From NCBI GenBank assembly GCA_024276495.1, contig JAJRXC010000078.1, positions 1 through 61,349 of the forward strand: a stretch of 61,349 nt of DNA, written 5' to 3'. This stretch comes from Actinomycetes bacterium (GTDB lineage: Bacteria; Actinomycetota; Acidimicrobiia; Acidimicrobiales; Aldehydirespiratoraceae). Shown here piece by piece: positions 1 through 61,349 of the stretch; position 1 is the stretch's first letter; every line of letters starts with the position of its first letter. The notes beneath the pieces are model-generated. The model saw only the letters and a list, made by a program, of their open reading frames with translations. It did not search any database and was not told the DNA's origin. The translations under genes were made by a program, and so were the position numbers.

Positions 1-127
1 GCCGACAGAGGCCTCGCCCTCTGGTGTCGTTCGGTGCGAGGCATCGGCCCAGGCGGAGAGTCGGTCTGGACTTTCGCGTAGCGGCGAGGAGTGACGACTC
101 GCCGTCCGGGTTTCCCGAGGAGACCAT

Positions 128-943
128 GTGTCAAGAGCCAGACGAGAAGAGATCAAGCCTCCCGCGGGCCCGGATCAATGGGACACAGGTGGTCGTCCGG
201 TCACCACCGCGTTGCTCCTCGCGGCCGGGGCGGGCACCCGGCTGAGGTCTGAGCTCAACGGTCTCCCGAAGTGCCTCGTCGAGGTGTCGGGCATTCCGAT
301 CCTCGGCCATCTGCTCTCGAGCCTGGTGGAGCAGGGATTCGAACGTCTGGTGGTGGTGGTGGGCCACCGCGCCGATCAAGTCCGCGAGTACCTCGATGTC
401 CACGCCGACGGTCTCGAGGTCGAGTGCGTCGAGAGCTTCCGATACGCAGAGACGAACAACATCTACTCACTCTGGCTGGCACGCGATGTCGTGAAGGAGT
501 CGTTCGCCCTCCTGGAGTCCGATCTGGTGTTCGATTCACGACTGCTGCGCCGGATGAGGGTGAGCAATCGGATCGCGGTCGCCGCATTCAGTCCGGAGAT
601 GAACGGCACCACCGTGTCGATCGACAGATCGGGTCTGGTGGAGTCGTTCTCGGTCGGCGGACTCGACCACCGGCCTCTCTCGCACAAGACCGTCAACATG
701 TACAGTTTGTCATTGCCGATCTGGCAGGAGGTTGGTCGGCGACTCGATCAACGCGTCGCGGCCGGACAGGTGAACGACTACTACGAAGTCGTCTTCGCCG
801 ACATGGCCGCAGCCGGCTCGTTCCCGCTTCGAGCGGTTGAGTTCGACAACGGAAGGTGGAGTGAGATCGACACCCCGGCCGACCTGTTCGCCGCCGAGCA
901 GTTGTTCTCCACGGTGCCGCTTCTCCCGCCCGTGTGGTCCTGA
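128..943 (+). CDS. Sugar/alcohol-phosphate nucleotidyltransferase (LicC/PntC-like)
   Basis: A 271-residue cytosolic protein of the NTP-transferase fold, which activates a phosphorylated alcohol or sugar with CTP or another NTP. The nucleotide-binding loop LLLAAGAGTRL with the following PKCLVEV lysine segment lies at about residues 28-51. NNIYSLWLA and LLESDLVF resemble phosphocholine (LicC) and 2-aminoethylphosphonate (PntC) cytidylyltransferases. The GTG start follows GAGGAG at 117-122; the overlapping ATG at 126 is in a frame that closes at 245. The next gene starts 7 nt after the stop and encodes a CDP-alcohol phosphatidyltransferase, so the product is probably a CDP-alcohol passed to it. 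The actual alcohol (choline, phosphonate, inositol) cannot be read from the sequence. Confidence 0.82.
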   Translation: MSRARREEIKPPAGPDQWDTGGRPVTTALLLAAGAGTRLRSELNGLPKCLVEVSGIPILGHLLSSLVEQGFERLVVVVGHRADQVREYLDVHADGLEVECVESFRYAETNNIYSLWLARDVVKESFALLESDLVFDSRLLRRMRVSNRIAVAAFSPEMNGTTVSIDRSGLVESFSVGGLDHRPLSHKTVNMYSLSLPIWQEVGRRLDQRVAAGQVNDYYEVVFADMAAAGSFPLRAVEFDNGRWSEIDTPADLFAAEQLFSTVPLLPPVWS

Positions 944-950
944 GGTCGCC

Positions 951-1676
951 GTGCGAGGGCATTCGGCTCGGCGCCGACCTGTCGACGCCAGTTCCCCGGG
1001 ACGCAGCGTGATTCCTTTCTCGAGGTCGATCTACCGCAACACTCCGAACATCGTGTCGATTCTCGGGGTGTTGCCACTGGCCGCGCTCCTTTTCGACGAC
1101 GGCTTCAGCTACTTCGTGGCACTGGTCTTGTTCAACAACGTGATGGACGACCTCGATGGAATCCTGGCCAGGGAACTGTCGCTCAGCAGCGAATTCGGTG
1201 CCCGCCTCGACAACGTGTGCGATGCCGTGGCCCACATCCTCATCGTGATGGTCGTCGTTGCCCACTACGGCGGAGTGGTCGTCGCGTTCGGTGCGCTGGC
1301 CGTCATCGCGATATTCGTTCGCGTCGTCGACCGACTCGGGCCCGATCCCGCCTCGGGCACGGGCACGCCGACCAACGAGCTGATGCGCCATCTGCTCCTC
1401 ATCGTCATCCTTCAGGACGTCTTCGAGGTCGATGTCGCGGTGTTCCTCGCCGGGGCGCTGGTGCTCAACTCGGCGTCGATGCTGGTTCCCTTCTCGATGC
1501 CCCATCTCGTGCGAGCAAGGACTCGGTCCGTGGCCGCGATCGTGGGGGTCAACATCGCACTCGCCGTCGCATGGGGTGCGCCGACAGCGGCGCCGTTCAT
1601 CGCCGCGGTCTTCTTCGGAACGTACCTCTACTCCTTCGTGGTGGGTGGGGTACGACGGACGCGCGAGCACGCGTGA
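951..1676 (+). CDS. CDP-alcohol phosphatidyltransferase family membrane protein
   Basis: Integral membrane enzyme moving a phospho-alcohol (or phosphatidyl) group from a CDP carrier to an acceptor. The full family signature D-G-x2-A-R-x8-G-x3-D-x3-D is present as DGILARELSLSSEFG followed by ARLDNVCD, with all catalytic aspartates kept. Several hydrophobic helices follow (LIVMVVVAHYGG, VVVAFGALAVIAIFV, and two near the C-terminus). The GTG at 951, with GAGG at 942-945 just upstream, is chosen because it follows the preceding stop closely; GTG at 1008 (VIPFSRSIYRN) is the main alternative and would remove a basic 19-residue leader. Pairing with the upstream nucleotidyltransferase indicates a two-step headgroup module. 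Confidence 0.82.
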   Translation: MRGHSARRRPVDASSPGRSVIPFSRSIYRNTPNIVSILGVLPLAALLFDDGFSYFVALVLFNNVMDDLDGILARELSLSSEFGARLDNVCDAVAHILIVMVVVAHYGGVVVAFGALAVIAIFVRVVDRLGPDPASGTGTPTNELMRHLLLIVILQDVFEVDVAVFLAGALVLNSASMLVPFSMPHLVRARTRSVAAIVGVNIALAVAWGAPTAAPFIAAVFFGTYLYSFVVGGVRRTREHA

Positions 1677-1750
1677 GCGAAAGCGGGGTGAAGAGGTCGC
1701 GGTCGTGGCGCGCCCGCGTCGCCCACGGGCCGGGGGCCGACCGGACCCCG

Positions 1751-1756
1751 TAGGAT
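1751..1756 (+). promoter_or_regulatory. -10 hexamer of leaderless hisI promoter
   Basis: TAGGAT, 8 nt before the hisI ATG. It supports this start over longer in-frame extensions and suggests hisI-trpE transcription begins here. Confidence 0.6.
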
Positions 1757-1764
1757 TGGGCGTC

Positions 1765-2172
1765 ATGACCCACGCGCTCGAAGAAGGCCTGACCACCCAA
1801 CTCGATTTCGACAAGGTCGCGAAGATCGGCCGGGCCGGCCATCAGGTCGTTCCGGTCGTCCTGCAAGACGTCGACTCCGGTGAGGTGCTCTTCATCGGCT
1901 ACGCCGACGAGGAGGCCTATCGCCTGACCCTCGAGCGTCGGTCGGCGGTCCTCTACTCCACCTCGAGAGGGGAGATCTGGCACAAGGGGGCCACGAGCGG
2001 CGATGTGCTCGACCTCGTCGACGTGCGGGTGAACTGTGAGCAGAACAGCCTTCTGTACCTGGTCCGAAAGGCCGGATCCGGTGTGTGCCACACAAAGGAC
2101 GAGGCCGGCGCGACTCGGGCGACCTGCTACTACCGGTCGGTGACCGGACCCGACACCCTCCGCTTCACCTGA
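1765..2172 (+). CDS. hisI: Phosphoribosyl-AMP cyclohydrolase, divergent metal site
   Basis: Opens the adenine ring of phosphoribosyl-AMP in histidine synthesis (cytosolic). The 135-residue protein is a stand-alone HisI without a HisE domain. Family signatures are SGEVLFIGYADEEA, SRGEIWHKGATSG and GVCHT. The three zinc-type cysteines are kept (C91, C108, C121). The usual D-x-D-x-D metal motif reads N90-C-E-Q-N94. The ATG is fixed by the -10 box 8 nt upstream; open frame further upstream overlaps the previous gene. trpE follows after 4 nt, matching the his-trp gene order of actinobacteria. I am confident of the family, less so that catalysis is standard. Confidence 0.88.
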   Translation: MTHALEEGLTTQLDFDKVAKIGRAGHQVVPVVLQDVDSGEVLFIGYADEEAYRLTLERRSAVLYSTSRGEIWHKGATSGDVLDLVDVRVNCEQNSLLYLVRKAGSGVCHTKDEAGATRATCYYRSVTGPDTLRFT

Positions 2173-2176
2173 ACCG

Positions 2177-3694
2177 ATGACGGTCCGTCCCGAGCCCGCC
2201 GAGTTCCGCCGCCTCGCCGCTGGTCACCGGGTCGTTCCGGTGTGGCGCGAGGTCCTCGCGGACCTCACCACCCCGGTCAGCGCCTTCGCCCGGGTGGTGG
2301 GCGACGGCGAGGGGTTCTTGTTGGAGTCCGTCGAAGGCGGCGATCGCTGGAGCCGCTGGTCGTTCATCGGTCGTCGGCCCCACGGCACCCTGCTGTCCGC
2401 GAACGGGGTCCTCATCATCGAGGGTGACCTCGGAGTCGAGGTACCGACCGACCGGGGCATGCTCGCCGCGCTGGAGGTCCTGCTGGCTCACTATCGTGCC
2501 CCGGAGATCGAAGGTCTCCCGCCGCTGCATGGCGGCCTCGTGGGGTATCTCGGATACGACGTCGTCCGAGAGGTCGAACACCTCCCCGATGTGCCCACCG
2601 ATGACCTCGGCTACCCCGACGCGGTCATTTCGATGATCGGTGAGCTCGCCGTCTACGACCACTGGAAGCAGCGGGTGGTCCTCGTCGCCAACGCGTTGAT
2701 CCCCGACGGGTCCGACGCCGCCACGATCGACGCGGCCTACGCCGATGCCCTGGTCCGCCTCGACGCGCTCGCGACCGACGGCGCCCACACGGTCGACGAG
2801 CCGTTGATGGAACCCGCCGGTCTCGACGACGACATCCCAGCGGTGCGCTCGACGATGGGTGCCGATGTCTATTGCGCGGCCGTCGAGGCCGCCCGTGAGC
2901 ACATCTTCGCCGGTGACATCTTCCAGGTCGTCCTGTCGCAGCGGTTCGATCTCGAGCTCGACGCCGAGGCGTTCGATCTCTACCGGGTGCTCCGCCAGGT
3001 CAACCCGAGTCCCTACATGTACTTTCTGCGCCACGGCGATCTGGAGATCGTGGGTGGCTCTCCCGAGCCGATGGTCCAGCTCCTCGACGGGCGGGTGATC
3101 TCCCGGCCGATCGCCGGCACCCGCAAACGGGGAACCACCGAGGAACACGATCGGCGACTGGCCGCCGAGCTGCAGGAGCATCCGAAGGAGCTCGCCGAGC
3201 ACGTCATGCTCGTCGACCTCGCCCGCAACGATGTCGGACGGGTGGTGGAGTTCGGCACCCTGCACATCGACGAGATGATGACCCTCGAGCGCTACAGCCA
3301 CGTCATGCACCTGACCTCCCAGGTCTCCGGCACGCTCCGGGAGGGAGCGACACCGATCGACGTGCTGCGGGCGACGCTGCCCGCGGGCACGCTCTCCGGG
3401 GCGCCGAAGGTACGGGCGATGGAGATCATCGACGAGCTCGAACCGGTGAAACGAGGGCCCTACGGCGGGGTGGTCGGGTATCTCGACTTCTCCGGCAACA
3501 TCGACACCGCCATCGCGATCCGAACGATGCTGATCAGCGGGAACCGGGCGTCGATCCAGGCCGGCGCGGGGGTGGTCGCCGATTCCGTGGCCGAAGACGA
3601 GCACCTGGAGTGTCAGAACAAGGCGAAGGCGCTGCTGGCGGCAGTCCCGGCCGCCCGACGGATGACCGCGGCACGGCGGACGAGGTCGACATGA
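2177..3694 (+). CDS. trpE: Anthranilate synthase component I
   Basis: Converts chorismate to anthranilate, the first step of tryptophan synthesis, with an amidotransferase (TrpG) partner that is not in this window. Length is 505 residues, normal for TrpE. The N-terminal LLESVEG carries the LLES element associated with tryptophan feedback binding. The chorismate-binding domain shows SRPIAGTRKRG, LVDLARNDVGRV, GTLSGAPKVRAMEI and AGAGVVADS. It begins 4 nt after hisI and its stop overlaps the next ATG (ATGA), so the three genes are likely one transcript. PabB is the alternative name for such proteins, but LLES and the trp context favour TrpE. Confidence 0.95.
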   Translation: MTVRPEPAEFRRLAAGHRVVPVWREVLADLTTPVSAFARVVGDGEGFLLESVEGGDRWSRWSFIGRRPHGTLLSANGVLIIEGDLGVEVPTDRGMLAALEVLLAHYRAPEIEGLPPLHGGLVGYLGYDVVREVEHLPDVPTDDLGYPDAVISMIGELAVYDHWKQRVVLVANALIPDGSDAATIDAAYADALVRLDALATDGAHTVDEPLMEPAGLDDDIPAVRSTMGADVYCAAVEAAREHIFAGDIFQVVLSQRFDLELDAEAFDLYRVLRQVNPSPYMYFLRHGDLEIVGGSPEPMVQLLDGRVISRPIAGTRKRGTTEEHDRRLAAELQEHPKELAEHVMLVDLARNDVGRVVEFGTLHIDEMMTLERYSHVMHLTSQVSGTLREGATPIDVLRATLPAGTLSGAPKVRAMEIIDELEPVKRGPYGGVVGYLDFSGNIDTAIAIRTMLISGNRASIQAGAGVVADSVAEDEHLECQNKAKALLAAVPAARRMTAARRTRST

Positions 3695-4497
3695 GCGTGG
3701 TCACGACCGTGCAGGACCGTGGCGTGGTGCGGGTGGCCGGACCCGACGCGGCGAGCTACCTCCAGGGCCAGGTCTCTCAGGATGTGGACCGGATCGAGGC
3801 CGGGTCGTCGGCCTGGTCGCTGCTCCTGCAACCGACCGGCAAGCTCGTCGCCTGGTTCCGGCTGCACCGCCTCGACGGCGGCACCTTCCTCATCGACGTC
3901 GATTCGTCGTCGGTCGAGTCGCTGGTCGCCCGCCTCGAGCGCTTCCGGTTGCGCACCCGGGTCGAGCTCACCGCCGAGACGGGCTGGCGAATGCTGAGTC
4001 GACGGGGAGGCGAACTGCCCTCGGTCGACGGTCCTTCGGCCCGCTTCGAGTGGCCCGGGTTCTCCGGCCCCGACGTGTTGGCCCCCGACCTGGTCGTGCC
4101 CGACGGCGTGACCACCGACGACCAGGCCTTCGAGATCGCCCGGCTCGCGGCGACCGTGCCCACGATGGGGGTCGACCTGGACGGCGACACCATCCCGGCC
4201 GAGGGCGGCGCGCCGCTCATCGAGATGTCGGTCAGCTTCACGAAGGGCTGCTACACCGGTCAGGAGCTCGTCGCGCGGATCAACAGTCGGGGCGGGAACG
4301 TCCCGCGGCCCGTGCGCACCCTCGTCTCGGAGGCGCCGATCGAGGCCGGCGCGACCGTGCGCCTCGGGGGAGACGAGGTCGGCCACGTGACCTCCGCGGC
4401 CGGGTCGTACGGGCTTGCCCGTCTCCTGCGAAAGGCCGAACCCGGCGTGGCCGTCGATGTCGACGGCGTCGCGGCAATCGTGCAGCCACCACCCTGA
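3691..4497 (+). CDS. YgfZ/GcvT-like folate-binding protein
   Basis: A 268-residue protein of the YgfZ family, which supports iron-sulfur cluster enzyme assembly or repair through a tetrahydrofolate-binding aminomethyltransferase fold. The diagnostic signature KGCYTGQELVAR is at about residues 189-200, with YLQGQVSQDV near the N-terminus. The ATG overlaps the trpE stop by 4 nt, and an in-frame longer version from 3610 would lie inside trpE. Its place directly behind trpE suggests co-expression; no tryptophan-specific role is known for this family. A stem-loop follows the stop. Confidence 0.88.
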   Translation: MSVVTTVQDRGVVRVAGPDAASYLQGQVSQDVDRIEAGSSAWSLLLQPTGKLVAWFRLHRLDGGTFLIDVDSSSVESLVARLERFRLRTRVELTAETGWRMLSRRGGELPSVDGPSARFEWPGFSGPDVLAPDLVVPDGVTTDDQAFEIARLAATVPTMGVDLDGDTIPAEGGAPLIEMSVSFTKGCYTGQELVARINSRGGNVPRPVRTLVSEAPIEAGATVRLGGDEVGHVTSAAGSYGLARLLRKAEPGVAVDVDGVAAIVQPPP

Positions 4498-4505
4498 CGG
4501 CGGCG

Positions 4506-4525
4506 CGCCGACCTGCGGGTCGGCG
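4506..4525. terminator. Stem-loop between convergent genes
   Basis: CGCCGACC and GGTCGGCG form a perfect 8-bp stem around a 4-nt loop. It sits in the 30-nt gap between two convergent stop codons (4497 and 4528). There is no clear T-tract, so intrinsic termination is likely but unproven; it could serve both strands. Confidence 0.6.
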
Positions 4526-4527
4526 AC

Positions 4528-5898
4528 TCAAGCGCCGCTCGGACGGAAGCTCACGACGAACTCGGCCCCACCGGCCGGAGCCCGGCGGGCGACGACGGTG
4601 CCGTCCATCCCCTCCACGAGCTCGCGCACGATGGCGAGACCGAGGCCGCTTCCCGACTCCTTGATCTTGGGGTTGTGCTGAGCGACGTAGAGCCGCTCGA
4701 AGACGTGGGGGAGATCAGCGTCGCTGATGCCGGGGCCGTCGTCGGCGACCGCGAGGTGCACCCGCCCTTCGGCGAACCACATTGTCACCGCGACCGAGGA
4801 GTCGGCGAACTTGAGCGCGTTCCCGACGAGATTGGCGACCACCTGCTCGAAACGATCGCGGTCGACGAGGGCCGTCACCGGGCCCTTCGGGAGCCGGACC
4901 GTCAGATCGACGCCCCGTTCGCCGGCCTCGTGGCGAAGCCCTTCGACCGTGTTCTCGACGAGTGGGGAGAGGTCGTGGGACCGCATGGAGTACGCGAATC
5001 CGGTGCCCTCGAGCCGGGCGAGCAACAAGAGGTCGCCGACCAGGCGTTCGAGTCGTCGGGACTCGCTCTCGATGACCTCCCCGACGGCGACCGGATCGTC
5101 GGTCGCCTCGTCGATGAGGGCCTCGGCGTAGCCGCGGATGTTGGTGAGCGGGGTGCGCAGGTCGTGGCTGACCGAGAGAAGGAACTGACGTTCGAGCGCG
5201 CGGCTGCGTTCCAGCGTGGCCGCCATCGAGTTGACCGAACCGACGAGATCGGCGATCTCGCCGCCCAGCCGAGCGTGCCGCTCGTCGACCCTCGCGGCGA
5301 GGTTCCCTTCGGAGATCCGGGTCGCCGTCGCGCTCGTCTCACGGATCGGATCGGTCAGCCGGCGGCTCAGCCGAATGGTCACGACGATGGCGACGAGGAC
5401 GGTGCCGAGCCCGGCCACCAGGAACCATCGAAACGCAGGGGCGACGATCGGATCCGGATCGCGGGTCAACACGAGCAGGGTGTTGCTCCCCCCGCGGTTC
5501 TCGGTCGCGCCGGCCGCGAAGATCAGTCCGTCCTTGCCCCCGCTGTCGATCTCCCCGCGACGAAGCCGATCGAGATCGAGGTCGTCGAACTGGATCCCGG
5601 GGGGCAGGACACCGAGCGGCGCGGCGCCGTTTCTCGGGATGACGACGATCCCGATGCCCTCGAGACTCATCGTCCGGCTCAGACGTTGCAGACGTTCGGC
5701 CCGGGTCTGGCCGTCCTCGGACGAGCCGACGACCGTGACCTCCGAGAAGAGCGCGCGAAGCGCATCGGTCTGGTCGCGCAGCTCCTGCTCGTCGGTTTGT
5801 CGGTTGGTGACGCTCGCGAGAACGATCGTGCCGAGGCCGGCGAGCATCAGGGAGGCAACGACCATGCCCACGAGCGCGATGCCGAGTCGTCGCCTCAT
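4528..5898 (-). CDS. Sensor histidine kinase, HAMP type
   Basis: A 456-residue membrane sensor kinase that autophosphorylates on histidine and signals to the response regulator 36 nt upstream. Order: transmembrane helix about 8-30, extracytoplasmic sensor about 31-155, second helix about 156-180, HAMP linker (LTDPIRETSATATRISEG), dimerisation helix with the phospho-acceptor HDLRTPLTNIRGYAEAL, then an ATPase domain with NLVGNALKF, ADDGPGIS and GSGLGLAIV. All catalytic boxes look intact. The input signal cannot be inferred; the sensor region resembles none I can name. Regulator-then-kinase order on one strand indicates an operon. Confidence 0.93.
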   Translation of the reverse strand: MRRRLGIALVGMVVASLMLAGLGTIVLASVTNRQTDEQELRDQTDALRALFSEVTVVGSSEDGQTRAERLQRLSRTMSLEGIGIVVIPRNGAAPLGVLPPGIQFDDLDLDRLRRGEIDSGGKDGLIFAAGATENRGGSNTLLVLTRDPDPIVAPAFRWFLVAGLGTVLVAIVVTIRLSRRLTDPIRETSATATRISEGNLAARVDERHARLGGEIADLVGSVNSMAATLERSRALERQFLLSVSHDLRTPLTNIRGYAEALIDEATDDPVAVGEVIESESRRLERLVGDLLLLARLEGTGFAYSMRSHDLSPLVENTVEGLRHEAGERGVDLTVRLPKGPVTALVDRDRFEQVVANLVGNALKFADSSVAVTMWFAEGRVHLAVADDGPGISDADLPHVFERLYVAQHNPKIKESGSGLGLAIVRELVEGMDGTVVARRAPAGGAEFVVSFRPSGA

Positions 5899-5934
5899 CG
5901 ACGATGCCTTCGGAGGTGGGAGATGGCAGTCATG

Positions 5935-6618
5935 TCAGTCGAGGCGGTAGCCGACGCCCCACACCGTCTCGAGACAGAGGTCGTCCCCGAGCTTCTTTCG
6001 GAGTTGACGAACGTGGACATCCACGGTTCGGTCGTCTCCCACCCAGTCGGCTCCCCAGACGCCGTCGAGCAGCTGACGGCGGGACAACGCGAGCCCGCGT
6101 CGTTCCGCCAGATGGCGGAGCAGGTCGAACTCCCGGGTGGCCAGACCCGCGACCTCGCCCCGCACCGTCACTTCGCGGCGACCGACGTCGACCACGATGT
6201 GCTCACCGATGTCGATGATCGGTGGGCGACCGCGATCGACCGGCCCGTCGGCCCGTCGCAGTATCGCCTTCACCCGGGCGACGAGCTCTCGCGGACTGAA
6301 CGGCTTGGTGACATAGTCGTCGGCTCCGAGCTCGAGGCCGAGGACCCGGTCGACCTCGTCGTCGCGGGCGGTGAGGAAGATGATCGGGACGTCGGATTCG
6401 GCCCGCACGGCCCGGCAGACGTCGACCCCGTCCAGCTCGCCGGGCAGACCGATGTCGAGCAGCACGAGCTTCGGCCGTCGCTCGGAGATGACCTGAAGGG
6501 CCCGTTCTCCCGTGTCCGCCTGGAACGGGCGAAAGCCGTCGCGACGAAGATAGAGCTCGACGAGGTCGGCGATGTGCGGGTCGTCCTCGACGATGACAAC
6601 GACGGTTTCTTCGCTCAA
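5935..6618 (-). CDS. OmpR-family response regulator
   Basis: DNA-binding response regulator of 227 residues. The receiver domain has acidic residues in VVIVEDD, the phospho-acceptor aspartate in LVLLDIGLPG, a conserved lysine in DDYVTKPF, then a winged-helix C-terminal domain (LATREFDLLRHLAER and DVHVRQLRKKLG). The TTG at 6618 is selected because it yields the normal family length and has a GAGAAAG element upstream; the open frame to 6843 adds an unrelated basic leader. The partner kinase follows 36 nt downstream. Confidence 0.9.
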   Translation of the reverse strand: MSEETVVVIVEDDPHIADLVELYLRRDGFRPFQADTGERALQVISERRPKLVLLDIGLPGELDGVDVCRAVRAESDVPIIFLTARDDEVDRVLGLELGADDYVTKPFSPRELVARVKAILRRADGPVDRGRPPIIDIGEHIVVDVGRREVTVRGEVAGLATREFDLLRHLAERRGLALSRRQLLDGVWGADWVGDDRTVDVHVRQLRKKLGDDLCLETVWGVGYRLD

Positions 6619-6713
6619 TCGATTCGCTTTCTCGCTCGACCACTTCGTCTCCAACGGACAGTGGCTCACGACTGTGAGGAAACCATGATGCTTCTTTGAG
6701 CCACCGACCGCTC

Positions 6714-6719
6714 TACGCT
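6714..6719 (+). promoter_or_regulatory. -10 hexamer of J-domain gene
   Basis: TACGCT, 6 nt before GTG 6726. It favours that start over the in-frame TTG at 6696. Confidence 0.55.
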
Positions 6720-6725
6720 CGACTC

Positions 6726-7304
6726 GTGGGGACGGACAGGTTCGCAGGCGACGACGCAGCGGGGTACTACCGGGTGCTTCGCGTCGATCCGTCCGCGTCG
6801 ATGGTCGAGATCCGGCGGTCGTACCTGCAACTGGCGCGGGCATCGCATCCCGACTTCCACACCGAGTCCGACGAGGCCAGGGTGACGGCCGAGGAGCGGA
6901 TGCGCGAGATCAACGAGGCGTGGGCGGTGTTGGGCGACGTCGATGAACGCTCGGCCTACGACCGGGGCCGCCTGGGCAGCCGGTCTCGCCCGCCGTTCCA
7001 GGCCGCCGGCCACGGACCGATCGACGAGCCGGACCCGTGGGAACCCTTCGACAAGGGCCCCGATCGAGGCTTCGACGATCGCGACGACCGCCCGATCACG
7101 ACGAGCTCCCTGCCGAGCTGGCTCAAGACCCTCCCGGCTCTCGGCGTGATGTTCGGGCTGGCCGCGTTGATGATCGGCTCGCTGGTGAACATCCCCGGCA
7201 TCGCCCAGATCGGCGGGTTCGCTCTCGTGCTGTCCGTCGTGTTGTTCGCGGTGGCGCCGCTCGTGGCGCTGTCGCTCAGCAAAGGACAGGACACCCGGCC
7301 CTGA
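6726..7304 (+). CDS. J-domain membrane protein
   Basis: About 192 residues. The N-terminal DnaJ-type domain contains YYRVLRVDPSAS and the essential HPD tripeptide in RASHPDFHTE, so it can probably stimulate an Hsp70 (DnaK) ATPase. A charged Asp/Arg-rich linker follows, then two hydrophobic helices at about 135-158 and 160-182 (LPALGVMFGLAALMIGSLV and FALVLSVVLFAVAPLVAL). It is likely a membrane-tethered co-chaperone facing the cytoplasm. No cysteine-rich or substrate domain of classical DnaJ is present. It is divergent from the response regulator gene. Confidence 0.82.
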   Translation: MGTDRFAGDDAAGYYRVLRVDPSASMVEIRRSYLQLARASHPDFHTESDEARVTAEERMREINEAWAVLGDVDERSAYDRGRLGSRSRPPFQAAGHGPIDEPDPWEPFDKGPDRGFDDRDDRPITTSSLPSWLKTLPALGVMFGLAALMIGSLVNIPGIAQIGGFALVLSVVLFAVAPLVALSLSKGQDTRP

Positions 7305-7334
7305 TCGGGTTTTCCGAAGCCGTTCCGTGCCCCC

Positions 7335-7340
7335 TAGAGT
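7335..7340 (+). promoter_or_regulatory. -10 hexamer of ABM gene
   Basis: TAGAGT, 6 nt before ATG 7347; a leaderless arrangement. Confidence 0.55.
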
Positions 7341-7346
7341 CGGCCC

Positions 7347-7652
7347 ATGTCAAAAGTGTCCCTGATCGCGAAAATACCCACGAAACCCGGCTGCCGCGAC
7401 GATCTCGTCGCCGCGTTCGGTCCGATGATCGACGCGGTGAACGAAGAAGCCGGCACCGAGGTGTACATCCTCAATCTCGACGACGGCGACGAGAACGTCG
7501 CCTGGGTCTACGAGCTCTACACCGACGCCGACGCGATGGGGGCCCACAGCTCGTCGGAGGCGATGGGCGCGTTGTTCGGCGCCCTCGGCGATCTCGTCGA
7601 CGGTGCCCCGGAGCTCATCATGTTGACCCCGGTCGCCGGGAAAGGCCTGTGA
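7347..7652 (+). CDS. Antibiotic biosynthesis monooxygenase (ABM) domain protein
   Basis: A 101-residue single-domain protein of the dimeric alpha-beta barrel type (MSKVSLIAKIPTKPG, EVYILNLDDGDENVAWVYELY, LTPVAGKG). ABM proteins act as cofactor-free monooxygenases or as haem- or quinone-linked accessory proteins; the substrate here is unknown. It starts with its own -10 box and lies 1 nt before the inferred trpC start, so trpC may be read from this promoter. Confidence 0.78.
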   Translation: MSKVSLIAKIPTKPGCRDDLVAAFGPMIDAVNEEAGTEVYILNLDDGDENVAWVYELYTDADAMGAHSSSEAMGALFGALGDLVDGAPELIMLTPVAGKGL

Positions 7653-7653
7653 G

Positions 7654-8445
7654 CTGACGAGCACCTATCTCGACCGGATTCTCGCCGGCCACCGAGCGGC
7701 GGCCGCCCGAGACGAGCGATCGACCACCGATCTTCTCGACGCCGCCCACGCGGCGCCACCGGCCCGCGGCTTTCGCGAGGCGCTCACCCGCACCCCGGGG
7801 ATGGCGGTGATCAGCGAGATCAAGCGTCGATCACCGTCGAAGGGGGATCTTCTCCCCGACCTCGACCCCGTGTCTCTTGCCCGCGACTACGCCGACGGCG
7901 GTGCGGCGGCGTTGTCCGTGCTCACCGACGAAGAGTGGTTCGGTGGTTCGGTTGCCGACCTGACCGCGGCCCGTGGCGCCGTCGAGCTCCCGGTCCTGCG
8001 CAAGGACTTCACGGTGCACCGACACGACGTGCTCGATGCCCGGACCATGGGGGCCGATTGTGTGCTGCTCATCGCGGCCGCGCTCGACGACCGGGAGCTC
8101 CGGGATCTCCATGCGCTGGCCACCGAGCTCGCGATGGACGCCCTCGTCGAGGTCCACGACGAAGCCGAGCTCGACCGGGCCCTCGCGATCGACGCGGGCC
8201 TCATCGGGGTGAACCAGCGTGACCTGGTCACTTTCGAGGTCGACACCGCCCGAGCCGTGCGAATGGCGGCGCGGATGCCGTCGGGGGTTGTGCGGGTGGC
8301 GGAGTCCGGGGTCCGCGACGCCGACGACGTCGCCAACCTCGGTGCCGCGGGGTATCACGCCGTCCTGGTCGGCGAGACACTGGTGACCCACGGCGACCCG
8401 GCGGCCGGTGTGCGCGAGCTACGGGCGGGGTTCCCCCGGAAATGA
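7654..8445 (+). CDS. trpC: Indole-3-glycerol phosphate synthase, CTG start
   Basis: Cyclises CdRP to indole-3-glycerol phosphate, in the cytosol. The TIM barrel shows AVISEIKRRSPSKGD, LPVLRKDFTVH, LIGVNQRDL and VAESGVRDADD. Homology to TrpC begins before the first ATG (7801): STYLDRILAGHRAA is the usual N-terminus, reading LTSTYLDRILAG. The only usable codon ahead of it is CTG 7654, preceded by AAAGG at 7641-7645 with an 8-nt gap. This gives 263 residues, the family norm; starting at 7801 would remove the first helix and part of the barrel. The CTG start is an inference from homology and ribosome-site spacing. Confidence 0.9.
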   Translation: MTSTYLDRILAGHRAAAARDERSTTDLLDAAHAAPPARGFREALTRTPGMAVISEIKRRSPSKGDLLPDLDPVSLARDYADGGAAALSVLTDEEWFGGSVADLTAARGAVELPVLRKDFTVHRHDVLDARTMGADCVLLIAAALDDRELRDLHALATELAMDALVEVHDEAELDRALAIDAGLIGVNQRDLVTFEVDTARAVRMAARMPSGVVRVAESGVRDADDVANLGAAGYHAVLVGETLVTHGDPAAGVRELRAGFPRK

Positions 8446-8471
8446 CTCGTCGTCAGGGTGGGATCGCCGGG

Positions 8472-8477
8472 TAGCGT
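8472..8477 (+). promoter_or_regulatory. -10 hexamer of trpF promoter
   Basis: TAGCGT, 7 nt before GTG 8485. This suggests an internal leaderless promoter for trpFBA after trpC. Confidence 0.6.
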
Positions 8478-8484
8478 CGACCGC

Positions 8485-9165
8485 GTGTTCGTGAAGATCT
8501 GTGGCATCACCACCGAGGACGACGCGTTGCTGGCGGTGGCCCTCGGGGCCGACGCGCTCGGTTTCGTCTTCGCGCCGTCGGCGCGACAGGTCGCGGTCGA
8601 CCGGGCCCGTGACATCGCCCGCCGGCTCCCGGCCGAGGTGTTGACCGTCGGTGTGTTCCGAGACGAGTTGCCCGACCGCGTGGTCGGAATCGTGCAGCGG
8701 GCGGGTCTGGGAGCTGCGCAACTCCACGGCTACGAGTCGGCCGAGCAATGCCGCGAGGTCCGCGCTCGGGTGCCGCTCGTGATCAAGGCCTTCCCGGCCG
8801 GACATCCGGGACTGTCCGACATCTCGGCGTATGGCGCCGACGCCGTCCTCATCGACGGAGAGCGACCCGGAAGTGGCGAGGTCTTCGACTGGCGACTGGC
8901 CGAGGACGCGCCCCGGGCCGGCCATCGGGTCCTGCTGGCCGGCGGGCTCGACGCCGACAACGTGCGCGACGCCATCCGCCGCGTTCGCCCATGGGGAGTC
9001 GATGTCTCCAGCGGGGTCGAACGCGAACCGGGTCGCAAGGACCCAGTGAAGCTGCGCGAGTTCATCGACGCCGCTCGTTTCGGGGGCGCCGAGATCCGCC
9101 CCGATGGCGTCGACGACGGCGACGGTCGACTCGGTGGGCTCTACGACTGGCAGGAGGACCACTGA
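8485..9165 (+). CDS. trpF: Phosphoribosylanthranilate isomerase
   Basis: Amadori isomerisation of phosphoribosylanthranilate to CdRP. The 226-residue barrel has the N-terminal catalytic cysteine in [35 protein letters not shown] and GVDVSSGVE. The GTG start is set by the -10 box 7 nt upstream. A dedicated TrpF is notable because mycobacteria and streptomycetes lack one and use the dual HisA/TrpF enzyme PriA. trpB follows after a short gap. Confidence 0.93.
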
Positions 9166-9208
9166 TGGTCGCGCGCCTCGTCCCGACGTTCCCGACCGGG
9201 TGCGTGTG

Positions 9209-10363
9209 ATGACGATGAACGACCCGACTCCCGAGGGGAGGTTCGGCGACTTCGGCGGCATGTTCGTGCCGGAAACCCTGGTGCCGGCCTGCCAGGAGCT
9301 CGACGTGGCGTTCCGCGAGGCCTGGGCCGATCCCGGGTTCCGCGCGGAGCTCGATCGACTGCTCACCGACTACGCCGGGCGGCCCTCGCCCCTCACCGAG
9401 TGCGTCAACTTGAGCGAGGAACTGGGCTGCCGGGTGCTGCTGAAGCGAGAGGACCTCAACCACACGGGCAGTCACAAGATCAACAACGTGCTCGGCCAGG
9501 CCCTGCTGGCGAAACGAATGGGCAAGACGAGCCTGGTCGGGGAGACCGGCGCCGGGCAGCACGGCGTCGCCACCGCGACCGCCGCGGCGCTCTTCGGCAT
9601 GGACTGCGTCGTCTACATGGGTTCGGTCGACATGTTGCGTCAGGAGCTCAACGTCTTTCGCATGACGCTTCTGGGAACGGAGGTCCGAGCGGCCGAGTCC
9701 GGTTCTCGCACGCTCAAGGACGCCGTCAACGAGGCGATGCGTCACTGGGTTTCGGTGGTGGAGAAGACCCACTACTGCCTCGGGTCGGTGATGGGCCCGC
9801 ACCCGTACCCGTGGATGGTGCGCGAGTTTCACCGGGTCATCGGCGACGAGGCCCGTGAGCAGTGCCGCAAGCTGGTCGGCGGTCTCCCCGACGTCGTCGT
9901 CGCGTGTGTCGGGGGAGGCTCGAACGCGGCGGGGATCTTCTCCGGGTTCGCCGACGCCGATGTGCAACTCGTCGGTGTCGAACCCGCCGGTGGCGCCGCG
10001 GTGGGTCGCGCCGTCCCCGGGATCGTGCACGGTTCCCGCTCCTACCTGATGCAGGACGAGTGGGGGCAGGTCCTCGAAGCGGAATCGATCTCGGCCGGGC
10101 TCGACTATCCCGGCGTCGGCCCCGAGCACGCCCACCTGGCCGCCAGTGGTCGAGCCCGCTACGTGCCGGTGACCGACGCCGAGGTCATCGATGCCTTCCA
10201 GCTTCTTTCCCGAACCGAGGGGATCATCCCGGCGCTCGAGTCGGCGCACGGGCTGGCCTGGATCAGCCGCGAGCGGGCCGAGCTCGCGGGACGAACGGTG
10301 TTGTTGAACCTCAGTGGTCGCGGCGACAAGGACGTCGCCCAGATGATGGACATCCTCAGATGA
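9209..10363 (+). CDS. trpB: Tryptophan synthase beta chain
   Basis: PLP enzyme joining indole with serine. It has 384 residues. PLP-lysine segment [30 protein letters not shown], phosphate loop VGGGSNAAG and C-terminal LSGRGDKDV are all present. The N-terminal [15 protein letters not shown] is typical of TrpB1. ATG 9209 is preferred; GTG 9206, GTG 9200 and ATG 9215 are equally in frame and only shift the first few residues. The stop overlaps trpA by ATGA, typical of the alpha-beta pair. Confidence 0.96.
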
Positions 10364-11139
10364 CGGCAGCGTTGGAACGCGCCCTTCGGGATCGCCGCCA
10401 GACCGGAGAGAAGTGCCTCGTCCCGTATCTCACGGGTGGGCTCGGCGACGACTGGCTCGAGACGATGCAGGCGGTGGCGGCGGCCGGCGCCGACGCGATC
10501 GAGATCGGGGTTCCCTTCTCCGATCCGGTCATGGACGGACCGACGATTCAGCTCGCCAACGACAAGGCGCTGGCCGGCGGCGCGACGCCCCATTCGATTC
10601 TCGACCGTGTCCGCCACTCCGACATCGGGGTCCCGACCGCCGTCATGACCTACGGCAACATCGCCTACCGGATGGGATGGGATCGCTTCGCCCGGTCCCT
10701 TGCCGCCGCGGGGATCAGCGGGTGCATCCTGCCCGACATCCCGCTCGAGGAGATCGAACCCTGGGCGCTCGCCGCCGACGACGCCGGGGTGGAGACGGTC
10801 ATGCTCGCCGCCCCGACCGCGCCCGACGAGCGGCTCCCGAGGGTCTGTGCCCGTTCGAGAGGGTTCGTCTACGCCGTCGGCCTGCTCGGCATCACCGGTG
10901 TGCGGACCGAACTGGCCCACAGCGCCAAGGTCATCGCCGGTCGCCTCAAGGAGATCACCGACCTGCCCGTTCTCGTCGGGGTCGGAGTGGGGACGCCCGC
11001 CCAAGCCGTCGAGGTCTGCGAGGTGGCCGACGGCGTGGTCATCGGCTCGGCGGTCGTGCAACGGATGCTCGACGGTGGGGGCCCGGAGGGAGTCGCCGAA
11101 CTCGTCGCGGAGTTCCGCGGCGCGCTCGATCGTGGTTGA
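10360..11139 (+). CDS. trpA: Tryptophan synthase alpha chain
   Basis: Cleaves indole-3-glycerol phosphate and channels indole to TrpB. It has 259 residues. PYLTGGLGD, the catalytic glutamate in [25 protein letters not shown] and [10 protein letters not shown] are intact. It is coupled to trpB through a 4-nt overlap. A small membrane-protein frame begins 8 nt before its stop. Confidence 0.95.
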
Positions 11140-11323
11140 GCTCCTCCTCGACTTCCTCCTACCCGAGACCGACCGGGGTGTGCTCATCCAATGGATCGTC
11201 ATGGGCCCGGTCTGGATCGTGGCCCTGGTCGTGAGCAGAAGCTGGCGTCGGGAGCATCGAGTCTTCGTTTTCGGGCTCGTGTTGGTCAACTTCGCCTGGT
11301 TCGCGGTACGAACCGCGCACTGA
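11132..11323 (+). CDS. Small membrane protein after trpA
   Basis: A 63-residue frame starting with GTG that overlaps the trpA stop by 8 nt. It has two predicted membrane helices (LIQWIVMGPVWIVALVVS and FVFGLVLVNFAWFAV) around a basic loop SRSWRREHR, so a hairpin topology is likely. In many actinobacteria lgt follows trpA; here this unnamed small protein holds the slot. Support is overlap spacing and membrane character only. Confidence 0.5.
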   Translation: MVELLLDFLLPETDRGVLIQWIVMGPVWIVALVVSRSWRREHRVFVFGLVLVNFAWFAVRTAH

Positions 11324-11381
11324 CGCCGGTCAACGGCAACGATTGGGGAATGACCCGACCCTCGGCCGAGGTTCCCGGCCC

Positions 11382-12737
11382 GTGAATCACGACCTGATCA
11401 TCGTCGGTGGTGGAGCTGGAGGGCTCGGCGCCGCCCGGGCCGCCCGCTGGTCCGGCGCCGACGTCGCGCTCGTCAACGACGGGCCCCTCGGTGGCGACTG
11501 CACCTTCACCGGGTGTGTGCCCTCGAAGACCCTCCTCGCCGCCGCCCGCGACCGCATGGGGTTCGAAGACGCCATGGCCCGGGTTTCGTCGACCGTCGAT
11601 CGCATCGCCGACTCGGAGAGCGCCGATGGGCTCCGAAAAGAGGGTGTGACGGTGATCGAGGGTCGGGCCCGCTTCGCCACCCACGATTCGATCGTCGTCG
11701 ACGAACGACGAATCACCGCGCCGAGAATCATCGTGGCGACGGGTGGGCGACCCCTCGTTCCCGCGATCCCGGGCCTCGACGACGTCGAGGTGACGACAAC
11801 CGATCAGATCTTCTCGTTGACGAGCAAACCCCGCTCGCTCGGGATCATCGGTGCCGGCGCCGTCGGCTGCGAGCTGGCCCAGGCCTTCGCCGGGCTCGGT
11901 GTCGCGGTGACCCTCTTCGAGGCTCTGCCCCGCGTGCTGTCCCGAGAGGAGCCCGAGGCGTCGGCGGTGATCGAAGCAGCCCTTTCCGCAGATGGGATCG
12001 ACGTGAGAGCCGGCGCCGGAATCGAACGGGTCGAGCACCGGGACGGCCAGATCGTCCTGATCGCCGCCGAAGGCGAAACGGTGGTCGAACGCCTCCTGAT
12101 CGCTGTCGGGAGACGCCCGAGCTCGGCCGACATGGGCCTCGAGGAGCTCGGTGTCGGGCTCGATTCGTCGGGCCACATCCAAACCGACGAGCGACTCCAG
12201 ACCGACGTCAGGGGCATCTACGCCGTCGGCGACGTCACCGGGAAGCTCCCGTTCACCCATGCCGCCGACGAGATGGGTCGCCTCGCCGCCGGCAACGCGC
12301 TCCGAAAGGGCGTGCGAGGGAAGTTCCGGACCTCGTGGATCCCCTGGGCCACCTTCACGAGCCCCGAGGTGGCCCGGATCGGGATGACCGAGGCCGAGGC
12401 GGCAGCCTGTGGCGGTCGGGTCGCCGAGCTGCCGATGAGCGAGATGGACAGGGCGATCACCGACGGCCGCACCGACGGCTTCGTGAAGCTGATCGCCGGG
12501 CCCAAGCCGATCACCCGGAATCTCTTCGGAGGTCGGATGCTGGGGGCGACGATCGTCGCTCCACGGGCCGGCGAGATGATCCACGAGATCGCGTTGGCCA
12601 TGCGCACCGACGCGTTCACCGGCCGGCTCGCCCAGACGGTTCACGCCTATCCGACCTGGTCGTACGCGATCCAAAAGGCGGCCGGTCAGTTCTTCGGTGA
12701 GGTGGAGGGCCGCGACGCCCGGCCGGCTCGGCCGTGA
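11382..12737 (+). CDS. Class I pyridine nucleotide-disulfide oxidoreductase (1)
   Basis: FAD/NAD(P)H flavoenzyme of 451 residues, related to mercuric reductase and dihydrolipoamide dehydrogenase. FAD loop IIVGGGAGGLGAA, redox disulfide GGDCTFTGCVPSK, second dinucleotide loop GIIGAGAVGCELAQ, FAD-binding IYAVGDVTG and C-terminal active-site segment VHAYPTWSYAIQK are present. GTG 11382 is chosen since only residues after it match the family; TTG 11343 would add 13. It has no N-terminal HMA domain and no lipoamide partner nearby, so the substrate is unknown. A same-length paralogue follows. Confidence 0.87.
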   Translation: MNHDLIIVGGGAGGLGAARAARWSGADVALVNDGPLGGDCTFTGCVPSKTLLAAARDRMGFEDAMARVSSTVDRIADSESADGLRKEGVTVIEGRARFATHDSIVVDERRITAPRIIVATGGRPLVPAIPGLDDVEVTTTDQIFSLTSKPRSLGIIGAGAVGCELAQAFAGLGVAVTLFEALPRVLSREEPEASAVIEAALSADGIDVRAGAGIERVEHRDGQIVLIAAEGETVVERLLIAVGRRPSSADMGLEELGVGLDSSGHIQTDERLQTDVRGIYAVGDVTGKLPFTHAADEMGRLAAGNALRKGVRGKFRTSWIPWATFTSPEVARIGMTEAEAAACGGRVAELPMSEMDRAITDGRTDGFVKLIAGPKPITRNLFGGRMLGATIVAPRAGEMIHEIALAMRTDAFTGRLAQTVHAYPTWSYAIQKAAGQFFGEVEGRDARPARP

Positions 12738-12864
12738 GCCGCTGAACCCCTCCCTTCACGCTGTAGTGTCCGGTTCCGAACAGTCGCGGGACCGGGCGGG
12801 GCAGGAGCGTGTTTCCGCCGTGAGCGACCCACCGTGGGCTTCGCGGAGAAACAGAGGTTGCAGC

Positions 12865-14220
12865 ATGTCCGAGCAGGTCGACGTCGTGGTGATCGGGATG
12901 GGGGTCGCGGGGGAGAGCGTGGCCGGCCCGCTGGCGGAGGCGGGGCTACGGGTCGTCGGCGTCGAAGCGGGCCTGGTCGGCGGAGAGTGCCCCTACTGGG
13001 GTTGCATCCCGTCGAAGATGATGATCCGGGCCGCCAATGCCATCGCCGAGGCCCGCCGGATCGACGGTCTCGCCGGCACCGCGACGGTCGAGGCCGATTG
13101 GGCGCCGGTGGCGGCCCGCATCCGAGAACAAGCCACCGACGATTGGAACGACCAGGTGGCCGTCGATCGCTTCGAGGGCAAGGGAGGGATCTTCGTTCGC
13201 GGCAGGGCCCGACTCGAAGGAGCCGGGCGGGTCGTGGTCGACGATCGTGTCTTCGACGTCTCCCGAGCGGTCGTGGTCGCGACCGGCACCTCGCCTGCAG
13301 TTCCCCCCATCGAGGGTCTCGCCGCGGTCGAGTTCTGGACAAACCACGAGGTGGTAGAGGCCAAGGAGCTGCCGGACTCGATCGTGGTCCTCGGCGCCGG
13401 CGCCATCGGGGCCGAGCTCTCTCAGGTCATGGCCCGCTTCGGCACGGCCGTGACCATCGTCGAAGCGTTGGATCGCCTCCTGCCACTCGAGGAGCCCGAA
13501 GTGGGCGCGGCGTTGGCCGAGACGTTCGCCGAGGAGGGGATCACGGTGCACACGGGAGTGATGGCGTCGGCTGTGCGGCGAACCGATGACGGCGTGGCGG
13601 TCGAGCTGGCCGACGGCAATGTGCTCGGGGCCGAACGGATTCTCGTGGCGACGGGGCGTCGAACGAACATCGCCGGGTTGGGGCTCGACACCATCGGCAT
13701 CGACGACGACGTGCGGTTCATCCCGACCGACGACCGAATGCGGGTGACCGACGGAGTGTGGGCGGTGGGTGACATCACCGGCAAGGGGCTGTTCACCCAT
13801 GTCGGCATCCACCAGGGCGGCATCGCCCGGGACGACATCCTCGATCCCCACGGCCCCGCGCCGGTCGAGGCGGTCGTGCCGCGGGTGACCTTCACCGATC
13901 CCGAGGTCGGGTCGGTCGGCCTGTCGGAGGCCGCCGCGAGAGAGGCCGGTCTCGACGTCGCGACCGCGATCGTCCAGGTGCCCGGAACGGCCCGAGGCTG
14001 GCTGCACTCCCGCGGCAACGAGGGCCTCATAAAGCTCGTCGCCGACAAGGATCGCGGCGTGCTCGTCGGGGCGACGTCGATGGGGCCCCACGGTGGAGAG
14101 GTTCTCGGCCTGCTGTCGCTCGCCGTCCACGAGGCGACACCGATCCGACGGCTGCAGTCGATGATCTATGCCTACCCGACGTTCCACAAGGGCATCGAGG
14201 ACGCCGTCAACCAGCTGTAG
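12865..14220 (+). CDS. Class I pyridine nucleotide-disulfide oxidoreductase (2)
   Basis: A second 451-residue flavoenzyme. It has VVVIGMGVAGESVA, redox disulfide GGECPYWGCIPSK, VVLGAGAIGAELSQ, VWAVGDITGKG and C-terminal IYAYPTFHKGIED. An AGAGG element lies 8 nt before the ATG. The proline-tyrosine-tryptophan inside the disulfide loop differs from the sister gene, so substrates probably differ. The pair probably arose by tandem duplication. The 127 nt between them holds no other gene that I see. Confidence 0.87.
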   Translation: MSEQVDVVVIGMGVAGESVAGPLAEAGLRVVGVEAGLVGGECPYWGCIPSKMMIRAANAIAEARRIDGLAGTATVEADWAPVAARIREQATDDWNDQVAVDRFEGKGGIFVRGRARLEGAGRVVVDDRVFDVSRAVVVATGTSPAVPPIEGLAAVEFWTNHEVVEAKELPDSIVVLGAGAIGAELSQVMARFGTAVTIVEALDRLLPLEEPEVGAALAETFAEEGITVHTGVMASAVRRTDDGVAVELADGNVLGAERILVATGRRTNIAGLGLDTIGIDDDVRFIPTDDRMRVTDGVWAVGDITGKGLFTHVGIHQGGIARDDILDPHGPAPVEAVVPRVTFTDPEVGSVGLSEAAAREAGLDVATAIVQVPGTARGWLHSRGNEGLIKLVADKDRGVLVGATSMGPHGGEVLGLLSLAVHEATPIRRLQSMIYAYPTFHKGIEDAVNQL

Positions 14221-14227
14221 TGGCGCC

Positions 14228-14476
14228 TCAGCCGGGAAGGGCCAGATGGCTGTTGGCCGACAGCGTGATCACGGTCTGGAGCCAGACGAGGTCGTAGGTC
14301 GTCGCGGTTAAGCTGTCGCGGTCGACGACGTCGTGGATGACGAGCTCGCCGGACTCCAGCTTCTCGACTCGGTCGACCTCGATCCAGCCGTCCTTCTCAG
14401 GGCCGCGTTTGTTCACGACATCGCCGGCTTCGATGTCGATGGCGCGAATCTGGACGATCTCGACCTTGCGGCGCAT
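14228..14476 (-). CDS. Small conserved-looking protein of unknown function
   Basis: An 82-residue protein. The ATG at 14476 follows a strong GGAGGG element 7 nt upstream, which decides against the longer frame to 14662. The sequence is mostly beta ([42 protein letters not shown]), like a small barrel. I recognise no family. It converges with the second oxidoreductase at 7 nt. Confidence 0.65.
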
Positions 14477-14571
14477 TTCGGAACCCTCCGGCACACGGTG
14501 GTGTACGTGTTGCCCATCGGCCGACAACGGGTCGACATGTAGCGAACTGGCCGACTCGGGACCTCGCGTCG

Positions 14572-14577
14572 TACGGT
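14572..14577 (+). promoter_or_regulatory. -10 hexamer of crotonase gene
   Basis: TACGGT, 8 nt before ATG 14586. Confidence 0.55.
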
Positions 14578-14585
14578 CTCGCGTC

Positions 14586-15386
14586 ATGCCCGACCTGCTC
14601 GTTGAACGCCGCGGTCCGGTGATGGTCGTCACCATGAACCGGCCCGAACGCAAGAACGCCATGACCCTTCAGATGTTCGGTCGTCTGCGCGACGCCTGGA
14701 GCGAGGCGTCAGACGACGACGAGGTGCGATGCGTCGTGTTGACCGGCGCCGGCGGCGACTTCTGCGCCGGGATGGACCTGCGCGGGCTCTCCGGCGACAA
14801 GGCCGAAGACGACGACTGGGACGTCGAGGGTGCGATGACGTCGGAAGGAGCGGCGTTCGTCTGGCACGGCCTGTTGAAGACACGGCGGCCGACCAAGCCC
14901 GTGATCGCGGCGGTCGAGGGCGTCGCGATCGCCGGTGGAACCGAGATCCTCCAGGGAACCGACATCCGGATCGCAGCGGAGTCGGCGACGTTCGGTGTGA
15001 GCGAGGTGAAGTGGTCGCTGTACCCGATGGGCGGGTCGGCGGTCCGCCTGGCCCGTCAGGTCGGCTACGCGGAGGCCGCTGACATCTTGCTCACCGGCAA
15101 GCACATCTCGGCTGCCGAAGCGAAATCGATCGGCCTGGTGAGCCGGGTGGTGCCCGACGGCGCTGCCCTCGACCACGCGTTGGAGGTCGCGGAGATCGTC
15201 GCCGGCAACGGTCCGCTGGCGGTCGAGGCGGTGTTGCGCACGTTGCACGAGACCTCGGGGATGACCGAGGCCGAGGCGTTCGCCCACGAGGACACCTACA
15301 CCGGCGTCGTCATGGCCAGCGAGGACGCGAAGGAGGGTCCGAGGGCCTTCTCGGAGAAACGCAAACCGGAGTTCCACCGCCGCTGA
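14586..15386 (+). CDS. Enoyl-CoA hydratase/isomerase family protein (1)
   Basis: A 266-residue crotonase-fold enzyme acting on a CoA thioester. Oxyanion-hole segments are [18 protein letters not shown] and [13 protein letters not shown]; a candidate catalytic glutamate is in [10 protein letters not shown]. The C-terminal [14 protein letters not shown] is a common mycobacterial-type EchA ending. The start is set by the -10 box. SDR, thioesterase and a second crotonase lie within 3 kb, suggesting fatty-acid or sterol-type CoA catabolism. Confidence 0.88.
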
Positions 15387-15400
15387 CTCACCGGGGGTGG

Positions 15401-16153
15401 TCAGGAGGCGGTCAGGCCTCCGTCGGCGCTGATGATGCTGCCGTGGATGTTGGCGGCCTCTTCGGAGGCCATGAAGGCGAAGAGACCGGCGATCTGCTCC
15501 GGCGAGCTGGCTTTGCGGAACCCCATGTAGGGCTGCATCAGGTCGAAGTCGACATCGGGCTGGATCTCGAAGTTGTGCACGAGTGGGGTGTCGATGCCGC
15601 CGGGCGCGATCGCGTTGATGCGGATCGGCTGCTTGACGAACTCCATCGCCAGTGCCCTGGTCATGTTCACGACCGCTCCCTTGGTCGCGCAATAGGGCAC
15701 CGTGTAGGCCTGTCCCATCAGACCGGCGTTGCTCGCGATGTTGATGATGGAGCCCTCCGCCTCGAGCACGTGGGGCAGCGCCGCCTGGGTGAGGAAGAAC
15801 ATGCCCTTCACGTTGATGTCGAACATCTGGTCCCAGCCCTCCTCGGTCACCTGGTGAACGTGGCGTTGGCTGGCGATGCCGGCGATGTTGCCGACGATGT
15901 CGACACCACCGAACTCGGCCACACATTCGGCGACTGCGGCGTGGCACTCGGCAACCGAACGCACATCGGTGTCTCGTGTCGCCATGACACCGCCGCCGGC
16001 TTCGACCGCCGCCCTCGTCTCGGCCATCCCCTCGACATTGACGTCGAGGCCGTAGACCCGAGCGCCCTCGGCGGCCAGGCGGTGCGCGGTCGCCCGGCCG
16101 ACACCGGAGGCGACGCCGGTCAGGAGTGCGGTCTTGTCATCGAATCGTTTCAC
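15401..16153 (-). CDS. Short-chain dehydrogenase/reductase
   Basis: NAD(P)-dependent oxidoreductase of 250 residues. The cofactor loop TGVASGVGRA, NIAGIAS, catalytic serine in IINIASNAG and YxxxK in YCATKG are all present. The GTG at 16153 has TACGAT 7 nt upstream; the open frame to 16303 would run through the divergent promoter. It is divergent from the thioesterase gene with 58 nt between start codons, so the two may share control. Confidence 0.9.
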   Translation of the reverse strand: MKRFDDKTALLTGVASGVGRATAHRLAAEGARVYGLDVNVEGMAETRAAVEAGGGVMATRDTDVRSVAECHAAVAECVAEFGGVDIVGNIAGIASQRHVHQVTEEGWDQMFDINVKGMFFLTQAALPHVLEAEGSIINIASNAGLMGQAYTVPYCATKGAVVNMTRALAMEFVKQPIRINAIAPGGIDTPLVHNFEIQPDVDFDLMQPYMGFRKASSPEQIAGLFAFMASEEAANIHGSIISADGGLTAS

Positions 16154-16160
16154 GGCGCGG

Positions 16161-16166
16161 ATCGTA
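16161..16166 (-). promoter_or_regulatory. -10 hexamer of SDR gene
   Basis: TACGAT on the minus strand, 7 nt before the SDR GTG (16153). Confidence 0.55.
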
Positions 16167-16199
16167 CCGGCGGGTTGTACGGCGCGACCAACCACCGAA

Positions 16200-16205
16200 T
16201 ACCGT
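16200..16205 (+). promoter_or_regulatory. -10 hexamer of thioesterase gene
   Basis: TACCGT, 6 nt before ATG 16212. It lies back-to-back with the SDR -10 box (33 nt apart), so the two -35 regions must overlap. Confidence 0.55.
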
Positions 16206-16211
16206 CGCCGG

Positions 16212-16910
16212 ATGTCGACGCCCGCCGAAGACCTCAACACCGCCCTGCGCGACCTGATCGAGGTCGTCCGAACGGCCGAGCTCGACGGGCTCGGACTCGA
16301 CACCGAGATCGCATCGATCAGCGCCGTCGCCGACGCCTTGCGGCCGCGCCGTCACGACGGAACGCGGATGCAGTCCGCGCTGCACTTCGAGACCTATCTC
16401 GACGACGTGGCCGCTCGGGTCGAGGCCGCGGACTCGACCGGCGTCGAGGACTACGCCCGGGACGGACACAAGGATCCGGACGAGTTCTTTCCGTACAGCC
16501 CGGTGGTCGGCCGACTCAACCCGATCGCCCCGCCGGTGCGAATGTGGAGGGTCGAGGGCACGCCGGGCACCGAGATCCACGGGGAGGCCGTGTTCGGCGC
16601 GGCCTACAACGGCCCCCCGGATTCCGTGCACGGCGGGGTGATCGCCGAAACGATCGATGAGCTCTTGGGCTCGGTGTGTGTCGTCAACGGGCTCGGTGGG
16701 TTCACGGGCACGTTGACGATCGTCTACCGCAACACGACGCCACTCGATGCGCCGATCACCCTGCGGGGGTGGCACGAGCGGACCGAGGGCCGCAAGATCT
16801 TCGCCAAGGGCACCCTGCACCACGGGGAAACATTGTGCGCCGAGGCCGAGGGCGTGTTCATCCAGAGCCCCAAGCTGCCGGGTGGGGGCGTGCCGCGGAC
16901 GGCGTTTTGA
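16212..16910 (+). CDS. PaaI-family hotdog thioesterase
   Basis: A 232-residue protein. The C-terminal half is a hotdog domain (GAAYNGPPDSVHGGVIAETIDELLG, TGTLTIVYRNTTPL); the conserved HGG before the helix is typical of PaaI/acyl-CoA thioesterases. The N-terminal 100 residues are helical and not recognised. Its likely role is hydrolysis of an acyl-CoA, consistent with neighbouring crotonase and SDR genes. Confidence 0.8.
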   Translation: MSTPAEDLNTALRDLIEVVRTAELDGLGLDTEIASISAVADALRPRRHDGTRMQSALHFETYLDDVAARVEAADSTGVEDYARDGHKDPDEFFPYSPVVGRLNPIAPPVRMWRVEGTPGTEIHGEAVFGAAYNGPPDSVHGGVIAETIDELLGSVCVVNGLGGFTGTLTIVYRNTTPLDAPITLRGWHERTEGRKIFAKGTLHHGETLCAEAEGVFIQSPKLPGGGVPRTAF

Positions 16911-16935
16911 GCTCCCTGCGGCCGCCGGTCGGCGC

Positions 16936-17619
16936 TCACCGGCTCGGCGGACGATCCGCGGCCAGAATCGGCTCGCGGGTGTACCACCAGTCGTCGCCGG
17001 GGATGTCGTCGACCTGGCGGAAGGTCATGCTCATCCGAGGAGCCGCGAACGCCATCTTGGGGACACAGTGCTCCCAGGCGTGCTGACAGGCGCCACCCAT
17101 CACGAGCAGGTCGCCCGATCCCAGGGTGAGGCGAAGCGAGGGGCCACCCGCCATCGGTCGCAGCCCGAAGCGTCGGGGCCCGCCGAGCGAGCAGATCGCC
17201 ACGACGGGATCGATGCGTTCGAGACCGATCCGGTCGGCGTGCCAGGCGACCGAGTCGGCGCCGTTGCGGTAGTAGTTGACGAAGTTGGCGTTGATCGGGC
17301 CGCCGTAGCGGGCCTCGAGCCAGCGAATCATCGAGTCGATCAGATCGGCCCGAACCGGATCGTGGAGGTCGAGGCTCGCGTGGAGACGGGGCTCCTCGAC
17401 CATTCGTCCGTACATGGGGCGACGCCCGACCCGCCACTCGAGCTCGTCGGCGAGTGCCTCGAGCAGCCGGTCGGCCCCGTCGAGCCAGTTGCGGCCGCCA
17501 TCGACCCAGCTCCACTCGTCGAGCGCGATGCGTTGGACGGCGGCGCCGGCGACCACAGCCGGTTCGCCCTGGGCGAAAAGGGTGGTCTGGTAGGTGCCGA
17601 GCGCCGCCATGGTCGACAT
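16936..17619 (-). CDS. AlkB-type alkylated-DNA repair dioxygenase, SOS-linked
   Basis: Fe(II)/2-oxoglutarate dioxygenase removing alkyl lesions from nucleic-acid bases. The 227-residue protein keeps the metal triad HxD (H127, D129) and distal histidine (H184 in QHAWEHCVPK), and the 2-oxoglutarate arginines (R195, R201 in PRMSMTFR). NFVNYYRNG and the GSGDLLVMGG strand match ALKBH2/3-like bacterial AlkBs. ATG 17619 is preferred (ATG 17610 also possible): a perfect LexA box sits 5 nt upstream, and the open frame to 17676 would run through it. It is probably induced by DNA damage through LexA. Confidence 0.9.
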   Translation of the reverse strand: MSTMAALGTYQTTLFAQGEPAVVAGAAVQRIALDEWSWVDGGRNWLDGADRLLEALADELEWRVGRRPMYGRMVEEPRLHASLDLHDPVRADLIDSMIRWLEARYGGPINANFVNYYRNGADSVAWHADRIGLERIDPVVAICSLGGPRRFGLRPMAGGPSLRLTLGSGDLLVMGGACQHAWEHCVPKMAFAAPRMSMTFRQVDDIPGDDWWYTREPILAADRPPSR

Positions 17620-17624
17620 GCTAC

Positions 17625-17640
17625 TCGAACAGATGTTCGA
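17625..17640. promoter_or_regulatory. LexA (SOS) box
   Basis: TCGAACAGATGTTCGA is a perfect match to the actinobacterial LexA operator TCGAAC-N4-GTTCGA. It ends 5 nt before the alkB ATG on the minus strand, where repressor would block initiation. The divergent crotonase gene begins at 17697 and has its own -10 box 45 nt away. Confidence 0.88.
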
Positions 17641-17684
17641 TCCACAACCGCCGACCGTCCTTGGTTGCGACGACAACCCTGGCC

Positions 17685-17690
17685 TACGTT
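17685..17690 (+). promoter_or_regulatory. -10 hexamer of second crotonase gene
   Basis: TACGTT, 6 nt before ATG 17697. Confidence 0.55.
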
Positions 17691-17696
17691 GCGGAC

Positions 17697-18464
17697 ATGA
17701 CCGTTCACCTGGAAACCGATGGCCCGGTGCTGATCGTCACCATCGATCGTCCCGAGCGCCGCAACGCCGTCGACCAGGCCACCGCGCTCGCGCTTCGTGA
17801 GGCCTTCGAGGCGTTCAACCGTGATGACGCCAGTCTCGTGGCGATCCTGACCGGCGCCGGCGGCACGTTTTGTGCCGGCGCCGACCTGAAGGCGATCGCT
17901 GCAGGTGACGGCAACCGGGTCGACATCCACGGCCCCGGGCCGATGGGCCCGACCCGACTCGACCTCGACAAGCCGGTGATCGCGGCGATCGAGGGGCACG
18001 CGGTCGCCGGCGGGATCGAGCTCGCGCTCTGGTGCGACCTCCGGGTCGCCGCCGCCGACGCGACGCTCGGAGTGTTCTGTCGGCGGTGGGGCGTCCCCTT
18101 GGTCGACGGGGGCACCATCCGCCTTCCCCGGCTGATCGGCGCCTCGAGGGCCGCCGACTTGATCCTCACCGGTCGGGCCGTGGGCGGCGAGGAAGCCCTC
18201 GCGATGGGGCTGGTCAACCGGCTCGCCGCCTCGGGCGAGGCGCTGGCCGACGCCCGAGCACTCGCCCACGAGCTCGCCGCCTTCCCGCCGCGGTGTCTGC
18301 GGTCGGATCTGCGCTCGAGCAGGGACCAATGGGATCTCGATCTCGACGCGGCCCTGACCCACGAAGCAGATCTCGGACTCGCCACGATCATCAGCGGCGA
18401 GACCCGAGAGGGCGCCGCCCGCTTCGCGGCCGGAGAGGGTCGACACGGCGCCTCGGCCGGGTGA
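17697..18464 (+). CDS. Enoyl-CoA hydratase/isomerase family protein (2)
   Basis: A 255-residue crotonase. LTGAGGTFCAGADLKAIA and AIEGHAVAGGIELALW form the oxyanion hole. In place of the usual catalytic-glutamate segment it has GVFCRRWGVPLVDGGTIRLPRL, a pattern of a crotonase subgroup whose members are often not simple hydratases. It lies divergent from alkB across 77 nt. The substrate is unknown. Confidence 0.86.
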   Translation: MTVHLETDGPVLIVTIDRPERRNAVDQATALALREAFEAFNRDDASLVAILTGAGGTFCAGADLKAIAAGDGNRVDIHGPGPMGPTRLDLDKPVIAAIEGHAVAGGIELALWCDLRVAAADATLGVFCRRWGVPLVDGGTIRLPRLIGASRAADLILTGRAVGGEEALAMGLVNRLAASGEALADARALAHELAAFPPRCLRSDLRSSRDQWDLDLDAALTHEADLGLATIISGETREGAARFAAGEGRHGASAG

Positions 18465-18494
18465 CGCGGGCGCGGTCGGTTCCGCCCCGTGTGG

Positions 18495-19563
18495 TCACAA
18501 CGGTGGTGGCAGCGGCCGGGAGCGCACGGTCAGGAGGCGCTGCACCGAGCGGGTGAGCGCAACATAGAGCAGGCGGAGGCCGTTGGGGAGTCCGACGATG
18601 TCGGCCGGTTCGACCACGATGGTCACGTCGAACTCGAGTCCCTTGCGGTGCGGGGGTCGACCACGGAGATCCGATGGTCGAGCGCGACCGTCCGGCGGGT
18701 GTCGCCGGCATCGAGGCGGGTCGCGAGGAGGTCGGCCAACACCGTGTCGATGTGGGCCGGCCCGGCGATGACACCGATCGTCGCCCACTCGTCTCCGAGG
18801 TCGCCGGCGAGGGCCGTCACCGCCGCCGCGAGCACGGCCGTGTCGACCTCGTGGTGCTCGGGGCCGCGGCCACGACCACGGATCGACGTGGACGGGGTGA
18901 TGTCAGGCGCGGTCACGGCCAGAAGACGGTTCGCGTAGTCGAGGATCGGCCCCGGAACCCGATAGCCGACGGTCAGCTCTCGGCGCCGGAGTCGGTCCGG
19001 CTCCACACCGAGGCCATCTCGCCGCTTCGACCCCGCTCGATCTCGGCCAGGACCGGATCGGGTACACCCGCGGCCGCGATCGACTCGGGGTCATCGAGGT
19101 GCTCGTCGAAGATCGCGATCAGCTCGTCGACCTCACAGGTGAACCGCCGGCGCAGCACGAGGCCCAACGGGTCGGCGCCCGTCGCCCGATAGAACGGAAC
19201 GGCGACGGGCGCCCGCCAGTCGACGATCACCGGGGCGCCGGATTCGTCCTCGATGTGACGGCGTCCCACGTAGAACCGTGCCCCGGAGGCGAGCGTCTCG
19301 TCCTCGTCGATGCGGCCGAAGGCGAGATTGACCGCACCGACGTCGACCGCGGCTCGTCGCCGAGCCAGGTGGGCCCGGGTGATCCTCGCGTCGGCGGAGC
19401 TCTCGTCTCGCACTCGCTGCTCGCCGAACTCGAGGGCCTGTGCGCTGCGGGCGACCATCGTGTCCAATGCCGCACGGGCGTGGTGGAGGTACGCCTGCTC
19501 CGCCGCGTGGTCCGGGTGGGTTTCGGCGGACTCGCGCCCCTCGCTGTCCGTCATGGCGGCCAA
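18495..19563 (-). pseudogene. Relic of HelR/HelD-type RNA polymerase-recycling ATPase
   Basis: The remains of a superfamily 1 helicase-like gene whose intact relatives (about 700+ residues) release stalled RNA polymerase. The first ~185 codons (frame from 19563) match the HelD N-terminal region: coiled-coil start, then RFYVGRRHIEDESG, VIVDWRAPVAVPFYRAT. It then jumps, near 19010, to a different frame that begins at late helicase sequence (RELTVGYRVPGPILDYAN). The whole Walker A/motor core is missing. A second one-base shift near 18645 separates VVDPRTA from KGLEFDVTIVVEPADIVG and LRLLYVALTRSVQRLL. A large internal deletion plus two frame changes rule out a working ATPase. Confidence 0.82.
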
Positions 19564-19597
19564 AACTACCCTCCCCGGAGCGGCCGGGTCGCAGAGA

Positions 19598-19603
19598 TAC
19601 GAT
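19598..19603 (+). promoter_or_regulatory. -10 hexamer of MBOAT gene
   Basis: TACGAT 34 nt before the GTG. This predicts a leader of roughly 28 nt carrying AGGAGGT at 19620-19626, a leadered contrast to most first genes here. Confidence 0.45.
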
Positions 19604-19637
19604 CGGCCCGGGCGGACGCAGGAGGTCCCCGTTTCCC

Positions 19638-21146
19638 GTGCTGTTCCCCACGTTCACATTCGCGGCGTTCTTCGCCGTGGTGCTCCCCGTGAGCTGGATG
19701 TTGAGGGAACGCGTGACCGCGTGGAAGCTGTTCATCCTCTCGGCGTCCTACTACTTCTACGGCTACTGGGACACCCGCTTCCTTTTGCTCCTGGCCTCGA
19801 TGACGATCGGAAACGAGGTCGCGGCGGTCGTGATCCATCGGAGCCGGCGTGGCGGCGGACGCCGGACGGCGGTCGTCGCCGCCGTCGCGATGAACGTCGT
19901 CGTGCTCGGATTCTTCAAGTACTACGACTTCTTCACCGACAGCCTCGACCGCAACCTCGGCCTGTCGAGTCCGGCCCTCAACGTCGTGTTGCCGATCGGC
20001 ATCTCGTTCTACACGTTCCAGGGCATCAGCTACGTCGTCGACGTGTACCGCCGCGACACGACGCCGGCGCCGCTGCTCGACTTCGCCGTCTACCTGTCGT
20101 TCTTCCCGCAGCTCGTCGCCGGGCCGATCGTGCGGGCCACCGAGTTCCTGCCCGAGCTGCGATCCGAACGCGTGCCCGACCAGGTCGAGGTCGGCAGGGC
20201 GGTCGTGTTGATCGGCCGGGGCCTGTTCAAGAAGGTGGTGATCGCCGACTTCCTCGGTCGGGCGATCGTCGACCAGACGTTCGGAACCCCCGGCGAGTTC
20301 GGCGGTCTCGATGTGCTCTTCGGCGTCTACGGCTACGCCATCCAGCTCTACGCCGACTTCAGCGGCTACACCGACATGGCGATCGGTCTCGCGCTCCTCC
20401 TCGGGTTCCGATTCCCCCAGAACTTCGATCGACCCTATGCCGCGGTGTCGGTGCAGGACTTCTGGCGCCGGTGGCACATGACCCTTTCCCGGTGGCTCCG
20501 CGACTATCTCTACTTCCCGCTCGGCGGGAATCGGAAGGGTCAGGTCATCAAGTACCGCAACCTCCTCATCACGATGGGCCTCGGCGGTCTCTGGCACGGT
20601 GCCGCGGGCACGTTTGTCGTCTGGGGGCTCTACCAGGGGCTCGGGATGGCGGGGGAGCGCCTGCTGTCCGATCTGCGGGGCGAGCAGGATGTCCCCCTCG
20701 ACTCCCGCGACGTTCGGATCACCGAGATCGCCCGGCTCCACAGCGGCGCCGCGGTCGACGCCTGGCGTGAGGATCCGTCGTCACCGGTGCCGTTCACTCC
20801 CCTCGAGGTGAGATCCCTGTGGCTCGGACGGGTCGTGACGTTCCACTTCGTCTGCATCGGCTGGATCATCTTCAACAGCGAGTCGCTGGGTCGGGCCGGT
20901 GACGTCTTCGTCGCCCTCTTCCAGGGGTGGGGTCAGGCTCCCGAACTGGTCAACCCGCTCGTCGTCTTGGTCATCGCGGGGTCCATCGCCGCCCAGTACG
21001 TGCCACCGTTGTTGGCCCGGCAATGGGCCGCGATGTGCTCGGTGATCCACCCGATCGTGGTCTCGGTGGCCTTTGCCGTCTGGATCATGGTCGTCGTCGC
21101 GCTCGGTCCCGACGGGATCAGCGATTTCATCTACTTCCAGTTCTGA
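19638..21146 (+). CDS. MBOAT-family membrane O-acyltransferase (AlgI-like)
   Basis: Multi-span membrane acyltransferase of 502 residues that moves acyl groups across the membrane to a surface polymer. Hallmarks are VLPIGISFYTFQGISYVVDVYR, LYADFSGYTDMAIG, FPQNFDRPY, DFWRRWHMTLSRWLRDYLYFP and the catalytic histidine in GLGGLWHGAAGTF. GTG 19638 follows AGGAGGT; the first residues LFPTFTFAAFFAVVLPVSW are the usual MBOAT N-terminus. The SGNH gene 15 nt downstream is the expected partner, as in alginate or peptidoglycan O-acetylation pairs. Confidence 0.92.
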   Translation: MLFPTFTFAAFFAVVLPVSWMLRERVTAWKLFILSASYYFYGYWDTRFLLLLASMTIGNEVAAVVIHRSRRGGGRRTAVVAAVAMNVVVLGFFKYYDFFTDSLDRNLGLSSPALNVVLPIGISFYTFQGISYVVDVYRRDTTPAPLLDFAVYLSFFPQLVAGPIVRATEFLPELRSERVPDQVEVGRAVVLIGRGLFKKVVIADFLGRAIVDQTFGTPGEFGGLDVLFGVYGYAIQLYADFSGYTDMAIGLALLLGFRFPQNFDRPYAAVSVQDFWRRWHMTLSRWLRDYLYFPLGGNRKGQVIKYRNLLITMGLGGLWHGAAGTFVVWGLYQGLGMAGERLLSDLRGEQDVPLDSRDVRITEIARLHSGAAVDAWREDPSSPVPFTPLEVRSLWLGRVVTFHFVCIGWIIFNSESLGRAGDVFVALFQGWGQAPELVNPLVVLVIAGSIAAQYVPPLLARQWAAMCSVIHPIVVSVAFAVWIMVVVALGPDGISDFIYFQF

Positions 21147-21161
21147 GAGGAGGAAACCGAG

Positions 21162-22295
21162 TTGGAGCACACGGACCCGCTCGAACGGGCAACGCATCTG
21201 CGCACGAGGGTCGAGCCCTGGGACGACGAGAAGTTCAAGGACGCGCGGGAACGGGACCTTCGCCAGCGGACCGCCGATGCGCGCGCCGCGGTGATCGCGG
21301 TGTTGATCTGCCTGCTGCTCGCCACGTTGCTCACCTCGGGAAAGCTCGTCGACATCGCGGAACGCCAAGAGCTCGGTCCCACCCGCGACCGTCAACTGGC
21401 GGTCGCGGAGGCGGTTGATCGCGTTGCCAACTTCTTGTCCCTCAACCGCCCGTACGACCTCATCCAGGACATCCGGGGGGTCGGCGAGGACGCCGCGGCC
21501 CGGATCGACACGATCGACGAGGTGGTCGCCGATCTCGATCTCGAGCCGGTGTCGTCCGTCCCGGCAGCCGTCGATGCCCCGCCGGAGCGTGCCGGTGGGT
21601 CGACCCCGTCGACGACGACCACCACCGAGGCGCCGGTCGAGCCGTTGCGAACCGTCACCGACGACACACCGCTCACCGTCTTCGTCGGCGGCGACAGCCA
21701 GGCCGAGTTCCTGGCCCAGGCCATCACGACCGAATCCGGCCTGGCCCTCCGCGTCGAATCCGAACCGGAGATCTCCACGAGCCTTGCCCGCCCCGACTAC
21801 TTCAACTGGCCGGCGCGGCTGCGCGAGGTCGACGCGGCGCTCATGCCCGAGGCGGTCGTGCTGTTCCTCGGGGCCAACGACTACCAGGACATGGCGGACG
21901 CCGACGGGAATCGGCTCGTCCAGGGAAGTCCGGAGTGGCGGGACGAATGGACCCGGCGCCTGGGGATCACCTTCGATCTCCTGGCCCGCGACGGACGCCA
22001 CGTCTTCTGGGTGACCCAGCCGCCGATGCGAGATGGGCGACTCGACGAGGGCATCGAGTTGATCAACGACCTCGCCGCGCCCGTGATCGCCGCCCGGGAC
22101 TTCGTGACCGAGATCGAGATCTGGGAGATGTTCGGAGGTGCGTCCGGTTTCTCGGAACGGGTGGTCGGACCCGACGGGGTCGAGACGAGGGCCCGGATCG
22201 ACGACGGTGTCCATCTCACCCGCGGCGCCGCGTCGTGGGTCGCCGACCTCGTCTTCGCCGAGATGAACGAGGTATGGGACTTCGAGGGAGGTTGA
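21162..22295 (+). CDS. Membrane-anchored SGNH (DUF459-like) hydrolase/transferase
   Basis: A 377-residue protein with TTG start after GAGAGGAGG. It has a cytoplasmic N-terminus about 1-40, one membrane helix (AVIAVLICLLLATLLTSG), a Thr/Pro-rich stalk (about 140-160), and an extracellular SGNH domain with block I GGDSQAEF, block III LGANDYQ and block V DGVHLTRGA; the Ser, Asn, Asp and His positions are intact. It probably receives acyl groups from the MBOAT protein and places them on a cell-wall polymer, by analogy with AlgI/AlgX and PatA/PatB. Confidence 0.85.
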   Translation: MEHTDPLERATHLRTRVEPWDDEKFKDARERDLRQRTADARAAVIAVLICLLLATLLTSGKLVDIAERQELGPTRDRQLAVAEAVDRVANFLSLNRPYDLIQDIRGVGEDAAARIDTIDEVVADLDLEPVSSVPAAVDAPPERAGGSTPSTTTTTEAPVEPLRTVTDDTPLTVFVGGDSQAEFLAQAITTESGLALRVESEPEISTSLARPDYFNWPARLREVDAALMPEAVVLFLGANDYQDMADADGNRLVQGSPEWRDEWTRRLGITFDLLARDGRHVFWVTQPPMRDGRLDEGIELINDLAAPVIAARDFVTEIEIWEMFGGASGFSERVVGPDGVETRARIDDGVHLTRGAASWVADLVFAEMNEVWDFEGG

Positions 22296-22305
22296 GCCGG
22301 GCGCG

Positions 22306-22866
22306 TCAGTTGTCGCGGGGATCGCGGGGATAGTTCGCGAGCCGAGCGAGGGGGCCGCGCTGGCGGCCGAGAACCTCCCACCACAGCTCGAACGGGTCGT
22401 CCGTGTGGACGTCGGTCAGCTCGGCGTCGAGCACGTACCAGCCTTCCTGGAGAAGTTCCGCCTCCAATTGTCCGGCCGCCCAACCGGCGTATCCCGCGAA
22501 CATCCGCACCTCGTCGAGCCCGGGCACGTCACTGGGGTCGACATCGAGGTCGACCGTCCCGATTCGGCCGAGAATCTGGTTCCAGTTGTCGCCGGCGTCG
22601 TCGAGAACGACCGACGCCAAAGCGATGACCGACGAGGGCGATACCGGGCCACCGATAAAGATCACGCCGGGCGGCACCGCTTTGGCGGCCCACGGCGCGA
22701 TCGTCGCCGCCACCGGGAGCTCGCTCGGACGGTTCAGCACCACACCGATCGCGCCTTCGTCGTTGTGTTCGAGCATGAAGATGACGGTCCGGGCGAAGTT
22801 CGGATCGAGCAGCGACGGGGTCGCCACGAGGATCCGGCCGCGGGTCGAGTCATGCATCGCGGCCAT
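22306..22866 (-). CDS. YqgE/AlgH family protein
   Basis: A small cytosolic family (UPF0301) of unclear function, sometimes linked to exopolysaccharide regulation. About 186 residues with RILVATPSLLDPNFARTVIFMLEHND, GAIGVVLNRPSE, FIGGPVS, and MFAGYAGWAAGQLEAEL. ATG 22866 or 22857 are both possible starts; the longer frame to 22932 overlaps the divergent thiD promoter. Confidence 0.9.
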   Translation of the reverse strand: MAAMHDSTRGRILVATPSLLDPNFARTVIFMLEHNDEGAIGVVLNRPSELPVAATIAPWAAKAVPPGVIFIGGPVSPSSVIALASVVLDDAGDNWNQILGRIGTVDLDVDPSDVPGLDEVRMFAGYAGWAAGQLEAELLQEGWYVLDAELTDVHTDDPFELWWEVLGRQRGPLARLANYPRDPRDN

Positions 22867-22943
22867 TCTCGCGTGCGCGGTCGCGTGTGTCCGGTCCGGG
22901 CGTGTCGCGATTGTCGGCGGGGGCTGTGGCACGATCGGGGTCG

Positions 22944-23747
22944 ATGACCCCGCCGCTCGTCCTCACCGTCGGTGCCCACGACCCTCTCGGCGGCGCCGGG
23001 ATCGCCGCTGACCTCGCGACGTTCGCCGCGTTCGGTGTGCACGGCCTGGTCGCGATCACGGCGGTGACGGCCCAGCGGTTCGATTCGGTCGATCGGGTCG
23101 CCGCGACCGAACCCGACATGATGGCCGCCCAGCTCGATGCGATCTCGGCCGATTGTCGTCCGGTCGCGATGAAGGTGGGGCTGTTGTTCGACGCCGCCCA
23201 GGTCGAAGTGGTCGCGGCCCGAATCGCCGATGGTCGACTTCCCCGCCCGGTGGTCGATCCGGTCATGGTCGACGGCCGAGGTCGCCGGTTCGTCCCGCCC
23301 GATGTCGAGGCCGCCTGCCGGGCCCACCTCTTTCCGCAGGCCGAGGCGTTGACCCCCAACCGGGCCGAGGCGGCACTGCTCGGGAGCACCCCGGCGGCGC
23401 TGGCCGGTCTCGGGCCGGAGGTCGTCGTCGTCACCGGAGGTGGCGCCGATGGGGTCGACGTTGTGATCTCGGCCGACGGCACGACCGCGGAGCTCGCCGG
23501 CGCGTGGATCGACACATCCAACGTGCGGGGGAGTGGCTGCACCTTCGCGGCGGCGCTCACCGCGGCGCGGGCCCGGGGCCGGGATCTGAGTGATGCCACG
23601 CGGGAGGCGAAGCGGTTCGTGTCGGACCGGCTGCGGGACAGCGCCGGCTGGCGGATCGGTCCGCCCGGCGGGGTCGGGCCCGTGTCGCACCGCTGTCCCG
23701 ACCTCGGGAGCGGAGATCAGGGGACGTCGGCCCAGTCGTCGCCGTAG
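22944..23747 (+). CDS. thiD: Hydroxymethylpyrimidine/phosphomethylpyrimidine kinase
   Basis: Phosphorylates HMP and HMP-P for thiamine synthesis. The ribokinase-like fold has GAHDPLGGAGIAADL at the N-terminus (usually SGSDPSGGAGIQAD), AMKVGLL, VVDPVMV, LTPNRAEAALL and NVRGSGCTFAAAL with the catalytic GxGC. ATG 22944 begins exactly at the family N-terminus. The last ~30 residues are non-conserved and the gene overlaps the convergent SET gene by 31 nt. No TPP riboswitch is evident in the short upstream region. Confidence 0.88.
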   Translation: MTPPLVLTVGAHDPLGGAGIAADLATFAAFGVHGLVAITAVTAQRFDSVDRVAATEPDMMAAQLDAISADCRPVAMKVGLLFDAAQVEVVAARIADGRLPRPVVDPVMVDGRGRRFVPPDVEAACRAHLFPQAEALTPNRAEAALLGSTPAALAGLGPEVVVVTGGGADGVDVVISADGTTAELAGAWIDTSNVRGSGCTFAAALTAARARGRDLSDATREAKRFVSDRLRDSAGWRIGPPGGVGPVSHRCPDLGSGDQGTSAQSSP

Positions 23748-24034
23748 TCGAAGAGCAGCTCCTCGTCCGCGGCGATGTCGCGCACGGCGTAGAGATCGGC
23801 GCCGTCGAACTCGACGTTCGGCGTTCGGCTGTGGTTCAGGAACCGAAGGACCCCGGCGCCGTCGACTCCCTCCCACTCACCGTCGTCGTCTTCGACCCAC
23901 AAGACGTAGGTGCCGTCGACCGCGGTCCGACGTCCGCAGTAGCGGCCGATCAGGGTTCCGTTCGGAATCGGGCCGACCGCGAACACGCCGATGCCGTGCA
24001 CGGACGAAGGGCGGGCCTCGACGAGATCGCTCAC
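23717..24034 (-). CDS. Single-domain SET protein
   Basis: A 105-residue stand-alone SET domain, a fold of S-adenosylmethionine-dependent lysine methyltransferases. VHGIGVFAVGPIPNGTLIGRYCG, the pseudoknot segments FLNHSRTPN and ELLFDYG are intact. GTG start overlaps the preceding stop by GTGA. The protein target is unknown; bacterial members of this short type are little studied. Confidence 0.85.
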   Translation of the reverse strand: MSDLVEARPSSVHGIGVFAVGPIPNGTLIGRYCGRRTAVDGTYVLWVEDDDGEWEGVDGAGVLRFLNHSRTPNVEFDGADLYAVRDIAADEELLFDYGDDWADVP

Positions 24035-24390
24035 GGCTGATCGTCGGCCCGTAGTGGGACGATCTCGGCCTCCTGGTCGGCGTCGGGTCCGTGACGATGC
24101 CGGCTGTCGGCGATCATCGATCTCGACAAGGCGAGCACGGCGAGGTCCTCCATGTCGGCCCGGAGAGGGTCGCGCAGGAACCCGTCGACCGACGACGAGT
24201 CGGGAAACGACATCACGAGCAGCGCGTCGGGCGCGCCGGGTCCCGCGTCGACCTCGGCGGCGCGGCGCTCGAGAATTCCCCGGTTGCGGGGCAAAAGGCC
24301 GACGAGTTGCTCGACATAGTCGTTGAACGCATCGGGGGCGCCCGCGCTCCAGAGGCGCAACGTGAGCTCGATGCGGGTCGAGTCATCCAT
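24031..24390 (-). CDS. Small alpha/beta-barrel-like protein of unknown function
   Basis: A 119-residue protein. The pattern LTLRLWSAG..., VEQLVGLLPRNRGILERR, PDALLVMSFPDSSSVDGFLRDP resembles dimeric alpha-beta barrel proteins (DUF1330/EthD-like), but I cannot place it firmly. ATG 24390 has TACCGT 6 nt upstream. It is translationally coupled to the SET-domain gene. Confidence 0.65.
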   Translation of the reverse strand: MDDSTRIELTLRLWSAGAPDAFNDYVEQLVGLLPRNRGILERRAAEVDAGPGAPDALLVMSFPDSSSVDGFLRDPLRADMEDLAVLALSRSMIADSRHRHGPDADQEAEIVPLRADDQP

Positions 24391-24396
24391 GGACCA

Positions 24397-24402
24397 ACGG
24401 TA
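24397..24402 (-). promoter_or_regulatory. -10 hexamer of SET operon
   Basis: TACCGT on the minus strand, 6 nt before ATG 24390. Confidence 0.55.
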
Positions 24403-24483
24403 GCGCTGCCCGTCGGGTGGCTCGGGAAAAGTCGTGGATGGCCGGGTGGCGCGGTGGCCGGCGGGCCGGTGCCGACCGGCGGA

Positions 24484-25725
24484 TCAGTGGTGGACGCGGG
24501 CGAACAGGGCCTTCAGGTACGCGCCCTGGGGAAAGCCGATCGGATGGTCGAGCGGGTGCCCGGTGCGGTCGAGCTCGTCGAGGTCGACGCCGACGCTGCG
24601 GGCGGTGGCGTGCACACCGGCGAAGAACTCATCGGCGGTCACCCGGCTCGAACACGATGCCTGGACGAGCACACCGTCGGTGTCGGTGAGGGCGAGTCCG
24701 AGCCGGGTCAGGCGTTGGTAGGCGGCGAGGGCACCGGCGACGCTCGCCTGGCGTTGCGCGAACGACGGAGGGTCGACGACGACGAGCCCGAATCGTTCGC
24801 CGCGGCGGACCAGACCATCCATGACCTCGAACGCGTCGCCGTGATGGCCGATGTGGGTGGCCGCGGCGACGGCGGAGACGTCGGCGTTGTGGGCCATGTT
24901 GCGTTTCGCCGCATCGACCGCCGGCCCTGACAGGTCGACACTGCGCACCTCCGTGGCCCCACCGGCCGCGGCGTGCACCGAGAAGCCGCCGGTGCAGCTG
25001 AAGACGTCGATGACCCGTTGGCCCTCGGCGAGGTCGCGGACGCGGGCCCGGTTGTCCCGCTGGTCGAGGAAATGGCCGGTCTTCTGTCCGGTCGTGGGAT
25101 GGGCTTCGAACGTCAGCCCGTTCTCGACGAACATGACCGGCTCCGTCGGCATGGGCCCGTGAAGGGTCGCGCCCTCGACCAATCCGAGGTCCGGGCGCGG
25201 GGCGAGGGACCGGGCCAGCCGCACGATCATCGAGGTCGGCGCGAGCCGTTCGACGAGCGCCGGTACGAGCGCGCGGAGGTGAGGGATCCACGCCGGTGAG
25301 TAGATCTTGACGACCGCGACGTCGGAATAGACGTCGACCACGATTCCCGGCATCCCGTCGTTCTCGCCGTGGATGACCCGATGTGCGTTGTGGGCCGGAT
25401 CGTCGAGCAGGGCCCGGCGGTGCTCGATGGCCGCGTCGATTCGGTCGGCCCAGAAAGCGGCGTCGATGGGTGTCGGTCGACCACGGTGGAGCACCTTGAT
25501 GCGGATCGGGGAGTCGGGGTCCCACAGGCCGATCGCGGCGAAGTCGCGGTCGTCGTCGAAGACGACCGCCAGGTCGCCGGGCGCACCGTCGTGGGAGACC
25601 GATGTGATCGACGCGTCGTATATCCAGGGGTGGCCGCGGCGGAGGTGACGATGGGCGTCCTTCGTGACCCGCACGGCCAGACGCTTCCCGCCCGGGGAGG
25701 GAAGGGCGGCGAGATCGACGGTCAC
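24484..25725 (-). CDS. PUA-domain class I rRNA methyltransferase (RlmI-like)
   Basis: A 413-residue SAM-dependent methyltransferase of the RlmI/YccW group, which methylates cytosine-5 in 23S rRNA. An N-terminal PUA domain (LRRGHPWIYDASITSV) is followed by GENDGMPGIVVDVYSD and the Rossmann domain with DVFSCTGGFSVHAAAGGA, VDLSGPAVDAAKRN and VVVDPPSFA. The GTG start is set by TAGCGT 6 nt upstream. The exact nucleotide target is inferred from family only. Confidence 0.87.
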   Translation of the reverse strand: MTVDLAALPSPGGKRLAVRVTKDAHRHLRRGHPWIYDASITSVSHDGAPGDLAVVFDDDRDFAAIGLWDPDSPIRIKVLHRGRPTPIDAAFWADRIDAAIEHRRALLDDPAHNAHRVIHGENDGMPGIVVDVYSDVAVVKIYSPAWIPHLRALVPALVERLAPTSMIVRLARSLAPRPDLGLVEGATLHGPMPTEPVMFVENGLTFEAHPTTGQKTGHFLDQRDNRARVRDLAEGQRVIDVFSCTGGFSVHAAAGGATEVRSVDLSGPAVDAAKRNMAHNADVSAVAAATHIGHHGDAFEVMDGLVRRGERFGLVVVDPPSFAQRQASVAGALAAYQRLTRLGLALTDTDGVLVQASCSSRVTADEFFAGVHATARSVGVDLDELDRTGHPLDHPIGFPQGAYLKALFARVHH

Positions 25726-25731
25726 GGTTCG

Positions 25732-25737
25732 ACGCTA
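25732..25737 (-). promoter_or_regulatory. -10 hexamer of rRNA methyltransferase gene
   Basis: TAGCGT on the minus strand, 6 nt before GTG 25725. Confidence 0.55.
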
Positions 25738-25784
25738 TCGACCCTGATCGTGTGGAGCGTGCCGTCGCTGAAGAGATCCAGGGC

Positions 25785-26738
25785 TCAGAGAAGTTGATCG
25801 TCGAAGAAGTCGGCGAGGGGTGACTTGTACAGGGCAGTGAACTGGTGCAGGCCCAGCAATGCCTGCGCCTGGCTGCGAATCGCCCCTCTCTCGGACCTGA
25901 CCGAGGTCGGCAGGTCGACCTGTGAGAGGAGTTTGATCGCGGGCTCGATGTCGACGATCCGGTCGCCGGTGGCGTCCCACACGCCGGTGGCCTCGAAGGC
26001 CTGGCGAACGGCCTGCGCCTCGGATTCGTCGATCGCAGGAATCCGGGTGAAGCGCATCGCTCGCAGCGGTTCCTCGTACTTCGTCGTCAACACCGCCGGT
26101 GTGCGGTTGGCCACCGCGTCCTCGTAGTTCGTGAGGATCGCCGCGTTGTCGACGATCTGGTCGTTGACGTTGATCACGAAGAAGCTCGGGACGGTCAGCC
26201 CGCCGGCTGCGGTGACCGGGTCGGCGACCCGGCCGGCGTAGGGCGCGATCGCCGCGACCGGATAGCCGGCATCGGCGAACGACTGCCCGAACAAGGTGAC
26301 CATGCGGGCACCGTTGGACATGCCGACACCGAGGATCGGCGTGGTCGCGGTGACATCGGTGACGGTGGTCATCGCGGCGTGGAGGCGGGTGAGCCGGGCG
26401 AGGTCGGGATTGGTGACGAGTGACGGATCGCTGACCGCCCAGCGCCTGGTCCCGGCGCGCAGCGTGCTCTCCGTCGCGACGAAGCCATAGCCCCGCGACG
26501 TCAGCTCGTTGATCATCTCGGTCGTCTCGATCCTCGAGACGAAGGCCGCGCTTCCGCCCGAGCCGTGAAAGAAGTAGACGAGGCCGACCGGGTCCTCCGG
26601 CACGAAGGAGACGACCCGGAACCCCTCGAACTCCCAGGAATCCCAGGTCTCGTCCGGGTTCACCGGCTGACAGGCGAACGCGGTGAGGACGATCGTGGCG
26701 ACGAGCACCCCCGAGGCGGGCAGGAGGCGAGAGATCAT
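25785..26738 (-). CDS. Alpha/beta-hydrolase lipoprotein
   Basis: A 317-residue exported lipoprotein. The signal peptide ISRLLPASGVLVATIVLT ends in lipobox AFAC, lipidated cysteine about residue 22. The mature domain has an oxyanion HGSGGSAAF and nucleophile elbow GMSNGARM (G-x-S-x-G), like poly(3-hydroxybutyrate) depolymerase or feruloyl-esterase relatives. Asp and His of the triad are probably in the second half but not clear to me. ATG 26738 is chosen because the signal peptide starts there. Confidence 0.78.
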   Translation of the reverse strand: MISRLLPASGVLVATIVLTAFACQPVNPDETWDSWEFEGFRVVSFVPEDPVGLVYFFHGSGGSAAFVSRIETTEMINELTSRGYGFVATESTLRAGTRRWAVSDPSLVTNPDLARLTRLHAAMTTVTDVTATTPILGVGMSNGARMVTLFGQSFADAGYPVAAIAPYAGRVADPVTAAGGLTVPSFFVINVNDQIVDNAAILTNYEDAVANRTPAVLTTKYEEPLRAMRFTRIPAIDESEAQAVRQAFEATGVWDATGDRIVDIEPAIKLLSQVDLPTSVRSERGAIRSQAQALLGLHQFTALYKSPLADFFDDQLL

Positions 26739-26808
26739 GGTCGTTGTGTAGCGAACAGGTGTGAGCGACTCGTGAGCCCCGGCATCGCCGGTCGGGTAGA
26801 CCGGAGCG

Positions 26809-27597
26809 ATGACCGACCCACGACACCACGATCTCGGCACCCGGTTTCACGACCTCCACCGCGACGGCACCTTCCTGTTGGCCAATGTCGGCGATGCGGC
26901 GACCGCTCGGGCGCTGAGCGACGCCGGAGTCGACGCGATCGCAACGTCGAGCGCCGCGCATGCCGCGACGATCGGCCGGCCCGACGCGGCCGGCGCCGTC
27001 ACGATGGAGGAGCACGCCGAGCACACGGCCCTGCTGGTGGCCGCAGCCGACGTCCCACTCAACGTCGATGCCGAGAACGGATACGGCCACGAGCCCGAGG
27101 ACGTGGCAGCCGCGGTGCAGCGCTTCGCAGCGACGGGGGCAGCGGGAATGGGAATCGAGGACTGGTCCGGCGACCCCGAACGTGGCGTGTACGACCGCGC
27201 CCTCGCGGTCGCTCGGATCGAGGCTGCGGTGGATGCCGCCCGGGCCCTCGACCGCCCGTTCGTCATCACCGGCCGCACCGAGATCCTGCTCTACGGCCTC
27301 GAGGGCGGGATGGCCGAAGCCCTCGCCCGACTCCAGGGCTTCGCGGCCGCGGGTGCCGATTGCCTCTATGCCCCCGGCACCTGGGATCTCGACGGCATCC
27401 GGCTCGTCGCCGCGGAAGCCGGAGGTCCGACCAACGCCCTCGTGCCGATCGGGTCGCCGCTGTCGTTCTCGGACATCGCCGCGGCCGGGGTTCGGCGGGT
27501 CAGCCTCGGTGGGTCGCTCTTCTCCGCCCAGGTCGCCCACGGCCGTTCGTTGATCGACTCCCTGCGAGCAACGGGCTCCTTCGCGCCGCCGGGATGA
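26809..27597 (+). CDS. Isocitrate lyase/PEP mutase family protein
   Basis: A 262-residue TIM-barrel enzyme making or breaking C-C or C-P bonds next to a carboxylate. NVDAENGYG (metal-binding acidic residues), GMGIEDWSG, RPFVITGRTEI and DCLYAPGTWD are family landmarks. The PEP-mutase motif EDKxxxKxNS is absent (IEDWSGDPE instead) and so is the isocitrate-lyase catalytic cysteine loop. It is therefore probably an oxaloacetate-decarboxylase/carboxyphosphonoenolpyruvate-like subgroup. TAGACC lies 6 nt before the ATG. Confidence 0.8.
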   Translation: MTDPRHHDLGTRFHDLHRDGTFLLANVGDAATARALSDAGVDAIATSSAAHAATIGRPDAAGAVTMEEHAEHTALLVAAADVPLNVDAENGYGHEPEDVAAAVQRFAATGAAGMGIEDWSGDPERGVYDRALAVARIEAAVDAARALDRPFVITGRTEILLYGLEGGMAEALARLQGFAAAGADCLYAPGTWDLDGIRLVAAEAGGPTNALVPIGSPLSFSDIAAAGVRRVSLGGSLFSAQVAHGRSLIDSLRATGSFAPPG

Positions 27598-27617
27598 TCC
27601 GGCCCGACACCGTGCGC

Positions 27618-27623
27618 TACGTT
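27618..27623 (+). promoter_or_regulatory. -10 hexamer of Cache-protein gene
   Basis: TACGTT 26 nt before GTG 27650. It predicts a short leader with AAGGGG as ribosome site. Confidence 0.45.
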
Positions 27624-27649
27624 GTGCCGCCGCGACAAGAAGGGGCCCG

Positions 27650-28201
27650 GTGAAGACGACAGTACGGCGAGTGGTGGTGGCGGGGCTGCTCACCGCTCAA
27701 TTGGTGACCGTACTGTTGATCGTGGTCACCTCCGGACGCATCAGTTCCGAGGCCGAGGTTCGTCACGGTGTCGCGCTGCTCGACACCGCGGCGGCGGAGG
27801 CGGTCGACCACACCCGTGACTATCTGGCCCCTGCTGGTTCGCTGGTGGCGACGACGGCCGACATGATCGACCAGGGGATCGTCGACACCGCCGCGCTCGA
27901 ACGGGCCTTCGTCGGCGAGCTCGACCGCACACCCCAGCTCTCCGGTGTCTATGTCGGAACCGACGACGGGTCGTTCTTCTTCGTCACCCGGGAAGACGAC
28001 GGCTATCTGGTGAAGACGATCTCCGTCGACGGTGGTCAACGACGGGTCGAACTACGCCGGATCGGCGCCGACGGCACCCGGGGCCCGGCCGAGTTGGACC
28101 CGTTCGACACCTTCGACCCTCGTGAGCGGCCCTGGTTCCAGAATGCGTCGATCGGCAGCCCGCGGGAGGTCGAGTGGACCGCGCCGTACTCGCCGCAGTG
28201 A
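27650..28201 (+). CDS. Lone membrane-anchored Cache (PDC) sensor domain
   Basis: 183 residues: one N-terminal membrane helix (VVVAGLLTAQLVTVLLIVV), then an extracellular PAS-like Cache domain with SGVYVGTDDGSFFF, and FDPRERPWFQNAS followed by EVEWTAPYSP. Those last motifs normally precede a second helix and a cyclase, kinase or GGDEF domain. Here the frame stops right after WTAPY, and a terminator stem-loop follows, so no output domain exists. It may be a truncated receptor or a free ligand-binding protein. Confidence 0.72.
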   Translation: MKTTVRRVVVAGLLTAQLVTVLLIVVTSGRISSEAEVRHGVALLDTAAAEAVDHTRDYLAPAGSLVATTADMIDQGIVDTAALERAFVGELDRTPQLSGVYVGTDDGSFFFVTREDDGYLVKTISVDGGQRRVELRRIGADGTRGPAELDPFDTFDPRERPWFQNASIGSPREVEWTAPYSPQ

Positions 28202-28210
28202 TCGTGCGGT

Positions 28211-28233
28211 CGACTGAGCGGCTGGCTCAGTCG
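28211..28233. terminator. Stem-loop between convergent genes
   Basis: CGACTGAGC and GCTCAGTCG form a perfect 9-bp stem with a 5-nt loop. It covers the last codons of the M48 gene and follows the Cache gene stop by 9 nt. No T-tract is clear. Confidence 0.6.
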
Positions 28234-29210
28234 TCGTCGCGCTCGTTGCGCCACGCGGTCGTCATCTTGCCGGCGACGCTGCCGACCTTCGCGCCGACCT
28301 CGTCGACGAGCCTGCGGGCAGTCGCGGCGTAGCCGGCCGCCGCGTCGCCCATGTCGTCGGTGTACGGGGTCTCGCGATCGTCCTCGGCCGTGCGGTACGT
28401 ACCGTCGAGGATCGTGTGGTAGGCGCCGCTGTCGATCCAGTCCCGTAGCTCGGCGACGCGAACGACAGCGAACGGATGGGTCGATCCGAGGGCGGCCAGC
28501 ACCTTGTAGATCCCCGCGATGGTGTCCTTGTCGTCTCGGTACTCGTCGGATTGGGAGATGAAGGACTCGAGATCGAGGTCTTCGCCTCGGGACCCACCGG
28601 CGATTCGCATCAGGGCCCCCATCACGATGTCGGGATCCTGCGTGGCCAGCAGGGCCGCCCGGTCACAGGAGAGCTCCGACCGGCGCGACCACTCCAGGAG
28701 CCCGTAGAGGACGGGACGAACGGCGACCCCGGCAAGGGGGTAGCGGGTGAGCGCGAACCGCATCAGGATGAACAGCATCGTTCGGTAGACGGCGTGGCCA
28801 CTCATGATGTGGGCGACTTCGTGGGCGATGACCGACTCGACCTCGTCGCGGTCGAGGAGCTCGATCGTCGAGGAGTTCAAGATGATGAACGGGCGGTCGA
28901 AGCCGACGGCACCGGCGTTGACGAGCGGCGTCTGGGAGATGTAGAGTTCCGGGATCTCGGAGACGTCCAGCGTGTCGCACACCGCGAGGAGCCGTTCGTG
29001 CACCCACGGGTACTGGCGGGCCGACACCCGTACCGCGTTGGCCTTGAACGTGAGCCGAACCGATTTCTCGCCGAACATGCCGACGAGCCGACGAAGGACG
29101 AGATCGAAGCCCGGGATTCGTCGGAGCGCGTTCAGCGCGGCCCGGTCGGTCGGGTGCTCCCACGTCGTCGGGCTGATGTCGGGAAACCTGATGCGGTCGG
29201 TGTCCACCAT
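28227..29210 (-). CDS. M48-family zinc metallopeptidase
   Basis: A 327-residue peptidase. The zinc site HEVAHIMSGH is at about 129-138, with the third ligand in RRSELSCDRAAL (E-x3-D). A hydrophobic stretch after the zinc motif (TMLFILMRFALTRYPLAGVAV) may sit in or on the membrane. The C-terminus (GYAATARRLVDEVGAKVGS) is helical. The family clips membrane or misfolded proteins (HtpX-like); substrate unknown. The start is set by TATCGT 6 nt upstream. Confidence 0.88.
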   Translation of the reverse strand: MVDTDRIRFPDISPTTWEHPTDRAALNALRRIPGFDLVLRRLVGMFGEKSVRLTFKANAVRVSARQYPWVHERLLAVCDTLDVSEIPELYISQTPLVNAGAVGFDRPFIILNSSTIELLDRDEVESVIAHEVAHIMSGHAVYRTMLFILMRFALTRYPLAGVAVRPVLYGLLEWSRRSELSCDRAALLATQDPDIVMGALMRIAGGSRGEDLDLESFISQSDEYRDDKDTIAGIYKVLAALGSTHPFAVVRVAELRDWIDSGAYHTILDGTYRTAEDDRETPYTDDMGDAAAGYAATARRLVDEVGAKVGSVAGKMTTAWRNERDDD

Positions 29211-29216
29211 GGGACG

Positions 29217-29222
29217 ACGATA
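29217..29222 (-). promoter_or_regulatory. -10 hexamer of M48 gene
   Basis: TATCGT on the minus strand, 6 nt before ATG 29210. Confidence 0.55.
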
Positions 29223-29252
29223 GATGGTCCGGTGGGGTCGCGGGCCGCGTCG

Positions 29253-30530
29253 TCAGCGAGTCGAGGGTGCCAGTCGGTAGATGCGGGCGAGGAAGGCGGC
29301 CATCTGTTCGCGGTCGACGGTTTCGGCGGGGGAGTAGGTGGTGGCGCTGGTGCCGGTGGTGATGCCGAGTTGGTGGATGAGGGTGATGTCGTCGTACGCG
29401 AACGAAGTGGGGTCGACGTCGTCGAACGGATCGGGGGGTGCGCCGATCGGGGTCCGCAGGCCCTGGGCGGTCAGCGTTCCCGGCTCGATGAGGCGCCACA
29501 GGCGGGCGAGGAAGGCGGCCATCTGTTCGCGGTCGACGGTTTCGGCGGGGGAGTAGGTGGTGGCGCTGGTGCCGGTGGTGATGCCGAGTTGGTGGATGAG
29601 GGTGATGTCGTCGTACGCGAACGAGGTGGGGTCGACGTCGTCGAACGGATGCGCCGGCATCGTCGTGCTGGTCGTCGCCGAATCGAGTGACGTCGGTGCG
29701 ATGAGGCGCCACAGGCGGGCGAGGAAGGCGGCCATCTGTTCGCGGTCGACGGTTTCGGCGGGGGAGTAGGTGGTGGCGCTGGTACCGGTGGTGATGCCGA
29801 CATCGAACAACAGTTCGATGTCGGCGTAGGCGAACGAGTTGGGGTCGACGTCGTCGAACCGGAACGCGGCGATGGTGGTCGTCGTCGTGGAGGTGCTCGA
29901 CGTCGTACTGGTGGTCACGTCCGGGGGCGGCGCGCCGGGGCAGTTCGTGCTCGTGAACGCCTCGCCGGGGTCGATCGGCTCGCCGTCCATCGCGATCTTG
30001 ATCTGGTTGGCGGCAGGGAGCAGGTAGGCGCGGGCGTCGTCGTAGTCGCGACTGTCGAAGTACTCGAGGTGAAGGTGGGCGATGGTCGCGTTGCCGGAGT
30101 CGCCGACGACGCCGAACTGTTGCCCCTCGGTGACCGTGGCGCCCACGACTACGCCGTCCGGCACGGAGCCGTCGACGAGGTGGAGATAGCGCACGGTGAT
30201 CTCGCCGTAGTCGATCTCGACATAGGTGCCGGCGGCGACATGCCAGCCGATCCAGACGACGGTGCCGGTGGCCTGGGCGAGCAGGGGCTGGCCCAGGTCG
30301 TGGAGAGGATCGCTGAAGAGACGGTCCGTGCGATTGATGTCGAGGTTCCAGTCGTTGAGTCCGTGTCCGGCGCGGGTGACGCCGGCCCACTCGGTGCCGC
30401 ACGCGAACGGCGCCCGCAGTGTTTGCGACGGCGGCGCGTCGGCAGCCGCCTGTTCGGCGAGACCGAGGCTGACCGCGAGCGCGAGCAGGGCGCCGAGAAC
30501 GGTCCGGAGTTTGAGATGCGGAAGCGACAT
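29253..30530 (-). CDS. Secreted M23-type peptidase with three SLH repeats
   Basis: 425 residues. A signal peptide (LRTVLGALLALAVSLGLAEQAAA) is cleaved near ADA. The M23/LytM-like domain about 50-200 has HGLNDWNLDINR, ATGTVVWIGW, GEITVRYLHL and AHLHLEYF. A Thr/Ser linker follows, then three S-layer-homology modules, each of the type FDDVDPTSFAY...GITTGTSATTYSPAETVDREQMAAFLAR. The first zinc-site segment fits only loosely (HxxxD with no second HxH upstream), so activity is unsure. SLH modules probably tether the protein to a cell-wall polymer. ATG 30530 follows GGAAGGG. Confidence 0.85.
   Translation of the reverse strand: MSLPHLKLRTVLGALLALAVSLGLAEQAAADAPPSQTLRAPFACGTEWAGVTRAGHGLNDWNLDINRTDRLFSDPLHDLGQPLLAQATGTVVWIGWHVAAGTYVEIDYGEITVRYLHLVDGSVPDGVVVGATVTEGQQFGVVGDSGNATIAHLHLEYFDSRDYDDARAYLLPAANQIKIAMDGEPIDPGEAFTSTNCPGAPPPDVTTSTTSSTSTTTTTIAAFRFDDVDPNSFAYADIELLFDVGITTGTSATTYSPAETVDREQMAAFLARLWRLIAPTSLDSATTSTTMPAHPFDDVDPTSFAYDDITLIHQLGITTGTSATTYSPAETVDREQMAAFLARLWRLIEPGTLTAQGLRTPIGAPPDPFDDVDPTSFAYDDITLIHQLGITTGTSATTYSPAETVDREQMAAFLARIYRLAPSTR
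29283..29430. repeat. SLH-coding direct repeat, copy 1
   Basis: A 148-nt unit that matches 29502-29649 with a single visible mismatch (GAAGTGG against GAGGTGG). It encodes the last SLH module. Confidence 0.9.
29502..29649. repeat. SLH-coding direct repeat, copy 2
   Basis: A 148-nt unit 219 nt from copy 1. Near identity at third positions shows recent duplication or gene conversion. Confidence 0.9.
29715..29862. repeat. SLH-coding direct repeat, copy 3 (partly diverged)
   Basis: Its first ~85 nt match copies 1 and 2 with one mismatch; the middle third differs and the end converges again (GGGGTCGACGTCGTCGAAC). It is the oldest or the least converted module. Confidence 0.85.
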
Positions 30531-30960
30531 GTCGACCCTTCCGCCCGCAGCGCCGGTCACCGTAGCGCCAATCCGTCACCGCGCGCCATCGCGTGGCCGC
30601 GATCCGTGGCAACCTTGCCGGTGATGACCCATCGTCTCATTCACCCATCGTCGGATCGATCGTCGCTCGACCTGAGTCGGAGTGGCCCATGACCACGCCG
30701 CGGATTCGGCCGCCCTACGCCGGCTTTCTCGTGGCGCTCGTGGCAACCCTGATGCTGGCCGTGTGGATCATCCTCCTGCGGGCAACATAACGGCGCCGGC
30801 CCCCGGGTCGATCACTTTCGCCCGATCGCTTCGTCCGATCTCCTTCGTGCTTACTTTACATAACGATGATTTCCGGCGGTTCGTGCCGTTCCGGGTGGTT
30901 TCGGCCCGGTCCTCGCCGACGCGTGTGCGTTCGGGACGGTGAATGGTCTAGAACCGTGCC
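30531..30960. other. Intergenic region with a possible small gene
   Basis: 430 nt between the divergent M23 and amidohydrolase genes. It holds TACGGT (minus strand, 30559-30564) as a candidate -10 for the M23 gene, a 33-residue membrane-helix frame (30689-30790), and a locally AT-rich patch around 30846-30875 (CTTACTTTACATAACGATGATTT). TAGAAC at 30949-30954 is the -10 for the amidohydrolase gene. I see no RNA gene in it. Confidence 0.5.
30689..30790 (+). CDS. Possible 33-residue single-helix membrane protein
   Basis: MTTPRIRPPYAG leads into a hydrophobic helix (FLVALVATLMLAVWIILL) and ends RAT. It has an ATG start and a proper stop. No clear ribosome site is present. Membrane character of such a short frame is the only support. 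Confidence 0.35.
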   Translation: MTTPRIRPPYAGFLVALVATLMLAVWIILLRAT

Positions 30961-32163
30961 ATGGGACAGGACCGCTACACCATCATCTCCGCCGACGGTC
31001 ACGCCGGGGCCGACATTCCCGACTACAAGCAGTACCTCGACGCCCGCTTCCACGACGACTTCGAGGCGTGGGCGGCCGCGTTCGTCAACCCGTTCGGCGA
31101 TCTCGAGGACCCCTCGCGGGTGCGCAACTGGGACTCCGACGTCCGCCAGGCCGAGCTCGAGGCCGACTGGCAGGCCGCCGAGGTCGTTTTCCCCAACACC
31201 GTGCCGCCGTTCTTCCCGACCGGACAGCTCGTGGTTCGCCCTCCGGCGAGCGGGCTCGAACACGAACAGCGGCAGGCCTGCCTCACCGCCCACAACCGGT
31301 GGCTGGCCGAATGGTGCGCCGAGCTGCCCGGGCGGCGGGTGGGGCTTGCCCAGATCTTCCCCAACGACATCGAGGCGGCGGTCCGAGAGATCGAGTGGGC
31401 GGCGGCCAACGGGCTCAAAGGAGTGCTGTTCTCCGCGGTCCCGCCCGATGCCGGTGTTCCCGCCCTGTGGGACCCGATCTACGACCCGGTCTGGGCGGCG
31501 GCCCAGCACCACGGACTGCCGGTCAACCAGCACGGCGGTGCCGGCATCCCCGACATCGACGGAGCCCCGAGCCGCAACATGTTGATGCTGATGGAGGTGC
31601 CGTTCTTCGCCAACCGCAGCCTCTGGCATCTCATCCTCGGCGGTGTGTTCGAGCGTTTCCCGGGCCTGAAGTTCATCATGACCGAGCAGGCGGTCGGCTG
31701 GGTGCCGGAGATCCTCGCCAAGATGGACATGTACTGGCAGATGATGAGCGGCGCCGGCCGGGTCGGCGAGCTCCCCGCCGACACCGACCTGCTCCCCCGC
31801 GCGCCGTCGACCTACTTCCATCGCAACTGCTGGATGGGGGCGAGCATGCCGTCGCCCGACGAGGCCGAGGCCATCAAGGTGCTCGGCATCGACCGGGTGA
31901 TGTGGGGCTCCGACTATCCCCACAAGGAAGGCACCTACCCGTACTCGCTCGAAGCACTGCAACACTCGTTTCACGACTGGGACGAGGCCGACCTGCGCCG
32001 GCTGCTCGCGGGCACCGCGGCGGAGATCTACGACCTCGACCTCGACATGCTCGACGCCTTGGAGATCGGCCCCCTGGTCGCCGACGTCGCCACCCCGTTG
32101 GCCGAGAAGCCGAGCGACACCTTCAGCATGGCCTTCAGTCGACGACGAGGCCTGACCACGTGA
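30961..32163 (+). CDS. Amidohydrolase family metal enzyme (ACMSD/amidohydrolase_2)
   Basis: A 400-residue TIM-barrel hydrolase/decarboxylase. IISADGHAG replaces the usual DxHxH opening with a single DGH; LPVNQHGGAG supplies the mid-barrel histidine, and WGSDYPHKEGTYPYS the late aspartate. This pattern is common in actinobacterial amidohydrolases that act in aromatic or xenobiotic degradation. The substrate is unknown. TAGAAC lies 6 nt before the ATG. Confidence 0.85.
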   Translation: MGQDRYTIISADGHAGADIPDYKQYLDARFHDDFEAWAAAFVNPFGDLEDPSRVRNWDSDVRQAELEADWQAAEVVFPNTVPPFFPTGQLVVRPPASGLEHEQRQACLTAHNRWLAEWCAELPGRRVGLAQIFPNDIEAAVREIEWAAANGLKGVLFSAVPPDAGVPALWDPIYDPVWAAAQHHGLPVNQHGGAGIPDIDGAPSRNMLMLMEVPFFANRSLWHLILGGVFERFPGLKFIMTEQAVGWVPEILAKMDMYWQMMSGAGRVGELPADTDLLPRAPSTYFHRNCWMGASMPSPDEAEAIKVLGIDRVMWGSDYPHKEGTYPYSLEALQHSFHDWDEADLRRLLAGTAAEIYDLDLDMLDALEIGPLVADVATPLAEKPSDTFSMAFSRRRGLTT

Positions 32164-34627
32164 TCAGTCGAGGTTCGGAAGGTCGCCGAAGCTGAGGTCG
32201 AAACCGTCGGGGTCGTGACGGTCGTCGTTCGTCTGCGCGATCTCGACGGTCGTCTTGTCGGGTTCGAGGATCTCCCCCACCGCGATCATCGCCGCGCTCA
32301 GCACCGCGGTCGCGCCGCTCCCCTTGATCCGTCGGTAGTACGGCGGCAGCGGACGGTCGTCGGCCACGGGCTCCACAGACCCAGTGTGCCACTTCGGGCG
32401 GCCCTTTGACGACGAAGCGGTCATTCGGCACCTCGACCCGAGCAGACGCGTTGATGTGTCGATGCGTTGATGTGGTGATGTAGACTATTGGCATGCGAAC
32501 CACGGTGGATCTCCCCGAGGAACTGCATCGCACCGCGATGTCGATCGCCCGCGAGAGCGGTCGCACCCTCAGTGATGTGGTGGCCGACCTGATGCGGCGG
32601 GCGCTCGATCCGGTCGACCCTCCCCCGGTCGACGACGCGACCGGTCTGGTCCTCGTGCGGGTGGGCCGCCCGGTGACCATCGAAGACGTACGGGCTCTGG
32701 ACGACGAGTGACGGTCCTGCTCGACACCAACGTCGTCATCGCGTTGACGGTGGTCGACCATGTGCACCACGACATCGTGAAGCCGTGGTTCGAGCGTCTC
32801 GAAATACCATTCGCAACGTGCGCGATCACCGAGACCGCGCTGATGCGCTTCCTCGTTCGCTCCGACATCGCGGCAAGTACCGCGTTCGATGTCATCGACA
32901 GCCTTCGCAGTCATCCCCTGCACGAGTACTGGGGGGAAGCGCCGCCGTTCGACCGGCGGAGCATGCAGGGGGTGGTCGGACATCGTCAGATAACCGACGC
33001 GTATCTCGCCCATCTGGCGCGGTCCCAGCCCTCGGGAAGCCTGGCGACCCTTGACCGGGGCCTTGCCCAGACCCATCCGGACATCGCGGAGTTGATCGAT
33101 ATCGGTTAGCAGTGACGCCGGACGCCTACCGGCCGAGCCGGCATGTCCTTTCCCCCCGCGCACCCAGCTTCCGTTCGCCCGCTGTGAGAAGTTCACGATC
33201 CGGGTGACCGCACCGTTCTCGTCGAACGTCGCCATCCGGTTCCCATCGACGTACCAGGTGCCGATGCTGAGAACTCGCCGGGCCTCGCCGAGCATCGTGG
33301 GTGAACCGGCGCCCTCGCCGAAGTCGTAGCTGGTCCACATCTGTTCGAGACAGTCGAGTTCGAACGGACCAGGCGCGTCGCCGTCGATGATCTTCAGGAC
33401 ACCGGGAACGGTCATGCCCGTCGCCGGGACGAGGATGATTCGAAGACCGGGGCCCTCGAGCCAAAGGACCGGCGCGGGTCCGGCGTCGACGACGGAAGCC
33501 CTGGTCGTCTCGGCGAGTCGGGATCGGAAGATGCCGGCGAATTCGGAGACGGTTCTGGCGCAGGGCTCGGGTGCGGTTGGCCACTGCAGGTCGGCGCTCG
33601 GACCCGGCCACAGGAGGTCGGCGGCGTAGGCGCACCCGGCCCAGCCGGTGACCGCGACGGGCAAGGGGTGGGGTTTCGTCGTGGGAGAGAAGTCGAGCGA
33701 GACCGTGGCCGGCTCGTCATCGTCGATCCGTTCGCCGTCGATCTCGATCCCGGACAGGATCCACGTCGCGGACAATTCCTCTGTGGTCGCGGGTCTGGCG
33801 TCGACGCGACCGTCGAGTGGCGGCCGAAGGACAAAGGGGGTGGTGGGACCGAGGACACACGAGACGCCAGCCGGGCAGTCGTACTCCCCTCCCCAGACGA
33901 CCAGCGCCGATCCCGTCCAGGCTGCTGCAGCATCGCGAAAGGAGAGCGTCGCCTCGCTCGGTGGCGGGGGGAGGACGACCTCCACTCCGTTCTCTCCCAC
34001 CAGAAGCCACGCGGTGGACGAACCGTCTTCTCCGATCACGGCGCGGACAGTGCCGATGAGGAGTCCGGCGAGCCCCGACGGCGCCCCGGGAGGCGGGAAT
34101 CGGTCGAGGCCGTTCCTGAGTTGTTCGGCTGCCTCGATCTCGAGCTCGGTCGGCGATCGCCAGGAGTCGGTGACCGGGTTGTACGCGGCACCGTCGTCGG
34201 CTGGGGTGCCGGCGGTCGCGCCGCCCCACAGTGCGACTTCGCCGCCGGACCACACGATCGAGGGCGGTGTGCGGGGCCTCAGAGGTGAGGGTGCTCCGAT
34301 CGACCATGTCCAGCTGTCGAGGGCATCATCGTTGGGATCGGGCTGGCTCTCCGTCAGCGTTTCGACGGTCTCCGTTGGTGGCGTCGGCGTGGTCGGCTCG
34401 GGTTCGCCGCGGACATCGACATCGATGTCGTCGGCGCTATCGCGGTTGGTGGTGAGAGCGACGGCCAAGCCGGCCAGAAGGACCAATGCCGCCGCGGCCG
34501 CGACGATGATCGGGCGGACACGGCGACGAGTGGTTTCGTCGGTCGCGTCGAGCACGGCCGGTTCGTAGGCATCGGCGAGAGTCCGAAGGGTGTCGCTCAG
34601 CTCGTTTGCGCGATCAGGTTTCGTCAT
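32135..34627 (-). CDS. Anti-sigma-like membrane protein, stop codon lost
   Basis: ATG 34627 follows AAAGGAG. Residues 1-38 are cytosolic, a membrane helix follows (PIIVAAAAALVLLAGLAVAL), then a Thr/Pro linker and a large extracellular part (WSGGEVALWGGA, VVWGGEYDC, GTWYVDGNRMATFDENGAV). The believable protein ends near 33140 (about residue 495). The frame then runs on without a stop, antisense through vapC, vapB and 32164-32424, to 32135; that part is low-complexity, non-biological sequence. The natural stop was probably lost by a rearrangement or frameshift. It overlaps the broken sigma gene by 14 nt, so it would be its partner. Confidence 0.5.
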   Translation of the reverse strand: MTKPDRANELSDTLRTLADAYEPAVLDATDETTRRRVRPIIVAAAAALVLLAGLAVALTTNRDSADDIDVDVRGEPEPTTPTPPTETVETLTESQPDPNDDALDSWTWSIGAPSPLRPRTPPSIVWSGGEVALWGGATAGTPADDGAAYNPVTDSWRSPTELEIEAAEQLRNGLDRFPPPGAPSGLAGLLIGTVRAVIGEDGSSTAWLLVGENGVEVVLPPPPSEATLSFRDAAAAWTGSALVVWGGEYDCPAGVSCVLGPTTPFVLRPPLDGRVDARPATTEELSATWILSGIEIDGERIDDDEPATVSLDFSPTTKPHPLPVAVTGWAGCAYAADLLWPGPSADLQWPTAPEPCARTVSEFAGIFRSRLAETTRASVVDAGPAPVLWLEGPGLRIILVPATGMTVPGVLKIIDGDAPGPFELDCLEQMWTSYDFGEGAGSPTMLGEARRVLSIGTWYVDGNRMATFDENGAVTRIVNFSQRANGSWVRGGKGHAGSAGRRPASLLTDIDQLRDVRMGLGKAPVKGRQASRGLGPRQMGEIRVGYLTMSDHPLHAPPVERRRFPPVLVQGMTAKAVDDIERGTCRDVGANEEAHQRGLGDRARCEWYFETLEPRLHDVVVHMVDHRQRDDDVGVEQDRHSSSRARTSSMVTGRPTRTRTRPVASSTGGGSTGSSARRIRSATTSLRVRPLSRAIDIAVRCSSSGRSTVVRMPIVYITTSTHRHINASARVEVPNDRFVVKGPPEVAHWVCGARGRRPSAAAVLPTDQGERRDRGAERGDDRGGGDPRTRQDDRRDRADERRPSRPRRFRPQLRRPSEPRLITWSGLVVD
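32164..32424 (-). CDS. Small protein of unknown function
   Basis: 86 residues, tail-to-tail with the amidohydrolase gene with no gap. RPLPPYYRRIKGSGATAVLSAAMIAVGEILEPDKTTVEI is a coherent central segment with a short hydrophobic helix. I recognise no family. The ATG is plausible but has only a weak GAGG-type ribosome site. Confidence 0.5.
   Translation of the reverse strand: MTASSSKGRPKWHTGSVEPVADDRPLPPYYRRIKGSGATAVLSAAMIAVGEILEPDKTTVEIAQTNDDRHDPDGFDLSFGDLPNLD
32448..32474. repeat. 11-bp direct repeats before vapB (candidate operator)
   Basis: GCGTTGATGTG occurs at 32448-32458 and 32464-32474, centre spacing 16 nt, just upstream of the vapB -10 box. Toxin-antitoxin operons are usually autoregulated by the antitoxin's DNA-binding domain, so these are candidate VapB half-sites. 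Confidence 0.45.
32481..32486 (+). promoter_or_regulatory. -10 hexamer of vapBC operon
   Basis: TAGACT, 6 nt before the vapB ATG; a leaderless arrangement. Confidence 0.65.
32493..32711 (+). CDS. VapB-type ribbon-helix-helix antitoxin
   Basis: 72 residues. The N-terminal ribbon-helix-helix MRTTVDLPEELHRTAMSIA and RTLSDVVADLMRRAL binds DNA; the C-terminal tail (VGRPVTIEDVRALDDE) would block the toxin. Its stop overlaps the toxin start by GTGA, the usual coupled antitoxin-first order. Confidence 0.88.
   Translation: MRTTVDLPEELHRTAMSIARESGRTLSDVVADLMRRALDPVDPPPVDDATGLVLVRVGRPVTIEDVRALDDE
32708..33109 (+). CDS. VapC-type PIN-domain toxin
   Basis: 133-residue PIN-domain ribonuclease. Acidic metal-binding residues are in VLLDTNVVIAL (D6), ITETALMRFL, ITDAYLAHLA and LATLDRGL; the set appears complete, so activity is likely. 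It probably cleaves a tRNA or rRNA when VapB is degraded. The opposite strand is open through both genes (see the anti-sigma-like frame). Confidence 0.88.
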   Translation: MTVLLDTNVVIALTVVDHVHHDIVKPWFERLEIPFATCAITETALMRFLVRSDIAASTAFDVIDSLRSHPLHEYWGEAPPFDRRSMQGVVGHRQITDAYLAHLARSQPSGSLATLDRGLAQTHPDIAELIDIG

Positions 34628-35102
34628 CGGAGAGCTCCTTTCGAAGGTCTGCGAGGCCCTGGTGCGGCAGTGAAGAGGCCGAACTGGGCTCGCAGCCGAG
34701 CAGTTCGGCGATCTCCCCCACCGGGAGATCGGTGTACTAGCGCAGGACCGGGGCGGTGCGGCGGCGCTCGGTGAGTGTCTGCAGCGCGCTCCAGATCTTC
34801 GTCTGGCGGGTGTCGAGCCCGGCCGTGAGGAGCACGGGGAGGTCGCCCGCCTGCTCCCGGCGGGCCTGTTTGGCCAGGTCACGGGCAACGTTGACCACCA
34901 CGACCCGCAGGTATGCCCCTGGTCGGTCGATCTCATCGAGGCGGGGGCGGGCCCGCTCGATCGCGGTGTGGAAGGCATCCTCGGCCATCTCGGGCGAGCC
35001 GGTGATGAGCATGGCGGTGCGTGCGAGCGCGGCCCGGTCCTCGCGGTAGAGCCGCTCCCACTGGCCATCCGCCGGTCGGCGGCTCAAGCGGACAGGTCCC
35101 AC
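34614..35102 (-). pseudogene. SigE-family ECF sigma factor with in-frame TAG
   Basis: From GTG 35102, region 2 is intact (LARTAMLITGSPEMAEDAFHTAIERA, RPGAYLRVVVVNVARD). At codon 122 a TAG (34737-34739) interrupts region 4, exactly where relatives have an aromatic or acidic residue after VVLRY-type sequence: TAPVLR, stop, YTDLPVGEIAELLGCEP, then LPHQGLADLRKEL to a TGA at 34614. Everything after the TAG still matches the promoter-recognition helix in the same frame, so this is a single nonsense mutation, or recoding. The 121-residue product would lack region 4. Confidence 0.8.
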
Positions 35103-35173
35103 ACCCTCTCCGAGTGCTTGACGCCACCGAATCTTGCACCACGAAACGAAGGATTTCCGGCGAGACTGCGGGC

Positions 35174-36094
35174 ATGATCACTCGCGTGGCCGTCGATGCC
35201 GCCTACGGGCGGATCCGTTCCCGTATTCGGCGCACGCCGGTGATGGACTACGACGGCATCGTGTTGAAGCTGGAGCTGTTCCAGCACTCGGGTTCGTTCA
35301 AGGTGAGGGGCAGCTTCAACAGCGCCCTTGCCCAGGGTGTACCCGACGCCGGCCTGATCGCCCTCTCCGGGGGGAACCACGGCATCGCGGTGGCTCATGT
35401 CGCCCGCGACCTCGGCGTGCGGGCCGAGGTCTTCGTGCCCTCGTATGCGGCGCTGACCAAGGTCGACCGAATCCGCGCCCTGGGGGCTGTCGTGGACACC
35501 ACGAACGCTCTTTTCGTCGACGCGGCCGACGCATGCACGCGACGGGCCGAGGAGACCGGGGCGCTGGCGATTCATCCCTTCGACGGGCCGCTCACCATCG
35601 CGGGTCAGGGAACGATCGGGATCGAGATCGAACAACAGGTCGGCGACGTCGACACGATCGTGGTCGCGGTCGGCGGTGGCGGCCTCGCCGCGGGTATCGC
35701 CGCGGCCCTCCCCGATGTGCGGATCGTCGGCGTCGAGCCGGGGGGCGCCGCCACGTTCCACGCCGCGGTGGCGGCCGGCGGTCCGGTGGACATCAGAATC
35801 GACAGCATCGCCGCCGACTCGCTGGGTGCGCCATGTCTCGGCGCCATTCCCTGGGCGCAGCTGGCCGACCGGATCGAGCTCGTCACCGTGACCGATGCCG
35901 ACATCGTGGCGGCCCGCCGGCACCTCTGGGACGATCTCCAGCTCGTGACCGAACACGGCGGGGCGACCGCCTACGCGGCCCTCCACGCCGGCGCCTGGAC
36001 TCCGGACCCCCGCGAACGAACCGTCGTGGTGATCTGCGGGGCCAACACGGACCCCGCAGATCTCACGACGAACCGGGACGATTCGATCAGGTGA
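35174..36094 (+). CDS. Threonine/serine dehydratase-like PLP enzyme
   Basis: A 306-residue fold-type II PLP enzyme. PLP lysine in HSGSFKVRGSFN, substrate loop LSGGNHGIAVAHVA, phosphate-binding VGGGGLAAGIA, and CGANTDP near the end. It has no C-terminal ACT regulatory domain, so it resembles catabolic threonine dehydratase or serine racemase. ATG 35174 begins just before the conserved core; the longer frame covers the divergent sigma gene. It overlaps the convergent oxidase by 8 nt. Confidence 0.88.
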   Translation: MITRVAVDAAYGRIRSRIRRTPVMDYDGIVLKLELFQHSGSFKVRGSFNSALAQGVPDAGLIALSGGNHGIAVAHVARDLGVRAEVFVPSYAALTKVDRIRALGAVVDTTNALFVDAADACTRRAEETGALAIHPFDGPLTIAGQGTIGIEIEQQVGDVDTIVVAVGGGGLAAGIAAALPDVRIVGVEPGGAATFHAAVAAGGPVDIRIDSIAADSLGAPCLGAIPWAQLADRIELVTVTDADIVAARRHLWDDLQLVTEHGGATAYAALHAGAWTPDPRERTVVVICGANTDPADLTTNRDDSIR

Positions 36095-37445
36095 CGATCA
36101 TCGCGGTGACCATGCCGAACATCCCGTCCTCGCTCTCGACGTGGGTGAGGATGTGGCAGTGCCAGACCCAGGTGCCGACATCGGTGGCGTTCACGAGCAC
36201 GGTGTAGCGCTCGCCTGGGGCGACGTTGATGGTGTCGGCGTAATACGGGTTGTCGAGCGGGAACCCGTCCTTGGCGACCACGAGCTGAGGGAACTGATGC
36301 AGATGCATCGGGTGGATCTGGAGCCCCTCGTTGTAGTAGGTGATGGCGACCCAGTCGCCCTGCTCGACGACGTAGGGCTCGGTGGCCGGGAACGACTTGC
36401 CGTTGAGCGAGTAGCCGATCACACCGGCGTCGTTGAGGACCATCGGGATCTCCTGGGCGACCACGAGATCCTCCGGGATCGTCGTGTCGCCGATGGTCTG
36501 ACCTCGGGGAATCGGGAGCTCACCGATCGTGAACACCCCGAAGAGACCGTTGGGGATGCTGATCTGTCCGAAACGATGGGCGTGGTACATGCCCACCGAT
36601 TCCCGCTCGGCCACGAACTCGTAGACGAACGATTCGCCGGGTTGGATCGGTTCCTGGGTGATCGACGACACGCCGTCCATCGCGTTGGGAGTGGGGATGC
36701 CGTGCCAATGGATGTCGGTGCTCAGGGGAAGGTCGTTTTGCACGTTGACCCGCACCTTGTCGCCCACGTCGACCCGGATCTCCGGGCCCGGCACCATCCC
36801 GTTGTACGACCACGACTCGACGACACGGCCCGGCTCGACCTCCCACGAGGTGATGGCCACCGTCAGGTCGTACTCCTTGGTTCCGTCGGGCAGGATGGTC
36901 GGCTCCAACAAGACGTTGCCCTGTCCCTCCGTCTCGGCCGGGAACGCCTCGAACGATGCGGTCATCGCTTCTTCGAGCGCCTCCCAGTCCGGCCCCTCCT
37001 CGCTGCGCTCGGCGGAGATCGTGACACTGTCGGCTTCGGAGCTCGGGACAACGGTGAGCTCGGCGCTCATGCCGGACTCGCGGTGACCGGGAATGTCGCA
37101 GAACAACTCGTAGGTGCCCGGGGCCAGCGTGCCGAGGTCGAGGAGGGTCTCCTCCCCGGCGTTGAGGTTCTCGGTCTTCGGGCCGCCGGCCAGCACGAGG
37201 GTGTGCACGGCGGCGCCCTTGTTGAGGACATCGACCACCACCGGTCCGGCGGGGACCGTCAGGTCGCCTTTGATCGAGAACTCGGAGAGGTCGATGAGAG
37301 GGACGGTGGCGTCGCTGCCGATCGAGTCGGCGCTGATGGAGGCCGTCGCGCCGGCCTCGGCCGGGAAATCATCGGGTGCGCACGCCGCGGCGATCAGCGC
37401 GAACAGCACCAACCCGGCGATGAGCGGCCGGTGAAACATTGACAT
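36087..37445 (-). CDS. Three-cupredoxin multicopper oxidase lipoprotein
   Basis: 452 residues. The signal peptide ends in lipobox IAAAC, so it is membrane-anchored outside the cell. Domain 1 (about 50-130) is a type-1 copper cupredoxin (AAVHTLVLAG, LFCDIPGHRESGM). Domains 2 and 3 form a two-domain oxidase with DIHWHGIPTP, MYHAHRFG, HPMHLHQF and VWHCHILTHVESEDGMFG, giving the trinuclear and type-1 ligands. ATG 37445 has GGAG 6 nt upstream; 37460 is a weaker option. It may be a copper detoxification oxidase or a nitrite-reductase relative. A structured leader precedes it. Confidence 0.88.
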   Translation of the reverse strand: MSMFHRPLIAGLVLFALIAAACAPDDFPAEAGATASISADSIGSDATVPLIDLSEFSIKGDLTVPAGPVVVDVLNKGAAVHTLVLAGGPKTENLNAGEETLLDLGTLAPGTYELFCDIPGHRESGMSAELTVVPSSEADSVTISAERSEEGPDWEALEEAMTASFEAFPAETEGQGNVLLEPTILPDGTKEYDLTVAITSWEVEPGRVVESWSYNGMVPGPEIRVDVGDKVRVNVQNDLPLSTDIHWHGIPTPNAMDGVSSITQEPIQPGESFVYEFVAERESVGMYHAHRFGQISIPNGLFGVFTIGELPIPRGQTIGDTTIPEDLVVAQEIPMVLNDAGVIGYSLNGKSFPATEPYVVEQGDWVAITYYNEGLQIHPMHLHQFPQLVVAKDGFPLDNPYYADTINVAPGERYTVLVNATDVGTWVWHCHILTHVESEDGMFGMVTAMIVT

Positions 37446-37466
37446 AGGGGCTCCAAGCATGAGAAC

Positions 37467-37490
37467 GCGCCGTTGGTGGTCGAACGGCGC
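37467..37490 (-). promoter_or_regulatory. Leader hairpin B of the multicopper oxidase mRNA
   Basis: GCGCCGTT and AACGGCGC form a perfect 8-bp stem with an 8-nt loop, 21 nt before the ATG and close to its ribosome site. Confidence 0.55.
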
Positions 37491-37492
37491 GG

Positions 37493-37513
37493 GTCATCTC
37501 CATCTGAGATGAC
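37493..37513 (-). promoter_or_regulatory. Leader hairpin A at the predicted transcript 5' end
   Basis: GTCATCT and AGATGAC form a perfect 7-bp stem with a 7-nt loop, starting where transcription from the upstream -10 box should begin. Confidence 0.5.
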
Positions 37514-37519
37514 GCTCTG

Positions 37520-37525
37520 ATCGTA
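37520..37525 (-). promoter_or_regulatory. -10 hexamer of multicopper oxidase promoter
   Basis: TACGAT on the minus strand, predicting a ~68-nt leader. An imperfect palindrome (GGACC...GGTCC, 37541-37560) covers the -35 area and could be an operator. Confidence 0.5.
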
Positions 37526-37639
37526 ATCAATCCTGGAGCTGGACCCAGGGACCTTGGTCCCGTCGTGACGGGACCGATCGGAGATGACAGACTCGGGTTG
37601 AACGACCGTCTCCAGCGGGCGCCGACCGAGGATTCTCAC

Positions 37640-39055
37640 ATGCGCGACTACGACCAGATCTACATCGACGGGGCCTGGGTGCCCTCCGACGGAAGCGGCA
37701 CCATCGAGGTGATCAACGCCGCCACCGAAGAGGTGATGGGCCGGGTTCCAAACGGCGTCGCCTCCGACGTCGACAAGGCGGTCGCGGCCGCACGGGCCGC
37801 GTTCGGCCCGTGGAGCCGAACCGACGTCGACGAGCGTCAGAAGTACCTCCAACGCCTGCAGGAGGGCCTGGCTGCCCGGGCCGCGGAGATCGCTGAGGTC
37901 ATCGCCGGTGAGGTCGGGATGCCGATCACCTGGTCGGGGATGATCCAGGCCGGGCTGCCGATGATGAACATGGAGAGCTACGCGAACCTGCTCGGCGACT
38001 TCGAATGGGAGGAGACCATCGGCAACAGCCTGGTCATCAAGGAGCCGGTCGGCGTCGTCGGCTGCATCACGCCGTGGAACTACCCACTGCACCAGATCGT
38101 CTGCAAGATCGGCGGTGCCTTCGCCGCCGGCTGCACGGTCGTGCTCAAGCCGACCGAGATCGCACCACTCAACGCCTACATCCTCGCGGAGATCATCGAT
38201 GACGTCGGACTTCCCGCCGGCGTGTTCAACATGGTGATGGGCACCGGCCCCGAGGTCGGCGAGGCGATCGCCGCCCATCCCGACGTCGACATGGTGTCGT
38301 TCACCGGATCGACCCGGGCCGGCAAACGGGTGGCCGAGGTGGCCGCCGGCACGGTCAAGCGGGTGGCGCTCGAGCTCGGCGGAAAATCCGCGAACATCGT
38401 CCTCGACGACGCCGACTTCGCCGACGTGATCCCGAAGGGCGTGTTCGCCTGCTATCTGAACAACGGCCAGACCTGCACGGCGCACACCCGGATGCTCCTC
38501 CCCCGCTCCCGTTACGAAGAGGGAGTGGCGATCGCCGCAGCCGCAGCCGAGGCCATGGAGGTCAAGTCGCCCACCGAAGAAGGAATGCACATGGGCCCAC
38601 TGATCTCCCAGGCCCAGTGGGACCGCGTCCAGGGCTACATCCAAAAGGGGATCGACGAGGGGGCGCGGGTCGTCGCCGGCGGACTGGGCAAGCCCGATGG
38701 TCTCGAAACGGGCTACTACGTGCGGCCGACCGTGTTCGCCGACGTCGACAACTCGATGACCATCGCCCAGGAGGAGATCTTCGGTCCGGTGCTGTCGATC
38801 ATCCCGTTCGACGACGATGACGACGCCGTCGCGATCGCCAACGACAGCCTCTACGGGCTCGCAGGTGGCGTGTGGGGATCCGAGCAACGGGCGATGAAGG
38901 TCGCTCGGGCGATGCGCACCGGGGCGGTCGACGTCAACGGCGGCGGGTTCAACATCCAGGCGCCGTTCGGGGGCTACAAGCAGTCCGGGTACGGCCGTGA
39001 GAACGGCCCCTACGGCATCGAGGAGTTCCTCCAGACCAAGGCGCTTCAGCTCTGA
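37640..39055 (+). CDS. NAD(P)-dependent aldehyde dehydrogenase
   Basis: A 471-residue ALDH-superfamily enzyme. [26 protein letters not shown], catalytic glutamate in LELGGKSAN and catalytic cysteine in [11 protein letters not shown], then [10 protein letters not shown] and [12 protein letters not shown]. Similar actinobacterial enzymes act on medium-chain or aromatic aldehydes; the substrate is unknown. ATG 37640 begins at the conserved N-terminus ([14 protein letters not shown]). No clear ribosome site, and no -10 box at the leaderless distance. Confidence 0.92.
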
Positions 39056-39128
39056 TCCCGGGTGGGCCCGCCGGGGTCCGGTCCCGGGGTCCGTGAGGCG
39101 ACGAGTCGCTGACCGGCCGGGTGGCCGA

Positions 39129-39134
39129 TACCGT
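39129..39134 (+). promoter_or_regulatory. -10 hexamer of RG/RD-rich protein gene
   Basis: TACCGT, 8 nt before GTG 39143; it decides the start against the frame opening at 39134. Confidence 0.55.
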
Positions 39135-39142
39135 TGCTGCCC

Positions 39143-40477
39143 GTGGCACGCAGGCTGGACATCGAACTCACCTCTACTCGCGACGACGGCACGTGGACGT
39201 GGCGCGCCGCGGGGGCGAAGGTACCGAAAGGTGTGCTCGACGGCTCCCTCGTTCCCGAAGGGATCGGCATCGGCGATGTGATCCGGGTGGAGGCGGAAGC
39301 CGACCTCGACGGGCTCGAGATCACGATGGTCCTCCCACCGAGAGCCGCCCGCAAACAGCCGCAGACTCTCGAACTGCTCGGACCGGGCCGCGATGAACCA
39401 CTCGTGACCCAGACGCTCGCGTCTCGGGGCAAGAGTCGGGGACGAGGCCGTGACGGCGACCGTGGCCGGGGACGAGGACGCGACGGTGACCGCGATCGAG
39501 GCCGCGGACGAGGACGCGATGGCGGCCGCGACAAGGGCAAGGACAAGGGCAGGGCCCGTCGAGACGACCGGGGCGAGAACCGCGAGCGGCCCAAGGCGCC
39601 GTCGCGGCCCAAGGCGCCCCGGCTCAGGCCGCGGCGGGTCCACCGTCAGGCGGCGCTCAAGGCGCTCCCCGAGATCCAGCACGGTCTTGCCGAGGAGGTC
39701 CTCAAGGGAGGGGTTCCCGGCGCTCGCCAGGCGGTCGAACGCATGAACGAGAAGGCCGCGGCCGAAGGCATGCCCAAGATCAAAAGCGAGCCCATCGTCG
39801 CGTTGGCCGAGAAGCTGGCGCCGAAGCTCAAGGCCGCCGAGTGGCGTGATCGGGCCGAAGCCGCCCTCGCGGGGATCAACGAGATCGACATCAAGGACAT
39901 CCGCAGCGTCGTGGTCGCGGCCGACACCGGCGCCCGCGACGACGAGTCGCGGGCCCTGGCCGACCAGCTCCGCGAAGGTCTGCTGGCCCGTGTCGACGCC
40001 GAGCACCGCAAGTGGCTCGATGAGCTGGCGGAGAACATCGCCGAGGGTCGTACCGTGCGGGCGCTGCGTCACAGCTCCCGCCCGCCCAAGGCCGGCGCAC
40101 CGTTGCCGCCCGACATGGCGAAGCGGCTCGCCGACGCGGCGTCCGCCTCACTGACCAGTGAGGTGACCCAGGATCGGTGGGCGACCGTGCTCGACGCGAT
40201 CGCGTTCTCGCCGGTGCGGGCCCAGGTCGTGCCCGAGGGCCTTCCGGCCTCACCGAACGATCAACTCCTGGCTGCGGTGCGAAAGCATGCGTCGAAGGTC
40301 CCCACGATCGCCGCCTCGTTCGGCATCGAGCCGTCGCCGCGTCGCCGAGGAGGGGCTCGCACCCCTCCGCCCCCTCCCCCACCGAAGCCGACGGCGGAGT
40401 CCGAGACCACGACCGAGGCGCCACCCGAACCGGCTCCCGATGTGCCGGACGCCGGCAACGAGGAGGCGGCCGGGTGA
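39143..40477 (+). CDS. RG/RD-rich disordered protein of unknown function
   Basis: 444 residues in three parts. N-terminal ~75 residues look like a small beta domain (RLDIELTSTRDDGTWTWRAAG, IGDVIRVEAEADLDGLEITMVLPP). Residues ~95-150 are an arginine-glycine-aspartate low-complexity tract (RGRGRDGDRGRGRGRDGD style), followed by a Pro/Lys/Arg stretch. The central ~240 residues are helical and regular (RQAALKALPEIQHGLAEEVL, VALAEKLAPKLKAAEWRDRAEAAL), and the tail is a Pro/Glu-rich acidic region. RG tracts often bind RNA; this is only an analogy. Its stop overlaps the crotonase start by GTGA. Confidence 0.75.
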   Translation: MARRLDIELTSTRDDGTWTWRAAGAKVPKGVLDGSLVPEGIGIGDVIRVEAEADLDGLEITMVLPPRAARKQPQTLELLGPGRDEPLVTQTLASRGKSRGRGRDGDRGRGRGRDGDRDRGRGRGRDGGRDKGKDKGRARRDDRGENRERPKAPSRPKAPRLRPRRVHRQAALKALPEIQHGLAEEVLKGGVPGARQAVERMNEKAAAEGMPKIKSEPIVALAEKLAPKLKAAEWRDRAEAALAGINEIDIKDIRSVVVAADTGARDDESRALADQLREGLLARVDAEHRKWLDELAENIAEGRTVRALRHSSRPPKAGAPLPPDMAKRLADAASASLTSEVTQDRWATVLDAIAFSPVRAQVVPEGLPASPNDQLLAAVRKHASKVPTIAASFGIEPSPRRRGGARTPPPPPPPKPTAESETTTEAPPEPAPDVPDAGNEEAAG

Positions 40478-41235
40478 TCCGATTCGATGTCGAGGGCCAT
40501 GTCGGAATCATTCGCCTCGACCGGGTGGAGGCCCGCAACGCGATCAACTCCGAGATGGCGGAGGGCATCGAAGCCGCCATCGATCGCCTCGAGGACGACG
40601 ACGACCTGTGGGTCGGGATCTTGACCCACGAAGGCCCCGTGTTCAGCGCCGGTGCCGACCTCAAGGAGATCGCCGCCGGCCGCGATGAAACGTTGGGAAC
40701 GACCCGCGGTGGGTTCGCCGGCATCGTCGCGCGGGAACGATCCAAGCCGCTCATCGCCGCGGTCGACGGACACGCGGTCGCCGGCGGCACCGAGATCGTG
40801 CTCGCCTGCGATCTCCGGGTGGCGTCGACGACGTCCAAGTTCGGGATTCCCGAGGTGAAACGATCGCTGGTCGCGGCGGCCGGTGGTCTCGTCCGGCTCC
40901 CCCGGGTCCTGCCCCCGGCCATCGCGATGGAGTTGGCCCTCACCGGCGACACACTCGATGCCGCCCGGGCGTACCACTTCGGATTCCTCAACGGGTTGTG
41001 CGAGCCGGGCGACGTGATCTCCGAGGCGCGGTCGTTGGCCGCTCGGATCACGGCCAACGCACCCCTCGCGGTGCGAGCGACACGGCAGCTGGTGCTCGAG
41101 GCCCCCGGTCAGTCCGATCGCGAAGGGATGAGAGCGGCGAGTGCGGCGATCGCGGCGCTCGCCGGCACCGACGACTACGCGGAGGGTCCTCGGGCGTTCA
41201 TCGAGAAGAGGGACCCGGTCTGGACCGGTCGCTGA
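40474..41235 (+). CDS. Enoyl-CoA hydratase/isomerase family protein (3)
   Basis: A 253-residue crotonase with LTHEGPVFSAGADLKEIA, VDGHAVAGGTEIVLACDLRVA, candidate catalytic glutamate in FGIPEVKRSL, and C-terminal EGPRAFIEKRDPVW. GTG start is coupled (GTGA) to the RG-rich protein gene. It is closer in style to the 14586 crotonase than to the 17697 one. It overlaps the convergent GNAT gene by 38 nt. Confidence 0.88.
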   Translation: MIRFDVEGHVGIIRLDRVEARNAINSEMAEGIEAAIDRLEDDDDLWVGILTHEGPVFSAGADLKEIAAGRDETLGTTRGGFAGIVARERSKPLIAAVDGHAVAGGTEIVLACDLRVASTTSKFGIPEVKRSLVAAAGGLVRLPRVLPPAIAMELALTGDTLDAARAYHFGFLNGLCEPGDVISEARSLAARITANAPLAVRATRQLVLEAPGQSDREGMRAASAAIAALAGTDDYAEGPRAFIEKRDPVWTGR

Positions 41236-41704
41236 CTCGAAGCGATCGGTGCACACGAAGGGCACGCGCGACGAGGCCGAACGACTCGAAGAAGTTCTTC
41301 GTCGCCCGATCGCCGGGAAGGGCGATCGAGTCGATTCCGATGCAGCCGCGGGAGCGGCACCAACTGATGGCCTGCTCCATCATGGCCTCGCCGACCCCGA
41401 CCCCTCGAGCCTCGGGAAGCACGTAGAGGTCGGTCAGATTCCCGACGTGGGAGTCGTCGTGCAGCGTGACGTCGTCGACCGCGGCGTAGCCGATGACCGT
41501 CTCGTCGATCGTGCCGACGATGAGCTGCGACCGGGGGTCGTCGGCGGTCGCCCGAATGCTGGCGTCGATCGGATCCTGTCGCCCCTCCCACCGACTCCAG
41601 ATGGCTCCGCCGCGGTGGTCCCGAAGCTCGTCGCTTCCGAACTCACAAAGGGCGACGACGACTTCCAGATCCGTCGGGACCACGGCGCGGGCGCCGACTT
41701 CCAT
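41198..41704 (-). CDS. GNAT-family N-acetyltransferase
   Basis: A 168-residue acetyl-CoA-dependent transferase. LTDLYVLPEARGVGVGEAMMEQAISWCRSRG carries the acetyl-CoA pyrophosphate loop (R-G-V-G-V-G); NFFESFGLVARAL is the C-terminal strand. Acceptor unknown. It lies 4 nt after the preceding gene of a three-gene operon. Confidence 0.88.
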   Translation of the reverse strand: MEVGARAVVPTDLEVVVALCEFGSDELRDHRGGAIWSRWEGRQDPIDASIRATADDPRSQLIVGTIDETVIGYAAVDDVTLHDDSHVGNLTDLYVLPEARGVGVGEAMMEQAISWCRSRGCIGIDSIALPGDRATKNFFESFGLVARALRVHRSLRVSDRSRPGPSSR

Positions 41705-41708
41705 CGGC

Positions 41709-42152
41709 TCAGTCCTGGAGTTGTCGGATGCGGTTGATCACCGTGGCCCGGCTTCGGTGGGCCTGCTCGTAGGCCAGGATCTCGTCCAGCTCCTCCGCCG
41801 AGAGCGGCGAGAGATGTGGGAGAAGCTGCGGCGCGGTGAGGGAGTCGTAGGAGTCGATGGCCAGGCCGGCGTCGTCCTCGTCGTCCTCGTCGACATCGGA
41901 ATCGTCGGGGACGTCGCCAGCGTCGCCGGCGAGTGCGGAACCGACCGCGCCGACGAGCTGATCGAGAAAGCTGCGAACGTCGGACTGGCCCCGCTCCGAT
42001 GCCACCTTGCCGGCGAGTCGGGCGAGGGCGATCTGGCCGCGGCCACGATCGGCGAGCTTGGGGATCAACTCCTTGGCTTCGAGGGCGAGACCGATCGGCG
42101 CGTAGACGAGCAGATCGAGGATCTGCTCGGCGAGGCGATCGTCGTCGCTCAC
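41709..42152 (-). CDS. Unknown protein with acidic linker (lipid-droplet-protein-like)
   Basis: 147 residues. The N-terminal helix LAEQILDLLVYAPIGLALEAKELIPKLADRG and LARLAGKVA recall actinobacterial lipid-droplet-associated proteins; an Asp/Glu-rich linker follows (SDVDEDDEDDAG); the C-terminus LSAEELDEILAYEQAHRSRATVINRIRQL is a coherent helical pair. GTG start is coupled (GTGA) to the acidic zinc-ribbon gene. The family call is tentative. Confidence 0.6.
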   Translation of the reverse strand: MSDDDRLAEQILDLLVYAPIGLALEAKELIPKLADRGRGQIALARLAGKVASERGQSDVRSFLDQLVGAVGSALAGDAGDVPDDSDVDEDDEDDAGLAIDSYDSLTAPQLLPHLSPLSAEELDEILAYEQAHRSRATVINRIRQLQD

Positions 42153-42610
42153 GGGACCTCGACCGGCCCTCCGCAGTGCGGGCATTCACCGTCGACCACC
42201 GAGGCGGTGTTGACCAGCAGGAAGCAGTTCGGACAGGAGATCTCGTGGTCCTGGCGGGCCACGACCGGTTCGGCTTCGCCGGCCGGCGCCGGGGCGGGTC
42301 GAGGCGGCTTGCCGTCCTCGTCGTCGTCTTCGTCATCGTCGTCGTCGCCGGCGGCGATGCGGTCCTTCAAGATGGCGTCGAGGTCGGCCTCGACCTCGTC
42401 GTCGTCCTCGTCTTCCTCTTCGTCGACGACGGGTCGGGCCGGCGTGGCGACATCGTCCTCGTCGTCGTCCTCGGCATCGACGACCACGGTCGCGAGCTCG
42501 TCGTCGTCAGCCTCGAAGACCTCGGCGACTTCACCGTCGAACACTTCGTCGTCGGCGTCGATGCCGGCCTCGTCGGGAACTTCGTCTTCTGGTGGTTCTT
42601 CGTCAGCCAT
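42149..42610 (-). CDS. Acidic protein with C-terminal zinc ribbon
   Basis: 153 residues. About the first 105 are nearly all Asp, Glu, Ala and Val and should be disordered and strongly negative. The C-terminal 40 form a zinc ribbon CPNCFLLVN...CPHCGGPV. Acidic zinc-ribbon proteins of unknown role (DUF4193-like) are common and abundant in actinobacteria; this one is arranged similarly but I would not equate them. The promoter is strong-looking: TATGAT at 42640 with TTGCGC 16 nt upstream. Confidence 0.75.
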   Translation of the reverse strand: MADEEPPEDEVPDEAGIDADDEVFDGEVAEVFEADDDELATVVVDAEDDDEDDVATPARPVVDEEEDEDDDEVEADLDAILKDRIAAGDDDDDEDDDEDGKPPRPAPAPAGEAEPVVARQDHEISCPNCFLLVNTASVVDGECPHCGGPVEVP

Positions 42611-42639
42611 GGGTTCCTGCGCCTGGGATGTTGCGGCGG

Positions 42640-42667
42640 ATCATAGACACTGGAAGCGATCGCGCAA
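42640..42667 (-). promoter_or_regulatory. Promoter of acidic zinc-ribbon operon
   Basis: On the minus strand TTGCGC (42662-42667), 16-nt spacer, TATGAT (42640-42645). This is the best housekeeping-type -10/-35 pair I found in the window. The leader is about 22 nt with AGGA before the ATG. Confidence 0.65.
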
Positions 42668-42713
42668 CGTCGATGCCGGATTTGTTGCAATCAACACCGC
42701 GAACGTCGTCTCG

Positions 42714-43847
42714 TCAACGTCGTTGTCGACGAATCTCCTCGACGTCGGCGACATAGTCGGCACCGGCCGTGGTCACGCCGTCACGCTGCACACTCGAGAG
42801 CCCCTGGACCCACGCCGCCGTCGCCTCACGCTCGTTGTCGGTCCGATCCAGCAGGTACCGGAGATAGCGGGCCGCGAGCTGCACTCCCTCTTCGGGATCG
42901 AGGGGATCCATGTCCCGCCCGAGAAGACCGCCCTCGATCAACTCGACCGTTTCCGGGCTGAGCTGGGTGATGCCGAGGTGCCCGGCGGGACCGACGGCAT
43001 CGGGTCGCCAATCGGACTCCTTCCACGCGATCGCCTCCAGGAGGTCCTGCGGGACGTTGTAGACGCCGCTCCACTTCGCGAATAACGGGACCAACAAGAC
43101 CTCCCCACCGCGGCGGGGAGGGGCCGAGGTGGCCGGCACGGGTGCGGTGGTGGTCGTGGTCGGCGCGGGCGCGGTGGTGGAGGGAGGAGGAACCGTGGTC
43201 GGCGGGGCCGGGGGCGAGGTGGTCGTCGTGGTCGGAGACGACGGCGGCTCGGCGTCGGCGGGGGCGGGCGCACCGGCCGCGGCGGGACCACCGATCGTCA
43301 GCGTCATTCCCTCCCTGATGCGGTCGGGGTCGGCGATCCCGTTGTCGCGGGCCAGAACACCGATCTTCACCCCGTATCGGGTCGCGATCGCGCTGAGGGT
43401 GTCACCGGCGACGACCGTGTGGGTCACGAGCCCGGTCGTCGCCGCGTCCGGGGTGGGATCCTCGGGAGGCGAGAGATCGAGTCGTTGACCGACGGTGATC
43501 CGGTCGGGGTCGGCCAGGCCGTTCGCGTCGACCAGACGGCCGACGGTCGTGCCGAAACGGACCGCGATCGCAAAGAGGGTCTCCCCGGCGGTGACCACGT
43601 GGGTTCCGGTCGGCGCGGCCGTCACCTCCGGCGCGGAGACGAGCAACGTCGCGCCGGCGAAGATCAGGTCGGGATCTCGAATGTCGTTCCAGGCGACCAG
43701 CTCCGCGACCGTGACCCCGTTGCGGTCGGCGAGCTCCGAGAGGGTGTCGCCGGCCTCGACCGTGATCGTCGACGTGGCGAGAACTGCGGTGGCCACCAGC
43801 GTGCCGAGGGTGGCGATCGGATGCCAGATCTTGAGGTGGGGGTACAC
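42714..43847 (-). CDS. LysM and lytic-transglycosylase-like cell-wall protein
   Basis: 377 residues. A hydrophobic N-terminus (ATLGTLVATAVLATS) leads to three LysM peptidoglycan-binding modules (VEAGDTLSELADRNGV, VTAGETLFAIAVRFG, VVAGDTLSAIATRYG), a long Thr/Pro linker, then a soluble-transglycosylase domain with catalytic glutamate in AIAWKESDWR and GHLGITQLSPE. It probably trims peptidoglycan glycan strands. GTG start follows AGGAGG with 6-nt spacing, and it sits 42 nt behind the ThyX-like gene. Confidence 0.88.
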   Translation of the reverse strand: MYPHLKIWHPIATLGTLVATAVLATSTITVEAGDTLSELADRNGVTVAELVAWNDIRDPDLIFAGATLLVSAPEVTAAPTGTHVVTAGETLFAIAVRFGTTVGRLVDANGLADPDRITVGQRLDLSPPEDPTPDAATTGLVTHTVVAGDTLSAIATRYGVKIGVLARDNGIADPDRIREGMTLTIGGPAAAGAPAPADAEPPSSPTTTTTSPPAPPTTVPPPSTTAPAPTTTTTAPVPATSAPPRRGGEVLLVPLFAKWSGVYNVPQDLLEAIAWKESDWRPDAVGPAGHLGITQLSPETVELIEGGLLGRDMDPLDPEEGVQLAARYLRYLLDRTDNEREATAAWVQGLSSVQRDGVTTAGADYVADVEEIRRQRR

Positions 43848-43889
43848 GGGGAGCCTCCTGCGGCTCCGCCCGCGTGGGGAAAGAGGGTA

Positions 43890-45509
43890 TCAGCCGAGAT
43901 CGCGGCTGCGGCGGCGTTCCTCGGCCCGTCGTTCCGCATCGAGGCGACCGAGGGCCGGTTCGGGCGAGTGGTCGACGAACCTCATCGCCTCGGCCAGGGC
44001 ACGATGGCCGGCCTTCTCCGCGATCTGGGTGTGCATCCGCTGACACACCCGCCGGTAGGCCTCGTGACCCTGAGGGGTCGTGCGCAACTCGAGCATGTGC
44101 ATCGCTTCGCGGGCGTTGAACTGCATCGAGTAGCGCACCCGATAGGCGAGGGAAACCGCGTACGCGGCCTGATCGGGGAGCTCCTCGCTCAACGCCCGGT
44201 GCAGGGCGGCCGAACGTTCCATCGCCCCCCGGAACTGGTCCTCGACCCCGGCCGCTCGCACGGCCTCGGGAAGCACGTAGCCGTGGCGGGGCGAGAGCGG
44301 TTGCCACTCGATGGTGAGCATGCGGTGGCGTTGGAGATCACGAAAGGCGCCGTAGTCGGACAAGACGTCGAACCGGTAGGCGGTGCGTTCGAACGCCCGG
44401 CCCGGCCGCTGGCGGCGGTTCTCCCGATGCCCGATGTAGGCCCGCATGACGTCGAGCCGGTCGGCGACGGACATCGCCCGCACGCGGGCGTCGATCGCGG
44501 TCTCCGACAGCGATGTGTGGGGATAGAGCATCGCGGCGACGACCTTGGTCTCGCCATCGGGATCGAAGTCGACGAGGTCGACGACATCGTCGTCGACCAC
44601 TCCCCCGGTCTCGTCGCCGAAGAGATTCTCGACGACCGCGTGCATCGAATCGGTGGTGTCGGCCAGATAGGCGCTGGTACGCACACCCCGGTCCGGCAGA
44701 TCGACCCGCTTGAGAAACGACGGAACGACCTTTCGCAGCTCGGTGAGCATCATGTCGGCATAGGCCCGGCTCTCGGGAAGCGGATGCGCCCGCATGCGCA
44801 GCAGCAACGCCTCGTAGGCCTGGCCCGTGCCGTAGATCCCGAGGTTCGACAGCGACGACGCCGGCAGCATGCCGCGGATCGCGTCGAGCGCACGGGCCTT
44901 GATCGCCGTGCGATACGCGAAGTCGCTGTCGGCGGGGTCCTTGGGAGACACGGCCTTGAAGAACTCCTGCATCTGCGGCACGAGACCCGAGTAGGAATCG
45001 AAGATGCGATCCATGTCGGCGATGTAGCGGGTGCCGAGGTTGCTGTTGAGGATCTCGGGATCGCGGTAGTAGCGGTACCGGCCACCGAGGCGCTGGTCGT
45101 AGGCGATGTAGCGGGTGCTCTGCTCGAGGTAGGACATCAGCCGGCCGCGTTCCAACACCTTGGTCAACACGTTGGACGCCTGCTCGCAGGCGAGGTGCAC
45201 GCCGCCGAGCTGGGCGACGCTGTCGTCGCCGTACTCGAAGAAGACCCGATCGTAGAGCTCCTCGGCCCGGCGCAGCCCGACGGTGGCATCGATGGTCTGG
45301 TCGCCTTCGATGTCGAGATCGCCCACGAACTCCTGGAGGAACAGCCGGCGAAGGCTCAGCGGCGAACGCGAGTACCGAGCGAAGAGGGCACCCTTGACGA
45401 CCTCCGGCAGGTTCACCAGGGCGAACACGGGCTGGTCGAGATTGGTGAAGTAGCGGCGGAGGACATCGGCCTCAACGGCGGTGAATTCCTCGGCGATGTA
45501 GACCGTCAT
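43890..45509 (-). CDS. Double-domain ThyX-like protein
   Basis: 539 residues made of two ThyX-type halves. ThyX is the FAD-dependent thymidylate synthase, usually 200-300 residues, with motif RHR-x2-S-x-NE-x-S-x-RY. Half 1 has RGRLMSYLEQSTRY (121-134): all but the His and Asn. Half 2 has RHR (394-396) but then loses the Ser/Glu pattern (MLTIEWQPLSPRHGY), while its C-terminal part YSMQFNAREAMHMLELRTTPQGHEAYR is ThyX-like. It may make one composite site, or be a non-catalytic or altered flavoprotein. It lies 12 nt after the M20 gene. Confidence 0.8.
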   Translation of the reverse strand: MTVYIAEEFTAVEADVLRRYFTNLDQPVFALVNLPEVVKGALFARYSRSPLSLRRLFLQEFVGDLDIEGDQTIDATVGLRRAEELYDRVFFEYGDDSVAQLGGVHLACEQASNVLTKVLERGRLMSYLEQSTRYIAYDQRLGGRYRYYRDPEILNSNLGTRYIADMDRIFDSYSGLVPQMQEFFKAVSPKDPADSDFAYRTAIKARALDAIRGMLPASSLSNLGIYGTGQAYEALLLRMRAHPLPESRAYADMMLTELRKVVPSFLKRVDLPDRGVRTSAYLADTTDSMHAVVENLFGDETGGVVDDDVVDLVDFDPDGETKVVAAMLYPHTSLSETAIDARVRAMSVADRLDVMRAYIGHRENRRQRPGRAFERTAYRFDVLSDYGAFRDLQRHRMLTIEWQPLSPRHGYVLPEAVRAAGVEDQFRGAMERSAALHRALSEELPDQAAYAVSLAYRVRYSMQFNAREAMHMLELRTTPQGHEAYRRVCQRMHTQIAEKAGHRALAEAMRFVDHSPEPALGRLDAERRAEERRRSRDLG

Positions 45510-45521
45510 CGGTGGGTGAGC

Positions 45522-46697
45522 CTAGGTGTTCTCTTCGAACGCGCCGCGGACCGATCCCATGGTTTCGTCGTCGGCCCACAGGTCGACGATGGTCAGCGCC
45601 ATCGACAGGGCCCCGTCGATCACCGCCCGGTCGCCGTCTTCGGATCGGGCATGGTGGGCGAACTCGGGCGTGTGGATGGAGACCCCGGCCGGCGCGACCT
45701 TGATCATCGGATGGATGGCGGGGACCGCGTAGCTGACGTTGCCCATGTCGGTGCTTCCGGCGACCATCGACATCGGATCGGGCTCGCGAACGGTCCGTCC
45801 CACGTCGGCCGCGTTGGCGCAGTACAGGTCGAGCAGCGGTGCGTTGTCGACCATGTCGAAGAACGGCGGGTCGTTCCAGTGGTGGCGCATCGTGCACCCC
45901 GACGCCGCGGCACCGGCATCGAGACAGGCCATCACCCGGTCCTTGAGGGGTTCGAGGGTGTCCATGTTGCGGGACCGCACATACCACTGCGCGGCCGCCC
46001 GTTCGGGGACGATGTTGGGCTTCTCGCCGGCATCGGTGAAGATCCCGTGAATCCGTTCTTCGGGACGGATGTGCTGGCGCAGCGCGGCCACGTTCGTGTA
46101 GCCGAGCACGGCCGCGTCGAGGGCGTTGCGACCCTGCCACGGTGACGCCGCGGCGTGGGCCGCCTGCCCCTCGTAGACCACATCGACGGTGTGGATGGCG
46201 ATCGTCTTCATCCACCGCAACTCGTGGTCGGCCGGATGCACCATCATCGCCGCGTCGACGTCGTCGAAGGCCCCCCGTCGGATCATGAACTCCTTGCCGC
46301 CGCCGCCTTCCTCCGCCGGGGTGCCGAGGATCGCCAACGACCCTCCCATGGCATCGGCGACGGTCGCCGCGGCCAATCCGGCACCGAGGCCGGCCGCGGC
46401 GATGATGTTGTGGCCGCACGCGTGTCCGATGCCGGGGAGCGCGTCGTACTCGCAACACACCGCGATGGTGGGGCCGCCGGTGCCGACGCGGGCATCGAAC
46501 GCGGTCGGCATGTCGTAGGCCCCCGATTCGACCGTGAGGCCTTCGTCGGCGATCGCCCCGGTGAGCAACTCGTGGGCGAAGTGCTCTTCGAAGTTGAGCT
46601 CGGGATGGGCGTGGATCTCGTGGGAGATCTCGAGCAGCGTCGGCGAGAGCCGTTCGATCTCGCGTCGGACTCTCTGCTTCGCCTCGGTGACATCCAT
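45522..46697 (-). CDS. M20D-family amidohydrolase
   Basis: A 391-residue metal-dependent amidohydrolase acting on N-acyl amino acids or aminobenzoyl-glutamate-type amides. HAHPELNFEEHFAH, GIGHACGHNIIAA (metal His/Asp), PAEEGGGGKEF and GQAAHAAASPWQGRNALDA (dimerisation domain) are present, with STDMGNVSYAVPAIHP later. ATG 46697 is chosen over 46706 and the longer frame because TACGAT sits 7 nt upstream of it. Confidence 0.9.
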   Translation of the reverse strand: MDVTEAKQRVRREIERLSPTLLEISHEIHAHPELNFEEHFAHELLTGAIADEGLTVESGAYDMPTAFDARVGTGGPTIAVCCEYDALPGIGHACGHNIIAAAGLGAGLAAATVADAMGGSLAILGTPAEEGGGGKEFMIRRGAFDDVDAAMMVHPADHELRWMKTIAIHTVDVVYEGQAAHAAASPWQGRNALDAAVLGYTNVAALRQHIRPEERIHGIFTDAGEKPNIVPERAAAQWYVRSRNMDTLEPLKDRVMACLDAGAAASGCTMRHHWNDPPFFDMVDNAPLLDLYCANAADVGRTVREPDPMSMVAGSTDMGNVSYAVPAIHPMIKVAPAGVSIHTPEFAHHARSEDGDRAVIDGALSMALTIVDLWADDETMGSVRGAFEENT

Positions 46698-46704
46698 GGG
46701 CGTC

Positions 46705-46710
46705 ATCGTA
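46705..46710 (-). promoter_or_regulatory. -10 hexamer of M20-ThyX-LysM operon
   Basis: TACGAT on the minus strand, 7 nt before ATG 46697; it overlaps the alternative ATG 46706, ruling that one out for a leaderless transcript. Confidence 0.6.
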
Positions 46711-46740
46711 CCGATGCGACGTGGCCCCGACCGCGAGCGG

Positions 46741-47346
46741 TCAGATCCACAACTCGACCGCATCGGGTTCGACCCGAATGCTGAGAGAACGGGTTGTGCC
46801 GGTTCGCACCCCGTCGAGCCGGATCGGCATCGGTTCGGCGAAGTCGAGTTGGGTGGCGCGCACCCGCCGGACCGAGATGTCCGGGTGAGGAACATGGGTG
46901 CCGAGCCGAAGGCGGCGCCGGGCCTTCAGCCGGTCGCCGAGGCTCGGGTTCCCGTCGAGGAGATCGAGGCGTCCGTCGCCGGGGTGGGCGCGCGGCGCGA
47001 TGTTCCACGGTCCGAGGAACGCCGCGTTGGCCGCGACCACGATCCGGCCCCGAAACCACGAGTGCCGGGCGACGAGATGGGCGAGGAACCAGTGGAGCCG
47101 GCCATCGATCAACGCCGCGCCCAGGTCGACGTGGACATGGGTTCCCTCGCCGTCGCGAAGGCGAGCGCCGCGTCCGCCGAGGGTTCGCGACAGGTCGCCG
47201 GCGGTCAGCGCGATCGCGGGAATCGGGCGGTTGGCGCGGCGGGCCCGGGCGATGATCTCGGCCGCGGCCCGATCCGAGTCGGCCCACTCGACATCGGCAG
47301 GAACCCGACCCGGTTCGCCCCAGTCCTTGCCCGGTTCGACGCTCAC
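46741..47346 (-). CDS. Lipid-kinase C-terminal-domain-only protein
   Basis: 201 residues matching only the C-terminal beta domain of YegS/DagK diacylglycerol kinases: THVHVDLGAALIDG, GRIVVAANAAFLGPWNIAPRAHPGDGRLDLLDG and FAEPMPIRLDG. The ATP-binding half with its GGDGT motif is absent, so kinase activity is not expected by itself. GTG overlaps the HelY stop (GTGA), so expression is tied to the helicase. The role is unknown. Confidence 0.75.
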   Translation of the reverse strand: MSVEPGKDWGEPGRVPADVEWADSDRAAAEIIARARRANRPIPAIALTAGDLSRTLGGRGARLRDGEGTHVHVDLGAALIDGRLHWFLAHLVARHSWFRGRIVVAANAAFLGPWNIAPRAHPGDGRLDLLDGNPSLGDRLKARRRLRLGTHVPHPDISVRRVRATQLDFAEPMPIRLDGVRTGTTRSLSIRVEPDAVELWI

Positions 47347-49844
47347 TCGATCTCCACCGACCCCGACAACGCGACCACGCCGCGATGGATGGCGTCCGAT
47401 GCCTGACGAGCCGCCCGGGCCGTCGCGGCGTTCGGCGCGACGTGACCGATCTGGCGGAGGAGGTCGATGAGCTGTTTGATGTTGCGCACGAAATCGCCGG
47501 CCGTGAGATCTTCGTCGTCGGCCAGCAGCACGGACAACTCCTCGCCGGCGGCCCATGCGTGGGCGCTGGGGGCGAAGCCGGCCTCGGGCATTCGGGTCTC
47601 GGGGACGCCGTGGTGCCGTTCGAAGGCGGCGAGGTCGCGGGCCAGCCGTTCCAGTTCACGAAACCGGTTCTTGGCGATCTTCGCCGGGAACCACGGTTCG
47701 GGCGGTGGCGAGGGCCGCCGGTGCTCATAGGTGAAACTCGACACGAGCGAGGCGAGCTCCGGGGGGCCGAGGTCGTCGAGGATGCCCGTCGAGAGGGCGT
47801 CGGTGATGAGCAGGTCGGACTCGTGGTAGACGCGGCCGAGCATCTCGCCGGTGTCGGTCACCGACCAACCGTCGAGGTGGCCGCGGGCCCGCAGGACGTC
47901 ACAGATGGCGTCGAAGCGTCGGGCGACCGATCCCTGGTCGCGACGGGCCCGCTTCTCGAGATGGACGACCTCCTGCTCGAGCCGGGCCAGGGCGGCTCTC
48001 GGATCGTTGCGGTGGCGGGTACGGCGGCGGGCCCGAGGGCTGGTGATGCGAAGCCGGCGAATCTCGGCCGCGACCTCGGTGCGATAGTCGATGCGTTCGG
48101 GAGCCATCGGCTGGGGAAGCTCGATGTGGCCGACGGTGGTCGGTGCCTCGACGAGATCGGCGAGCTCCCAGCGGTGCTCGCGGGCCGCCTGGCTGACGAG
48201 GCGCAGTCGGGCGCGGCCCCGCTTGCGCCAGCTCACGCCGAGGACCGCGAGTCGGTCTCCGTCGGCGTCGATGATCACATCGCCGGGACGCAGGCGGGAC
48301 ACCGCGTCGGAGATCGCCGCGGCATCGGTCTCGGGAGGGTCGACGGGGAGATCGGTCCCGAACTGTTCGGTCACCTCGCGACGGAGCTCGTCGAGTCGGC
48401 GTCGCTCCCGCACCAGTCGGGCCTCCAGTCGGGCGACGCCGGCATCGGCCTGGAACTGGGCGAAGCTGCGGGCGAGAAGAGTCCGGGCGTCGTCGGGGTC
48501 GTGGCGTTGAAGAAGGTTCGCGGCCATGTTGTAGGTCGGACGGAACGCCGACTTGAGGGTGAAGGCCCGGCTGCCCGCGAGCGAGGCGACCTGGCCGAAC
48601 TGGGTGAACGGCGACCACGGAACGAGCGCATGTCCCCGCTCGTCGATGCCGCGGCGCCCGGCTCTCCCGGTGAGCTGGGTGAACTGGGCGGGCGTCAGCA
48701 GCTCGTGGTGCTCGCCGGTGAACTTGGTCAGCCGGTCGATGACGACACTACGGGCCGGGAGGTTGACGCCGAGCGCCAATGTCTCGGTGGCGAACACCAC
48801 CCGGACGAGGCCTTCGGCGAAGCAGACCTCGACGGCTTCCTTGAAGGCCGGGACCAGCCCTGCGTGGTGACTGGCGATTCCCCGTTCGAGCCGTTCGAGC
48901 CAGGCCGCGGCGTCGAGCAGGGCGAGGTCCGCGGGGTCGAGGCCGGCGAGGCGGTCTTCGGCGATCGTCCGGATCCGGGCTGCCTCGCCCTTGTCGGTGA
49001 AGCGAACACCGGCCCGGGTGAGGGTGACCGCCGCTTCGTCGCACCCCTTGCGGCTGAAGATGAACCAGATCACGGGGAGGAGCTCGCGATCCTCGAGGAG
49101 ATCGAGGAGCTCGAGCCGAGTCGGCGTCCGCCACGGACCGCGGCGTCCGCCGCGACGATCACCGCGACCGCGGCGAAGATCAGGATCGAAGCGGGTGCCC
49201 TCCGGGTTGGCGAGTCCATCGACGAGTGTCGGGATCAGGTGGAGCCGATCGCCTCGCCGGTCCCCCACCGCGTAGAGGTTCGTCAGCTCGACCGGTCGCG
49301 TCGTCTCCACGACGACGCCGGTCGGTCCCCGGACCGACTCGAGCCAGCCCCGGACCTCGTCGCTGTTGGAGACGGTTGCCGAGAGGCAGACGAGGACGAC
49401 ATGTTCGGGGAGGTGGAGGATGACCTCCTCCCAGACCGGGCCCCGGAAGGAATCCTCGAGGAAGTGCACCTCGTCGAGCACCACGACGGCGAGGTCGCCC
49501 AGGTCGCGTCCCTCGTAGAGCATGTTGCGCAGGACCTCTGTGGTCATGACCACCACATCGGCATCGGGGTTGATCGCGTTGTCACCGGTGAGGAGCCCGA
49601 CGCGTGCCGGGCCGATTCGTTCGGCCAGATCACGGTACTTCTGGTTCGACAACGCCTTGATCGGGGTCGTGTAGAACGCCCGTTTCCGGTCGGCGAGCGC
49701 CCGGTCGATCGCGTGCTCGGCGACGACGGTCTTGCCACTCCCGGTGGGTGCCGCAACGAGCACCGATCGGCCGGCGTCGAGGTGCTCGATCGCGTCGATC
49801 TGGAATCGGTCGAGCCGGAAGCCGTGCTCGGCCCGGCCGGTCAC
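47343..49844 (-). CDS. helY: HelY/Ski2-type DEVH-box helicase
   Basis: 833-residue ATP-dependent RNA/DNA helicase. Walker A APTGSGKT (about 32-39), DEVH box VVLDEVHFLE, motif III LSATVSN, motif V FATETLALGVNLPARSV and motif VI QLTGRAGRRGID are all intact; the C-terminal half resembles the Ski2/Mtr4 arm (RERRRLDELRREVTEQFG onward). GTG start overlaps the tatC stop by GTGA; the longer frame to 50426 is antisense-like noise inside tatC. pafABC-tatAC-helY linkage is the known mycobacterial order. Confidence 0.92.
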   Translation of the reverse strand: MTGRAEHGFRLDRFQIDAIEHLDAGRSVLVAAPTGSGKTVVAEHAIDRALADRKRAFYTTPIKALSNQKYRDLAERIGPARVGLLTGDNAINPDADVVVMTTEVLRNMLYEGRDLGDLAVVVLDEVHFLEDSFRGPVWEEVILHLPEHVVLVCLSATVSNSDEVRGWLESVRGPTGVVVETTRPVELTNLYAVGDRRGDRLHLIPTLVDGLANPEGTRFDPDLRRGRGDRRGGRRGPWRTPTRLELLDLLEDRELLPVIWFIFSRKGCDEAAVTLTRAGVRFTDKGEAARIRTIAEDRLAGLDPADLALLDAAAWLERLERGIASHHAGLVPAFKEAVEVCFAEGLVRVVFATETLALGVNLPARSVVIDRLTKFTGEHHELLTPAQFTQLTGRAGRRGIDERGHALVPWSPFTQFGQVASLAGSRAFTLKSAFRPTYNMAANLLQRHDPDDARTLLARSFAQFQADAGVARLEARLVRERRRLDELRREVTEQFGTDLPVDPPETDAAAISDAVSRLRPGDVIIDADGDRLAVLGVSWRKRGRARLRLVSQAAREHRWELADLVEAPTTVGHIELPQPMAPERIDYRTEVAAEIRRLRITSPRARRRTRHRNDPRAALARLEQEVVHLEKRARRDQGSVARRFDAICDVLRARGHLDGWSVTDTGEMLGRVYHESDLLITDALSTGILDDLGPPELASLVSSFTYEHRRPSPPPEPWFPAKIAKNRFRELERLARDLAAFERHHGVPETRMPEAGFAPSAHAWAAGEELSVLLADDEDLTAGDFVRNIKQLIDLLRQIGHVAPNAATARAARQASDAIHRGVVALSGSVEIE

Positions 49845-50614
49845 GTCTCGGTGGTCTCGGTGGCCGCCCTGGCTGCTCGCCGAATCCGGACTCTCCCGAA
49901 GATCACGGCGATCTCGTAGAAGAGATACATCGGCACCGACAGCACGCCGAGGGTGAAGGGGTCGCCGCTCGGGGTGATCACCGCGACCAGCGCCACGATC
50001 CCGACGATGGCGTAGCGGCGCCCGGATCGGAGCGTCTCGTTGCTGACGAGCCCGAGGATCTGGAGGAAGATGAGCAGGATCGGGAACTCGAAGCCGATCC
50101 CGAACGCGATGATCATCTTGACCACGAACCCGATGTACTCGCTCGGCGCGAAGATCTCCTGGAAGTTGTCGCCGCCGAGGCTCTGGAGGAACTCGAGCGC
50201 TCTCGGGATGCTCCAGTAGGCCAGCCCCCCGCCGAGGAAGAACAGGCCGACGGCGGAGCCGATGAACGGAATCGCGTACTTCTTCTCGTGCGAGTAGAGC
50301 CCCGGGGCGATGAAGCGCCAGAGCTGCCAGAGGATGACCGGCATCGCCAGGATCAACCCGCTGTACCCGGCGACGGTGAGTTTGACGTTGAACGTCTCGA
50401 GCGGCGTCGTGACGTAGAGCGAACACTCCTGCGCGTCATCGAGCGTCTGACAGTAGGGGTTGAGCAACTGCTCGATGGTCCAGCCGTAGAGGAACCAGCC
50501 GGCGACCATGCCGACGCCGATCGCCGAGAACGAGATGATGAGCCGACGACGAAGCTCGGTGAGGTGCTCGATGAGGGTCATCCGCGCCTCGACGGGCGTG
50601 TCGGTGTCAGTCAT
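49841..50614 (-). CDS. tatC: Sec-independent translocase TatC
   Basis: The core twin-arginine translocation receptor, an inner-membrane protein of 257 residues with six helices. MTLIEHLTELRRRL is the cytosolic N-terminus; GLILAMPVILWQLWRFIAPGLYSHEKK and YIGFVVKMIIAFGIGFEFPILLIFL are signature segments, with FEFP conserved. ATG 50614 overlaps the TatA/B stop by 8 nt. Confidence 0.95.
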   Translation of the reverse strand: MTDTDTPVEARMTLIEHLTELRRRLIISFSAIGVGMVAGWFLYGWTIEQLLNPYCQTLDDAQECSLYVTTPLETFNVKLTVAGYSGLILAMPVILWQLWRFIAPGLYSHEKKYAIPFIGSAVGLFFLGGGLAYWSIPRALEFLQSLGGDNFQEIFAPSEYIGFVVKMIIAFGIGFEFPILLIFLQILGLVSNETLRSGRRYAIVGIVALVAVITPSGDPFTLGVLSVPMYLFYEIAVIFGRVRIRRAARAATETTET

Positions 50615-50948
50615 CGTCACCGGCCCGGTCGTCGTCGCGGTCTGCGGCGCTCGCCGGGTCGGCCGGCCCGGTTCCCGGAGACGAGGAGGTCGGCTCGGGG
50701 CCATCGGTGAACGGTTCGACCACCGACTTCTTGGCACTTTCGACCGCGCCTCGGGCCCGGGCCTCCGCTTCTATGATCGGATCCTGGATCGCCTCCCGGA
50801 GCTCCCGCTGGAATCCGCTCGACATGCGGCGAAGCTCGGTGACGGCCTTGCCGATCTGGCGGGCCGCGTCGGGGAGCTTGGCCGGTCCGAGAACGATGAG
50901 GGCGACGACGAGGACCATGATGATCTCGAGGCCACCGATGTTGGACAT
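50607..50948 (-). CDS. Twin-arginine translocase subunit TatA/TatB
   Basis: 113 residues. One N-terminal helix (LEIIMVLVVALIVLGPAKLPDAAR) with the G-P hinge, an amphipathic helix (QIGKAVTELRRMSSGFQREL), and a long acidic tail. Length and amphipathic segment are closer to TatB, but actinobacterial TatA can look alike. The start is set by TAGGAT 6 nt upstream. Confidence 0.9.
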   Translation of the reverse strand: MSNIGGLEIIMVLVVALIVLGPAKLPDAARQIGKAVTELRRMSSGFQRELREAIQDPIIEAEARARGAVESAKKSVVEPFTDGPEPTSSSPGTGPADPASAADRDDDRAGDDD

Positions 50949-50954
50949 GATCTG

Positions 50955-50960
50955 ATCCTA
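50955..50960 (-). promoter_or_regulatory. -10 hexamer of tatA-tatC-helY operon
   Basis: TAGGAT on the minus strand, 6 nt before ATG 50948. Confidence 0.6.
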
Positions 50961-51212
50961 CCGACGCGCCGATCGGCGTCGGCTTCGGCGCAGGTCGGCG
51001 CGGGCCCGGACATCGTGTTCGATCTCGCCGGCTCGACGGGTGACGGCGACGGTGTGGCGGGCCAGCTCGTCGGTTGCGACCGCGGCGGCCCGGCTGCGGC
51101 GCAGTGACGCCCGGAGGGCCGCGACCTCGGCTTCGAGGCGCTGCATCGACCAGGCGAGCAGGCCGAGGGCCGAGATGATCGCGGCCGCGGGAGCCAGAAC
51201 GGTCCAAGTCAC
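50958..51212 (-). CDS. Small membrane protein with coiled coil
   Basis: 84 residues. An N-terminal helix (WTVLAPAAAIISALGLLAW) is followed by a charged heptad-like region (QRLEAEVAALRASLRRSRAA) and an Arg-rich end. GTG 51212 is preferred over GTG 51218 because TAGCGT lies 7 nt upstream of it. Its end overlaps the -10 region of tatA. Function unknown. Confidence 0.6.
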   Translation of the reverse strand: MTWTVLAPAAAIISALGLLAWSMQRLEAEVAALRASLRRSRAAAVATDELARHTVAVTRRAGEIEHDVRARADLRRSRRRSARR

Positions 51213-51219
51213 GGCCACG

Positions 51220-51225
51220 ACGCTA
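51220..51225 (-). promoter_or_regulatory. -10 hexamer of small coiled-coil protein gene
   Basis: TAGCGT on the minus strand, 7 nt before GTG 51212. Confidence 0.5.
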
Positions 51226-51257
51226 CCCAGCGACGCCGGAGTCGGCGGTGATGGGGC

Positions 51258-51590
51258 TCAGCCGTCGAGGAGATGGGTGAGCGCCTGGTTCCACGAGGAC
51301 GTGTCGTGGAGCTTGTCGTGGAACTCGAGGAGGTCGTCGTGGGTGATCGGCATGCCGACCTTTGCTTCGTTGAGCTCGGCGGGGAGCGACCATGTGTCCA
51401 TCGCGACCCCCGAGGCGACGAGAAGGTCGATGGTGCGGGGTTCGGCCGGCTTGACGACCGTCATCGCACACGTCGGACAACGAAACGAGTACTCGCCGCG
51501 GTTGTCGTTGATGCAGACCCGAACGCGGACGTCGGCGGTGGTGAGCTCGACGTCTCCACATTCTTCGCAACTCGCTCGGATCGTAGCCAT
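51258..51590 (-). CDS. Two-CxxC zinc-ribbon-like small protein
   Basis: 110 residues. CEECGDVEL and FRCPTCAMTV give two CxxC pairs spaced like a zinc ribbon; the rest is mixed helix (EPRTIDLLVASGVAMDTW, THDDLLEFHDKL). Possibly a regulatory or nucleic-acid-binding protein; I cannot assign a family. ATG 51590 has TACTTC six nt upstream, a weak -10 match. Confidence 0.7.
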   Translation of the reverse strand: MATIRASCEECGDVELTTADVRVRVCINDNRGEYSFRCPTCAMTVVKPAEPRTIDLLVASGVAMDTWSLPAELNEAKVGMPITHDDLLEFHDKLHDTSSWNQALTHLLDG

Positions 51591-51756
51591 GGTGCGGAAG
51601 TAGCCCCGTTTCGTTCTGTCTCGTGCTCACAGCCATCGGCATCTCCGGCGACCCGATAAAGGGCCTGCGGGCCCGGTTTGGGTGGTCCGTTCGACTCAGT
51701 TCCCGACGGGCGAACGCCGGGTGGCCGCCGGGTGTGGACAGGTGCGACGATGTGGC

Positions 51757-52464
51757 GTGGCGACGCGACTTCCCCCGATGCTGGATCCGGCCCTTCTTTT
51801 CGCCCACCGCGGCGGCCGAACGGCCACGCGGGCCCACGCGCTCGATGCGGTCGACCACGCCCTCGGCCAGGGGGCCACCGGACTCCACGTCGACGTGTGG
51901 AGCACGCGGGACGGTCAACCGGTGGTCAGCCGCGACGGCAGGATCCGTCGGTTCCCGCGACGTCATCTCGCGTCGGTCGACGCAGCCGACCTGCCCGAGC
52001 CGATCGTGACGCTCGAGGCCCTCTACGCCAGGATCGGCTCGGACGCCGACGTGAGCGTCCGCGTCGGCGATGCGGCGACGGGTTCGGCGGTGATGGGCGT
52101 CGCTCGCGATCACGACGCCGAGGCGTCACTGTGGCTCTGCCATCACGACCTCGAGGTGTTGGCGCGATGGCGCGACGCCACGTCTGCCGTCAAGCTGGTC
52201 AATGTCGCGAGGCTCCACGGGTTGCCGCTCGGTCCCGAACGCCGGGCCGCGGAGTTGGCCGCCGCCCGGGTCGATGCCGTCTCGATGCCCGAACCGGACT
52301 GGTCCGGGGGGCTGTCAACCTTGTTCCACCGATTCGAGGTCCTCACCTTCGCGACCGAGGCCCACTACGAACGCCAGATCGCCCGCGTCATCGACTTGGG
52401 CATCGATGCGGTGGTGGGCGACCAGGTCGAACGCATGGCCGCGGTGGCGGCGACCTTCGCCTGA
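51757..52464 (+). CDS. Glycerophosphodiester phosphodiesterase-like protein
   Basis: About 235 residues of GDPD-type TIM barrel. LLFAHRGGRTATRAHALDAVDHALG gives the first HR pair and LHVDVWSTRDGQPVVSRDG the metal strand. The usual E-N after HRG and E-x-D in the second motif are altered (T-R, H-V-D), so catalysis may be weak or changed. Start uncertain: GTG 51757 or ATG 51778; the frame to 51682 has no support. Confidence 0.7.
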   Translation: MATRLPPMLDPALLFAHRGGRTATRAHALDAVDHALGQGATGLHVDVWSTRDGQPVVSRDGRIRRFPRRHLASVDAADLPEPIVTLEALYARIGSDADVSVRVGDAATGSAVMGVARDHDAEASLWLCHHDLEVLARWRDATSAVKLVNVARLHGLPLGPERRAAELAAARVDAVSMPEPDWSGGLSTLFHRFEVLTFATEAHYERQIARVIDLGIDAVVGDQVERMAAVAATFA

Positions 52465-52478
52465 ACCGGGCGGCGACG

Positions 52479-53258
52479 TCAGAGAAAGCCGATGTCGCCC
52501 AGCGGCCAGACCTTCAGGAACGCCCGCCCGATGACAGAGCTCTGGTCGATCGGTCCGAATCGACGGGAATCGAAGCTCGACTCGCGATTGTCGCCCATGA
52601 CGAAGAGCGTGTCCGCGGGGATCCGGCAGGTGTCGGCGACCGCGGGGGTGGTGTCGCAGCCCGGGATGAGCTGCTGGGTGGTGGTCGGGACACCCCGGAC
52701 GTAGTCCTCGGTGAGCGAGCGGCCGTCGATGAACACCGTTCCGTCGCTGAACGAGATGGTCTCACCGGGCAGCCCGATCACCCGCTTGATGAAATCCTCG
52801 ATGTCGCCGGGCGCCCCGTCGGGTTTTCGGAAGACAATGATGTCGCCTCGTTGCACGTCGCCGACCCGGTAGCTCAGCTTGTTGACGAGAACTCGATCGT
52901 CCTCCCGCAGCGTCGGATCCATCGACGCGGTCGGGATGTAGAAGGCCTGGAGCAGGAACGCCTTGATCAACAAGGCGACGGCGAGGGCGCCGACCGCCAC
53001 TGCCACCCACTCGATCAGCGTGCGGAGCTGTGACTGCACGCGGTTGGGCCGCGGCGCTACGGGATCGGGTCCGTCGGCCCAGAACCGTTCGTCGGGTGGC
53101 CCCCCGTCGCCACCCCCCGCGCCGTTGGCGCCGCCCGGCTGGGCCATGGGGACGCCGGGAACCGCATGGACGTCGCCCGCCCCGACCCGAGGAGGCGGTC
53201 CGGTCGAGGTCGATGCGGGGCCATCGGGAAACGATGGGGGAACGCCGGAGTCGGTCAC
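52479..53258 (-). CDS. lepB: Signal peptidase I
   Basis: Cleaves signal peptides of exported proteins. 259 residues: a Gly/Pro-rich cytosolic N-terminus (~80), one helix (WVAVAVGALAVALLIKAFL), catalytic serine in IPTASMDPTL, catalytic lysine in FIKRVIGLPGE, and late box FVMGDNRESSFDSR. GTG 53258 has TACCCT 8 nt upstream. The serine-lysine dyad is intact. Confidence 0.94.
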   Translation of the reverse strand: MTDSGVPPSFPDGPASTSTGPPPRVGAGDVHAVPGVPMAQPGGANGAGGGDGGPPDERFWADGPDPVAPRPNRVQSQLRTLIEWVAVAVGALAVALLIKAFLLQAFYIPTASMDPTLREDDRVLVNKLSYRVGDVQRGDIIVFRKPDGAPGDIEDFIKRVIGLPGETISFSDGTVFIDGRSLTEDYVRGVPTTTQQLIPGCDTTPAVADTCRIPADTLFVMGDNRESSFDSRRFGPIDQSSVIGRAFLKVWPLGDIGFL

Positions 53259-53266
53259 GAAAGACG

Positions 53267-53272
53267 AGGGTA
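53267..53272 (-). promoter_or_regulatory. -10 hexamer of lepB
   Basis: TACCCT on the minus strand, 8 nt before the lepB GTG. Confidence 0.5.
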
Positions 53273-53307
53273 CCGCTCCGTTCGGCGGGTGCCGCCGACC
53301 CCTCGGT

Positions 53308-54306
53308 TCACTGTCGGTAGCGCGACAGGATCCGGTCGGCCGCCTCGGAGACGAGATCGGGGCTGAGCGGCTCGTCGGCCGCCACGATCTCCGCGGTCGG
53401 GCCGAGGCGGAGCAGGAGCCGTTCGAGCCACGGAACGGCGGTCACCGCCATCGTGACCGCCAAGGTGCCGTCGTCGCGGATCTCCGTCGACTCGGTCGGA
53501 TACTGCTCGACCACCCATGCCGCGTCGGCCGGGAGGCGCAGCTCGACCCGAGGGTCGTCGCCGTCGGCGGCGAACGCGACGCCGCCGCCGGCCAACTCGT
53601 GTTCGACCGGTTCGCCCGTCGAACGGACCTCTCGGATCCGGTCGACGCGAAACACGCGCTCCGCCCCGGCCCGGTGACACCAGCCGTGGAGGTACCAGTG
53701 GCCGTGATCGCTGAACACCCGGGCCGGGTCGATCGTCCTCGTCGTCAGCTCGTCGCGGCCGTAGGTGTAGTAGGCGAGCTCGACCTGGGTCCGGTCGGCC
53801 ACCGCGGTCCGCAACGTCTGCAGGGTGGCTTCCGGTGCGTCACCGAGGCGAACCTCGACCGCGTGGTCGGCGCCGTCACCGAGCGCCATGCCCAGCTTCG
53901 TGAGGGCCCGCAGCAACGGGCCGGCCGCATCGCGGCCGTCGTCGATCTCTGCGTCGGTCGGGTGGTCGCTGATCGTGTCGGAGTCGCTGAGCGACAAGAC
54001 CGAACGCCCCGCGGTCAACAGCCGGGCGCCTTCCTCGGGGGTGAGCCGGAGAGGCCGGGAGAACCAGTCGGCGTAGTGGATCTGGACACGATCATCGGTG
54101 ATGTCGACCTCGATCAACGAATCGGGCGTGAAAGGGTGCACCCCGACGAACAAGACGACCTCGGTCAGGTCGGCGACGAGCTGGGATCGGGGGTAGTCGA
54201 ACCGGCGGGCGATCTCGTCGATCGGTGCGCCGCCGCGTTCGACCACCCAGGGGATCACCGCGAGCAACCGGGCCATCCTCTGCGGGGCGGTCAGTCGCGG
54301 GTTCAT
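53308..54306 (-). CDS. pafC: WYL-domain DNA-damage regulator PafC
   Basis: 332 residues: N-terminal helix-turn-helix (APIDEIARRFDYPRSQLVADL), a WYL domain (VELAYYTYGRDELTTRTIDPARVFSDHGHWYLHGWCH) and a WYL C-terminal extension. In mycobacteria PafB and PafC pair to activate LexA-independent DNA-damage genes. Coupled to pafB by ATGA. Confidence 0.9.
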   Translation of the reverse strand: MNPRLTAPQRMARLLAVIPWVVERGGAPIDEIARRFDYPRSQLVADLTEVVLFVGVHPFTPDSLIEVDITDDRVQIHYADWFSRPLRLTPEEGARLLTAGRSVLSLSDSDTISDHPTDAEIDDGRDAAGPLLRALTKLGMALGDGADHAVEVRLGDAPEATLQTLRTAVADRTQVELAYYTYGRDELTTRTIDPARVFSDHGHWYLHGWCHRAGAERVFRVDRIREVRSTGEPVEHELAGGGVAFAADGDDPRVELRLPADAAWVVEQYPTESTEIRDDGTLAVTMAVTAVPWLERLLLRLGPTAEIVAADEPLSPDLVSEAADRILSRYRQ

Positions 54307-55193
54307 CGAAACGACTCCAGCCACTCGATCATCGAGTCGCGCAACTCCGGCGGTTCGAGGATCTCCGCATGGTCGAGGAAGCTGAGCACGAACGAGCGAA
54401 ACGCCTCGCGGTTGCGCACCTCGAGCTCGGCCACCACTCCCCCGTCGGGCGCCTCGACGACATCGCCGAGAAGGTGTCGGGCATGAGCGGCCTGCACGGC
54501 GTCGATGGCCACCCGGGCCACGAGCGGGTCGCCGTCGCCGAGTTGCCAACCGCGCAGGTCGACGGGATCGCTCACCGAGCCGATCTCGTGGATCGCGGCG
54601 TCGCCCGGCTCGACCGTGCCGGAGATGCGGTCGACGCGGTAGAGGCGCCCGTCGTCGCGGGTTCGGTCCCAGCCGGCGAGGTACCAGTGGCCGCGGGAGA
54701 ACGACAGACGCCACGGCTCGACGGTGCGCCGCGTCTCTTTGTAGGTGAACGTGACGGCCCGACGGTCGGCGGCCGCGGCGATCAGCACCGCGAGGGCGTC
54801 GTCGAACGGGACCCGACCGACCTCGTCGGCGTGATCGCCGGCTCGGCCGCCCAGCTTCAGCAGCCCGGAGTCGTCGCCGTCGAGTCGCACGAGGTTGGTC
54901 GCGAGATGCAGGGCTGCGAGCTCGTCGGGTTCGAGCCGGAGCTCGGTTCCCGAGTAGTCGGACCGGCGCATTCGGTAGCCGTCGATCGGGGGGTCGGTGC
55001 CGGCGACCGGCTCGACCCGGATGGGAAGCCCCATGGCCCGCAGGTCGTCCTTGTCGCGTTCGAACGAACGGCGAAAGGCCGCCTTGGCGTCGGGGTAACC
55101 ACCGACTCGGTCGCGCAGCTCGTCGGCGGTCAGCGCCCGCTCGGCGTCGAGCAGGGCGGCGGCGAGGTTGAGGAGGCGTTCGAGCTTTTCCAT
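54303..55193 (-). CDS. pafB: WYL-domain DNA-damage regulator PafB
   Basis: 296 residues with the same order: helix-turn-helix (LTADELRDRVGGYPDAKAAFRRSFERDKDDL), WYL core (AVTFTYKETRRTVEPWRLSFSRGHWYLAGWDR) and C-terminal extension. The start overlaps the pafA stop by one base (TGATG). The pair is functional only together in mycobacteria. Confidence 0.9.
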   Translation of the reverse strand: MEKLERLLNLAAALLDAERALTADELRDRVGGYPDAKAAFRRSFERDKDDLRAMGLPIRVEPVAGTDPPIDGYRMRRSDYSGTELRLEPDELAALHLATNLVRLDGDDSGLLKLGGRAGDHADEVGRVPFDDALAVLIAAAADRRAVTFTYKETRRTVEPWRLSFSRGHWYLAGWDRTRDDGRLYRVDRISGTVEPGDAAIHEIGSVSDPVDLRGWQLGDGDPLVARVAIDAVQAAHARHLLGDVVEAPDGGVVAELEVRNREAFRSFVLSFLDHAEILEPPELRDSMIEWLESFR

Positions 55194-56551
55194 CAGAGGC
55201 TGGCGATGAGCTTTTCCACACGTTCGTCGTGGGCCTTGAACGGGTCCTTGCACAGCACCGTGCGCTGGGCCTGGTCGTTGAGCTTCAGGTGGACCCAGTC
55301 GACGGTGTAGTCACGCTTTTGTTCCTTGGCCCGACGGATGAACTCACCCCGCAGGCGAGCACGAGTCGTCTGCGGTGGGTTCTCCACGGCGTGGGAGATC
55401 TCCTCGTCGGTGACCATCCTCTCGACCATTCCCCGCTTCTGCATCCGGTAGAACAGGCCACGATCGCGGTTGACGTCGTGATATTGCAGATCGACGAGGG
55501 CGACCCTCGCGTCGCTCAGCTCGAGGCCGTGGCGTTCCCGGTAGCTCTCCATGAGCCGGTACTTGATCACCCAGTCGATCTCGCGATCGAGCTTCATCGG
55601 ATCGTTGGCCAGGGCGGTCAGGCAGTGTTCCCACATCTCGAGGGCGAGTTGCTCCTGCTCGGTCAGATCGTGGTGTTCGGCGAAGCGCAATGCCCGGCCC
55701 AGGTACTCGCCTTGGATGTCGAGGGCCGAAACCTCTCTCCCGTTGGCGAGCCGGACCCGTCGGGTGCAGGTCATGTCGTGACTGATCTCGCGAATCGCCC
55801 GAATCGGGTTCTCCAGGGTCATGTCGCGCAGCACGACCTGGGGTTCCTCGAGCATCCGCAGCATCAGGGCACACGCCCCGACCTTCAAGAAGTTGGTGTA
55901 CTCGCTCATGTTGGAGTCGCCCACGATCACGTGGAGTCGTCGGTACCGTTCGGCGTCGGCGTGGGGCTCGTCGCGGGTGTTGATGATCGGCCGGGAGCGG
56001 GTCGTCGCGGAGGAGACGCCCTCCCAGATGTGTTCGGCCCGCTGGCTCACGCAGTACATCGCGCCCCGCGCGGTCTGGAGCACCTTCCCGGCGCCCGCGT
56101 AGATCTGACGACTGACGAGAAACGGGATCAGCACCTCGCTGTAGGAGCTGAACTCGTCGCGGCGGGTGGTGCAGTAGTTCTCGTGACAGCCGTAGCTGTT
56201 GCCGGCCGAGTCGGTGTTGTTCTTGAACAGGTAGATGTCGCCGTGGATTCCCTCGTCGCCGAGGCGTTCCTCCGCGCTGGTCAGCAACTGCTCGAGGATG
56301 CGTTCGCCGGCCTTGTCGTGCACGACGAGGTCGTGGACGCTGTCGCACTCCGGGGTGGCGTACTCGGGGTGGCTGCCGACATCGAGATAGAGCCGGGCGC
56401 CGTTGCCGAGAAAGACGTTGCTGGAACGGCCCCATGACACGACCCGACGAAACAGGTAGCGGGCGACCTCGTCGGGACTCAGGCGCCGCTGGCCGCGCAG
56501 TGTGCAGGTGACTCCGTACTCATTTTCGATTCCGAAGATCCGACGCTGCAC
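55193..56551 (-). CDS. pafA: Pup-protein ligase
   Basis: Attaches deamidated Pup to target lysines using ATP. 452 residues of carboxylate-amine ligase fold: [11 protein letters not shown], catalytic aspartate in [65 protein letters not shown] 56551 ([13 protein letters not shown]) is favoured because TAGGTT lies 7 nt upstream; TTG 56560 would add three residues. It probably has its own leaderless promoter just behind prcA. Confidence 0.95.
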
Positions 56552-56558
56552 GTCGCAC

Positions 56559-56564
56559 AACCTA
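56559..56564 (-). promoter_or_regulatory. -10 hexamer of pafABC
   Basis: TAGGTT on the minus strand, 7 nt before GTG 56551, in the 21-nt gap after prcA. Confidence 0.55.
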
Positions 56565-56572
56565 ACTGCCGT

Positions 56573-57256
56573 TCAGTCGGCCAGGTGACCGGCGATCTCG
56601 TCGTCACGGAGACGACGGAAGGCCCGCCGGCCGACATCTCGTTCGAGCACGGCCACCTCGAGGTCTTCGGCGGTCAGTTCCCGGTCGGGGCCACCGAGCG
56701 CGTCGGTGGCCCGTCTCAGCCCCTGCGCGAGCGGGAGATCCGGTTCGATCTCGCCGAAACGGTCGGCGATCGTGTCGGCGTCGCCACCCAGCACGACCGA
56801 GACGTCCTCGTCCATCACGGTGCCGTCGTAGAGGATGTGGAAGAGCTGGTCGCCGGAGCCGTCGTCGGCGTGCCCGATCTCGGCGACGAGAATCTCCACC
56901 TCCATCGGCTTCATCTCGTGGGTGAAGACCTGGCCGAGACTCTGGGCGTACTGATTGGCGAGGCTGCGAGCGTCGACATCCTCGCGGCTGAACGCGTAGC
57001 CCTTCAGGTCGGCATGGCGAACGCCCGCGATGCGCAGCTGGTCGAACTCGTTGTATTTCCCCACCCCCGCGAACGCGATGCGATCGTAGATCTCGCTGAC
57101 CTTGCGCAGGGTCGACGAGGTGTTCTCGGCACAGATCGCGATTCCGTTGTCGAAGCGGAACGCGATGAGGCTGCGGCCCCGGGCGATGCCCTTGCGGGCG
57201 TAGTCGGCCCGGTCCTTCATGACCTGTTCGGGAGCGACGTAGAACGGCATGTTCAT
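56573..57256 (-). CDS. prcA: 20S proteasome alpha subunit
   Basis: 227 residues forming the gate ring. MPFYVAPEQVMKDRADYARKGIARGRSLIAF is the typical N-terminal helix; GIAICAEN, DRIAFAGVGKYNEFDQLR and FSREDVDARSLANQYAQSLGQVF follow. AGGGG precedes the ATG by 6 nt. The C-terminal extension (DDEIAGHLAD) is where bacterial alpha subunits vary. Confidence 0.95.
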   Translation of the reverse strand: MNMPFYVAPEQVMKDRADYARKGIARGRSLIAFRFDNGIAICAENTSSTLRKVSEIYDRIAFAGVGKYNEFDQLRIAGVRHADLKGYAFSREDVDARSLANQYAQSLGQVFTHEMKPMEVEILVAEIGHADDGSGDQLFHILYDGTVMDEDVSVVLGGDADTIADRFGEIEPDLPLAQGLRRATDALGGPDRELTAEDLEVAVLERDVGRRAFRRLRDDEIAGHLAD

Positions 57257-57265
57257 GACAGACCC

Positions 57266-58054
57266 CTAGCGGTTCCGGCGACGCTCGATGAGCGTCTGGG
57301 TTCGATCGGCGAGCTCTTCGTCGTCGATGCGGCGGTAGCCTTCGGCGGTGATCAGGGCCATCACGGGATAGATGCCGCGCACCGGGTCGGGTCCACCGGT
57401 GGCGGAGTCCTCGTCGGCCGCCTCGAACAGCGCCTCGATCGCGAGGTCGATGACGGCGCCGGCATCGAGGCCCTCCCGGAAACCGAGCTTCATGACGGTG
57501 CCGGCGTGGAGGCTGCCCGAGCCGGTGCTCGCCGTCTGCGACTCCTCGTAGCGGCCACCGGTGACGTCGTACTCGAACAGGCGGCCCTCGTCGCGGCCGA
57601 GGTCGAAGCCGGCGAAGATGGGGACGACGACAAGGCCCTGCATCGCCGCGGGAAGGTTGCTGCGCACCATCTGGCCGAGCTGGTTCGCCTTGCCCTCGAG
57701 GCTGAGTGAGCCGCCCTCGACCTTCTCGTAGTGTTCGAGCTGGAGTTGGAACAACCGGACCATCTCGATGGCCGGGCCGGCGGCACCGGCGATGGCGACG
57801 CCGCTGTGCCGGTCGGCCGGAAACACCTTTTCGAGGGTTCGATGGCTGATCAGGTTTCCCGACGTGGCCCGGCGGTCACCGGCGAGCAGCACGCCGTCGG
57901 CGTAGCGCACGGCGACGCAGGTCGTGCCGTGACGGAACTCGTCGGCCGGCACCTGCCGGTCGAGGGAGACCGGGTCATCGAAGCCGGTCCGGCGCAGGAG
58001 TTCGGCAAAGCTCGGCCCGGGGTCGTCGTGGGTGTCGAACCGCGGCAGATTCAC
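57266..58054 (-). CDS. prcB: 20S proteasome beta subunit
   Basis: The peptidase ring subunit. A 43-residue propeptide ends at FRHG; autocleavage exposes the catalytic threonine (T44) in GTTCVAVRYADGVLLAGDRRAT, with the active-site aspartate/arginine region and lysine (KVFPAD) nearby. GSGSLHAGTVMK and GIYPVMALITAEG follow. GTG start is 2 nt after the pup stop. Confidence 0.96.
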   Translation of the reverse strand: MNLPRFDTHDDPGPSFAELLRRTGFDDPVSLDRQVPADEFRHGTTCVAVRYADGVLLAGDRRATSGNLISHRTLEKVFPADRHSGVAIAGAAGPAIEMVRLFQLQLEHYEKVEGGSLSLEGKANQLGQMVRSNLPAAMQGLVVVPIFAGFDLGRDEGRLFEYDVTGGRYEESQTASTGSGSLHAGTVMKLGFREGLDAGAVIDLAIEALFEAADEDSATGGPDPVRGIYPVMALITAEGYRRIDDEELADRTQTLIERRRNR

Positions 58055-58056
58055 TC

Positions 58057-58251
58057 CTACTGTCCGCCTTTTTGGATGTAGCTCTTCACGAAATCCTCCG
58101 CGTTGGTCTCGAGGACCTCGTCGATCTCGTCGAGAAGGTCGTCGAGCTCGGCCTTGAGCTCCTCGCCCCGTTCCGACGTCGATGGCGCGGCGGCGGTCTC
58201 CGCCTCTCGTTCGGCGGGGGCGGGCTTGCGGATCTGTTCACGCTCGGCCAT
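58057..58251 (-). CDS. pup: Prokaryotic ubiquitin-like protein Pup
   Basis: 64 residues, mostly disordered and acidic, with the coiled-coil segment [29 protein letters not shown] that docks onto the proteasomal ATPase. It ends in GGQ, so Dop must first deamidate Gln to Glu before ligation. ATG follows GGAG with 8-nt spacing. Confidence 0.97.
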
Positions 58252-58287
58252 TGCTGCACTCCGTTCGTGTGGTCTGCGGTGATTGGC

Positions 58288-59796
58288 TCAGTTCCCCAGT
58301 CGGCGAAGAAGCTCTGCCGCTGAGGTGCACTCGTCGAACAACGTACCCACGTGGGCCTCGGTACCGCGCAATGGTTCCATCATCGGCACCCGCCGGAGGG
58401 CATCGGTGCCGATGTCGAAGACGAGCGAATCCCAGTTGGCGGCCACCACCGACTCGGGAAAACGTTGGAGACAGCGGCCCCGGAAAAAGGCCCGGGTGTC
58501 GTTGGGTGGCTCGGTCATGGCCTCGATCGCGTCGGCGTCGTCGACGAGGGTGACGAGGCCGACTCGGGCGGACAACGACTTGTCGGGTCGAAGATCGCTG
58601 TATTGGATGTCCATCGCCCGCAGGCGGGCGTCGCCCCAGTCGAGATCGTGGCGCTCGCGGTAGCCGTCGATCAGGCGGTACTTGGCGACCCAGTCGATCT
58701 GATCGGCGAGCGTGCCCGGGTCGTCGGCGAGGCCACTGAGCACCTGTTCCCAGCGGGCCAGCACGTCGAGGGCGACGTCGCCGCCGACATTGTCGGTTCC
58801 GTGGGCTTCCACGTACTTCTTCGAGTGGTCGAGCAGCTCCCATTGCACTTCGAGGGCCGTGATGGTGGTGCCGTCGGTCAGCTCCAGTGGCTGGGTCAGC
58901 GTCATGTCGTGGGAGACCTGACGAAGCGACGCGACCGGCGCGGCGAACGTGAAGTCGCGGCTGAGCGCGTCGTCCTCGGTCAGTGCGAGCACCAACGCCG
59001 TCGTGCCGACCTTCAGGAAGGTCGCGACCTGCGAACAATTGGCGTCGCCGACGATCACGTGGAGCCGGCGGTACTTGCGGGCGTCGGCGTGGGGTTCGTC
59101 GCGGGTGTTGATGATCGGACGTTTGAGGGTGGTCTCGAGCCCGACCTCCTCTTCGAAGAAGTCGGCTCGTTGGGTGATCTGGAAGGCGACGTCGTCGGTG
59201 CGCATCCCCGGCACCTCGGAGCCGACCTTGCCGGCGCCGGTGTAGATCTGGCGGGTGATGAAGTGGGCGGTGCAATGGGTGATGATCCGGCCGAACGGGG
59301 TGGCCCGGTCGACGAGATAGTTCTCGTGGCATCCGTAGCTGTTGCCCTTGCCGTCGCTGTTGTTCTTGTAGAGGACCAGCTCCTCGCCGGCGGGAAGGAG
59401 CGCGATCGCGGCTCGCATCGACTGGGCGGCGATCATCTCGGCCGCCCGGTCGTAGAGGACGATGGCGCGGGCGTCGAGACACTCGGGCGTGCTGAGCTCG
59501 GGGTGGGCGTGGTCGACGTAGTAGCGGGCACCGTTGGTGAGCACCGCGTTGACGAGGTGGGTCTCGACGTCGGGCGGCATCGCCCCGGTGGGGGCATAGC
59601 CCCGGGCGTCCATTCCCGGCGTCTCGTCGATGAAGTCCCAGTGCACCGTGTCGTGGCCGTTGTCAGTGCGGTAGCCGGCATCGTGGAGGTAGGCGTTGAT
59701 GAGCACCGACGACGCGGCGATCGGGTTGGGGTCGTCGGTTCCCTTGTGGACGATGCCGTACTCGGTTTCGATTCCGAGGGTCTTGGGGATTGCCAT
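58288..59796 (-). CDS. dop: Deamidase/depupylase of Pup
   Basis: 502-residue paralogue of PafA. It deamidates Pup's C-terminal Gln and removes Pup from substrates. GIETEYGIVHKG, catalytic aspartate in [31 protein letters not shown] and [25 protein letters not shown] are shared; the DDPNPIAASS insert after strand 1 is Dop-like. TAGGGT lies 7 nt before the ATG. No proteasomal ATPase (mpa/arc) gene is seen upstream within the window. Confidence 0.95.
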   Translation of the reverse strand: MAIPKTLGIETEYGIVHKGTDDPNPIAASSVLINAYLHDAGYRTDNGHDTVHWDFIDETPGMDARGYAPTGAMPPDVETHLVNAVLTNGARYYVDHAHPELSTPECLDARAIVLYDRAAEMIAAQSMRAAIALLPAGEELVLYKNNSDGKGNSYGCHENYLVDRATPFGRIITHCTAHFITRQIYTGAGKVGSEVPGMRTDDVAFQITQRADFFEEEVGLETTLKRPIINTRDEPHADARKYRRLHVIVGDANCSQVATFLKVGTTALVLALTEDDALSRDFTFAAPVASLRQVSHDMTLTQPLELTDGTTITALEVQWELLDHSKKYVEAHGTDNVGGDVALDVLARWEQVLSGLADDPGTLADQIDWVAKYRLIDGYRERHDLDWGDARLRAMDIQYSDLRPDKSLSARVGLVTLVDDADAIEAMTEPPNDTRAFFRGRCLQRFPESVVAANWDSLVFDIGTDALRRVPMMEPLRGTEAHVGTLFDECTSAAELLRRLGN

Positions 59797-59803
59797 TGGC
59801 GCG

Positions 59804-59809
59804 ACCCTA
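59804..59809 (-). promoter_or_regulatory. -10 hexamer of the dop-pup-prcBA operon
   Basis: TAGGGT on the minus strand, 7 nt before the dop ATG, overlapping the racemase stop codon. Confidence 0.6.
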
Positions 59810-60514
59810 CTCCGAGGCCAGGGCCCACCAGCGCCGCACCAGCTCCTCCGCGACGAGTTCGGTCACGTCGATCAGCCGATGTCCGGGGACGGGCCGGGCG
59901 ATGAGGGGGAGCTCAGTGCAGGCCAGCAGCAGGTCGGCGGAGTCGAATCGGGTCGCGAGCGCGACGAAGCGGTCCCCGAGCGCCCCGGTGCCCTCACCGG
60001 CGGCCTTGACCTCGGTGATGAGGGCATGCAGCGAGTCGATGTCGGGCGGGGGCTCCACGTCGATCTTCTCGGCCAATCGCCGGTAGGGGGAGGTCGGTCC
60101 GAGGGATGCGACAGGCCGCGCGGCGAGGAGTCCGATGCGGTCGATTCCCGCACGGGTCGCCCATGCCACGACGGCGCCCGGGTACGAGATCAACTCGGCG
60201 TCGAGCCCGAGGGCGTCGAGGCGGGACTCGTAGATGTTGAGGGTGTTGCAGGCGATGGCGTACACGTCGCAGCGGGTCGTGATCGCCTGGGCGATCTCCG
60301 ACAGGGCCGTCCAGGTCGCGGCGTCGGTCGTGGGCAGGTCCATGGAGACACCCAGGGCCGGTTCCGAGACGATCTCGACGCGGGGCGCGTCGCCGTCTCC
60401 GCGGTACCGGTCCCCCAGTCGCCACCGGGTCTGGCCGAGCACCTTTCGCCACAGGTCGACGCCGGCGTCGGGGCCGGAGCCCGCGATGATCCCGATCGTC
60501 GGCGGACGGGTCAG
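59807..60514 (-). CDS. Aspartate/glutamate racemase family protein, CTG start
   Basis: 235 residues. The N-terminal strand-loop [15 protein letters not shown] lies upstream of the first GTG (60442), so translation must begin earlier. The only codon available is CTG 60514, whose CTGA overlaps the transporter stop just as ATGA and GTGA do elsewhere here. First catalytic cysteine in YAIACNTLN; second in [12 protein letters not shown] 60442 would delete the first strand and loop. Coupling to a polar amino-acid importer suits an Asp/Glu-related enzyme. Confidence 0.82.
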
Positions 60515-61290
60515 AGGATCTGCGACAAGAAGAGCTTCGTCCGCTCTTCTTGGGGGTTGGTGAAGAAGTGTTCGGGCGAGCCGACCTCGACGATCTCGCC
60601 GTCGGCCATGAAGACGACGCGGTCGGCGACCTCGCGGGCGAAGCCCATCTCGTGGGTGACACAGATCATCGTCATGCCCTCCTCGGCGAGGTCCTTCATC
60701 GTGTCGAGCACCTCTTTGATCATCTCCGGGTCGAGCGCCGAGGTCGGCTCGTCGAACAGAATGACCTTCGGCTTCATGGCGAGCGATCGGGCGATGGCGA
60801 CCCGCTGTTGCTGGCCACCGGACAACTGACCCGGGAACTTCTGGGCCTGATCGGGGATCTTCACCCGTTCGAGCAACTCCATCGCCGTGGCCTCGGCCTC
60901 GGCCTTGGGGATGTTGCGGACGTTGCGGGGCGCGAGGGTGATGTTCTCGAGCACGGTGAGGTGGGGGAAGAGATTGAAGCTCTGGAACACCATGCCCGTC
61001 TCGCGCCGGATCTCCTGGATGTTGCGGATGTCGTCGGACAGCTCCACGCCGTCGACCACGATGCTGCCGCGGTCGTGGCGTTCGAGGCGGTTGATGCAGC
61101 GGATCAGGGTCGACTTGCCGGACCCGGATGGGCCGATGACCACGAGGACCTCTTGCTCCCCGACCTTCATGTTGATGTCGCTGAGCGCCTGGAAGTCGCC
61201 GAAGAACTTGTCGACGCCGGTCAACTCGATCATGACCTTGCCGGTTCCGGCGACCTCGGTCGCATCGGTATTGACGGTGATGTCGCTCAT
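60511..61290 (-). CDS. Polar amino-acid ABC transporter ATP-binding protein (GlnQ-like)
   Basis: 259-residue ABC ATPase. Walker [14 protein letters not shown]-loop [11 protein letters not shown], signature [13 protein letters not shown], Walker [15 protein letters not shown] and H-loop [19 protein letters not shown] and the overall length are typical of GlnQ/HisP importers. ATG overlaps the preceding permease stop (ATGA), and the racemase follows. Confidence 0.93.
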
Positions 61291-61349
61291 CGGACTCCGA
61301 CCCCCAGTTTGGTTTCGAGCCTACGGCTCTCTTTGGACATGGTGTACGC
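61287..61349 (-). CDS. ABC transporter permease, C-terminal end only
   Basis: The last 20 codons ([19 protein letters not shown]) before a TGA that overlaps the ATPase start. The basic RRLETKLG end is usual for HisM/GlnP-type permeases. The rest lies outside the window. Confidence 0.6.

Follow-up and report, generated by a model that had tools for sequence, protein, structure and literature searches.

A predicted LexA operator at the alkB promoter of an Aldehydirespiratoraceae bacterium and of many of its relatives in the Actinomycetota

In E. coli alkB is part of the Ada regulon and sits in the ada operon. Is the alkB gene of the Aldehydirespiratoraceae bacterium studied here, which follows a palindrome of the LexA type, placed under the SOS repressor instead? 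The gene occupies 16936-17610 on the minus strand of a 61,349-nucleotide stretch of DNA, which was analysed as a whole and is called the window below. It encodes a predicted Fe(II)/2-oxoglutarate dioxygenase of 224 aa. A first-pass annotation made from the letters of the window had named it alkB, and the family name is right: the product matches Pfam 2OG-FeII_Oxy_2 (PF13532, E 5.5e-19), and among proteins of solved structure human ALKBH3 and ALKBH2 are the closest to it in sequence. The H-x-D...H and R-x5-R active-site motif of the AlkB Fe(II)/2-oxoglutarate DNA dioxygenases is present, and the metal and cofactor residues H124-x-D126, H181, R192 and R198 (numbered in the 224-aa form) align with those of ALKBH3. 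An NCBIfam scan of the product returned no family at E 0.001.

The palindrome and the LexA of the host

The first-pass annotation had also reported a perfect LexA box before alkB. The exact 16-mer TCGAACAGATGTTCGA was located at 17625-17640 on the minus strand and has no mismatch to the palindrome TCGAAC-N4-GTTCGA; from this match and from its presence at the alkB genes of relatives it is predicted to be a LexA operator (SOS box). The same 16-mer occurs at four places in the 4.33-Mb genome (111 contigs), against none for the reversed control. Three of the four lie at gene starts, those of alkB, of a UvrD-type helicase and of a DUF222 gene. The fourth, at 29803-29818 of the window, sits within a coding frame (29253-30560, minus strand) and was ruled out as a genuine operator for that reason. 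This frame contains repeated segments, and its 16-mer is probably there by chance. Loose look-alikes are common, with 108 sites of up to three mismatches in the window (49.8 expected from shuffles) and 1089 sites of up to two mismatches in the genome (135 for the reversed control). The sequence match by itself is therefore no proof; that comes from the comparison with relatives.

The absence of LexA from the genome had been named as a finding that would count against the proposal. A LexA-family repressor is encoded, scoring 218 bits against the cut-off of 110.95 for the equivalog TIGR00498, and solved LexA structures are among its relatives. Boxes of the same type lie upstream of both lexA and recA. 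In front of lexA the CGAACRNNYGTTCG core occurs twice without mismatch, together with two looser sites; at three mismatches this locus holds seven sites where 2.5 are expected, a number reached by 6 of 200 shuffles. The exact inner box of recA is located about 150 nt upstream.

A scan of the genome with the LexA motif, which had been proposed as a check, gave a coherent set of SOS genes at the tight sites. The tight inner form CGAACANNTGTTCG is found at 16 places (control, 0), one of them inside a YidC-like frame and the other 15 at genes or no more than about 160 nt upstream of them. These genes are uvrA, dnaE2, an ImuA-like gene, a Y-family polymerase, a UvrD helicase, recA, lexA, alkB and seven DUF222-type genes; the names come from Pfam where scanned and otherwise from reading the translations, and the ImuA-like gene has no Pfam match. 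The wider form CGAACRNNYGTTCG has 27 occurrences in the genome (control, 0). The 11 sites that it adds are a further box at lexA, one at another UvrD helicase, one at an eighth DUF222-type gene, two at a gene for an exonuclease with a UvrC-like portion, three near gyrB/parE-, gyrA/parC- and mraZ-like genes, one at an unnamed small frame (L193) and two inside frames (L063, L065). Since the host LexA is a clear member of its family, boxes precede lexA and SOS genes stand at the tight sites, this motif very probably belongs to the LexA of the host itself.

We note that LexA boxes accompany eight DUF222-type genes, lying either at the start or upstream of it (L018, L019, L023, L024, L029, L030, L031 and L062). 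Pfam confirms DUF222 in L018 and DUF222 with HNH in L029; the other six were assigned by reading the translation. The sites near the gyrB/parE-like (L189), gyrA/parC-like (L188) and mraZ-like (L190) genes are of the LexA type, and the starts of these genes are provisional.

The box at alkB genes of relatives

Searches for alkB homologues were positive in 34 of 51 genomes at family level, in 103 of 198 at order level and in 102 of 396 at phylum level, and these sets overlap. The comparison covered 207 alkB genes with at least 120 nt of upstream DNA, 172 of them closer and 35 more distant homologues; the line between the two follows the search score, was drawn by hand at the border and was set after the results were known. 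Dropped before these counts were L059 and L151 (too little upstream DNA), L061 (identical with L186, a gene recovered by the search in fragments) and, as duplicate genes, L205, L210, L212 and L264-L280. L195, which duplicates the locus of the window, stands outside all counts. Homologues outside the sample are mainly low-scoring or partial matches and further members of families already sampled.

The search for the box used CGAACRNNYGTTCG and covered positions from about -160 to about +40 relative to the estimated start. The box is present exactly at 84 of the 172 closer homologues and with at most one mismatch at 122. None of the 35 more distant homologues has it at this tolerance, and one carries a site with two mismatches. 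Eighteen genomes hold both kinds of alkB; the box is found at the closer copy in 14 and at the distant copy in none. When 179 permuted palindromes were used as a control none reached 122, and their median was 0; the highest counts (95, 95 and, third, 41) all belong to near-variants of the motif. The sites are also concentrated at alkB, with 125 in 34,773 positions around alkB starts against 14 in 342,977 positions elsewhere in the same loci, a set in which one gene was counted twice. The predicted operator lies at the promoter position of alkB and is kept with alkB in the family, the order and the phylum.

At one mismatch the box is missing from 50 of the 172 closer homologues, and 13 of the 48 families lack it in every closer homologue sampled, with two-mismatch sites in some of them. 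In these genes and families LexA control may have been lost or weakened, or may act through another motif. Among the homologues compared, the link between the predicted box and alkB is common, not universal.

A quick tree of alkB (LG+G4, SH-aLRT support only, with long-branch warnings) supports the line between closer and distant homologues in part. Absent from it are the short sequences L266, L272 and L281 as well as L102-L186, L059, L061, L076, L205, L210 and L212. Seventeen distant copies fall into two well-supported groups of 13 and 4, both boxless. Some of the closer groups are boxless too, and the nearest relatives of the 13-member distant group have the box. The box labels change 15 times on the tree, compared with a mean of 43.1 after shuffling, which suggests several gains or losses of the box.

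Promoter layout and start codon

A candidate -10 hexamer, TAGCAT (17618-17623, minus strand), begins one base past the operator, so that the order on the minus strand is box, G, TAGCAT, 7 nt and the ATG at 17608-17610. The first-pass annotation had put the box 5 nt before the alkB ATG. This distance holds for the upstream ATG at 17617-17619 on the minus strand, which overlaps the -10 and is probably not the start; in congeneric relatives the protein starts with the ATG equivalent to 17610 (MAALGTYQ or MAVLGTYQ), 14 nt from the box. As the ATG at 17619 falls in the -10 hexamer, the start chosen earlier is probably three codons too early.

The assignment of the -10 relies on the position of TANNNT in the box-bearing alkB loci, counted here as 121 rather than 122 because L134 lacked an anchor at that point. 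The first TANNNT follows the box after 0-1 nt in 68 loci, 4-7 nt in 9 and 8-9 nt in 24, and 20 loci have none within 13 nt. At offsets 0-4 the hexamer is seen in 70 of the 121 loci, against 107 of 24,200 random upstream positions. In the 101 loci with a TANNNT the first ATG or GTG after it is 6 nt away in 52 and 7 nt away in 23, together 75 of the 101. A start codon 6-7 nt past the -10 suggests a leaderless mRNA in actinobacterial promoters. The succession of box, -10 and, 6-7 nt on, start codon makes the ATG at 17610 the probable start of alkB, with an mRNA that is probably leaderless and begins at or near this ATG.

The same layout of box, -10 and start is observed in the host at dnaE2, at the Y-family polymerase and at four DUF222-type genes (L024, L029, L030 and L062); it is absent at the host lexA, recA and uvrA. 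It offers a simple means of spotting SOS genes and of correcting start codons.

Regulation of alkB and competing explanations

The lexA gene with its own boxes, the SOS gene set and the conservation make a strong comparative case for LexA control of this alkB and support the earlier proposal of alkylation repair under LexA. With a probability of roughly 90%, we read alkB as a LexA-repressed SOS gene with a damage-induced leaderless mRNA. In the undamaged cell a LexA dimer would sit on the box, one base from the -10, and RNA polymerase could not open the promoter. DNA damage would yield single-stranded DNA, on which RecA filaments would trigger the self-cleavage of LexA and so free the box. A leaderless alkB mRNA would then be made from at or near the ATG at 17610, and AlkB would remove lesions of the N1-methyladenine and N3-methylcytosine type by oxidation. 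We infer LexA binding, repression, induction, the transcription start and the enzyme activity of AlkB in this host from the sequence comparisons.

A chance match would be conceivable in DNA this rich in GC and TCGA; loose matches are about twice as frequent in the window as the shuffles predict, and one perfect copy lies inside a coding frame. The box is, however, kept at one place before diverged alkB genes while its inner four and outer bases vary, and it is denser at alkB starts than elsewhere in the relatives' loci, which leaves chance with hardly any probability. A different question is which gene the operator serves. The divergent neighbour of alkB is an enoyl-CoA hydratase gene (17697-18464, plus strand; Pfam ECH_1) that begins 56 bases past the box, so a shared divergent operator is possible, and all eight loci with a hydratase neighbour also have the box. 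These eight come from 74 alkB loci with at least 1200 nt upstream. The hydratase is absent from most relatives' loci, and the box is kept in 44 of the 66 that lack it; the spacing of the -10 and start codon likewise points to alkB. That the operator mainly serves the hydratase, with alkB nearby by accident, is therefore very improbable, and by these comparisons the predicted box belongs to alkB, not to the hydratase.

An arrangement in which PafBC or Ada mainly drives alkB, with LexA as a minor or redundant layer, is improbable, if slightly less so than the hydratase alternative. The PafB and PafC genes are encoded in the window as the first-pass annotation had said, at 54306-55193 and 53311-54312 respectively, and the genome codes for an Ada-type protein at another place. 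The PafBC-type promoter motif is TTGTCRGTG-N8-TANNNT. It does not occur within two mismatches at this alkB, and a PafBC promoter was rejected here on that ground; among the 172 alkB loci it appears in three, at two mismatches and never closer. The Ada-type protein corresponds to the one Ada_Zn_binding match in the genome, on contig C73, whereas alkB lies on C68; the two genes are thus not seen side by side or in one operon. The enzyme type is shared with the Ada-regulon alkB of E. coli, but there the gene is in the ada operon and here the two are on separate contigs. Ada-type proteins are encoded in 29 of the 51 family genomes. In the 4 kb around the host Ada gene no LexA-like site has fewer than three mismatches (the best has three), and around the Ada genes of eight relatives the best sites have two or three. 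A Caulobacter alkB-like gene is induced specifically by methylation damage (PMC10957082), which speaks for this alternative. We also note that PafC, PafB and the Pup ligase PafA follow one another in a row at 53311-56560.

LexA control of alkB, our preferred reading, is already known from Streptomyces venezuelae and has been reported for Mycobacterium tuberculosis; the present locus is a well-supported further instance, and the surprise implied by the first-pass annotation is removed by these precedents (PMC9380542; PMC8151990, PMC7911356). The S. venezuelae alkB (vnz_32390) is a direct LexA target, with a ChIP-seq peak, a box marked as SPR-validated and 11-fold induction by mitomycin C (PMC9380542). 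The putative M. tuberculosis AlkB Rv1000c is counted among the SOS-box genes (PMC8151990, PMC7911356); Rv1000c is up 8-fold with moxifloxacin (PMC7911356), and alkB is in the RecA-dependent mitomycin C set (PMC8151990). The latter source also gives alkB as still responsive to mitomycin C in a RecA-lacking strain with PafBC knocked down, and its control may be mixed. The likeness to our gene is one of description, an AlkB counted with SOS genes. For E. coli, LexA sites inside alkB and ada have been predicted by motif (PMC4576408).

GGTTACGCTGGATC, the published S. venezuelae box, fits the motif poorly, whereas the box here is perfect and abuts the -10. A search of 295 genomes from a Streptomyces-like genus (a label based on genome size and on the published 14-mer) found this 14-mer in 5. 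Three of the five copies are at alkB (L286, L288 and L289), where they cover TACGCT just before the start codon; the other two have no alkB beside them, and one of these again ends directly before an ATG. Two of the three alkB loci have a degenerate palindrome upstream of TACGCT, at a distance of 8-9 nt; the third has just a weak one. Among 17 further alkB loci of the Streptomyces-like family, 11 have GAAC-N5-TTCGA 8-10 nt before the hexamer. In these genomes GGTTACGCTGGATC begins at -15, and PMC9380542 gives -20. Given this difference and the SPR validation in that source, the register of the Streptomyces box is raised as a question, not as a correction.

A broader reading seems to us somewhat better than even. 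SOS control would be an old and lasting state of one AlkB group throughout the Actinomycetota, with the operator fused to a leaderless core promoter and moving with the group. A more distant second type of AlkB in the same genomes would be without the operator, and the copies would divide alkylation repair into a damage-induced and an otherwise controlled part. In Streptomyces the operator would have decayed, and the published site may correspond to the -10 region. Our literature search, which ran without most subscription papers, returned no phylum-wide survey of LexA boxes before alkB genes, and neither the split between alkB paralogues nor the fused operator and leaderless promoter was found in it. 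The assignment of alkB to the adaptive response, which holds in E. coli, appears not to apply in this host and in many related bacteria, where alkylation reversal seems to be tied to general DNA damage through LexA. Two AlkB types within one genome make a natural pair for a study of why SOS is linked to one and not to the other.

The stretch 18623-19563 holds two minus-strand frames that have no Pfam match at 1e-5 and resemble pieces of a broken HelD/UvrD-like helicase gene.
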